Below, piece by piece: positions 1 to 33,402 of a DNA stretch of 33,402 bases. Both the position numbers and the translations under genes were made by a program. The stretch comes from a virus. The stretch covers positions 1 through 33,402 of the IMG/VR virus record IMGVR_UViG_3300035666_000102, one strand, 5' to 3'. The notes beneath the pieces are model-generated. The model was not told the DNA's origin and made no database searches. It saw nothing but the letters and a program-made list of their open reading frames with translations. The first letter of the stretch is position 1, and each line of letters starts with the position of its first letter.

Positions 1-126
1 CAGCGGTATCCACTCCACCTCGTCGGGCAACCATTCCACGCCCCCGTCAGGATGCTCCGAGCAGGCCGACAACTCGGTGTCGGTCAGCGTCAGCAGCTCA
101 CGGCAGTGGGCGCAGCGGTACACCAC
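1..126 (-). CDS. Partial small zinc-ribbon protein (C-terminus off the left edge)
   Basis: A minus-strand frame opens with GTG at 126 (a second in-frame GTG at 123) directly after the stop of the upstream gene, and is open to the window edge. The visible 42 residues begin VVYRCAHCRELLTLTDTE and carry a CxxC followed by a Cys and CxEHP pattern, consistent with a small zinc-binding ribbon. A purine-rich GGTGGA lies just upstream of the GTG. Position after the portal and a small virion-type gene suggests a minor late protein of unknown role. The function is not recognised, and the true C-terminus is not in the window. Confidence 0.6.
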   Translation of the reverse strand, partial: MVYRCAHCRELLTLTDTELSACSEHPDGGVEWLPDEVEWIPL

Positions 127-127
127 A

Positions 128-568
128 TCAGTCCACCGTGGCGGTCATGGCACCAGCAGCAAACTGCGGCTGAATGCCGTTGCTGATCGACAGGCTGGCA
201 TTGAGCGCACCTTTCAGCAGCAGGTTGCCGGCGCCCGTGCTGTCCGTGCCGATGCCAAAGTGCGTGGCCGTGGCGGACCCCGCCGTACACTGACCGAACT
301 GCACCAGCGCGGTGTTGGCGATGGTGGAGGTTGTCCGCGTCCAGCCGCCTGCCGTGCGGTTCACAGCCACGCGGGCGTAGCCGGTGTAGCTGATCTCGTT
401 GGTGCTCTGGTTGCCCGCCTCTCCAGGGTCTGCGCTGTGCAGCGAGATGTAAAACGAACCCGCCGTGGCGCTGTTCTGCAGGCCAGCAGCGTCCCCGATG
501 TTGGCCCAATCGACGTTCAGGAACAGGAGGTCGAGAAGTGCCGCTTCGGCGGCGTTGGTCATGGACAT
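128..568 (-). CDS. Small virion-type phage protein, function unknown
   Basis: This 146-residue protein starts at an ATG preceded by AAAGGG with 8-nt spacing. It begins MSMTNAAEAALLDLLFLN and contains the segment FYISLHSADPGEAG followed by YTGYARVAV. I know this pattern from a widespread family of small phage structural-module proteins, usually annotated hypothetical. The sequence is rich in Gly, Ala, Ser and Thr with predicted beta strands and has no membrane segment. It lies 13 nt after the portal gene, in the slot between portal and scaffold. A minor virion or decoration role is inferred from position only. Confidence 0.75.
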   Translation of the reverse strand: MSMTNAAEAALLDLLFLNVDWANIGDAAGLQNSATAGSFYISLHSADPGEAGNQSTNEISYTGYARVAVNRTAGGWTRTTSTIANTALVQFGQCTAGSATATHFGIGTDSTGAGNLLLKGALNASLSISNGIQPQFAAGAMTATVD

Positions 569-581
569 GGTTCAGGCCCTT

Positions 582-2969
582 TCAGTCTTCGTTGACAACC
601 TCACCGGAGAACCCGGTGGAGGTCTTGGTGATCTGGATCTTCTTGCCGCCGCCGCCCGTGGACACGATGATCGGCTGCTGCGGCCTCATGTCCGCGACCT
701 GCCTGGCCAACGATTCAACCATGGACTTCAGTTCGTCCAGTGTTTCGCTGACTTTATCATCAGACTCATCGGACTCGGACTCTTCTTCGCTGCCGGATTC
801 TTCCTCGGCTTGCTGCTGCTTGAGTGCCTTAGCCAAGGATGCGAACTTCGCGGCATTGTCCATCCGCATGTTTTCGAGTTCCAGTTCGCGCTTGGCCGCC
901 TCGAACGGATCAACCTGCAGCGCTGCCGGCTCGGGCGCGGGCGCGGGCGCTGGCTGCGCTTGCGGCTGCATCATCGCACCATCAACCTCGCCTCCGATCT
1001 TGACCATGATCTCGGCCGTCTTTGCCTGCGTCAGTTCGGCGTCGGCCACCGTGTTGACCACATCGGCGCGGGCCTTGGCAGCCTTGGCCTGGGCCTCCTC
1101 GGCTGCAGCCTGCAGGAACACCGCGTTCGGGTCTTGCGGCTGGCCCTGCAGCTCGATCATCATCTCTTCGGCTTCCTCGTCAGTCGGCTTGATGACGCCC
1201 ATCTTCACCAGACGCATGCGGAAGTAATCCCTCACGTCGCCGATGCCCTCGCCTTCCATGTTCATCATGGCCATCGCCTGCAGGACTTGCTGCGTCTCGG
1301 CATCTTGCGTGATGGCCATCATGCCCGTCAGCGCCCGCACCGTGGCTGCGCGCTTGCTACTACTGCTGGGTCCGACTTCGACGTTGACGTCCAGCTTTGC
1401 GCCGCTGAGATCATTCGAAAGCGCCATCTCGCCGGTATCGGTGACCATCGGCTTCATCAGCTCGATCTGCATCGGATCGCCGTTGGGGCTAATGCCCTTC
1501 ATCTTGCGGCCTTCCTCGACGTAGACCTCGCGGGCCATGGAAAGCCACACCTCGCCGCAGCGCTTCATGGCCTTGGCGAAGTTGCTCATGTAGATGAAGG
1601 TCTGCATGTCCAGGCGCGTCTGGATCAACTCCACGGCCTTGCCGGAAGTGTTCGAGACCATCTTGTCGGCCTGCTGCGAGGCGCCAAGAATCTCCTGCAT
1701 GTCAGACTCTGTGATCTGCAGCAGCGCGGCCATCGCAGGCGGAATCGTCGGGCTCTTGGTGTACGCCACCGGCCCAGCTGCCTGCTGGCTTCCGTCAGGC
1801 CCGCTGATCGGGTTGACCAGCAGATACGGGTAGTTGCGCAGGTTGTCGTCGGCCCACATGACTTGGTGGCCGGCGACCTGCTCAGGCAGCAGTATCGGCT
1901 TCTCGACACTCGACAGCGCGCTGATCTCGGCGAGCTTCGACAGCTGCATGTTCTTCAGGCGCTGGCTGTCCTTGGCCAGGCGCACATGGCCCATACACCG
2001 CTCGATGTTGTCCACGAACCAGCGCTTGCCGTAGTTCGGGATCACCGGGATGCACTCGCCTGCGATGAACCCGGAGTCCTCGAGCACCTTACCGCCGCTC
2101 ATCAGGTACTTGCGCACGCGCTTGCGCTTGATCTTGCGCTGCCGCACCTCGACGCTTCCAATGGCGGCCAGCGTGTCCTCAAGCGTCTCATCGGCGTCGA
2201 ACTCGCTCTGACGGTATTTCTCTTCGGTGCCGTCAATGGCCCGGAACACGCGGATGGTCTCGGTGACGTCCTCAACCTTGAAGTACTGCGCCACGAAAAC
2301 AACGTCCGGCGTCTGCCAGTCGAACTCGTACTGGTGGACGATCTTCGGCCAGTCGGTCGGGTCGTCTCCAAACTCTGCGATGTAGCTGGCCCGCGTCATG
2401 CTGGAGACCACGAACGCGAACCTGGCGTCGGACTTGTCCTGGCGCTTGGCGTTCAGGTCGAAGTAAACGCTGGAGTCCGCGTCGAAGATCGGCTCAATGC
2501 GGATGCGCTGGCGCTCGTTGTCAGGGTCGCCCTCGTCCTCGTAGACGGTGCGCAGGCGCCACGCCCCAATGCCGCCGCCCACGGCCTCCTCAAAGGCATT
2601 GTCATAGGCCTCATCAGCCACGCTGTCCTGCTCGTCGGCCCGGTACAGGGCATCGCATGTCTCTGCCAGCTTGTCGGCCTCTGGGCCGCCGCCGTCCTTC
2701 GGCGTGAAGTCCACCGTCACGCGGTTGGCGCGGTACTCGTTGATGATGCGGATGACGCTCAGGTGAACCTTGTTCACCTCCATGCGCGGCTTGTTCTCGT
2801 AGATGTCGCGCAGCGGGCCTTCCCATTGGCTGCCGGCCAGGCTGTAGAAACGGCGGTCCTGCAAGCACTGCAGGCGCTCGTCGCGCAGGGCGGTCTGAAT
2901 GTCGTTGAATTGCCGCAGCGCTTCCTGGTGCAGGTTTGTGAGCCTCTGCTCGGTGGACATGCGCGCCAT
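582..2969 (-). CDS. P22-type portal protein (gp1-like)
   Basis: This 795-residue protein would form the dodecameric portal ring at one capsid vertex through which DNA is packaged and ejected. It lines up with P22 gp1 along its length: an early PKDGG segment near residue 90 (P22 PKDGARP), GGGIGAWRL near 130 (P22 EAGVGAWRL), DKSDAR near 178, a basic RQRKIKRKRVRKYL block near 277 (P22 RQIKRRRV) and IAGECIPVIPNYGK. The C-terminal part is Gln/Ala-rich and helical, like the P22 portal barrel, and is followed by an acidic Ser/Glu/Asp stretch. It is longer than P22 gp1 (725 residues). The start ATG has GGAG upstream. It follows TerL by 33 nt, in the usual terminase-portal order. Confidence 0.93.
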   Translation of the reverse strand: MARMSTEQRLTNLHQEALRQFNDIQTALRDERLQCLQDRRFYSLAGSQWEGPLRDIYENKPRMEVNKVHLSVIRIINEYRANRVTVDFTPKDGGGPEADKLAETCDALYRADEQDSVADEAYDNAFEEAVGGGIGAWRLRTVYEDEGDPDNERQRIRIEPIFDADSSVYFDLNAKRQDKSDARFAFVVSSMTRASYIAEFGDDPTDWPKIVHQYEFDWQTPDVVFVAQYFKVEDVTETIRVFRAIDGTEEKYRQSEFDADETLEDTLAAIGSVEVRQRKIKRKRVRKYLMSGGKVLEDSGFIAGECIPVIPNYGKRWFVDNIERCMGHVRLAKDSQRLKNMQLSKLAEISALSSVEKPILLPEQVAGHQVMWADDNLRNYPYLLVNPISGPDGSQQAAGPVAYTKSPTIPPAMAALLQITESDMQEILGASQQADKMVSNTSGKAVELIQTRLDMQTFIYMSNFAKAMKRCGEVWLSMAREVYVEEGRKMKGISPNGDPMQIELMKPMVTDTGEMALSNDLSGAKLDVNVEVGPSSSSKRAATVRALTGMMAITQDAETQQVLQAMAMMNMEGEGIGDVRDYFRMRLVKMGVIKPTDEEAEEMMIELQGQPQDPNAVFLQAAAEEAQAKAAKARADVVNTVADAELTQAKTAEIMVKIGGEVDGAMMQPQAQPAPAPAPEPAALQVDPFEAAKRELELENMRMDNAAKFASLAKALKQQQAEEESGSEEESESDESDDKVSETLDELKSMVESLARQVADMRPQQPIIVSTGGGGKKIQITKTSTGFSGEVVNED

Positions 2970-3002
2970 GGTGGCTCCGGTTGATTTCCTTGCGGGATTA
3001 TG

Positions 3003-4229
3003 CTACCAGCGGCTAGTAGTAGGCAATGGCACCGCAGATACCTGCCGCGTGACCGCTGCGGCACGCCTCATGCCCTCGCAAGCGTACCTCAATGCGTCGA
3101 TGACGTGATTGTGCTTGTCCTGCAGCACCGGGAGTATCTGGCCCGTCAGTGGGTCGGTCTTGTACGAATAGTGCGTCAGCTCGTCAATCGTGTGCAGGCA
3201 GCGCGGGTGCACTACGATGTCGTAGGACTTCAGCCATTCGATGCCCTCCTCGACGCTGCGCGGGCCTTTGACGGCCGCCATGATCTTGGGGAACCCGTGC
3301 TTGCGCATGTGGCTGATGGTCTCAGGCCTCGAGCTGTCGGCCACCATGGGCCATCTCTCGGCCTCTGGCACGGTCATGAACAGGTCGGGCGTGTTCATGA
3401 TCTCGCAGCCCACCATATAGGCTTCGTGGTCAATGTAGAGCGTGCGGCCGACAACGTGGCAGCGCACCAGCACCGTCGGGTCGGTGGCGAATCCCCAGTC
3501 GGCGCCCAGGCGGTGGATCGCGTCCTTCGGTGAATCGAAGTCCTCGACCTTCCAGTTCTGGAACACGCGAGCCGTGCTGTTGCTGACGTAGCCGCCGCGC
3601 CAGACGTGCGCGTACTTGTCCGGGTCTCGGCCACGGTCGTATTCCATCTCGGCCCGCAGCACGTCAGGGAACCACGGGTTCTGGTCGAAGTTCACCTCGA
3701 CCACCACGGCGTCAGGCGGCGGCTTCGGGCCGCGCAGCAGCTGGTCTACCGGGTCGGAGTCCTGGCTCGGGTTCCAGGTGAACCACAGTTCCGAGTCCGG
3801 CTTGCGGATCGTCGGCCGCAGCAGGTCCAGGCTTCGCTGGCTCAGGCTCTGCGCTTCCTCGACCCAGGCGCGGTCGTAGCCTTCCAGGGACTTGATTGAG
3901 TCCGCTGTGTGGTTCTGCATGCCCTGGAAGATGATCAGCCCGTCGCCGCGCTTGGACTTGATCACGGCCTCCTGGACCTCGAAGTAAGCACCCGCGTTCA
4001 GCGCCTCGATCTTGAGCTCCAGCAGGCGCTTCACAGACTGGCTCAGGGACTTCTGCACCTCGCGCACGCAGACGCTACGGCTGGTCGGGTCCATGATGTG
4101 GGCTTCGATCAGCATCTCGGCGAATAGATGCGACTTGCCCGAGCCCCGGCCGCCGTGAGCGCCCTTGTACCGCGCCTGGCCCAGCAGCGGCAGCGCCCAC
4201 TCTGGGGTTTCGATGCGCAGGGTTGTCAC
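3003..4229 (-). CDS. terL: Terminase large subunit (packaging ATPase/nuclease)
   Basis: The large terminase translocates phage DNA into the procapsid using ATP and cuts the concatemer. The 408-residue protein has a Walker A at 26-33 (GGRGSGKS), a Walker B with catalytic acids at 122-127 (WVEEAQ), a coupling-type segment WFTWNPS near 149, and C-terminal RNase H-fold nuclease acids in GADWGF (D244), VADSS (D298) and a late VIDALRYA. The overall pattern is that of the PBSX/Terminase_3-type large subunit. The start codon is GTG at 4229, overlapping the TerS stop in a GTGA junction, which indicates translational coupling. Length is normal for the family. Confidence 0.95.
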   Translation of the reverse strand: MTTLRIETPEWALPLLGQARYKGAHGGRGSGKSHLFAEMLIEAHIMDPTSRSVCVREVQKSLSQSVKRLLELKIEALNAGAYFEVQEAVIKSKRGDGLIIFQGMQNHTADSIKSLEGYDRAWVEEAQSLSQRSLDLLRPTIRKPDSELWFTWNPSQDSDPVDQLLRGPKPPPDAVVVEVNFDQNPWFPDVLRAEMEYDRGRDPDKYAHVWRGGYVSNSTARVFQNWKVEDFDSPKDAIHRLGADWGFATDPTVLVRCHVVGRTLYIDHEAYMVGCEIMNTPDLFMTVPEAERWPMVADSSRPETISHMRKHGFPKIMAAVKGPRSVEEGIEWLKSYDIVVHPRCLHTIDELTHYSYKTDPLTGQILPVLQDKHNHVIDALRYACEGMRRAAAVTRQVSAVPLPTTSRW

Positions 4230-4648
4230 TTAACCACCACGCGCTCGATGCGATGCACCAGCGGAGATTCCTTGTCGCCGCTGATCTCGATTTTCTCGCC
4301 GTATTTCTTCGGCGCGAGTTTCGATAACAGCCACTTGCGAGTATCTACCTGGAGTTTGTGCTTTTGCACGGCGGCCCAATCCTTCCGGCCATCGGGAGTT
4401 TCTCCGACATCGACGTCGGATAACTCCATGACCTCTTGGGCGATGCGTTCGACGTAATTCTCCCTCGCGCGTGCGTAGCTCTCAGCCAGAGCGCTGTCCT
4501 GACTCACCCACAGCATGAAGGTGCTGTTCTTCACACCGGCCTTCTCGCAGGCCTTCCAACAGCTCATGCCGGTTTCCATGTTCGCCAGAACGGCATCGGC
4601 CAGCTTTGTCCGCTCCGGGCTTCCTTGCTTGGTCGGTTTGTTTGCCAT
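4226..4648 (-). CDS. terS: Terminase small subunit
   Basis: Small terminases recognise the packaging site and regulate TerL. I chose the ATG at 4648 (140 residues, MANKPTKQGSPER) over an upstream ATG at 4672 because AGGAG lies 5 nt before it (4654-4658 on the complement). The N-terminal half has a helix-turn-helix pattern around GMSCWKACEKAGVKNSTFML, like the DNA-binding domain of other small terminases. A helical segment follows (YARARENYVERIAQEV), then a conserved-looking KWLLSKLAPKKYGEK. It sits directly upstream of TerL with a 4-nt overlap. Expression probably comes from the promoter candidate in the repeat-rich gap just upstream. Confidence 0.88.
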   Translation of the reverse strand: MANKPTKQGSPERTKLADAVLANMETGMSCWKACEKAGVKNSTFMLWVSQDSALAESYARARENYVERIAQEVMELSDVDVGETPDGRKDWAAVQKHKLQVDTRKWLLSKLAPKKYGEKIEISGDKESPLVHRIERVVVK

Positions 4649-4711
4649 GTTTGCTCCTATGTTAGTGACCACTCATGGTCTCAGAAACGGGTCCGGCGCT
4701 TGCCGCTGGAC

Positions 4712-4741
4712 TCTACGCGTTCTACACGTCTACACGTAGAA
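4712..4741. repeat. Iteron cluster A
   Basis: TCTACGCG (4712-4719) is followed by two abutting TCTACACG units (4721-4728 and 4729-4736) and an inverted CGTAGAA (4735-4741). TTCTAC and GTAGAA at the outer edges also make the cluster partly palindromic. Confidence 0.7.
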
Positions 4742-4763
4742 CACGTGATTTTCAAAACCCCTC

Positions 4764-4796
4764 CATGTGCGTGCGCATGTGTGTGTGCATGTGTAT
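4764..4796. other. 33-bp alternating purine-pyrimidine (Z-DNA-prone) tract
   Basis: Every base from 4764 to 4796 alternates pyrimidine and purine, mostly TG/CA steps with GCGC at 4773-4776. Such tracts can adopt left-handed DNA under negative supercoiling. It lies between iteron clusters A and B, just downstream of the proposed leftward promoter. Confidence 0.75.
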
Positions 4797-4797
4797 T

Positions 4798-4825
4798 AGT
4801 ATAGACATGGTGTAGAACGTGTAGA
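4798..4825 (-). promoter_or_regulatory. Candidate leftward promoter for terS
   Basis: On the minus strand, TATACT (4798-4803) is a good -10 element. TCTACA (4820-4825) is a weak -35 at 16-bp spacing, and it is part of the tandem iterons. The 9-mer GTCTATACT recurs at the promoter candidate upstream of the replication genes (7348-7356). Repeat-bound protein would overlap the polymerase site. Confidence 0.45.
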
Positions 4826-4836
4826 ACGTGTAGAAC
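4810..4836. repeat. Iteron cluster B: three tandem 9-bp repeats
   Basis: GTGTAGAAC occurs three times head-to-tail without interruption, at 4810-4818, 4819-4827 and 4828-4836. Exact tandem identity within such a compact phage genome implies a selected protein-binding array. Confidence 0.85.
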
Positions 4837-4859
4837 TCCAATGCTGACAACAACTTAGC

Positions 4860-4880
4860 ACGTGTAGAGACTCTACACGT
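4860..4880. repeat. 21-bp perfect palindrome (iteron cluster C)
   Basis: The arms ACGTGTAGAG and CTCTACACGT flank a single A at 4870. Each arm contains one copy of the iteron heptamer. The palindrome ends two bases before the stop codon of the primase-helicase gene. On the minus strand it is not followed by a T-run, so a binding site is more likely than an intrinsic terminator. Confidence 0.75.
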
Positions 4881-4881
4881 T

Positions 4882-7065
4882 CTACTCGTCCTTGATCCAG
4901 ACCCGAACACTCCTTCCGTTGGCTGATTTCGTGACCACGGTGCGCCAGCCGAGCACACGCATCACTCGACCGACTCGTTTCTGCGCAATCTGGTCATGGC
5001 GACCGATCTCGATCTTGAGACAGTCGGACAAAATCTCAGAGGTTGTCGGCCGATTCTGATTCCACAGCCATCCACCGATGACGGCTTCCCAGGAGTCCGA
5101 ATCGCGCCTGGACTCGACTTCTTGGTTCTGCAAGTCCATCGGGACGTCCCACCATGATCCGCCATCGTTGAACAGATGGACGGCTTCAGCAAAGAGTTGG
5201 TCTCTGTTTTCTTGAAGCCAGTCGTGGTTCACGTTGCCGCAGCGAACGGGCCAGAATCGGCGGGCTCCAGTTTCATCACGCTGCCAGTCGTCGCGGTTTG
5301 TTGTGCAGGCCAAAACTGTTTGTCTCGGATGGTTTTCTGTGTTCCTGCCGTAGCTCTTTCTATATCTGTCCATCTGGCAAGAGATAATGCCTTTGATGCG
5401 CTCGACCTCTGCTCGAGTAAATGAGTGCATCTCAGCAATCTCGACCAGCATGTGGCCTTTCAGTACTTCGTAGAAGTCTTTGTGCGTCACGTTTTCGTGA
5501 CACTCCGTGAACCACTTGCCTCCGAGGATGCGCAGCGCGGTGGACTTGCCGGCGCCTTGCGTTCCTTCCAGAACAGGCACGGTGTCAACCTTGCATCCTG
5601 GCCGAAACACTCGGGCCACCATTGACATGACCCAGCAGCGCCCTACGGCATCGGTGTAGGCGTTTTCTTGGGCTCCAAGGCCTTCTGACATCAGGTAGGA
5701 CAGCCGGCGCACGCCGTCCCAGGCAAGCGACTTCAGCCAATCCTTGCACTCGTTGCGGGTGTCGTGGAAGGCGGCCACCACAGCAGCGTCGTGGCACGTT
5801 TGCAGGCCGATGCGCGTGAGTCCTACGTGGCGTTGCATGTAGAGCTGCAGCAGCACGTCGTCGGCGTCTTTCCACTGGCGTGCCTCGCCCTGCCAAGTGG
5901 TCATGATCGTGTCTAGGAACTCGTCGTACCAAATCTTGCCGCGCAGATTTGGATCAGACTCAATCGCCCTGACCACGTTGTCAAGGTTCATGATGGGCGT
6001 GCCGTTCGGCATCAGCACCAAATCAAGTTGTGGCCGAGCGTCGATCTCGCCAGTTTCTGGGTCGATTGATTGTGGGATGGCCACGGCTGCAGCAGGTTGT
6101 CTCGGCCTTGGCTTGCGGTCCATTCCAAGCTCGGCCGCAGCAGCTTTGACCGCCTTGGTCATGTCACCGCCGTGGTCGTAGTACCGATACAGATCGAACG
6201 CGCCCACCAGCTGGCCGCTCTCGTCGCTGCACAGCGGGTCTGATGCGTGGTGAATCCAGGCCTTGTCTTCGAAGATCACAACGCCTGCCAGGCCGGTGCT
6301 GGAGTGCGGTGAGAGCCACCGCTTGCCCTGCTGGCGGTAGCCGTACTGCGCAAGGGCAGCCTCGATGCTGTGCGCCTGGTCGTAGGCGTCGATCACAGAA
6401 GGCGTGGTATCGTTCCCAGACGGGATGCGAGTTTTCGCAGGCTTCGGTGTCGGCCGCTCAGGTGCCCATGGGCACAGGCCCTGCAGCTGCGGCTTGAGAG
6501 CATCCCAGTTTTTCCACAGGGACAGCAGCCAGGCGGGCGGCTCTGGAATGACACCGTTTGGTTTTGTCAGCCAGATGTAGGGCTGGCCGGTGTCGGGGTG
6601 CACGCTGGGCGGCAGGACGTCCTGGCGTTGCTGCGTGTCGGCTGCCCGAATCTCAAAGACCGTGAAGCGCTTGGCCGTGTCGTCCTGTTTGGGCCATGAC
6701 AGCGAGTGATAGGCCAGCGTCTGGCCCTCTGGCACGCGGAACAGAAGCCGCATTCCTGGCGGCTTGCCTTGGATGGTCGGAACCTGCGCGGCAAGTGCGT
6801 CGATGTCCCATCCAAATTCTGCGCAGATGATGCGCATCGCCTCGAGGTTGTCGATGTCCAGGCTGCACAGGCGCGATGGTCCCAGCGCGGCGCCCATATT
6901 TGCGTCTGGATGCTGCTGGTAATACTTGCGGGCGGCATCATGGTCGGTGATGCACTCGTTTCCCCAGTTGTCCGACAGCGGGCGCTTGCCTCGCGGCGGA
7001 AGCGGCACCAAGTGCATGCCGTACTTGCGCACATAGGTGGCGGCGTAGTCTGCGGTGGTGGCCAT
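4882..7065 (-). CDS. Bifunctional primase-helicase (PrimPol N-terminus, VirE/SF3-type ATPase C-terminus)
   Basis: This protein would prime and unwind DNA at the phage replication fork. I chose ATG 7065 (727 residues) because AGGAGG lies 9 nt upstream and the previous gene ends in a TGATG junction there; an upstream extension to 7113 is unlikely. The N-terminal PrimPol domain has the metal-binding LDIDN at 69-73 and VLPPSVHPDTG at 150-160. A linker carries PrimPol-associated sequence (GKRWLSPHSSTG). The C-terminal virulence-associated-E-like ATPase has Walker A GTQGAGKST (501-509), Walker B HMLVEIAEM (538-546) and a sensor/arginine-finger segment GARRFWPV (600-607). The iteron region starts at its 3' end. 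Confidence 0.92.
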   Translation of the reverse strand: MATTADYAATYVRKYGMHLVPLPPRGKRPLSDNWGNECITDHDAARKYYQQHPDANMGAALGPSRLCSLDIDNLEAMRIICAEFGWDIDALAAQVPTIQGKPPGMRLLFRVPEGQTLAYHSLSWPKQDDTAKRFTVFEIRAADTQQRQDVLPPSVHPDTGQPYIWLTKPNGVIPEPPAWLLSLWKNWDALKPQLQGLCPWAPERPTPKPAKTRIPSGNDTTPSVIDAYDQAHSIEAALAQYGYRQQGKRWLSPHSSTGLAGVVIFEDKAWIHHASDPLCSDESGQLVGAFDLYRYYDHGGDMTKAVKAAAAELGMDRKPRPRQPAAAVAIPQSIDPETGEIDARPQLDLVLMPNGTPIMNLDNVVRAIESDPNLRGKIWYDEFLDTIMTTWQGEARQWKDADDVLLQLYMQRHVGLTRIGLQTCHDAAVVAAFHDTRNECKDWLKSLAWDGVRRLSYLMSEGLGAQENAYTDAVGRCWVMSMVARVFRPGCKVDTVPVLEGTQGAGKSTALRILGGKWFTECHENVTHKDFYEVLKGHMLVEIAEMHSFTRAEVERIKGIISCQMDRYRKSYGRNTENHPRQTVLACTTNRDDWQRDETGARRFWPVRCGNVNHDWLQENRDQLFAEAVHLFNDGGSWWDVPMDLQNQEVESRRDSDSWEAVIGGWLWNQNRPTTSEILSDCLKIEIGRHDQIAQKRVGRVMRVLGWRTVVTKSANGRSVRVWIKDE

Positions 7066-7289
7066 CAAAACAGGCCTCCTTGCCGCGCTACCTGCGGTTG
7101 ATGCTCGATCCACTCATGGATCACGCGGCCTGGTGGAACCTCGTCAAGCCTGATCCATGGCCGCATGTTGTGTCTGGGGGATAGGACCACATCGAGGCAG
7201 TCCATGCACTGGATGCAGATGTGGACTGTGCCATTGGCGAAGACGCGCCGGGTGTAACGGCGCTCGCCGTCGTGCGAGCAGATGCTCAT
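7065..7289 (-). CDS. Small Cys-containing protein of the replication operon
   Basis: This 74-residue protein is not recognised. It begins MSICSHDGERRYTRRV and contains CIQCMDC, so Cys4 together with this cluster (and possibly His6) could bind a metal ion as a small zinc knuckle. The start ATG has AGGAG 6 nt upstream. Its TGA overlaps the ATG of the primase-helicase by one base (TGATG), so the two are probably translated together. The role is likely accessory to replication, from position only. Confidence 0.7.
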   Translation of the reverse strand: MSICSHDGERRYTRRVFANGTVHICIQCMDCLDVVLSPRHNMRPWIRLDEVPPGRVIHEWIEHQPQVARQGGLF

Positions 7290-7347
7290 GGTGAACTCCT
7301 AGAGCCAGCCAGACGTATCCGGGTGGCGCAGGTTGATGGGAAAGTCC

Positions 7348-7378
7348 AGTATAGACCCGCAGCGCGGGCCAAAGTCAA
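7348..7378 (-). promoter_or_regulatory. Candidate leftward promoter with dyad in a 19-bp spacer
   Basis: On the minus strand, TTGACT (-35, complement of 7373-7378) and TATACT (-10, complement of 7348-7353) are separated by 19 bp. The spacer contains an inverted repeat, GGCCCGC and GCGGGTC around GCT (6 of 7 positions pair). Over-long spacers with internal dyads are known from activator-twisted promoters of the MerR type. It would drive the small Cys protein and the primase-helicase, with a leader of about 50 nt. Confidence 0.5.
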
Positions 7379-7381
7379 GCC

Positions 7382-7750
7382 TCAGAACGCCAGGTCGTCA
7401 TCCATGTCGTCAAAGTTCGTCTTCGGCTTCGCTGCCGCCTGGCGCTCACGCTCGGACCGTTCCCGGATGGCAATCGCATCGCGCTGATCCTGGGTCATTC
7501 GAGGTGCAGGCGCGGCAGCTGGTGCAGGGGCCGGTGCGTAGGCTGCAGGCTCGTCCTTCGGCTTCACAGACAGGCTCATGTACTTCTGACCCGCCAGCTT
7601 GGTTCCGTCGCGCCCCTGCTTGATCCAGGCCGAAAGCCAGTATTCGCGGCCGTCCACGTTGATGCTGCCCCGGTAGTCCGGGCGGCTTTCGTTGCCCTGC
7701 TTGTCGTTCTTGGCCAGAAGGCCGCTGTTTTCGTTGCTGTACTGAGTCAT
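7382..7750 (-). CDS. SSB-like single-strand DNA-binding protein with acidic C-terminal tail
   Basis: I chose ATG 7750 (122 residues, MTQYSNENSGLL) because AGAGGA lies just upstream and an ATGA junction joins it to the previous gene. Residues 1-66 look like a small beta-barrel: YRGSINVDGREYWLSAWI, then GQKYMSLSVKPKD, similar to DUF736-like/OB-type phage proteins. An Ala/Pro linker (70-84) and a charged helix follow. The last residues are NFDDMDDDLAF, closely resembling the acidic tip of bacterial SSB (DFDDDIPF), which recruits host replication and repair proteins. Its place between nuclease and primase genes fits a replication role. The SSB assignment is inference from tail and context. Confidence 0.7.
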   Translation of the reverse strand: MTQYSNENSGLLAKNDKQGNESRPDYRGSINVDGREYWLSAWIKQGRDGTKLAGQKYMSLSVKPKDEPAAYAPAPAPAAAPAPRMTQDQRDAIAIRERSERERQAAAKPKTNFDDMDDDLAF

Positions 7751-7953
7751 GGTTCCTCTATGGTGATGCGGCTGCGCCGCTTGGTGATGGGCCTGCGGCC
7801 CAGGTGAAACAGGTGGCAATGAGGGCAGTGGTAAATCTGCCGGCTGCGGCCACGGCGCGAGGCGCGTTCGCCTACGCGCTGGGCCTGAAGAAACGACGAA
7901 AACGCGATTTTTCCAGTGCAAGCACTGGCGCGATAGTCGTCATCGACGGTCAT
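7747..7953 (-). CDS. Small zinc-ribbon protein
   Basis: This 68-residue basic protein has C12 in ACTGKIAF, an arginine-rich middle and then YHCPHCHLFHLG, a CxxC with nearby histidines. That pattern is seen in small phage proteins that bind zinc and probably nucleic acid. It is linked by ATGA overlaps to the nuclease gene upstream (7950-7953) and the SSB-like gene downstream (7747-7750). The specific function is unknown. Confidence 0.75.
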   Translation of the reverse strand: MTVDDDYRASACTGKIAFSSFLQAQRVGERASRRGRSRQIYHCPHCHLFHLGRRPITKRRSRITIEEP

Positions 7954-8426
7954 GCCAGCAACGCCTGCGCATCCTCAACAGACCGGCAAACCCCGGCCAC
8001 GCCGCCCGCCTGGCGGATCGTGGCTAGAAATTCCTCCTGGCCTGGACGCATGCGGCCGGTGGCGGATTTGACCTCAATGGCCAGCGTGCGGCCGTCTTTC
8101 AGCACGCCCATGATGTCCGACATCCCCTTGGCGGTGTTCGCCCGTATGTACCGCACAGACCCGTCGCGGTTGCGCTCTTGGAACGTGCCCGAGTTCTGTC
8201 GCCAGCACTGGGCCACCTTCGGGTGACGTTTCAGCAGCGCAATGACGGCCTTGAGAATCTGCGCCTCTGTAGGCTGCCCTGACGCTTTCCTCGGCCCGCG
8301 CTTCACAGGCTCAGGCGGAATGTCCAGCAGCACGCGGGGCTTGCCGCTGATGGCGGCATAGCGATCCATCGCGGCTTGGTTGCGAAGCATGACTTCGCGC
8401 AGGGTTTCGCGGCCTCTTGTTTTCAC
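7950..8426 (-). CDS. VRR-NUC domain nuclease
   Basis: The C-terminal half of this 158-residue protein matches the VRR-NUC (PD-(D/E)XK superfamily) nuclease fold: GMSDIMGVL with D104, LAIEVKSATGRMRPGQ with E118, K120 and Q130, and then the VCRSVEDAQALL helix. The N-terminal 50 residues are a basic extension. Phage VRR-NUC proteins are thought to cleave branched or foreign DNA. Here it is coupled to the methyltransferase gene by a GTGA junction, with GTG as its start at 8426. Possible jobs are recombination-intermediate resolution or host DNA degradation; the sequence does not decide. Confidence 0.88.
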   Translation of the reverse strand: MKTRGRETLREVMLRNQAAMDRYAAISGKPRVLLDIPPEPVKRGPRKASGQPTEAQILKAVIALLKRHPKVAQCWRQNSGTFQERNRDGSVRYIRANTAKGMSDIMGVLKDGRTLAIEVKSATGRMRPGQEEFLATIRQAGGVAGVCRSVEDAQALLA

Positions 8427-10135
8427 TGATGCTCCAGCATTGCGTTGATTCTGCTTCCAATCCAGCGCACCACTGGAACAGCCCAGCTATTGCCGAGCGC
8501 CTTGTAGCGCGGCCCATCAGGGCACTCGCTTGCGGTCTTCTTGCGCCACGGGATGGCGGTGTAGTTGTCTGGGAAGCCTTGCAGGCGTTCGCACTCGACG
8601 GGGGTTAGGCGGCGGACTTGCATGGCGGTCTGGATGATGTCGCCACCTTGATTGCCGTGTTGCACACCGCCAGCCATCAACGGCTGCAGAACATCAACTT
8701 GACGCGCCTTGTAATCACGCCCACTGTTCTGCGGCATGATCGACCACGCCACCGCCGGCGCGTGCGCCCCCGCCGCCAGCGGATGGCATTGGTCGCCCGG
8801 CTTCGGGTTGCTGTAGTTCGCCGGGCTGGTGATCTGCGTGGTGTCAAATGGAGTTGGTTGCAGCACCGCCGTCGTGGTGCTGTTCTCAACGCCGCTTGGA
8901 ATGCGGGAACGCAAACTGCTGGATAAGTCTGTGAAACTGGCTACGCTGGCCGTGCCGTCAGTGCCGTGGAGGGTGACGCCAACAGGCACCATATATCCTG
9001 CTGCCGCATGGTCTACGCTGTTGCTCCAGCCACCGCTGTCCTTGCAGGCCTTCATCGTCCCGGCGATCTCAGGCACTGGGTGAATAACAGCAGGCACTTG
9101 ACACGCCTGTAACTGAGCCGTGGGCTTTGGATCAAGACCCCGAGAGTCTCCACCTGATTGCCAGTCAAACGCCTGGGCATCGAAGCCGCCCCCGATGGTA
9201 GGAATCAGCGTCTCCGATTCCGCATCCAGCCGCCGCTGCCCCCCCGCGTTGAGGCACATGGAAACGACGGCGTGCTGGTCTACGCAGTTCTGCGTATACG
9301 CCACATCAGCAAGCACCTCACCATGCTGCGGCCCGGCTTCGGGCTTTCTGCCGATGGCAGCGCCCTTGATGCACCATGTCTGCTGAATCACTCCTCCGTC
9401 GCAGTCAAAGTCGGTCCCGAGGCCACCGCCTGCAGTGCTGCGTGAAGGGATGGTGGGAGCGACTTTCCCCGCTTCTCTGCTCGGCGCAGTATCCCGGCGC
9501 AGGCCGTCGAACTCAAAAAGAACCTGCGCGGGATCGAACCCTGCTCGAGCACTTGCGACAACGAACACACGGCGGCGTCGTTGGGCCACTCCGAAGTATT
9601 GGGCATCCAGGACACGCCAGGCGACTGTGCGCTGGGGTCCAGCAACCACACCCGCGTTGGTCCACCCGGTCGCGGCCAACGGGTTGATGGTGGTATCGCA
9701 GCCAGCGAGCGCAGACAGGAAGCACCCAAAGGCGTTGTCTTGGGTTGAGAGAACACCTGGGACGTTTTCCCAAAGGACGATGCACTCGTCATCGCCTCGG
9801 GCTCGTCGAACATCGTCAATTGCATTTGCGATCTCGCAGAATGTGAGCGACAGGTTTCCCCGCGCATCGTCAAGGGACCGGCGCAGGCCGGCCACGGAAA
9901 AGGCTTGGCACGGAGTGCCGCCGCAAAACAGGTCTGGAGCCTCAACCTCACCCGAGCGGATGCGGGCAGGCAGTGTGGTTATGTCCCCGAGGTTGGGGAC
10001 GTTGGGGTAGTGGTGCGCAAGCACCGCAGAGGGGAATGGCTCAATCTCGGCCAGCCACGCAGCTTTCCACCCGAGCGGGTGCCACGCCACGCTTGCGGCT
10101 TCAATGCCGCTGCAGGCGCTGCCAAATGTCACCAT
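8423..10135 (-). CDS. DNA (cytosine-5) methyltransferase with large insertion
   Basis: This enzyme would transfer a methyl group from SAM to C5 of cytosine in a specific DNA site. Conserved motifs: I FGSACSGIEAAS (4-15), IV GGTPCQAFS with catalytic C76, VI ENVPGV (123-128), VIII QRRRRVF (185-191), IX RRLTPVECERLQGFPD (about 508-523) and X ALGNSWAVP (about 546-554). The protein is 570 residues, long for a phage Dcm-like enzyme. Roughly 310 residues lie between motifs VIII and IX, where the target-recognition domain belongs, with recurring APTIPSRSTAGGG/LIPTIGGGF-type motifs. The start overlaps the preceding gene by 7 bp. It probably protects phage DNA from restriction. Confidence 0.93.
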   Translation of the reverse strand: MVTFGSACSGIEAASVAWHPLGWKAAWLAEIEPFPSAVLAHHYPNVPNLGDITTLPARIRSGEVEAPDLFCGGTPCQAFSVAGLRRSLDDARGNLSLTFCEIANAIDDVRRARGDDECIVLWENVPGVLSTQDNAFGCFLSALAGCDTTINPLAATGWTNAGVVAGPQRTVAWRVLDAQYFGVAQRRRRVFVVASARAGFDPAQVLFEFDGLRRDTAPSREAGKVAPTIPSRSTAGGGLGTDFDCDGGVIQQTWCIKGAAIGRKPEAGPQHGEVLADVAYTQNCVDQHAVVSMCLNAGGQRRLDAESETLIPTIGGGFDAQAFDWQSGGDSRGLDPKPTAQLQACQVPAVIHPVPEIAGTMKACKDSGGWSNSVDHAAAGYMVPVGVTLHGTDGTASVASFTDLSSSLRSRIPSGVENSTTTAVLQPTPFDTTQITSPANYSNPKPGDQCHPLAAGAHAPAVAWSIMPQNSGRDYKARQVDVLQPLMAGGVQHGNQGGDIIQTAMQVRRLTPVECERLQGFPDNYTAIPWRKKTASECPDGPRYKALGNSWAVPVVRWIGSRINAMLEHQ

Positions 10136-10335
10136 CTCGCATCCCCCACATCCTGATGCGTCTCCCGCAAATACCGCGACGGCAGACGCTTGACAGTACC
10201 CCGCAGCACCGATTCAGGCAGGCCGGGAAACGGCCAATCCGGGCGAATGCGGGCCACGCGCAGGGTTGCCACGTTGACCTCCAGCACCATGGCGTCCTGG
10301 CCATCGGATAGGCGCACGCGGTCGCCTTGCTTCAT
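10129..10335 (-). CDS. Small hypothetical protein, early operon
   Basis: This 68-residue protein begins MKQGDRVRLSDGQDAMVLEV, a KOW/SH3-like beta-barrel opening, and ends in a basic LPSRYLRETHQ segment. It is not recognised. It starts in an ATGA junction with the previous gene (10332-10335), and its last codons overlap the methyltransferase start, which argues it is translated. Confidence 0.65.
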   Translation of the reverse strand: MKQGDRVRLSDGQDAMVLEVNVATLRVARIRPDWPFPGLPESVLRGTVKRLPSRYLRETHQDVGDARW

Positions 10336-10574
10336 TCCAGAATCTCCCGAATCTCCGCCAGCATCTCGCGCACGGTGTCGAGCTGGATGCCACGGTTTAC
10401 GCTGGTGCTTAGCTGGTGGCCATACGCTTGCATGTTGCGCTCCGACAGCTCGCGCAGATGATCCAGCGCAGCAATTGCCATGTGCGCCGTGGCGATGTCT
10501 CGCGCCGTGATCTTCTGGCCGCGCCGCTCTGTGAGTTCCACCAGGCGCAGGTGTGTGGTGTCCAGGGCGCTCAC
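10332..10574 (-). CDS. Small helical hypothetical protein, early operon
   Basis: This 80-residue protein is predicted mostly helical (ARDIATAHMAIAALDHLREL, then LDTVREMLAEIREILE). The start is GTG at 10574, overlapping the Cro-like gene's TGA in a GTGA junction. No family is recognised. Length, charge and operon position resemble small regulators or adaptor proteins, but no function can be assigned. Confidence 0.65.
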   Translation of the reverse strand: MSALDTTHLRLVELTERRGQKITARDIATAHMAIAALDHLRELSERNMQAYGHQLSTSVNRGIQLDTVREMLAEIREILE

Positions 10575-10777
10575 GGCTTAACCTCCGATGCGAACCACTC
10601 TGGCCTGATTTGCATCAGTTGCCACATGCGCGCCGGCGGTGGCGTCTCGCCCCACTTGTGCACGGCCACGCGGCTGATGCCCAGCAAGCGGGCCAATGCG
10701 CTGATGGAGCCTGCCCGCGTGATCGCGTCGGCTGTGCTGATGGCCGGCATGGGGCCGGCATGGCGTTTTTGTTTCAT
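10571..10777 (-). CDS. Cro/YdaS-like helix-turn-helix regulator
   Basis: This 68-residue protein (ATG 10777; an in-frame GTG lies at 10783) contains SISALARLLGISRVAVHKWG, a compact helix-turn-helix, followed by PPPARMWQLMQIRPEWF. That is the layout of Cro/YdaS-type phage repressors. It is the first gene of the leftward early operon and faces a divergent operon across a region with repeated half-sites, the usual position for an autoregulating Cro. The proposed promoter would start transcription at or next to this ATG, so the mRNA may be leaderless. Confidence 0.8.
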   Translation of the reverse strand: MKQKRHAGPMPAISTADAITRAGSISALARLLGISRVAVHKWGETPPPARMWQLMQIRPEWFASEVKP

Positions 10778-10780
10778 GCC

Positions 10781-10828
10781 CACACTGTAACCGATCCCGC
10801 GTCAAACTGTAAACCCTAGTTTTCAGTC
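10781..10828 (-). promoter_or_regulatory. Leftward early promoter with operator-like half-sites
   Basis: CACACTGTAA (10781-10790) and CAAACTGTAA (10803-10812) are direct repeats with 22-bp spacing, and TTTTCAGT (10820-10827) is an inverted near-copy of ACTGTAAA. On the minus strand the repeats supply a -35 TTTACA (10808-10813) and a -10 TACAGT (10784-10789) at 18-bp spacing. Binding of the adjacent Cro-like protein would occlude this promoter. Confidence 0.55.
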
Positions 10829-10837
10829 GGGAATGCG

Positions 10838-10864
10838 TTGCAGGTGTTAACTTTGGTTTATGAT
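10838..10864 (+). promoter_or_regulatory. Candidate rightward early promoter
   Basis: TTGCAG (10838-10843) and TATGAT (10859-10864) form a -35/-10 pair with a short 15-bp spacer. The first rightward gene starts 33 nt downstream. The short spacer suggests it may need an activator, or that a different -35 is used. Confidence 0.4.
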
Positions 10865-10897
10865 TCATCCATCGCAACACGCAACCGGAGCAACGAC

Positions 10898-11146
10898 ATG
10901 GACAACATCAAGACCATCAAACCCGAAGTGCAAAAACACGGAAGGTACATCGCGGTTCTCAACAGCCGTACCGCGCACAAAACGATCAGTGCCTTGAGAG
11001 CGGATGACTATGGCGTCGAGTTCGTAGCCAAATTGTCAAACGGAGGTCAAGCGTGGATGGTCTCTGGCGAACCTTCCCTGCGCGAACGCCTGTGCATTCC
11101 GATGACTGTCGGCGAGGCCTCCGTTGCCGCCTCGAACGTGATCTAA
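10898..11146 (+). CDS. First gene of the rightward early operon, hypothetical
   Basis: This 82-residue protein starts at ATG 10898, with GGAG 7 nt upstream; an in-frame TTG at 10838 lies within the promoter candidate and is rejected as the start. The sequence begins MDNIKTIKPEVQKHGRYIAV and looks like a small alpha/beta protein with no recognisable motif. As first gene opposite Cro it could be a regulator or an early host-takeover protein. No HTH is evident. Confidence 0.65.
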   Translation: MDNIKTIKPEVQKHGRYIAVLNSRTAHKTISALRADDYGVEFVAKLSNGGQAWMVSGEPSLRERLCIPMTVGEASVAASNVI

Positions 11147-11170
11147 CCCCATTACCAACCAAACCACACC

Positions 11171-11254
11171 ATGCAACCCCTCCGCCTCATCGACTACACC
11201 TTCGCCGCCGCCTTCGGCATCACCCTCGGCTGCCTGATCGCGGCCTTTATCTAA
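11171..11254 (+). CDS. Possible 27-residue membrane peptide
   Basis: ATG 11171 to TAA 11254 encodes MQPLRLIDYTFAAAF followed by GITLGCLIAAFI, one plausible transmembrane helix with a short charged N-terminus. There is no clear ribosome binding site, which lowers confidence. It fills an otherwise unexplained gap between two early genes. Confidence 0.35.
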   Translation: MQPLRLIDYTFAAAFGITLGCLIAAFI

Positions 11255-11273
11255 ACCACAGGAGCCCGACCCC

Positions 11274-11699
11274 ATGCAAAACCTCACCACCTACGGCCCC
11301 GGCGACAGCGCCACCTGGGGACCGTGCACCGACCCGCGTGACCCGCGCTGGGATGGCGACCGCGAGCCCAGCGACAGCCACCGCGCCGATGCGGCAGACG
11401 AACTGCTGGCCGACGCCTGGACCACCAGCGACTGGCTCAACGCGCATATCACGCAACCCGAGTGCAGCACCACCGATGTGCGCGGTTTCGAGCACCTGGA
11501 CATGAGCGAAGCGACGGTAGACCAGCTCTGGACGCTGATGCTCACCGGCTCTGATGCGCAGTGCTTGCATGCTCGCATGGAGCTCAAGGACCGCATCCTG
11601 CGCGACGAGCGCACCTGGATTGATGACCGCGCCATGGAGCTCATGGCCGACAGCATGAACGACGACCCCTACACCGACGATCCCCACCACTGGTACTGA
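11274..11699 (+). CDS. Acidic hypothetical protein, early operon
   Basis: This 141-residue protein starts with AGGAG at 9-nt spacing. It is strongly acidic and rich in Asp and Trp (MQNLTTYGPGDSATWGP, then many DxxD clusters) and ends DDPYTDDPHHWY. No family is recognised. Strong negative charge is common in DNA-mimic anti-restriction proteins, but nothing here shows mimicry specifically. The gene is followed by a small ORF with its own AAGGA site. Confidence 0.7.
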   Translation: MQNLTTYGPGDSATWGPCTDPRDPRWDGDREPSDSHRADAADELLADAWTTSDWLNAHITQPECSTTDVRGFEHLDMSEATVDQLWTLMLTGSDAQCLHARMELKDRILRDERTWIDDRAMELMADSMNDDPYTDDPHHWY

Positions 11700-11712
11700 A
11701 AGGACCGACATC

Positions 11713-11913
11713 ATGATGGAATTCCAAATGCACAACGTGCGCAGCGTAAGCGCTGATCCGATAGAGGCTCAGGTCATTCCTTGCTCCGGGCGCGTGTTTT
11801 TTGTCCGCAAGCTGCGGATCACGGACGACAAGGGCGTCACCCTGACGCTGCGATTGTTCTCGGACAGCGCCGAGGGGCTGAAGATCGCGGAATTCTCGGA
11901 GGTGGCGGCATGA
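11713..11913 (+). CDS. Small hypothetical protein upstream of exonuclease
   Basis: This 66-residue protein starts at ATG 11713 (or 11716), with AAAGGA about 9 nt upstream. It looks like a small beta-rich fold (VFFVRKLRITDDKGVTLTLRLFS). Its TGA overlaps the exonuclease ATG in an ATGA junction at 11910-11913, which suggests coupled translation. The role is unknown. Confidence 0.7.
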   Translation: MMEFQMHNVRSVSADPIEAQVIPCSGRVFFVRKLRITDDKGVTLTLRLFSDSAEGLKIAEFSEVAA

Positions 11914-12590
11914 CCACCCTAACCGACACCCAACGCACCGACGAATGGCACGCCGCCCGCGCCGGCAAGGTCACCGCCAGCAGATTCAAGGACGTCCTGG
12001 CCCGCAACAAGCCCACGGCCGCGCAGGCCAAGGCCGGCGAGCCCGGAAACCCGAGCGCCGAGCGCACCCGCTACCTCTGGCAGATCGTCACCGAGCGCCT
12101 GACGGGCCAGCCCGTGATCACGCCTGACGCCGCGCCGCTGCGCTGGGGCCGCGAGAACGAAGACGCCGCCCGCGTGGCGTACCAGTTCACAACCTCGGCC
12201 AGGATCACCGAGACGGGCTTCATCGCGCACCCGAAGCTGCCCATCGGCGCCTCGCCTGACGGCCTGGTGTCAGACGAATCTGACCCCGATGGCGCCTTCG
12301 GACTCATCGAAATCAAGTGCCCATGGAACTCGCAGGTTCACCTCGAGACCTGGCTCAACGGCATGCCCGAGGATCACATGCCGCAGATCCAGGGCCAGAT
12401 GTGGCTGACGAGCCGCGAGTGGGCGGATTTCGTCAGCTTTGATCCACGCATGCCGGCTGACCTGCAGCTGTATGTGCAGAGGATCAAGGGTGATCCCGAA
12501 TTCCAGTCTAGGCTGGAGCGCGAGATCATCGCATTCAGCGCAGAGGCCGACGACATTGTGGCCAAGCTGCGTGCAAAAGTGTCCTTCTAA
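11910..12590 (+). CDS. YqaJ-family recombination exonuclease (lambda Exo-like)
   Basis: YqaJ exonucleases resect double-strand DNA ends to give 3' single strands for phage recombination. The 226-residue protein opens with QRTDEWHAARAGKVTASRF, the typical start of the family. It carries active-site residues in GASPDGLV (D117) and GLIEIKCPW (E134, K136), and a QIQGQMW helix near 193. Start ATG 11910 is within an ATGA junction; the frame is open upstream but that part overlaps the previous gene. A RecT-like annealing protein follows 18 nt later, forming the usual exonuclease-annealase pair. Confidence 0.93.
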   Translation: MTTLTDTQRTDEWHAARAGKVTASRFKDVLARNKPTAAQAKAGEPGNPSAERTRYLWQIVTERLTGQPVITPDAAPLRWGRENEDAARVAYQFTTSARITETGFIAHPKLPIGASPDGLVSDESDPDGAFGLIEIKCPWNSQVHLETWLNGMPEDHMPQIQGQMWLTSREWADFVSFDPRMPADLQLYVQRIKGDPEFQSRLEREIIAFSAEADDIVAKLRAKVSF

Positions 12591-12608
12591 CCCGTAGGAG
12601 TTTTCCGA

Positions 12609-13328
12609 ATGTCAACTGCACTCGTTCCCGTCGATCAAGTCGAGCGTATGGCTCTGGCCGTCGCCAAGTCCGGCTTGTTCGGCGTCAAAACGCCCGACCA
12701 GGCCATGGCCTTGATGCTCATCGCACAGGCCGAAGGGCTGCATCCAGCCATCGCGGCGACTCACTATCACGTTATTAACGGCCGCCCTACCCTCAAGGCC
12801 GATGCCATGATGGCCCGCTTCCAGACCGCAGGCGGCAGCGTGCGCTGGGGCGAGTACACCGACAAGCGCGTGGTCGGCACGTTCAGCCACCCGCAAGGCG
12901 GCAGCGTGGAGATCGAATGGACGCTGGACATGGCCATGGCTGCCGGCCTGACAAAGAACCCGACATGGAAGTCCTACCCGCGCCAGATGCTCCGCGCCCG
13001 CTGCATCAGCGAAGGCATCAGAACTGTCTATCCCGGCGTGACCGTCGGCACCTACACGCCCGAGGAGGCGGAGGACATGGGCGCCGCGCCGACCGCGCCG
13101 GCCCGTGACATGGGGCCGGTGGTCGAAGTCGCAGACTTCCCCCAGATCATGCGCCAGATCGACGCCGCGCAGACCATCGACGAACTCAACGCCCTGCGCG
13201 CCGCCATCCGCACGCTGGACCGTGATGCCCGCACCGAGGCCATGGACGCGGCCAAGGTGCGCGCAGATCAGATCCGCGCCGCCCAGGAGCCCGCAGCAGA
13301 ACAGGGAGGCGCAGATGACCCGATCTGA
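12609..13328 (+). CDS. RecT-like single-strand annealing protein
   Basis: Such proteins anneal complementary single strands made by the partner exonuclease. The 239-residue protein has the phage RecT-like arrangement: ALMLIAQAEGLHPAIAATHY near 34-53, then INGRPTLKADAMMARFQTAG, a beta region with VEIEWTLDMAMAAGL, the WKSYPRQMLRARCISEGIR helix near 118-136 and YTPEEAEDM. The C-terminus is helical and variable. Start follows TAGGAG at a suitable distance. The gene ends with a 14-bp overlap into the next small ORF. RecT membership is by pattern and context; the N-terminal half is diverged from RecT of Rac. Confidence 0.82.
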   Translation: MSTALVPVDQVERMALAVAKSGLFGVKTPDQAMALMLIAQAEGLHPAIAATHYHVINGRPTLKADAMMARFQTAGGSVRWGEYTDKRVVGTFSHPQGGSVEIEWTLDMAMAAGLTKNPTWKSYPRQMLRARCISEGIRTVYPGVTVGTYTPEEAEDMGAAPTAPARDMGPVVEVADFPQIMRQIDAAQTIDELNALRAAIRTLDRDARTEAMDAAKVRADQIRAAQEPAAEQGGADDPI

Positions 13329-13506
13329 TGCCCCCGAAACCGTGGCGCCACAGCGCCTTTTCCGTGTGCATCAGGCCGGCGACCGCTGGCTTGTCGTGCG
13401 CCGATTGGCTGGCCTGGACGGGTCGGCCGCAGTGGTGGCCGATTGCCTGACGCGCAGCAGCGCAGATCAGGTGGCCGAGGACTTGAACGCGAGGGAAGCC
13501 CCATGA
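13315..13506 (+). CDS. Small hypothetical protein after the annealase
   Basis: This 63-residue protein starts at ATG 13315 with AGGGAGG upstream and overlaps the annealase 3' end by 14 bp in another frame. It contains RLFRVHQAGDRWLVVRRLAG and a helical end SSADQVAEDLNAREAP, an alpha/beta pattern with no known motif. The next gene starts in its stop codon (ATGA). Function unknown. Confidence 0.65.
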   Translation: MTRSDAPETVAPQRLFRVHQAGDRWLVVRRLAGLDGSAAVVADCLTRSSADQVAEDLNAREAP

Positions 13507-13802
13507 CCCCGCGCCAAGCCGACACCCTGGCCATCGTGCGAGAACGCCAGCCGGTTGCCATGGCCGATGTGGCATACCGCCTCGGAGTGGACACCGCCAC
13601 GGCCCGCACATACCTGAGCCAGCTCCACCAGGCCGGCCTGATCGTGCCGTCCAGCCGTGGCCGCTGGGCACGCTGGCGCATCGCACCGCCGCCACCGCCG
13701 CCCGAGCCTGACTCGGTAGCCCTGCAACGGGCCATCGAACAGGCCCCCAGCATCTGGCATTACGCGCGCCGCGTTGGCGCCATCTCAGGAGTCCACCAAT
13801 GA
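13503..13802 (+). CDS. Small winged-helix DNA-binding protein
   Basis: The first 60 residues of this 99-residue protein form a winged helix-turn-helix pattern: RQADTLAIVRERQPVAMADV, then AYRLGVDTATARTYLSQLHQ and AGLIVPSSRGRWARWRI. A run of six prolines (PPPPPP) and a helical tail follow. ATG 13503 sits in an ATGA junction. It could regulate early or late transcription, but the target is unknown. Confidence 0.72.
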   Translation: MTPRQADTLAIVRERQPVAMADVAYRLGVDTATARTYLSQLHQAGLIVPSSRGRWARWRIAPPPPPPEPDSVALQRAIEQAPSIWHYARRVGAISGVHQ

Positions 13803-13990
13803 TCCGCGACCAAATCCGCCGCCTATGCGGCAACATCAGCCACGCTGAACTCATGCAGCGCGAACTCGACCAGGCGCACCGCAGCCTGCTGGAGGCCCAT
13901 AGCGCCCGCGAATACGCAGATGCAATGGTGACGTACCACCAGAACCGCATCGAACGCTTGCGGAACACGTTGGCACGGGAGGCCGCATGA
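13799..13990 (+). CDS. Small coiled-coil hypothetical protein
   Basis: This 63-residue protein is almost entirely helical and charged (MIRDQIRRLCGNISHAELMQ to the C-terminal RIERLRNTLAREAA), with heptad-like leucine spacing. Both ends form ATGA junctions with neighbours. No family or function is recognised. Confidence 0.62.
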   Translation: MIRDQIRRLCGNISHAELMQRELDQAHRSLLEAHSAREYADAMVTYHQNRIERLRNTLAREAA

Positions 13991-14163
13991 GCAGGATTCC
14001 GAAAGGCTGCGACCAACAAGGGCGCTACCCCGAAGCAGCGCACAGCGCCACCGAGGTCGGCGTTGATGACGCCCCTGAATCCTTGGGCACCCTGGTGGTG
14101 CTGGGGCTGTGCGTTGTTGTCCTTGTCGGCGTGATTGCGTTTCTTGTGAGGGTGTTGGTATGA
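13987..14163 (+). CDS. Small single-span membrane protein (intact paralogue)
   Basis: This 58-residue protein starts at ATG 13987 and ends at TGA 14163, both in ATGA junctions. It has an N-terminal soluble part (MSRIPKGCDQQGRYPEAAHS) and a hydrophobic helix near the end (LVVLGLCVVVLVGVIAFLV). A second copy of the GCDQQGR module lies at 14841 in a nested, broken gene that also ends in a membrane segment. The function is unknown; small membrane proteins of early operons can act in superinfection exclusion or inner-membrane signalling. Confidence 0.62.
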   Translation: MSRIPKGCDQQGRYPEAAHSATEVGVDDAPESLGTLVVLGLCVVVLVGVIAFLVRVLV

Positions 14164-14474
14164 CAGATCGTGAACTGCTGGAGGCCGCTGCGAAGGCGGC
14201 GGGGTATCACCTGTCTTCGGTCAGCGAAATGATCTGGTCAGACACGCTGGGCGAGTTCGTTTTGTGGAACCCCCTCACCGACGACGGCGATGCGCTGCGG
14301 TTGGCGGTGAAGTTGCGGCTAACCGTAAATTGTTCGTACGACGATGTGGCGCTTTGTGGGCAAGAATTTACGCAAAAGGAAGTGTTCATCGAGCGTAATG
14401 GTGAAGACCCTCTTGCCGCCACCCGCCGCGCCATCGTCAGGGCTGCGGCTGAGATTGGAAAGGAAATGAAATGA
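14160..14474 (+). CDS. Hypothetical early protein
   Basis: This 104-residue protein begins MTDRELLEAAAKAAGY and has a WNPLTDDGDALRLAVKLRL segment, then FIERNGEDPLAATRRAIVRA. This arrangement is common in small phage accessory proteins, generally unassigned. Both ends are ATGA junctions. No catalytic motif is visible. Confidence 0.72.
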   Translation: MTDRELLEAAAKAAGYHLSSVSEMIWSDTLGEFVLWNPLTDDGDALRLAVKLRLTVNCSYDDVALCGQEFTQKEVFIERNGEDPLAATRRAIVRAAAEIGKEMK

Positions 14475-14722
14475 GTGACACGATTACCCTGCCACGCGCC
14501 ACGGTGCAGCAGGCGCTGGAGGCGTGGGAGCACATCAACAAGTACGGCTTTGTCTTGGCTGACTACGAAGGCCCGATGGAGCAAGCCATCACAGCCTTCC
14601 GCGCCGCGCTGGAGCAGCCGGAGCAGTGCATGGCGCACGGCGAGTGTTTTGGTGGGCAGTGCATCTATACAGCACGGTCCGGTCAACCGGAGCAGGAGCC
14701 GGTGATGTTGAGTGCCCTATGA
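14471..14722 (+). CDS. Hypothetical early protein with Cys-containing tail
   Basis: This 83-residue protein has a helical first half (TVQQALEAWEHINKYGFVLA, MEQAITAFRAALEQPEQ) and a short Cys-bearing tail (CMAHGECFGGQC). It begins and ends in ATGA junctions. It resembles small helical phage accessory proteins without known function. Confidence 0.65.
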   Translation: MSDTITLPRATVQQALEAWEHINKYGFVLADYEGPMEQAITAFRAALEQPEQCMAHGECFGGQCIYTARSGQPEQEPVMLSAL

Positions 14723-14958
14723 AATGTCCCACTTGCAAGACATGGACGGAAGTCCTACAAACCAGACAGCGACAAGGTTACACCTACAGGAGGTACACAT
14801 GCGCGAACAATCACCGCTTCAGCACACGCGAGTCCCCAACGGCTGCGACCAGCAAGGCCGACACCCCTAAGCAGCCGAGTGCTGCACAGAACTCGGCCAA
14901 GAAGAAGAGCCGGACTTCTACGGGTGGGAGTACTGGAAAGAGGAGTGCATCTCCATGA
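14719..14958 (+). CDS. Small zinc-ribbon protein with low-complexity tail
   Basis: ATG 14719 lies in an ATGA junction; this gives 79 residues. The N-terminus MKCPTCKTWTEVLQTR with YRRYTCANNHRFSTRE is a CxxC...C-x3-H ribbon of the kind often found in phages (NrdR-like zinc-ribbon look, no ATP-cone). The remaining 37 residues are Ser/Thr/Lys-rich low complexity. They overlap another reading frame (14799-15020) that looks more protein-like there. The tail may therefore be a by-product of overlap. Confidence 0.68.
   Translation: MKCPTCKTWTEVLQTRQRQGYTYRRYTCANNHRFSTRESPTAATSKADTPKQPSAAQNSAKKKSRTSTGGSTGKRSASP
14841..14896 (+). repeat. Diverged direct duplication (second copy; first copy 14005-14060)
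   Basis: By hand alignment without gaps, 42 of 56 positions match the segment at 14005-14060, and 25 of the first 30. Both copies encode GCDQQGR and are followed by a membrane-helix segment. Confidence 0.75.
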
Positions 14959-15020
14959 TCATTATGGCCGTCGCCCTGGTGGCTCTCATGGGCACGCTGG
15001 CGCTGTTCTTCGCAGGTTAG
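14955..15020 (+). CDS. Possible 21-residue membrane peptide (internal restart)
   Basis: ATG 14955 overlaps the zinc-ribbon stop in an ATGA junction, and GAGGAG lies 9 nt upstream, so translation could restart here after the nonsense codon. The product would be MIIMAVALVALMGTLALFFA plus G, a bare transmembrane helix. Its stop TAG overlaps the convergent endolysin stop. Confidence 0.35.
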   Translation: MIIMAVALVALMGTLALFFAG

Positions 15021-15379
15021 TACGACCAGACCGCAGGCGCGGCGCGCAAGTCCAGATGGATGAACCGTCCCGATCCCTTCTGCTGCACGCCGATGCCGGT
15101 GAAACCGAGGTGCATCGCTAGGCGCAACACCTCATGGGCATCAGCGCCCTGCACGCCGACGTCGCAGGCCAGGCCGGTGGAGTGCATACCCGGCTCGGCC
15201 TTGGCCTTCTCCACCGGGTGGTCAGGGCAGCGGTAGCCCGAGGTGATGGTCATGGGGCGCTTGTAGACGTCGCGCAACGCCTGCAGACGTCCCATGAACT
15301 CGGGCCGCATCTCCTGCTTGCCGCAGTGGCGGCAGCGGAACTCGGCCTCGGTGAAGTTGGGGTAATCGGCCCAGTTCAC
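15017..15379 (-). CDS. Endolysin, peptidase M15-type (D-Ala/L-Ala-D-Glu peptidase-like)
   Basis: This enzyme would cut peptide bonds in host peptidoglycan at lysis. The 120-residue protein matches the M15 zinc peptidase pattern: TSGYRCPDHP near 47, GMHSTGLACDV with H66 and D73, and RFIHLDL with H108 and D110. The N-terminus has FRCRHCG, often seen in phage M15_3-like lysins. There is no signal peptide, so it needs a holin. It overlaps the downstream end of the holin gene by 4 nt and meets the rightward operon stop-to-stop at 15017-15020. Confidence 0.92.
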   Translation of the reverse strand: MNWADYPNFTEAEFRCRHCGKQEMRPEFMGRLQALRDVYKRPMTITSGYRCPDHPVEKAKAEPGMHSTGLACDVGVQGADAHEVLRLAMHLGFTGIGVQQKGSGRFIHLDLRAAPAVWSY

Positions 15380-15543
15380 TTCTTGCGCTTGTCGTAGACC
15401 GACCAGCCCACGCCGGCCAGCGCGGCGCCGCCGCCGATGATGGCGTCAATGACGTCGCTGCCGATGCCGTACTTGACGGCGAACCCGCCCGCCAGCGCGG
15501 TCAGGAGGTGGCGCACTAGCGCTTGAATGATCATCGCGTTCAT
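15376..15543 (-). CDS. Small holin candidate
   Basis: ATG 15543 (55 residues) has AAAGGA upstream; a longer frame to 15609 overlaps the previous gene and is rejected. The sequence MNAMIIQALVRHLLTALAGG continues to a second hydrophobic stretch (DAIIGGGAALAGVGWSVY) and ends KRKK. Two short hydrophobic segments, a basic tail and position next to the endolysin match small phage holins of the Pam3-gp28-like kind. The family name is from memory of similar sequences. Confidence 0.75.
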   Translation of the reverse strand: MNAMIIQALVRHLLTALAGGFAVKYGIGSDVIDAIIGGGAALAGVGWSVYDKRKK

Positions 15544-15553
15544 GTGAGTCCTT

Positions 15554-15904
15554 TCACTTTCGAGCCTCTGATTTGATGTGCTCCCACGCCGCAACGGCCA
15601 AAAACACAACGATGGCCCAGAGTCCGGCCGCCGTCACCTTGCTGAACGCATCGCCCTTGGCCTTCTCCCACCAAGTGGCGTTCGCAATCTGCTTCTCATG
15701 CGCGAGGCGATGGCCGTGCGGATCACCGCCTGGAAACGCATCAGCGAAGGACTGCTTCAGCAGCGCGAACTGCCGGTCCATGTGCAGCGTCAGATGCTGC
15801 TCATGAGACTTCAACGCCGCGCTGACGGCCTCCTGGATCATCAGGGCCACCTTGTCCTCAGTGAGGGCTGCCTGACGGCGCTCGGGGCCAGAGTAGTCGG
15901 TCAT
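15554..15904 (-). CDS. Lysis-cassette membrane protein
   Basis: This 116-residue protein starts MTDYSGPERRQAALTEDKVA, is helical and charged through residue 90, then has one transmembrane helix (AAGLWAIVVFLAVAAW) and a short basic end. One C-terminal-side membrane span with a long cytoplasmic N-terminus is seen in phage antiholins or accessory holin-like proteins. Together with the downstream holin and endolysin it forms the lysis cassette. Which of the two membrane proteins makes the lethal hole is unknown. Confidence 0.7.
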   Translation of the reverse strand: MTDYSGPERRQAALTEDKVALMIQEAVSAALKSHEQHLTLHMDRQFALLKQSFADAFPGGDPHGHRLAHEKQIANATWWEKAKGDAFSKVTAAGLWAIVVFLAVAAWEHIKSEARK

Positions 15905-15906
15905 GG

Positions 15907-17610
15907 TTAGGCAATGCTGGTGAAGGTATATGACCAGTTCACAATCTGCGCTAGGCCAGAGGTTTGCGTGACTTGAACACTCGCGCCAGACAAGGTGATC
16001 GTAAGTTGCGCTCCGTTGCTCGACACGATGCGAGCCTGGCTGCCGTCCCAGAAGGCCGTGGCTGCCGCCGTGTAGTTAGCCGCCGATCCACTGTTGCCGA
16101 TAAGCGCAACGATGTCGTATCGACCACCCGCTGCTGCCGCAGTCCCGCTGAGTGTGAAGATGGTGGATGCCACTGCGGTCGTGGTGTTCACGTTCCCTTT
16201 GGCGCTGTTGACGCCAGCAGCAAAACCCGCAACACCCGTGGCCGACAACGTGGTGAACGCGCCGCTGTCGGGCGTGACGCCGCCAATCGGGCCAGGCTTG
16301 TTGCTCAGTGGCTGGATGCCCGTCACGATGCCGATAGGCAGGTTGCGCGAGCCAGCGCCGAAGATGACGTCGTAGTAGCAGTTCGTGTTCGTGCCGTCAA
16401 AATCGAGCAGGCCCACCGAACGCGCCCCGCTGGACATGAACGGATGCACGATCATGGCCGCGTCTGCGCTTGCTGATCGATACGCCCGAGCCCCGCCAGC
16501 CGTGTGGTTTGTGGCGCAGCCGTAGAAGTTGCCGCTTGAGTTTTTCAGCGAAACGTCTGCGACCGAGTTGCCCTCGAAATAGGTGCCGATGACTTGCGTC
16601 TGAATGCCCTGATCGACGATGCCCTCGGTGCCGTTCTGGATAAACCCGTTGAGGATCAAGTTGCCGACGTTGGGCAGCACGCCGCCGTCCTTCACCCAGA
16701 TGCCGACCACGCCAAAGTTGTCGATGCATGGGTGATTGATCTCAACCGCGTTGCACCCCTCGACCAGCGTGATCGGGTAGTCTGTGCCGTCAAAGTCGGG
16801 GTTGTCAATTTTCAGCGCCCAGCACAGCGAGCGCAGATAGATGCCGTACTCGCAATCAAGGATTCGAGGCCGCACGATCTCGGCGGCGGCAAGCTGGAAC
16901 CGCGTCAGATCAAACGCATACACGCCCGTGTGCCCGGTGCCTACGATGTAGGCGTCCAGAATCTTGCAGCCGTAGGCGTTCGTCGTGGATTGAAACACCT
17001 TGAGATTGTTGGCCGCTGCCGTCAACCCCGAGCCGTTGCCGGTGAAGCGAATCGTGCCGTTGAACCCGTTGAGGTTGATCGCCGCGTTGATGGAGTACAT
17101 CTCGGCGATGCGGATCTCGCCGGTCAAGTTCGATTGAATCGCCGCGTTGATGGCCGCAGCGTTGGCGGTGGCGGTGGCCGCAGTTGAGGCGCCGAAGTCG
17201 CGCACATCAACGAAGTCGCGCAGCTTGGCCTGCACCGTGCGAGTGACGGCCCCAGCGCCGGCCGGCGTGAAATCTATCTCGCTGGCGTTGACGTCAACCA
17301 CCGCATTGCTATACCGCTCCGTCGCCGCAGGCGCCGAATACACCACGCTGCCGTTCTTGTCCTGCACCTGGATGCTGTAGTCACTGTTCACGTACAGCCG
17401 AGCAGGCGTGCCGCTGTTGACCGGGTAGCCACCTTGGGTGCGGATCGGCTGCGCTGCGAGCAACGTCAGGGCCGCGTCCCAGTAGGCCGTGATCGGGCTT
17501 GTGATCGGGTTCAGATTCGCCGTGCCAATCCAGATGTAACCATCCTCCAGCGGCGATCCATCCGTGCCTGTGAAGATCGGAAAGGTGGGCTGGATGGAGA
17601 GCGCGGTCAT
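15907..17610 (-). CDS. Tailspike with P22-type head-binding domain
   Basis: Tailspikes bind and often cleave surface polysaccharide. Residues 1 to about 110 match the P22 gp9 head-binding domain: TFPIFTGTDGSPLEDGYIWI, a QPIRTQGGYPVNSG segment, then YSIQVQDKNGSVVY. From about 130 on, KLRDFVDVRDFGA starts a pectate-lyase-like right-handed beta-helix with repeated short strands (about 140-420). The C-terminal 130 residues are Gly/Ala/Thr-rich beta sequence. The 567-residue length is near that of P22 gp9 (667). Host-specific catalytic residues cannot be assigned by eye. It lies just before the lysis genes and 20 nt after an ejection protein. Confidence 0.88.
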   Translation of the reverse strand: MTALSIQPTFPIFTGTDGSPLEDGYIWIGTANLNPITSPITAYWDAALTLLAAQPIRTQGGYPVNSGTPARLYVNSDYSIQVQDKNGSVVYSAPAATERYSNAVVDVNASEIDFTPAGAGAVTRTVQAKLRDFVDVRDFGASTAATATANAAAINAAIQSNLTGEIRIAEMYSINAAINLNGFNGTIRFTGNGSGLTAAANNLKVFQSTTNAYGCKILDAYIVGTGHTGVYAFDLTRFQLAAAEIVRPRILDCEYGIYLRSLCWALKIDNPDFDGTDYPITLVEGCNAVEINHPCIDNFGVVGIWVKDGGVLPNVGNLILNGFIQNGTEGIVDQGIQTQVIGTYFEGNSVADVSLKNSSGNFYGCATNHTAGGARAYRSASADAAMIVHPFMSSGARSVGLLDFDGTNTNCYYDVIFGAGSRNLPIGIVTGIQPLSNKPGPIGGVTPDSGAFTTLSATGVAGFAAGVNSAKGNVNTTTAVASTIFTLSGTAAAAGGRYDIVALIGNSGSAANYTAAATAFWDGSQARIVSSNGAQLTITLSGASVQVTQTSGLAQIVNWSYTFTSIA

Positions 17611-17630
17611 GGTTGGGGCTCCTGGGGTGA

Positions 17631-19622
17631 TCAGTCAGACGTTACTTGACCGCGCAGGGCGGCCTCGATGCGAGCGCGTGTCTTGCGGTTGCGCACATAT
17701 TTGCTGGCCTCGCGCAGTGCGGTGACAGCAGGGGCCGGCATGCCAGTGAAGGCCGCCGTACCGATGGTGTCCATCGCAATCATCAGTGCGCTGGCCGTGT
17801 TGCTGGTGTTGATGGCACCAGGCGGTGCGGTGTAGATGTCAGTGGCAATGTCAGCCAGATCGCGCAGTACCTGGGCCTGTCGCTTGCCATAGAGCGCCTC
17901 GAGCTTGCCGTCCTGGTCCAGCGTGCGCACGGTGCGCTGCAACTTGTCCGGCGACAGCAACGGATTGCCTGACGCATCACGCTGCGACGGGCTCAGGCTC
18001 GCGTCCTTGATGAACCGAATGCCGCCAGCCTTGAGATCAGACCATGCCTGCTGACCTTCTGGGCCAGATCGCAGGAGCGTGCTGCGCAGCTTGTTCATCT
18101 CCTCGACAGGCGACGAGATGATCACTTTATCGAACACATCACCGAAGGCCACCTGGCGCTCGTCTGTGCCGCGCTTGGTGCCCAGCAACTTGGCCGTGAG
18201 GCCGACGTTCTCGAACTCGTTGGCAAACCGCTCGCGCAGTTTGCGGGCGGCACGGTAGGCCTCTCCGCCTGCGCCTTCGGTGGCTGCGTCAATGGATGCG
18301 TTGATCTGGCGGCCGACCAGCGCCTCGCGCCGATCTGCCCAGTCTGTGTTGGCATTGACGAACTGACGCAGCGTTTCGCTGGTCTTTAGGTCAATCTGCT
18401 GTGGAACGAGGTTGCCATTCTCATCTGGCACCAGTGCACCAAGCCTGACGGCTTCACGGCGCACAGCCGGGATGGTCGGCACCAAACCTTCGAGCGATGA
18501 CAGATTGGCCAACTGCTGGGCCAGAGGAGCCAACTCAACAGGAGCCTGCATTGCGCCTTCGGCTTCTGCCTTATCGTAGGCGCTGCGCACCTTCCTGCGC
18601 TCTACCTCCACGCGATTCACCAGAGCACGATCAACGCCTCTGCCCATGGCGCGCGGATCAGCGGCCACCGGGTTCGGCATGTCGATCAGCGCATCGAAGT
18701 TGCGGATCATGTTGGCCGTCTGCGTTTCGACTCGCTCGCGCAAGGGGGCGCCTACATCAGGCAGCTTGGCAGCTTCCTTCTCGAACTGGAGCTGCGCGAA
18801 GTTCCGCGATGCTTGGCCTGCAGTCAGCGCAGATGGCCCCGTGAACGGCACAGGCATCATCTCGGCTCTGGCAACGCGTTCAGTTCCAATCGCCAAGCCC
18901 GAAGCCCCAGCAGAACCACGCTGCAGTGCAGCAGAGGTCTGGCTCACAGCGTCCAGCGCAGCCGGCTCAGGCGGCAACAGACCAGCCGCACGGCCAACAG
19001 CTCGAGCGCCGCGTGCTGGTGCCTGCACCACGGCCATCGCCGCAGGGGCAGCCGCAGTGACTGCACGCTGTGTGGTGGCCTGCACGATAGGCGCGGCCTG
19101 TCCGGCAGCCTGCAGCACAGCACCAGGCGCGGCGACCACGGGCAGCACGGGCGGCAGAGCCTGGGCGGCTTCGCCGACTGCGCCCAGCATCTCGCGGCCG
19201 GCTTGCGTGCGCGGTGCGTAGGTGAACCGTGCGGCCTGTTCGGTGGCCGCTTGCTCAATGCGCTGCGCTGCAGCTGGTGTGCCGAACTGGCCCGACAGAA
19301 TCTCGCGCGCTAGGCCTGCGCCTGTGCCCTGGATCATGCCAAGCGGGGCGCCCACAGCACCGGTCAGCAACGACAGGGCTGTCTCACCAGCACCAACGAC
19401 ACGCTGACCCAGCGTTGCCGGCGTGGTGGCCGCCGTAGGAGCGACAGCGGGAGGTGCGACAAACTGCTGTGGCTGGAACTGCTGCGGTGCGCCTGGAGCC
19501 TGTGCGCGGCCTTCATCGAGCTTGGCCTGTTCATAAGCCTGCACCACGATCTCAAAGTCTCGCGTTCCCCGTTTGGAGCTGTTCTGGACGATCCAAGCGG
19601 CGTATTCGTCAGCCGTAGCCAT
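17631..19622 (-). CDS. Ejection-type internal virion protein (P22 gp16 position)
   Basis: This 663-residue protein has an N-terminal MATADEYAAWIVQNSSKRGT region, a Pro/Ala/Gln linker, a Gly/Ala-rich hydrophobic part (about 75-240) and a long helical C-terminus. It is the third large protein after the tail genes and directly precedes the tailspike, the place of P22 gp16/gp20. Those proteins leave the virion and help DNA cross the envelope. Sequence identity to P22 is not evident, so the assignment rests on order, size and composition. Confidence 0.65.
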   Translation of the reverse strand: MATADEYAAWIVQNSSKRGTRDFEIVVQAYEQAKLDEGRAQAPGAPQQFQPQQFVAPPAVAPTAATTPATLGQRVVGAGETALSLLTGAVGAPLGMIQGTGAGLAREILSGQFGTPAAAQRIEQAATEQAARFTYAPRTQAGREMLGAVGEAAQALPPVLPVVAAPGAVLQAAGQAAPIVQATTQRAVTAAAPAAMAVVQAPARGARAVGRAAGLLPPEPAALDAVSQTSAALQRGSAGASGLAIGTERVARAEMMPVPFTGPSALTAGQASRNFAQLQFEKEAAKLPDVGAPLRERVETQTANMIRNFDALIDMPNPVAADPRAMGRGVDRALVNRVEVERRKVRSAYDKAEAEGAMQAPVELAPLAQQLANLSSLEGLVPTIPAVRREAVRLGALVPDENGNLVPQQIDLKTSETLRQFVNANTDWADRREALVGRQINASIDAATEGAGGEAYRAARKLRERFANEFENVGLTAKLLGTKRGTDERQVAFGDVFDKVIISSPVEEMNKLRSTLLRSGPEGQQAWSDLKAGGIRFIKDASLSPSQRDASGNPLLSPDKLQRTVRTLDQDGKLEALYGKRQAQVLRDLADIATDIYTAPPGAINTSNTASALMIAMDTIGTAAFTGMPAPAVTALREASKYVRNRKTRARIEAALRGQVTSD

Positions 19623-19623
19623 A

Positions 19624-21273
19624 TCAGCGTCTCCCGCTAATGATCAGATCGGCCTGTGAGCGAATGTCTGTAGTTGCAGCAGGAACCCCAGGCATCGCGC
19701 CCCCAAGGCTCCCTGGCGTGCCAACACGCGGACCAGCCGGCGCAACCTGCCCAGGCCGCAAGGGAGCGCCAGGAATGGCCGCTGCGGGCTGCGCAGGAGC
19801 GCCACCGGCGCCCGCTGCGTATCGGTTGTTGATCTCCTGCGCGATGCGGGTGGACATATCCACCCAGGTTTCGCCAGGCTTGGCCGCGAAGTCACCAGCA
19901 GGAAAGACCGACGACGCACGGCCCAGCGAGCCGCGATTGTTGGCCAGCCAGTCCACGCGGGCGTTTTCGGTGGCGCTGTTGATGTCCTGGATCTTGGCCA
20001 TGCCGCGCAGGAAGCTGGACATCGTGCGTGAATCCGCGTTTGAAGGCGGGAACCCTTCCAGCACCAGCGCGATATCCTTGTCAGTGGCTGGGCCGGGAGG
20101 CAGAGACTGCACCGCCGCGCTGTTGCGCAGGCGCGTGAACTCCTGCCGCAGTTCTTGCATATAGCCCTGGTTGCCGGTGGCTTTTCGCAGGTAATCCGTA
20201 GCCGATGAAAACACGCCAAAGCCGCCGCCTTCTGCTGCCAATCGATCCGCCAGCGAGTTGAACTGCGAGGCCTGCTGTTTCGCTGTACCTGCTGCCACCG
20301 CCGCCGTGTTGATGTCCTTCTTGGCCTGTTCTGGCAGGCTAGTGGCGATCTCGCCAATCCTGGCCAGAGTCAGCTGGACGTCAGCAGCTGTCTTCGTCTG
20401 ATCCAGACCCAGCCGCGCAGACGCCACGTTGATCTGGTTCTGCGCGGCGCGGATGTTCCAGTTCTTTTCGTTCAGGCCTGCCTGGTTCAGCGCCTCTGCA
20501 AACCTGGCATCAGTCGCCGCCTTGATGGCATCGCTCTGGGCCTTGGTCAGACCAGCCTGGGCCATCGCGGGCGCAAACTGAGCATCTACGCCGGACTTGA
20601 TGGCATCTTCTCTAGCCTTGTCGGCGTCGTACTGTGCCTTCTGCAGCTGCGGGCCGAACAGCATAGCCGCCCTGCGGTCCTCATTCCTCTTAGCCAGCGA
20701 CTCAATCGCTTCCTTGCCGCCAGGGAGTCCGATCAGGGTATCTCCGAGGGTGGCGACCACTAGCGCCGGGTCAATCGCCGCCAGCTTGGCCTGAGTTTCC
20801 AGGAATTTAGCCTGACCCTCGTCGCCTCGCTTGCGGAAGCCTTCAGCGCGCTGATTCAACTGTTCAACGCCGATCTCTGGGTTCTTGCTGCCAAGGGCCG
20901 CCATGACCTGCGTGGTAGACGAGAGAACCTGCGCCTGTCGATCCTTGGAAAGCGTGTCGAAGAACTTGATGGCCGCCTCAGATTGCTCCTTCGGTGCCAA
21001 GAGCGCCACGCCCTGGAAATCAGCAGGCTGCCATGTGTCAGAGCGCACCTTGTCAACGAGTGATTTGTAGGCCTCGCCAAGTTTCTGCTGCTGCACTGCC
21101 TTGGCCTGATTGGCTGCAAGTTCCTGCTGGATCTTGGCTGTCTGGGCTTCGCGGAGTGCGGTCTGCTGGTCGGCCTGCGCCAGTTGCGCGCCGAGTTGCA
21201 GGCCCTGTGAGAGCGAGCCGAAAGGCCCGCCCTGCTGCCCGAAGGCGCTGGTGTAGTCGAACGCTGTTGCCAT
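19624..21273 (-). CDS. Ejection-type internal virion protein (P22 gp20 position)
   Basis: I prefer ATG 21273 (549 residues, MATAFDYTSAFG) because GGAGG lies 6 nt before it; ATG 21276 and TTG 21279 are also in frame and sit in the junction with the previous gene. The protein is predicted mostly helical and Gln/Ala-rich, with long coiled-coil-like stretches (residues about 25-330) and a Pro/Gly/Ala-rich end. It would be co-packaged and ejected with DNA, by analogy of position and composition with P22 gp20. There is no catalytic motif. Confidence 0.65.
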   Translation of the reverse strand: MATAFDYTSAFGQQGGPFGSLSQGLQLGAQLAQADQQTALREAQTAKIQQELAANQAKAVQQQKLGEAYKSLVDKVRSDTWQPADFQGVALLAPKEQSEAAIKFFDTLSKDRQAQVLSSTTQVMAALGSKNPEIGVEQLNQRAEGFRKRGDEGQAKFLETQAKLAAIDPALVVATLGDTLIGLPGGKEAIESLAKRNEDRRAAMLFGPQLQKAQYDADKAREDAIKSGVDAQFAPAMAQAGLTKAQSDAIKAATDARFAEALNQAGLNEKNWNIRAAQNQINVASARLGLDQTKTAADVQLTLARIGEIATSLPEQAKKDINTAAVAAGTAKQQASQFNSLADRLAAEGGGFGVFSSATDYLRKATGNQGYMQELRQEFTRLRNSAAVQSLPPGPATDKDIALVLEGFPPSNADSRTMSSFLRGMAKIQDINSATENARVDWLANNRGSLGRASSVFPAGDFAAKPGETWVDMSTRIAQEINNRYAAGAGGAPAQPAAAIPGAPLRPGQVAPAGPRVGTPGSLGGAMPGVPAATTDIRSQADLIISGRR

Positions 21274-21275
21274 CA

Positions 21276-22100
21276 TCAACCTCCAGGCGGCGGCATTACC
21301 GCATAGGACGGTAGCCCCGATATTCCAGGCTCAACGGGCTGGATAGGTGTGCCTGCTCCACCGAACAGATTCCCGAACCCGAACTGTCCCGTGCGTGCGT
21401 AGTTCATGCCCGCCAGTTGCAGCGGCAACTGCGCAAACTGCACGAACGGAGCAGCACGCCCCAGTGCACCGCCAGCCTGGGCTGCGCCCTGCTGCTGCAA
21501 CAGATTGGCCACATTGCTGCCCATCGTGCCGGCAGCGGATGCCTGACCAGCAGCCGACGCCTGGCCACCACGGTAGAGCGCTTCTGTCACACCCAGCCCG
21601 GTTCCGGCAAAACCGCCGAGGCGACCGTATTGCTGCTCGATGGCCTGCTGCAACATCTGCGGCCGGAACTGAGCCAGAGCCGCCTGGATGTTGCCGCCAC
21701 GCAGGCCGCCCGTGGCCGATGCGCGCTGCAGCATCGCCTCTTCACCCTGCCGAATCTGGGCCTGGAGAAACGGACTCTGCTCGATCTGTGCAATGGCCGC
21801 CTGCTGGGCCTCTGGGCCGCGCAAGCCCGCCAGGGTCTGCTGCTGCTCGAATGCCTGAGCCCCTGCCTGCTGGAAGGGCTGGAAGCCGCTGATGGCTTGC
21901 TGTCCGGCACCCACATACGGAGCTAGGAGCTTCTGGATCTCGCCGAACTGCCGGCGCTGTTCCTCAATGCCGGATTGCGCCGCCTGGCCCTGGATGTCTG
22001 CTGCTTTGCCTGCGGCACGGCTCTGCATGTAGCCAGAGGCGAGCGTGGCGCCGCCAACGGCCACTGCACCAAGCGCCGCCGCCGATAGTCCGAATGTCAT
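21276..22100 (-). CDS. DNA-transfer/ejection protein, P22 gp7-like
   Basis: This 274-residue protein opens with a hydrophobic Gly/Ala segment (MTFGLSAAALGAVAVGGATL), then a helical region. A stretch FLQAQIRQGEEAMLQRASAT and GGLRGG resembles the Gly-rich middle of P22 gp7 and related DNA-transfer proteins. Strong GGAGGA lies 8 nt before ATG 22100. It is first of three consecutive ejection-type genes, as gp7-gp20-gp16 in P22. Similarity is moderate, so the name is by pattern plus order. Confidence 0.72.
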   Translation of the reverse strand: MTFGLSAAALGAVAVGGATLASGYMQSRAAGKAADIQGQAAQSGIEEQRRQFGEIQKLLAPYVGAGQQAISGFQPFQQAGAQAFEQQQTLAGLRGPEAQQAAIAQIEQSPFLQAQIRQGEEAMLQRASATGGLRGGNIQAALAQFRPQMLQQAIEQQYGRLGGFAGTGLGVTEALYRGGQASAAGQASAAGTMGSNVANLLQQQGAAQAGGALGRAAPFVQFAQLPLQLAGMNYARTGQFGFGNLFGGAGTPIQPVEPGISGLPSYAVMPPPGG

Positions 22101-22609
22101 GTCGTTTCCTCCAGTAGAGGCTGCGCTGATGCCTCAAGCGCAACACATGGCGCCGGCACCGTGTACTTGTCCCAAAGAGCCTGGGGCTCCGTCTCGTTGT
22201 TCGGGTTTGCGTGGAAGGTCGTGACTTCCACATCCGTCAGCGCCACGCCAGCGCGCTTGGTGTTGGGTCTCGTTACGCTCATGTGGCCCGGTTCAATCCG
22301 CGCAATGCCATCGTCGGTGGTTACCATCAGGATGCCCTTGCGCACCACGAAGAACGACTCATCCCGATGAACCGCGCCAGTCAGTACCGTGCCGGCTGGG
22401 ATGTGCATCGTGCGAGCGTACAGCCCGCTGCAGAAGGCGTGCTCGACGGGCAGCTCAACCTGCGGCAGGCGCAGGATTTCAGCCTCAAGCCGATAGATCG
22501 ACAAGTGGTCGGCCTGGATGGCAGGCGTCAATGGTTCTGCGAGTGTCGTGGGTAGCGTCACAGCGGCGTCCTTGTGGGCCGCTGGTAGCCATGAACTCAG
22601 CGCAGTCAT
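22097..22609 (-). CDS. Cupin-fold protein in the virion module
   Basis: Residues about 55-150 of this 170-residue protein form a single cupin barrel: MHIPAGTVLTGAVHRDESFF with a metal-type H/E pair, KGILMVTTDDGIARIEPGH, then RAGVALTDVEVTTFHANP. Cupin genes of this type occur in several podovirus virion modules, where they are unassigned. An ATGA junction links it to the gp7-like gene. It could be an assembly factor, a minor structural protein or an enzyme; no substrate can be inferred. Confidence 0.75.
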   Translation of the reverse strand: MTALSSWLPAAHKDAAVTLPTTLAEPLTPAIQADHLSIYRLEAEILRLPQVELPVEHAFCSGLYARTMHIPAGTVLTGAVHRDESFFVVRKGILMVTTDDGIARIEPGHMSVTRPNTKRAGVALTDVEVTTFHANPNNETEPQALWDKYTVPAPCVALEASAQPLLEETT

Positions 22610-22631
22610 TCTATGCCTTCCCGCTCATGGG

Positions 22632-23033
22632 TCAATCTTCCTCTTCTTCGCGCTCTTCCCAGGCCTGGCAGGCGCGCAGGTCGTGGCAGACGAACTCGAG
22701 CTTCTCGCAGTAGCCACGGAAGCCGGCGCCGACGTCCCAATCATTCCAAGGGATGCGGTCCATCTTGAGCTGCGCGTCCTCGCTGTTGTCGTAGTACTCG
22801 CAGTTCGAGCACCGCCTGCGCCGCGCCTCGGCCTCGTTGACGTGCATGGCCTTGCCAAGCGCCACCCAGTAGACCTTGTTCGCGCCGCGCTCGTTGCTCG
22901 GCTTCTCAGGCCCGAGCATCCAGTCGCGGATGGCGATGCGCGTGTTTTCGCGGTTCTCGCTGGTGGTGATGAACGGCTCCTCGTCGGGGATGCCGCCGAA
23001 GATCATCATCTTGGGTGCCTTGGCGTAGTCCAT
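22632..23033 (-). CDS. Cysteine-rich hypothetical protein
   Basis: The N-terminal half of this 133-residue protein has no clear motif. The second half carries CSNCEYYDN and YCEKLEFVCHDLRACQAW, five cysteines likely binding zinc or an iron-sulphur centre. It ends in a run of acidic residues. TGATG overlap with the gene upstream suggests coupling. The family is unknown. Confidence 0.68.
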   Translation of the reverse strand: MDYAKAPKMMIFGGIPDEEPFITTSENRENTRIAIRDWMLGPEKPSNERGANKVYWVALGKAMHVNEAEARRRRCSNCEYYDNSEDAQLKMDRIPWNDWDVGAGFRGYCEKLEFVCHDLRACQAWEEREEEED

Positions 23034-23368
23034 CAGGTGATCTCCCTGCCGCTGACGCGCAACGTCAACGCCGTGGCGTTGCTTGCGATGGTGCTGATGA
23101 AACTGCCGCTTTCCAGCGCCTGGCCGACGAGTTCCTGGCAGAGGTACGTCTCGCCCGGCACCACGGTGCGGTCGTCGATGACGAGGTTTGCATTGCCGGC
23201 CGATCCGCCCGAGGTGACAAGGTTCACGCTGAACGTGCGGTTCACCGTGTCCGTGTTAGTCACCGTGGCCTTGTCAATGATGGCTCTGACGTTGGTCGCT
23301 GTGTACTGCGTGGTCTGCGTGGCCTCCATCTGCTTGGGAGGAACAAGGACTTTTACGAGGACGCTCAT
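23033..23368 (-). CDS. Small beta-rich virion-module protein
   Basis: This 111-residue protein is beta-rich (QTTQYTATNVRAIIDKATVT, NRTFSVNLVTSGGSAGNANL, then VVPGETYLCQEL), with an immunoglobulin-like look and no membrane segment. It is joined by an ATGA junction to the needle candidate upstream. A minor tail or decoration role is inferred from position. Confidence 0.65.
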   Translation of the reverse strand: MSVLVKVLVPPKQMEATQTTQYTATNVRAIIDKATVTNTDTVNRTFSVNLVTSGGSAGNANLVIDDRTVVPGETYLCQELVGQALESGSFISTIASNATALTLRVSGREIT

Positions 23369-24144
23369 TGGAACCCCTGGATGTTGTTGGACACGGTAAC
23401 GATGATGGACGGAATGCCAGGATGCGGAGCAGTGGCTGGCACGGCCAGCAGTTCCACCGACAGGTCGCTCACCGAAAACATGATCTCGACGTAATCGCCG
23501 GCCTTGAGGCTGAAAAAGTAGTTCAGGGCCGAGAAAATCTCGGCGTTGTTGCCCTGTATTCTGATGTGACTGGCAGAGTCAGTGACGTCCACACCATTCT
23601 TGCGAAACCAGATGTAGAACTCGGCAGTTCCGCCAGCGGTCTTGTCAAGTTGGATGGACAGTTGCAGGTTGTAAATGCCGTCCGTATCCACGTTGATGCG
23701 CGACTGCGGCGAACCGCTCAGGAACACCCCGGATGACAGGTCCGTGGTGTTCAGCGTTACCTCGGTGGCCGTGTTGATCACCAGCGCCGTTTGCGTGGCA
23801 GTGCTGTAAAACGATCCATACCGAGAGCGCTTGAACTCGCGCTCAGGCGGCGCCGTGGCCAGCAACTCGACAATCCCGCTCAACTGCGAGATAGCGTCCA
23901 GTGCCTGCTGCGCCTTGGCGTCAGCCTGGAACGCAACATCCTGCGCCAGCGTGGCCACAGCGTCCAGCGCCTCGACTGCCTTCTGATCGGCGTTGCCGGC
24001 GTTGATCGAAAGGTCAACCAGTGTGGTCGGGGATAGGTCGCCGACCAGCCCGAATAGCCGCTCGAACTGCCTGATCTGCTCGTGGTCTTGTAGGAACGCG
24101 GCGAGTTGGTCCCGCGTGAGGTTCAGGCGCGACGAGGTGGCCAT
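23365..24144 (-). CDS. Tail-needle candidate with jelly-roll knob (P22 gp26 position)
   Basis: This 259-residue protein has a short helical N-terminus (LNLTRDQLAAFLQDHEQIRQ), a coiled-coil-like segment about 50-95 (ALDAVATLAQDVAFQADAKA) and a C-terminal beta domain from about 105. That domain has C1q/TNF-type features: YGSFYSTATQTALVINTATE, INVDTDGIYNLQLSIQL, FYIWFRKNGVDV, LKAGDYVEIMFSVS. It follows the gp10-like gene directly, exactly as the gp26 needle follows gp10 in P22. A TNF-like knob on the needle is known from phage Sf6. The assignment is inferred from architecture and order. Confidence 0.65.
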   Translation of the reverse strand: MATSSRLNLTRDQLAAFLQDHEQIRQFERLFGLVGDLSPTTLVDLSINAGNADQKAVEALDAVATLAQDVAFQADAKAQQALDAISQLSGIVELLATAPPEREFKRSRYGSFYSTATQTALVINTATEVTLNTTDLSSGVFLSGSPQSRINVDTDGIYNLQLSIQLDKTAGGTAEFYIWFRKNGVDVTDSASHIRIQGNNAEIFSALNYFFSLKAGDYVEIMFSVSDLSVELLAVPATAPHPGIPSIIVTVSNNIQGFQ

Positions 24145-25652
24145 CAGAACGCCGTCGGCTCCAGCCGCGCCTCCAGGCGAATGAACGACAGGTGCGCGTC
24201 AGAGTCGCCACGGAACCGCTGCATGCGGAAGTTGCGCATCGCGCCCTGCCGAAACCACACCAGGCGCTTCGTGGTGGCGCCCGTAGTGCCCACCGTGATG
24301 AACTTGTCCTGGCTCCAGGCCTGTCCGTCCAGGCTGTACGAGGTGCTAATCTGCGGATAGCCGATGAGCACATCATATGGCTCGACAAATTGGTAGATTT
24401 GATTGACGAAATCCAAGATCATGCTTGGCGTCAAAATGTCCAGAATGTCTGCTGGCCCCATGATTGGTTGCACACGGCCAGTGAGCGAGACGAGTTCGAG
24501 TTCGTGGAACACCACGCCCTTGCTCTCGTTGTAGACGATGGCTGTGCCGAACTCCCAGCGCACCCTCTGGCCCCAGTGAGAGCCGATGGTGGTGTCAAGG
24601 TAGCCCACGGCGCTCGACTGCGGGTCACCCACCAGCCAGCGGTTGTAGGCCCAGACCAGATTGCGCGCACGGTACTGCGCGAAGCCCACGGTCGTGCTGG
24701 TCAGCGTGAACCAGATGAACTGCTTGACGGCCTCGCTGGCCGAAGCATCGAAGACCAGTGTGCGGTCAGGCAGATGCACGTAGAGGTGCTGGTGCGCCTT
24801 GTCGTTGCGCGACTCCAGCTTGACCAGCGCCAGTTGCGCCTCGGTGTAGGTGGCCAGGATGCGGTCGATCTCATCGGTGCTGATCTTCGTGGCCGTGGCG
24901 TTGGCGCCGAGGTAGATGCTGGGCTCCTCGTTGCGGCCGCTGCCTACGAATGCGATCTGCTCCTGGAACACGCAGGCCGCGAAGGTGCCAACAGCGCCCT
25001 TCTGGATCTGCGCACCGTCGATGCGCTGGAACGGGAACAGGTCGCCTCCCACGTTGTCAAACACCTCGATGGTGTGCGTGTTGATTGCGTAGACCTCGTT
25101 GCGCAGCTTGACCAGCGCCACCACCGGGTCGGGGTCGGCCTCGCTGGAGCCATACTTCAGCGGGTTGACGGCAAACGGGTTCGTCAACTCCGTGACCACC
25201 AGGAACTCGCCGTCGGTGGTCATCCAGTAGCCATCGACCCAGCACATATCGACCACCGTGCCAAGGTCGGGGTCAGTGTTCTGCGCGAGCACAGCCGTGG
25301 CCGGATTCCAGAACCACAGGTTGCCGGCCGACGCGATGCCCAGCAGCTCAAAGCTGTAGTCCATCGTCACCAACTGGTTGTCGTTGCCGACGTCGCCCAG
25401 CACTGTGACCGTGCCCGTGTTGCTGACCGTGACGAGCTTGCTGCCCATCACGCGGTAGACGCTACCGTTCCAGTAGATGCCGCCCCGGTCTGTGCCCGGC
25501 CCAGTGCCGTTGCCCACGATGCCGTCGCCAGGCCGCAGGAACGAGTCGCTGATGCCAGACGGCACGGGTGTCGGCACCATGTTCACCGGGTACGACGTCC
25601 GAATGTCCGGGCCGTTGTCGGTGTAGATGCCGGAGAGTATCGGGATTTGCAT
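24144..25652 (-). CDS. P22 gp10-like tail plug/DNA stabilisation protein
   Basis: This protein would extend the tail tube below gp4 and keep packaged DNA in. The 502-residue sequence parallels P22 gp10: start IPILSGIYTDNGPD with YPVNMVPTP (P22 YLPVNMLATP), VYRVMGSKL (P22 AVYRVCGGKL), IQKGAVGTFAACVFQEQIAF (P22 VQKGIAGTYCKTPFADSYAF), DEIDRILATYTEAQLA (P22 ASIEKILRSYTADELA), then LYVHLPDRTLVFDASAS (P22 IIHLPRHVLVYDASSS) and KRLVWFRQGAMRN (P22 KRVLWKRVGRIRK). It is slightly longer than the P22 protein. It lies between the adhesin-like gene group and the needle candidate. Confidence 0.9.
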   Translation of the reverse strand: MQIPILSGIYTDNGPDIRTSYPVNMVPTPVPSGISDSFLRPGDGIVGNGTGPGTDRGGIYWNGSVYRVMGSKLVTVSNTGTVTVLGDVGNDNQLVTMDYSFELLGIASAGNLWFWNPATAVLAQNTDPDLGTVVDMCWVDGYWMTTDGEFLVVTELTNPFAVNPLKYGSSEADPDPVVALVKLRNEVYAINTHTIEVFDNVGGDLFPFQRIDGAQIQKGAVGTFAACVFQEQIAFVGSGRNEEPSIYLGANATATKISTDEIDRILATYTEAQLALVKLESRNDKAHQHLYVHLPDRTLVFDASASEAVKQFIWFTLTSTTVGFAQYRARNLVWAYNRWLVGDPQSSAVGYLDTTIGSHWGQRVRWEFGTAIVYNESKGVVFHELELVSLTGRVQPIMGPADILDILTPSMILDFVNQIYQFVEPYDVLIGYPQISTSYSLDGQAWSQDKFITVGTTGATTKRLVWFRQGAMRNFRMQRFRGDSDAHLSFIRLEARLEPTAF

Positions 25653-25653
25653 G

Positions 25654-25905
25654 TCAGCAGTTCCAAGCCTTCAGGGCCAGCGCCTTGCGCGTAGGCTTGC
25701 CCTTCTCGTCTTTCATCGGCCCGGGCATTCCACCCATGCGGGCGCAGAACGACTTGCGCCGCGCCGCGTCTTTCTCGTTCTTGGGATTGGGTGCCGGCGG
25801 CTTCAGGTTCATGCCCTGAGCCTTGGCAGAAGCGCGTCCCTTGGCATTCAGACCGCCCTTGGGGTTCTGGCCTTCCTTTCGGGTCCACGCAGGCGACTTA
25901 GCCAT
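25654..25905 (-). CDS. Small basic protein of the MAKSPAWTRKEG type
   Basis: This 83-residue, Lys/Gly/Pro-rich protein starts MAKSPAWTRKEGQNPKGGLN and contains RRKSFCARMGGM and a C-terminal KAWNC. I recognise the pattern from many phages, where it is annotated hypothetical (I associate it with DUF6321). ATG 25905 is preferred over GTG 25917. It sits between the putative adhesin/structural genes and the gp10-like gene. The very high positive charge suggests DNA or RNA contact inside the virion or cell; no activity is known. Confidence 0.8.
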   Translation of the reverse strand: MAKSPAWTRKEGQNPKGGLNAKGRASAKAQGMNLKPPAPNPKNEKDAARRKSFCARMGGMPGPMKDEKGKPTRKALALKAWNC

Positions 25906-25907
25906 GA

Positions 25908-26258
25908 TCAGGCCCACATTCTCGCAGGCGTTACCGGAAATACTTGGTACGGTGCCAGCCCCGGGGCCTCGTCGGTATGGCGCACGTTGACATGCCAGCC
26001 CTCCAGCGGAGCCATCTCGTCCACCGCTTCGCCGCTTTCGTCCTCGGCAGGCAGCACGTTGCCCGTGGGCTTGTAAATGGTGCCGATGACATCCACCGCC
26101 GCGTACTTGGGCACCAGCACCGTCTCGACCACATCGTCTTGCACGTTGGTCTGCTCGGTGAACAGCGCCGCGTTGGCCTCGGCTTCGTCGTTAAATTTCA
26201 GGAAGTAATCGGTGTACATGGGCACCTCGTTGAATGGGTCGAAGGGGTCGTAGGTCAT
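25908..26258 (-). CDS. Hypothetical virion-module protein
   Basis: This 116-residue acidic protein (MTYDPFDPFNEVPMYTDYFL) has a DVIGTIYKPTGNV segment and ends with YQVFPVTPARMWA, suggesting a small beta domain. Start is in an ATGA junction with the adhesin-like gene. The family is not recognised. It may assist or cap the adhesin encoded just upstream, a guess from adjacency. Confidence 0.65.
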   Translation of the reverse strand: MTYDPFDPFNEVPMYTDYFLKFNDEAEANAALFTEQTNVQDDVVETVLVPKYAAVDVIGTIYKPTGNVLPAEDESGEAVDEMAPLEGWHVNVRHTDEAPGLAPYQVFPVTPARMWA

Positions 26259-27520
26259 GCCGTTATTGCCTGCAACTCGGCATTGCTCAGGCGGCGTGGG
26301 TAGTAGGTGATGCGGCGGAGATATGAACTAGCGTATTGAGCAGCGCCGTTGCTCCCCAAATACAACGTCGTTACTGTCGGCAAAGTTCCTGATGTATCGG
26401 TTCCAACCGTTCCGCCACCTTGAGATGTTGCAAAATCATTTACTGCATACGCGCCAGCCACTTTAACAGTAGCGTTGTTTGCAAAACTGCCGGCATTATT
26501 GATGTCTGCTTGATCTACGCCGCCATCAACTATTCTCCATGCGGTGCCCGCAAGGCTTGTGTTGTTGCTGATGATCATGCGCTCATTAGCTGTCCCATCG
26601 CCAAATGTTGCTTGTGATCGAGATGCGGTTGTCGCTGGAATACTGAACTCCGCAAACAACGTCCCCGCCGTCGCGTTATACCAAGGGCTCAGCGTATTCA
26701 CTGAAGCCACATCGGCTGCACGGGTCAGCGCGGTGGTGGTGGTGGGGATGACGGAGGTGGCAAACGCGCCTTGCTCTAGCTGGGGCAGGCCGATACGCAG
26801 GGTGACGTCGATGGCGACACCTGAGCTGAAATTGAGAAACAATTGCGGCTGAACAAAAGCAGTCCCAACTGTCGCAATCGTCCCCGCAGCACTTACTCTT
26901 GTAAGAGAAGCTGTTGTGTTTAGATTTGGCCCCGTGAGAACACTTAGAAATGTCGGAGTTGAATCAAACAGGTTAATTGTTGTACCGCTTCCAGTAATAT
27001 TTGTAAGACTGCCTCCTACCAACGCCGTCCAATATGATAAAGCCCATGACTGCCCATTAGAAGCTGCAATATTATTTTGTATTTCTGAAAGAATTCTTAC
27101 CTGAGTAGTTGACGTTGTTCCGCTAAAACGAATATCAATGTAAGTGACACCGTTGCTGGTGCCGGTTCCAACCACTTGTTGCGTCAAAGTTCCAAGCCCA
27201 CTGACACTCCAATTCGTCGGCAACGTCCCCGGCGTCCCAGCCACCGCACCCACCATCGTGTTGTTGCGGATGCCGTTCGTCCTCGACTCCTCAATCAGCA
27301 GCCCCTGAGCCGCCAGCGTGCTGGGGTTGTAGTCGAAGCGTGGGGCGTTGATTGCTGCGCTCTGCAGCACACCAGCCGAGTCGAAGAACGTGCCAGTGGA
27401 CGCTCGGGTGAAGGTAACGCGAGGATCTAGCATGGTGCCATTGACAAAATTTAGAGCAAATGATGGGCCGCTGGCGCCAAAAAACCGTTGCCGCCCTCGG
27501 CTGCGGGTCAGCGGCAGCAT
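26255..27520 (-). CDS. Adhesin-like protein with LamG/concanavalin-type C-terminus
   Basis: Residues about 30-85 of this 421-residue protein (DPRVTFTRASTGTFFDSAGV, then LLIEESRTN) are a well-known phage-tail/prophage segment preceding carbohydrate-binding domains. A beta-sandwich domain (about 95-255) and a LamG/concanavalin-like C-terminus (about 285-421: LFAEFSIPA, WRIVDGGVDQADI, YLRRITYYPRRLSNAELQAI) follow. It probably binds surface glycans, perhaps as a second receptor-binding or virion decoration protein. Its middle is coded by an AT-rich stretch unlike the rest of the window, which suggests recent acquisition. Confidence 0.72.
   Translation of the reverse strand: MLPLTRSRGRQRFFGASGPSFALNFVNGTMLDPRVTFTRASTGTFFDSAGVLQSAAINAPRFDYNPSTLAAQGLLIEESRTNGIRNNTMVGAVAGTPGTLPTNWSVSGLGTLTQQVVGTGTSNGVTYIDIRFSGTTSTTQVRILSEIQNNIAASNGQSWALSYWTALVGGSLTNITGSGTTINLFDSTPTFLSVLTGPNLNTTASLTRVSAAGTIATVGTAFVQPQLFLNFSSGVAIDVTLRIGLPQLEQGAFATSVIPTTTTALTRAADVASVNTLSPWYNATAGTLFAEFSIPATTASRSQATFGDGTANERMIISNNTSLAGTAWRIVDGGVDQADINNAGSFANNATVKVAGAYAVNDFATSQGGGTVGTDTSGTLPTVTTLYLGSNGAAQYASSYLRRITYYPRRLSNAELQAITA
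26400..27130. other. AT-rich patch within the adhesin gene
   Basis: Base composition falls sharply here compared with the flanks. For example, 27061-27120 contains 19 G or C in 60 bases, whereas most 60-base rows in the window have more than 35. Codons such as ATT, TTA and AAT are frequent here and rare elsewhere. The patch covers the middle domains and part of the C-terminus of the adhesin-like gene, while the gene's ends keep the high-GC composition. Confidence 0.8.
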
Positions 27521-27522
27521 GA

Positions 27523-27831
27523 TTAAAGGCCCCGACCAGGAATGATGTGCAGCGAGCCGGTGCCGCTGCTGGTGCGATATGCCACCGTGTTCTCGTAGCG
27601 GGCCTTACTCAGAGACACCTGCGTGTTGGGAAGCACAGGGTAATCGGCCAAGGTAGCCGTCTGCGCGCCTTCGCCGACGCGGACGTACACGGTCAGCACA
27701 GAATCAAGGTTCGTCAGGACAACGCTTTCTGAACTGACGACAGTGAACGTGGACGAAGCCGATGTGCCAGTGGGTGCGACAGTGACGCCGCTGCCGTAGG
27801 CCGGCTGGAATGAATCGGTGGTGGTTGTCAT
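27523..27831 (-). CDS. Small beta-rich virion-module protein
   Basis: This 102-residue protein (MTTTTDSFQPAYGSGVTVAP) is Ser/Thr/Val-rich with alternating beta strands (STFTVVSSESVVLTNLDSVL, TVYVRVGEGAQTATL). This is typical of small capsid or tail surface proteins encoded near phage adhesins. ATG has GAGGA at 7-nt spacing. No specific family is assigned. Confidence 0.65.
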   Translation of the reverse strand: MTTTTDSFQPAYGSGVTVAPTGTSASSTFTVVSSESVVLTNLDSVLTVYVRVGEGAQTATLADYPVLPNTQVSLSKARYENTVAYRTSSGTGSLHIIPGRGL

Positions 27832-27847
27832 GTTGATCCTCGGTGTG

Positions 27848-28309
27848 TCAGGCGATGCGATACCAGGAGTTCGTGGCCTGGTAGAAGCGAATTCTGAACG
27901 GCGCTGCCGCCGTCAATGAGCCGCCCGAGGTGACGCCGTAAAGGGCAGACGCGCCGTTCAGGCCGATGTTGAGCGTCGTAATGCTCTGCGTGGTCGTGAC
28001 GAGCACCTCGGTGCCATCGGGCGTGCTGGTGTTCAGCGGCAGCGTGATGGTGCCGGATGCCAGCGCCCCAGCAGGCTGAAGAAGCATCCACTGCTGCTCA
28101 GACACAGGCGTCGGCACAGCGATGCTGAATCCCGTCGCCGGAACCGACAAAGTTGTGGCCACCGTTGGCGATGCGAACTGCTGCTGGAAGTAGGTCAACA
28201 AGGCCGACATCGGCAGGCGGCGAGCGTCGCCCGTGTTCGGAGCGTAGACCGCCAACTGGTCACCAGGTGATGCCTGCGACAGCAGCGGAAGTTGATAGAT
28301 GAGTGCCAT
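27848..28309 (-). CDS. Small tail-fibre-like/virion protein
   Basis: This 153-residue protein opens MALIYQLPLLSQASPGDQLA and VYAPNTGDARRLPMSALLTY, an N-terminal pattern seen at the start of phage tail fibres (attachment segment). A beta domain follows (LPLNTSTPDGTEVLVTTTQS, TLNIGLNGASALYGV, FRIRFYQATNSWYRIA). It could be a short fibre or a virion surface protein. GAGG precedes ATG 28309. It lies between the gp4-like gene and the adhesin-like group. Confidence 0.68.
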   Translation of the reverse strand: MALIYQLPLLSQASPGDQLAVYAPNTGDARRLPMSALLTYFQQQFASPTVATTLSVPATGFSIAVPTPVSEQQWMLLQPAGALASGTITLPLNTSTPDGTEVLVTTTQSITTLNIGLNGASALYGVTSGGSLTAAAPFRIRFYQATNSWYRIA

Positions 28310-28333
28310 GTGTGCCTCGTTGCGCGATGCGCG

Positions 28334-28816
28334 TCAGTTGAGTTCGAGCGGACCGTCAGGGCCGACTTGCACCGGGTTGACAGGCGGCCGTAGGAACGGA
28401 TTGTCATACACGCGCCAGGGCTTGTTGCCAGCGCCTGCCGGCATCGTGCTGGGCATCTGCTGTTCCAGCGGGAACGTAGCACGCTGCAGCAGCGTGTCAT
28501 AGCCCTGCTTGGCAGTGGCCATCGTCATCGGCATGACCTGCTTGCCATAGCTCGGAGCCAGGCGGATGCCCAGACTGCAGATGATCGCCTCGTAGGCCGA
28601 ATCTGGCACGAAGGTTTCCTCGTCAATGCTGCCCTGCTCGGGGCTTGACGGGATGGGATAGCCCAGGCGAATGCCCTTGCCGTTCCAGTCGGCAATCATG
28701 GCGTCCAGGCGCCTGCGCGCAGACTCCAGCTGCTCGGGCTGCAGGTCGAACGTGTAGGACGCCAGGCCGATCTCCTCGAAGGCCGCCAGGATGAACTGCC
28801 GCTTGGTGTATCCCAT
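28334..28816 (-). CDS. P22 gp4-like tail accessory/head-completion protein
   Basis: This protein would bind under the portal and form the ring to which the gp10-like plug attaches. The 160-residue protein parallels P22 gp4: AAFEEIGLASYTFDLQPEQL (P22 [20 protein letters not shown]), LDAMIADWNGKGIRLGYPI (P22 LEAMMAEWYQDGIIIGYVF), LGIRLAPSYGKQ (P22 LACRIAPDYALE) and PSTMPAGAGN (P22 PSRMPTGSGN). P22 gp4 also has peptidoglycan-hydrolase activity; whether this one does cannot be seen. The start has GGAGCAACAG before ATG. Confidence 0.9.
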   Translation of the reverse strand: MGYTKRQFILAAFEEIGLASYTFDLQPEQLESARRRLDAMIADWNGKGIRLGYPIPSSPEQGSIDEETFVPDSAYEAIICSLGIRLAPSYGKQVMPMTMATAKQGYDTLLQRATFPLEQQMPSTMPAGAGNKPWRVYDNPFLRPPVNPVQVGPDGPLELN

Positions 28817-28827
28817 CTGTTGCTCCG

Positions 28828-29268
28828 TCAGATCGGGTTCATGGCTTCGTTGATCTTGGCCATCAGCGTAGCATCAGACCAGCGCTTGTCAGCCTTGATG
28901 CCGAGGATTTGTGCCTGCTGCAGCATCTCTTCTCGATTCGGCGGCGCGTCGTCGGCAGGAACAGCGGCGGTCTCTGGCTCGGCAGGCTCTGTAGCCGGGG
29001 TGACATCATCTGCCATCTTGGCCTGCAGGCGTGCCAGCAGCTTTGAGACAGGCACCTTGCGCATCTGCATGGTGGTCAGTCCGTGCTTGAACGCACGCTC
29101 GCCGCACGCCACGATAGCGGCGCGGACGTTGGTGTGGTAACCCTGCGCCAGCATCTCGGCCAGCTCGGCGGCGTCGTTCACCTGGGAGAATCGATACGCA
29201 CCGCCAGACGAGTGCCGATGCGGGCCTGGGCTACGGAAAACGAGGGCCGGGAATGCGGGCATGGTCAC
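28828..29268 (-). CDS. Hypothetical head-completion-region protein
   Basis: This 146-residue protein starts at GTG 29268, in a GTGA junction (an ATG at 29262 is an alternative). It has an N-terminal FPALVFRSPGPHRHSSGGAY, a helical part, an acidic/Pro linker (TPATEPAEPETAAVPADDAP) and a C-terminal helical segment (LLQQA-type AQILGIKADKRWSDATLMAK) that resembles a LEM/HeH-like helix-extended-helix. Position between the small basic proteins and gp4-like gene suggests a virion role. Function unknown. Confidence 0.65.
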   Translation of the reverse strand: MTMPAFPALVFRSPGPHRHSSGGAYRFSQVNDAAELAEMLAQGYHTNVRAAIVACGERAFKHGLTTMQMRKVPVSKLLARLQAKMADDVTPATEPAEPETAAVPADDAPPNREEMLQQAQILGIKADKRWSDATLMAKINEAMNPI

Positions 29269-29423
29269 TTCTTCTTTGCGGTCTTGGCTGCGGCGCGGAA
29301 AGCAGCCGCAGTCGGCGCGCCTTTGGCTCCTGGCTTGCGCATGCGCTCCTTGGAACCAGCCTCGATGCGCTCGCGCTTGGCGCGGATTGCATCATACAAA
29401 CCAGGGCTGCCGGGTTTTTTCAT
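29265..29423 (-). CDS. 52-residue highly basic protein
   Basis: ATG 29423 to TGA 29265 encodes MKKPGSPGLYDAIRAKRERI, followed by EAGSKERMRKPGAKGAPTAA and a Lys-rich end AKTAKKK. The sequence type (KPGxKGAPT) is familiar from small phage proteins of unknown role. It starts in an ATGA junction and ends in a GTGA junction, strong support for translation despite its size. Charge suggests nucleic-acid binding. Confidence 0.78.
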   Translation of the reverse strand: MKKPGSPGLYDAIRAKRERIEAGSKERMRKPGAKGAPTAAAFRAAAKTAKKK

Positions 29424-29602
29424 TTCATGCCCCGCTTCGGCGCTGGGCCTGGACCCTTGCTCGGCTTGCCGGCCTTCTTGGCCGCAGTGCGTGCGGTGTT
29501 CAATGCCACGGCCACGGCCTGCTTCTGCGGCATGCCGGCCTTCATCTCCTTGGAGATGTTCTTCGACACGCTGGCCTTCGAGTACCCCTTGGTCAACGGC
29601 AT
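29420..29602 (-). CDS. 60-residue basic phage protein
   Basis: MPLTKGYSKASVSKNISKEM continues KAGMPQKQAVAVALNTARTA and ends in a Lys/Pro/Gly-rich tail. The same arrangement (KxxISKNIxxEMxxGxPQKQAVAIAL) is widespread in phages and is unassigned. GGAGC lies 6 nt before the ATG. It is the first gene after a terminator-like hairpin and is coupled to the 52-residue basic protein. Confidence 0.8.
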   Translation of the reverse strand: MPLTKGYSKASVSKNISKEMKAGMPQKQAVAVALNTARTAAKKAGKPSKGPGPAPKRGMK

Positions 29603-29619
29603 GATGTGCTCCAGATGTG

Positions 29620-29664
29620 AAAACGCGGGCGGCGGCCGGGAACTCCCAACCCTTACCGCCCGCG
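29620..29664 (-). terminator. Rho-independent terminator candidate after the coat/decoration genes
   Basis: Perfect 9-bp GC arms CGCGGGCGG (29624-29632) and CCGCCCGCG (29656-29664) with a 23-nt loop are followed, in minus-strand reading, by TTTT (29620-29623). The loop itself can pair GGGA with TCCC. The T-run is short, so partial termination (attenuation) is likely. It separates the capsid genes from the downstream neck and tail genes. Confidence 0.6.
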
Positions 29665-29687
29665 ATGCACTTGCTCGACCTACCGCG

Positions 29688-30299
29688 TTAGCTGATGCGG
29701 TAGCTGATGAAGGACGTTGCCGAGTCCTTGCGGGTACGGAACCGAGCAGCAGCGCCAGCCGTGCCAGCCGTGGCAGCAGCGCCCACGATGGTGTGCGAGC
29801 CGTTGGCCGTCATGGTCAGCGCAAACGCAGCCAGCGTGACAATCGACCAGTCGAACGAGTCGCCCACAGCCAGAGTGGTTGCGGCGTTCAGATCGGCCAC
29901 GGAGGGCAGTTGCACGTTGCGGCCGGTGGTTGGCGTGGCAGTCACGATGCTGGAGAGCAGCGCGGCGGCGGTAGCCGCCATTGAACCGCCGTCAGCGATG
30001 TTGACCGGAGCGCCCTGGGGCTGCCAGTTGCCGTTGTTGCCGACCACCGGGTCAGTGCCGACCTCGTAAAACACCGGGAGGCCACCAGCGTTCACCACGA
30101 TAGTGGCGCCGCTTGCAAATGCTGCGGAGGTGTAGGTGGTGTTGATGACCGTCTGCAGCGGGTCGAACTGCGTCGGGAAGTTGGGAAAACCGACCTGCTG
30201 AAAGACTTGGGCTTCGCCCTGCGTCTGAACAGTGATCTTCTGACCTGCGGTCAGCGTGACGGTTGCTGTGCCTTGCGACGGGATGGTGAGATAGGTCAC
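29688..30299 (-). CDS. Capsid decoration-type protein
   Basis: This 203-residue protein starts at GTG 30299 behind AAGGAG. It is beta-rich (TYLTIPSQGTATVTLTAGQK, FYEVGTDPVVGNNGNWQPQG) and Ala/Thr-rich, without membrane spans or enzyme motifs. It is the next gene after the coat and shares its transcription unit (promoter upstream of the coat, terminator downstream), which fits a head decoration or head-fibre protein made in high amount. No homologue is recognised with certainty. Confidence 0.65.
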   Translation of the reverse strand: MTYLTIPSQGTATVTLTAGQKITVQTQGEAQVFQQVGFPNFPTQFDPLQTVINTTYTSAAFASGATIVVNAGGLPVFYEVGTDPVVGNNGNWQPQGAPVNIADGGSMAATAAALLSSIVTATPTTGRNVQLPSVADLNAATTLAVGDSFDWSIVTLAAFALTMTANGSHTIVGAAATAGTAGAAARFRTRKDSATSFISYRIS

Positions 30300-30329
30300 G
30301 GAAAAACTCCTTGTATTGCTGTTGCGAAT

Positions 30330-30351
30330 CGGGCCGGTGTTACCCGGCCCG
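30330..30351 (-). other. GC-rich hairpin after the coat stop codon
   Basis: Arms CGGGCCGG (30330-30337) and CCGGCCCG (30344-30351) pair perfectly around a 6-base loop, just after the coat stop. There is no T-run downstream on the minus strand, so it may stabilise the coat mRNA 3' end or pause polymerase rather than terminate. Confidence 0.5.
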
Positions 30352-30359
30352 GTGCGTCA

Positions 30360-31631
30360 TCAGGGGGTCTGCCCGAAGAGCAGGATGCCGCTCATCTCGG
30401 GTTGCTTGTTCACCACGCCGAACAGGCAGTCGAGGCGGTACTTGGTCTTCATGGTGTTGACGTCGTACTGCTTCTGCATCACCAGCTCGATGCCCTGGTC
30501 GGTGGATGCGCGCATGACTGCGGCACCAGCGTCAGCAGGCACTGCGTAGCGTCCCGGCAGGAGTTCCAGCGCGTCCTTCTGCCAGAAGCAGTTGATCGGC
30601 GCAGCATCCACGTTCAGACGATCCACCGTGGCGGCGGCGCTGGGCGTGACGATGCAGTTCTGGTACTGCAGTTCTGCGTCGGTGCCACCCTGAGCCGAGA
30701 TGATCGGCGGGGTGATGACGCAGGTGGTGCCGGTCAGAACCTGAACCACGCGGAAGGTCTTGAGTTCGCCAGTGGACTGCTTGGTGATGTGGTGAACAGC
30801 CACCACGCCGTCGATGGTGATCGCGTCGCCGGCCAACAGGTTGGCAGTCGAGGTCACCGTCACGGTTTGGAAGCGGTTGTCCACGTTGGCAGTCTCGCCG
30901 GTAGCGGCCACGCTGGTGGCCACCGGCACCCAGTAGTTGCCGGCTGCGGCCTGGGTGTCGATCGTGGGATCGGCGCCAGTGGCTCCACGGATGCGGTTGG
31001 CGTAGTCGAACTTGTAGGTCTGGAAACCAGCCACAGTGCCGACGAAGCCGCGACGATATGCCTCGTCGCTGATCTGGTTGCCGAACGAGCGCGTCGCCAC
31101 AGCCAGATTGCCGGCCATGCCGTTGTAGTCGCGGCTCGACAGCGCCAGATAGCGGTCGAACATCTGCACGCCCTGCTCGTTCATGATCGTGTCGCACGCA
31201 GCCACGTCGTCGTAGCTGCCGGCAGAAGCCGTGGTGCGGACCACCAGCGAACCCAGGTTCGCGGCGACGTTCATGACGGCCAGGTTGACGTCAGAGGCCA
31301 GCTTCTGCTTGGCGGCGTCGCCGAGGCGGCCTTCCTGCAGAGCGTCGCGCAGCTCGAGCGCGTCCATGATCCACGGCACCGACTTCTGGAAGCCGAGCGT
31401 GGAAGGAACGGACAACTGCGTGAACTCGGTGAAGTTCAGCGTCTGATCCATGCCGTTGTAGGACTGCGCGATGTAGGGCTGCGGGCGCCAGATCACGTTG
31501 TTGGTGCGCTCCATCATCGTGCCGTCGGTACGGTACACGGAGACGTTGCGAGACAGCACAAGCGCGTCGTTGAAGCCTTCGAGGATGTCCTCGAACGCTA
31601 CGCGCTCTTCCTTGGAAAAACTGTTGGCCAT
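30360..31631 (-). CDS. Major coat protein, P22 gp5-like
   Basis: This HK97-fold coat protein builds the T-number capsid. At 423 residues it is close to P22 gp5 (430). Aligned landmarks: MMERTNNVIWRPQP (P22 MQRSSNTIWMPVEQ), NLAVMNVAANLGSLVV (P22 ELKVANMAAEMGSLVI), SDEAYRRGFVGTVAGF (P22 PEEAYRDGTIQRQVAGF), TANVDNRFQTVTVT (P22 KVNVDNRFATVTLS) and an INCFWQKDALELL end region (P22 TNVFWADDAIRIV). The start has GAGGAG before ATG. A promoter candidate and structured leader lie upstream, as expected for the most abundant virion protein. Confidence 0.95.
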   Translation of the reverse strand: MANSFSKEERVAFEDILEGFNDALVLSRNVSVYRTDGTMMERTNNVIWRPQPYIAQSYNGMDQTLNFTEFTQLSVPSTLGFQKSVPWIMDALELRDALQEGRLGDAAKQKLASDVNLAVMNVAANLGSLVVRTTASAGSYDDVAACDTIMNEQGVQMFDRYLALSSRDYNGMAGNLAVATRSFGNQISDEAYRRGFVGTVAGFQTYKFDYANRIRGATGADPTIDTQAAAGNYWVPVATSVAATGETANVDNRFQTVTVTSTANLLAGDAITIDGVVAVHHITKQSTGELKTFRVVQVLTGTTCVITPPIISAQGGTDAELQYQNCIVTPSAAATVDRLNVDAAPINCFWQKDALELLPGRYAVPADAGAAVMRASTDQGIELVMQKQYDVNTMKTKYRLDCLFGVVNKQPEMSGILLFGQTP

Positions 31632-31645
31632 TTGTGGCTCCTCAA

Positions 31646-31697
31646 AATGGATGAGTGACTTGGTACGGCTTGCGCCGCGCTTTGCTACTCACCCATT
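31646..31697 (-). promoter_or_regulatory. Structured leader upstream of the coat gene
   Basis: AATGGATGAGT (31646-31656) and ACTCACCCATT (31687-31697) pair over 11 positions on the minus-strand RNA, with one G-U wobble. The enclosed 30 bases contain CGGC-GCAA-GCCG, a small hairpin with a GNRA tetraloop. The outer stem ends a few bases before the coat ribosome binding site. It could protect the mRNA 5' end or control coat translation. Confidence 0.55.
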
Positions 31698-31761
31698 CAG
31701 AGCCGGGCGGCCGCTCGTGTCTTGTGCGCTGCCCGTGAGGTGGGCGAGACCAGATGGGCCG

Positions 31762-31792
31762 AATGTACCACGAACACCCGGCCCGGTGTCAA
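31762..31792 (-). promoter_or_regulatory. Candidate promoter for the coat transcription unit
   Basis: Directly after the scaffold stop, the minus strand reads TTGACA (complement of 31787-31792), then a 19-bp spacer, then TACATT (complement of 31762-31767). A short dyad ACACC/GGTGT (31774-31789) overlaps the -35 and spacer. The 160-nt gap before the coat gene is unusual in this compact late region, which supports a regulatory role. Confidence 0.45.
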
Positions 31793-32683
31793 TCAGCGGC
31801 GCGCAGACTGCTTTTCTCGCTGTTGGCGGCGATAGGCGATGACCTTCGTCATGTCGCCCGTGCGCTCGGCGTCAACGCGCAGACGCTCAAGCACGCTGTC
31901 AGTGGTGCCGGAGATCGGCGCATTGCCGACCGGAATGCCACGCTCTGGAGCAGGCGGCTTGCGGGTAGAGGTGACTTTCAACTGTGACTCCAGTTTTGCG
32001 ATGGCGAAGGCGAACTTCACCGGGTCAGTGATGGCGGCCAGTTCCTTGGCCTTCTTGGGGTTCTTGCCCAGCGCGTAGACCACCAGCGCCGGGTTCTCCG
32101 CGCCCTGCAGAACCACGCCCTGCTGCACCACGCTCAGCGTCTCCTGCACCGTGGACTCGGCATCGTCGTAGTCGCGCACCTTGAGTTCGGTCTTGGCCTT
32201 GGCGTAGCCGTCGAGCTTGGCCTGCCAGGTGCGCTGCTGCTCCTCGACCTGCTGCTGCTGCTGGCGCTTGGCGACCTCTACGGCGTCCTTCTGCTTGTAC
32301 CAGGACTCAAGCGCCGCCTCGTATCGGTCGGTGTCATAGTCGTGGTCTTCGAGTTTCGGCTTCGAGCCGAGCGCCGGAATGGCCACGCTCTGGGTCTGGG
32401 TTGTCTGCTGCTCGCGGACCTCGTACTCGCGCACCTTGCGCTGCAGCTCGCGGTGAGACCGTCGCAGGTCGCGCACCCACTCTGGTGCCCTCTCGGCCTC
32501 TGGCTCTGGCTCGGTCAGCGTCTGGCCGCCGAGCGTTATCTTCAGTTCCTGCTCGCCTTCGGCATCTTCCGCTGGTTCTGGCGTCTCTGGCTCTGCTGCC
32601 CGCGTATCCTGGGCCTCCAGTTCGTCGAGCGCAGGTGTCTCGCTGGAGCCGTCAGGCTGGGTGACTTCAATCTCTACTGGCAT
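31793..32683 (-). CDS. Scaffolding protein (P22 gp8-like)
   Basis: Scaffold guides coat assembly and then leaves the procapsid. The 296-residue protein is highly charged and helical, as P22 gp8 (303). It has an acidic N-terminus (EVTQPDGSSETPALDELEAQ), a Gln/Glu/Lys-rich middle with coiled-coil character (about 95-175) and a basic C-terminus (VLERLRVDAERTGDMTKVIA then YRRQQREKQSARR), equivalent to the P22 coat-binding helix-turn-helix. Position before the coat gene is as in P22. No protease-type residues are seen, so release without cleavage is likely. Confidence 0.85.
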   Translation of the reverse strand: MPVEIEVTQPDGSSETPALDELEAQDTRAAEPETPEPAEDAEGEQELKITLGGQTLTEPEPEAERAPEWVRDLRRSHRELQRKVREYEVREQQTTQTQSVAIPALGSKPKLEDHDYDTDRYEAALESWYKQKDAVEVAKRQQQQQVEEQQRTWQAKLDGYAKAKTELKVRDYDDAESTVQETLSVVQQGVVLQGAENPALVVYALGKNPKKAKELAAITDPVKFAFAIAKLESQLKVTSTRKPPAPERGIPVGNAPISGTTDSVLERLRVDAERTGDMTKVIAYRRQQREKQSARR

Positions 32684-32743
32684 GGTTCTCTTTCACACTC
32701 GCACGTTTTCGGCCGTGCGGTTGCCGTTGCCGGAATGTCCGAC

Positions 32744-33202
32744 TTAATCGTCTAGCACTGCCAGCGCTAGGATCATTGCAATCTGTGCATCACGCTCGTC
32801 AATGATAATTTGCGCCAGTTTCATGTGCGCCTCAATCGAATCTCGCGCTAGATCGTCAGCGTACGAGAATCGACCGAGGTCAATTTCGATGCGTTCTTGC
32901 TGCAGCACCAAGAACTGGCGCTTCGGCTCGGCTTGCGGCTTGGTTTTCGGTGCAGGCTTACGAATGGCGGCCTGCGCCCGAGCATCTGCCGCAGCCTTCT
33001 CGGCCTGCAGTGTGGCCAGATACTCCTGAGCCACCCAAGGGTTGTCGAATATCCTGCCTTCAACCACCCACAACGGGCGCGTCTGCTTGGACTTGCCAGA
33101 CTTGCCGCCACCGCCCTGCACCTCAACAGGAGGAACCTGCTGGCCACCGAACAGCAGGCCTGCGAACAGCGCACCTCCGAGAAGCCGGTTTCTAAGTAGC
33201 AT
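32744..33202 (-). CDS. Hypothetical protein with hydrophobic N-terminus, scaffold-upstream
   Basis: This 152-residue protein begins MLLRNRLLGGALFAGLLFGG, a short hydrophobic helix like a signal or membrane anchor, then a Gly/Lys linker (GGGGKSGKSK), a basic/Pro segment and a helical C-terminus (YADDLARDSIEAHMKLAQII). It overlaps the preceding gene by 11 bp. No family is recognised. A membrane-anchored or virion-internal role is possible. Confidence 0.62.
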   Translation of the reverse strand: MLLRNRLLGGALFAGLLFGGQQVPPVEVQGGGGKSGKSKQTRPLWVVEGRIFDNPWVAQEYLATLQAEKAAADARAQAAIRKPAPKTKPQAEPKRQFLVLQQERIEIDLGRFSYADDLARDSIEAHMKLAQIIIDERDAQIAMILALAVLDD

Positions 33203-33402
33203 TGATGATCGGCGTGCCGTTGCCCTGCGCGTCGGGGCTGAACGTGATGCGCGGCGTGGTGCCGTCCTGCGCCAGGTATTCCTCGGTCGCCGAGCCGAGC
33301 CCAGATCGAGCGCCGGCCAGCGCCGCCAGAAGCACGCGCATGATCTCCTCGGCCGTCAGCGTCTCAAGCGGTGTAGACCACACCTCAGCGGCAATCGTGG
33401 CC
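33192..33402 (-). CDS. Partial C-terminus of a phage structural-module protein (N-terminus off the right edge)
   Basis: The frame is open to the window edge: ATIAAEVWSTPLETLTAEEI, then MRVLLAALAGARSG and DGTTPRITFSPDAQGNGTPI. The IAAEVW...LTAEEIMRVLLAALAG arrangement is familiar from the C-terminal part of phage proteins with a repeated AVW/TLT motif, so the real protein probably starts outside the window. A GTG at 33383 could instead start a 63-residue protein. It overlaps the next gene by 11 bp. Confidence 0.6.
   Translation of the reverse strand, partial: ATIAAEVWSTPLETLTAEEIMRVLLAALAGARSGLGSATEEYLAQDGTTPRITFSPDAQGNGTPIINAT

Follow-up and report, generated by a model that had tools for sequence, protein, structure and literature searches.

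The DNA analysed here (the window) is a 33,402-base IMG/VR record of a P22-like tailed phage (podophage), and it carries an array of short repeats between the stop codon of a PrimPol-VapE primase-helicase gene and terS that is probably the replication origin of the phage. We place the probability at roughly 0.87 that the array serves this function and that the adjacent primase-helicase is the initiator, acting through its C-terminal winged helix. The initial annotation had raised an origin read by the primase-helicase as one possibility, and the comparisons below support it, as the repeated word goes with the helicase half of this protein.

The phage genes of the window encode a P22-type portal, TerL, an Sf6-type TerS, major head, scaffold and head closure proteins, and a DNA ejection protein, along with RecE/RecT-like proteins and a putative SSB. 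PICIs, as satellites, have no complete set of virion structural genes, whereas such genes are present here; the element is a phage and not a satellite, with a module that is common to PICIs. Elsewhere in the window, positions 8423-10135 (minus strand) encode a 570-aa C5 DNA methyltransferase with family matches in two parts (about residues 1-204 and 444-570), and the gap between the matches suggests an insertion or a large target-recognition region. The features of the array and its flanking genes are as follows.

4226-4648, minus strand: terS, the next gene after the array; its open reading frame extends from a GTG at 4672.
4710-4737, plus strand: iteron set C, with exact copies at 4721-4727 and 4729-4735 and a degenerate one at 4712; its orientation is opposite to that of set B.
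4738-4807, no strand: AT-rich spacer separating sets B and C; 56% AT, compared to 42% over the final 1 kb of the primase-helicase gene.
4764-4796, no strand: alternating purine-pyrimidine tract of 33 nt, within the spacer.
4798-4825, minus strand: weak promoter-like match, TCTACA-16-TATACT, overlapping set B; one found versus 0.3 expected, of doubtful significance.
4810-4836, minus strand: iteron set B, three 9-bp units head-to-tail, TTCTACACG on the gene-sense strand.
4845-4857, plus strand: IHF-consensus-like element, TGACAACAACTTA, degenerate in the window with 2 mismatches to WATCAANNNNTTR.
4860-4889, no strand: iteron set A, with exact copies at 4862-4868 and 4872-4878 and a degenerate copy on the stop codon.
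4882-7113, minus strand: PrimPol-VapE primase-helicase, 743 aa, with Prim-Pol at residues 24-195 and the VapE helicase at 460-667.
4885-5046, minus strand: C-terminal winged-helix domain, about residues 690-743, modelled by AlphaFold2 (C-half) as helices and then a strand hairpin; the proposed iteron reader.

Seven exact copies of TCTACAC/GTGTAGA lie at 4721, 4729, 4810, 4819, 4828, 4862 and 4872 (span 4721-4878), and with the degenerate copies GAGTAGAAC, which spans the primase-helicase stop codon, and TCTACGCG at 4712, the array covers about 4710-4889. The initial annotation had described seven copies within about 160 bp as the densest repeat of the window, placed after the primase-helicase gene and before terS, with three head-to-tail 9-bp repeats at 4810-4836 and a 21-bp palindrome at 4860-4880 (an odd palindrome, within set A), and each of these points holds. 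The count of the heptamer over the whole window, proposed at the same time, gives 10, with 7 of them in the array, versus a shuffle expectation of 1.3, and none of 100 shuffles reached 10. When every heptamer was counted in 260-bp stretches, the array formed the densest cluster with its 7 copies, while the next independent word had 4. GC skew, by which the origin was to be recognised, was uninformative in the window and gave no usable signal; no Rfam families were found in the window, and DnaA boxes and Dam sites showed no enrichment in the arrays. On the far side of the array, the likeliest start codon of terS is the ATG at 4648, which has an AGGAG motif ahead of it and is therefore preferred to the GTG at 4672. 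The stretch around the terS start is conserved in loci whose arrays differ strongly.

By domain make-up, the primase-helicase is a putative self-loading helicase with a fused primase, combining Prim-Pol and VapE domains (Pfam E = 4.5e-25 and 8.7e-73, respectively) with a PriRep1 fold. AlphaFold gave a pLDDT of 34 for the whole protein without an alignment, and the C-half was modelled with 59 relatives instead (AlphaFold2, 59 sequences; mean pLDDT 92.7, pTM 0.85). The best solved match to this model in Foldseek is "PriRep1 with dsDNA" (7pds; TM 0.84, E = 1.9e-25), and the SaPI5 primase-helicase is matched more weakly. A sequence search of the PDB also returned 7pds as the sole convincing match (E = 5e-45), over the helicase part only. 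PriRep1, a staphylococcal self-loading VapE-type helicase, belongs to the same helicase family by sequence and fold, while the sequence match leaves out the C-terminal DNA-binding domain of the phage protein.

Relatives were fetched by protein similarity because the word is too variable for a DNA search; a DNA search of annotated phages with the array found no match. Five scans of viral contigs, together with genome and phage loci, yielded 158 distinct VapE-type 3′ ends, and an array was called where a 460-bp stretch around the stop codon held one heptamer four or more times (thresholds set in this analysis). Arrays were found at 90 of the 158 ends (57%, a minimum, from loci that are not independent of one another), compared to 10 of 155 control regions inside the gene (6%) and 13 of 152 at +500 to +960 (9%). 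In at least 17 of the 68 "negatives", which are of a Pseudomonas type, an array lies past one small gene, about 380 bp downstream, and 3′-end arrays were undetected in roughly a third of VapE-type relatives. Four loci with no 3′-end array (L110, L117, L124 and L186) contain 13-17 copies of one heptamer 0.4-1.6 kb past the VapE stop, which may be coding repeats or displaced arrays. The expectation in the initial annotation that the repeats would be conserved in relatives was borne out in part. Where the helicase half is 95-99% identical, the window's word recurs at almost the same positions, and more distant relatives retain the layout, but the word itself is replaced. Set A is retained in close relatives, and an 8-9 bp tandem triple like set B is found in most relatives with other words.

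Most of the refined arrays have a common layout, in which set A (1-3 copies) sits at the stop codon and is followed by set B in inverted orientation, with about three copies spaced 8-9 bp, then a spacer, and set C (2-4 copies) in the orientation of set A. Sets B and C point in opposite directions in 72 of 87 arrays (median gap 76 bp), and the spacer is richer in AT than the gene in 85 of 87. The words are diverse, with about 35 heptamer cores among 80 arrays; oriented by layout alone, they align on the core K-G-T-N-N-C-A, the window's being TGTAGAA. Of 58 arrays, 16 have an IHF-consensus-like element (WATCAANNNNTTR-like, with at most 1 mismatch) no more than 41 bp ahead of set B, compared to 2.3 expected, and none has one after set C; arrays of the L011 and L023 type carry an exact element. 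These elements are all on one strand, the same as that of the window's (+). Alternating purine-pyrimidine runs of at least 16 nt are present in 16 of 50 arrays versus 1.25 expected from shuffles.

The inverted sets could also be read as DNA structure. The array strand folds better than shuffles (z = -4.4), and the origin of pRN1 is a stem-loop 3′ of a PrimPol-helicase gene (PMC4234260), so that sets B and C might form one large stem-loop of the pRN1 PrimPol-SF3 type instead of protein-read iterons. However, any inverted repeats fold, and a hairpin needs neither tandem direct repeats, unequal copy numbers, nor set A, while all copies in an array change their word together. We consider a stem-loop origin highly unlikely. 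Similarly, the array could be mainly an operator, through which the primase-helicase or another regulator controls transcription of the downstream (late) operon. The promoter-like match that overlaps set B points to terS, an initiator bound at the array would affect transcription, and one relative, L031, has a free-standing relative of the helicase C-terminal domain just past its array. The promoter match is non-significant, though, and the arrays hold 6-12 copies in a layout of inverted sets and AT spacer that is unchanged whatever gene comes downstream. A mainly regulatory array thus seems improbable, while a dual role as origin and operator is possible. The free-standing protein (L031:6519-6989, with a similar gene in L039) is related to the C-terminal domain of the D5-type helicase (31% identity, E = 2e-11) and is possibly an iteron-binding replication regulator.

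Natural chimeras, which supply the strongest evidence, point to the protein that would read the word as an origin iteron. In one set of loci, the PrimPol half is 64-94% identical to that of the window, as mostly is TerS (64-96%), while the array varies in step with the second half of the gene. VapE accompanies TGTAGAA in the window, L003 and L004, and a second VapE type accompanies TGTCCCT in L017, L018, L023, L025-L028, L038, L040 and L043, as well as in L021 and L030, where the array adjoins another TerS type. A DUF5906-type helicase is found with TGGCACA (L020, L045), D5_N with AGGGGA (L031, L039 and L041, where the next gene is not a window-type TerS), and DUF3987 with a TGTTG-type word (L035, L036). 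In L005-L010, L012, L013, L015, L019, L022 and L029, the VapE half is 84-99% identical and TGTAGAA is retained. Where the gene is complete in these loci, nothing matching the PrimPol half of the window was seen, and L005 and L019 gave weak hits to DUF6371. Breakpoints lie around residues 334-374 and within the final tens of bases ahead of terS. As judged from these chimeras, the word tracks only the helicase/C-terminal half of the primase-helicase and not the PrimPol half or TerS, and related phages exchange the helicase half as one unit with the start site that matches it. Nothing in the comparisons points to the small early DNA-binding proteins, which the initial annotation had named as other candidate initiators.

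The same loci bear on the proposal that the array is a pac/cos packaging site recognised by TerS. The array adjoins terS, and TerS proteins bind repeats near their own genes in several phages. Yet TerS proteins 72-96% identical to the window's are found beside at least four words (TGTAGAA, TGTCCCT, TGGCACA and the TGTTG type), TGTAGAA persists in L010, L019 and L022 with a ParB-domain protein in the place of TerS, and in annotated phages the array is followed by genes of other kinds (VRR-nuclease or helicase genes, for example). The occurrence of the same TerS with different words, and of the same word without TerS, argues against both TerS-linked readings put forward in the initial annotation, the pac/cos array and the terS operator; with a word that varies independently of TerS, neither withstands the test of natural variation, and a packaging site is extremely unlikely. 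By eye, the protein that follows the retained array in L010, L019, L022 and L037 has a ParB-like N-terminus.

Within the helicase half, word distance correlates modestly with winged-helix distance when helicase distance is controlled (partial r = 0.17, p = 0.001, n = 50), and the helicase domain retains a signal of its own (partial r = 0.15, p = 0.01). A residue-to-base code between winged helix and word is suggestive from these sequences, and we keep the claim at that level because the helicase holds some signal as well. From the anatomy as a whole, we infer that the primase-helicase would be a self-loading initiator whose C-terminal winged helix specifically reads 7-9 bp iterons by its own gene. 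Copies of the protein would assemble on the oppositely oriented sets B and C, assisted by set A, with possible bending of the DNA beside set B by an IHF-like host protein. Two helicase rings would form around the AT-rich, alternating purine-pyrimidine spacer, which is likely the melting region (4738-4807), melt it and move apart. The PrimPol domain would then lay primers, allowing replication to begin.

Arrays also follow the VapE gene in the named phages Acidovorax ACF1 (MZ547449), Yersinia YeP4, APSE-7, Pasteurella PMP-GADVASU-IND, Staphylococcus phiSauS-IPLA35 and phiSP15-1, Paenibacillus GIW2016, Enterococcus AE4_2 and Corynebacterium IME1320_01, and one gene further on in Pseudomonas U5. 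Arrays were sought and none seen in Rhodobacter RcWata, Bacteroides ARB25 and Lactococcus 1358. The record stretches of the named phages that were examined carry no annotated origin at the arrays. In APSE-7 (L365, LR794149.1), a GTAACAA array with an inverted triple follows the VapE gene, and the record places a putative origin upstream of the VapE gene and of a cro-like gene, a stretch in which no array was seen.

A 2018 paper described the PICI origin layout as occurring in no other known replicon (PMC6092414), and we found no description of phage origins with VapE/VirE helicases and iterons in the open-access literature. Relative to that literature, the features that seem new are the breadth among phages, the exchange of cassettes within the primase-helicase gene, and the two additional elements, IHF-like and alternating. 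A broader proposal, which we hold tentatively and at somewhat less than even odds, is that full-size tailed phages broadly use PICI-type origins; that cassettes of a helicase half and its cognate iterons are exchanged between constant PrimPol and TerS neighbours across VapE, D5 and DUF3987; that winged helices read K-G-T-N-N-C-A by a residue-to-base code; and that the origins have two further parts, an IHF-type site for bending and an alternating purine-pyrimidine tract for unwinding. The origins of most environmental tailed phages lack annotation, and searching just past the stop codon of a VapE-type primase-helicase would give a candidate origin in most such phages. The PICI-type layout would also be widened to full-size phages of Proteobacteria, Firmicutes and Actinobacteria, while the swapped helicase-origin cassettes and about 35 words make initiator-origin specificity, and its role in conflicts with origin-targeting nucleases, testable.

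Among known systems, the alpha protein of satellite P4 is set apart by description, with a TOPRIM-type primase, other repeats and a two-part origin. It shares with the phage protein a primase-helicase-DNA-binding fusion, and its winged helix binds origin repeats (ori, crr) (PMC4234260). In the PLE satellites, the origin is exchanged together with the origin-binding domain of RepA, under attack by the origin-directed nuclease Odn (PMC8263062), but the initiator is of the RepA_N type without a helicase and the iterons are about 30 bp. The pRN1 protein orf904 and phage BIP-1 have a PrimPol-SF3-winged-helix protein with the origin just downstream of the gene, while these origins are described as stem-loops without iterons (PMC4234260). 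A pRN1-type origin was considered for the window and set aside, as tandem iterons are present even though the strand can fold.

The closest likeness is to the pri-rep-ori modules of SaPIs and PICIs (SaPIbov1, SaPI1 and EcCICFT073), which, as predicted for the phage, have a self-loading helicase initiator, sometimes fused to a primase (PMC6092414, PMC7581432), and an origin directly 3′ of the initiator gene, with two iteron sets around an AT-rich region. In PICIs, these sets and the AT-rich region between them lie immediately 3′ of rep, and a plasmid can replicate from rep-ori (PMC6092414). The C-terminal domain of SaPI Rep recognises iterons directly downstream of its own gene, and the isolated C-terminal domain of Cch2 binds its putative downstream origin (PMC7581432). 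The phage differs in being a full-size P22-like podophage, complete with capsid, portal and terminase genes of its own, in its words, and in the IHF-like element and alternating purine-pyrimidine tract of the phage arrays; such arrays also occur in many other tailed phages. In the window, the array begins at the stop codon and sets B and C are inverted around a spacer of 56% AT, which is SaPI/PICI-type anatomy. Since the window matches SaPIs and PICIs in the anatomy that sequence can test, its candidate origin belongs by anatomy with this kind of origin and would work like it.
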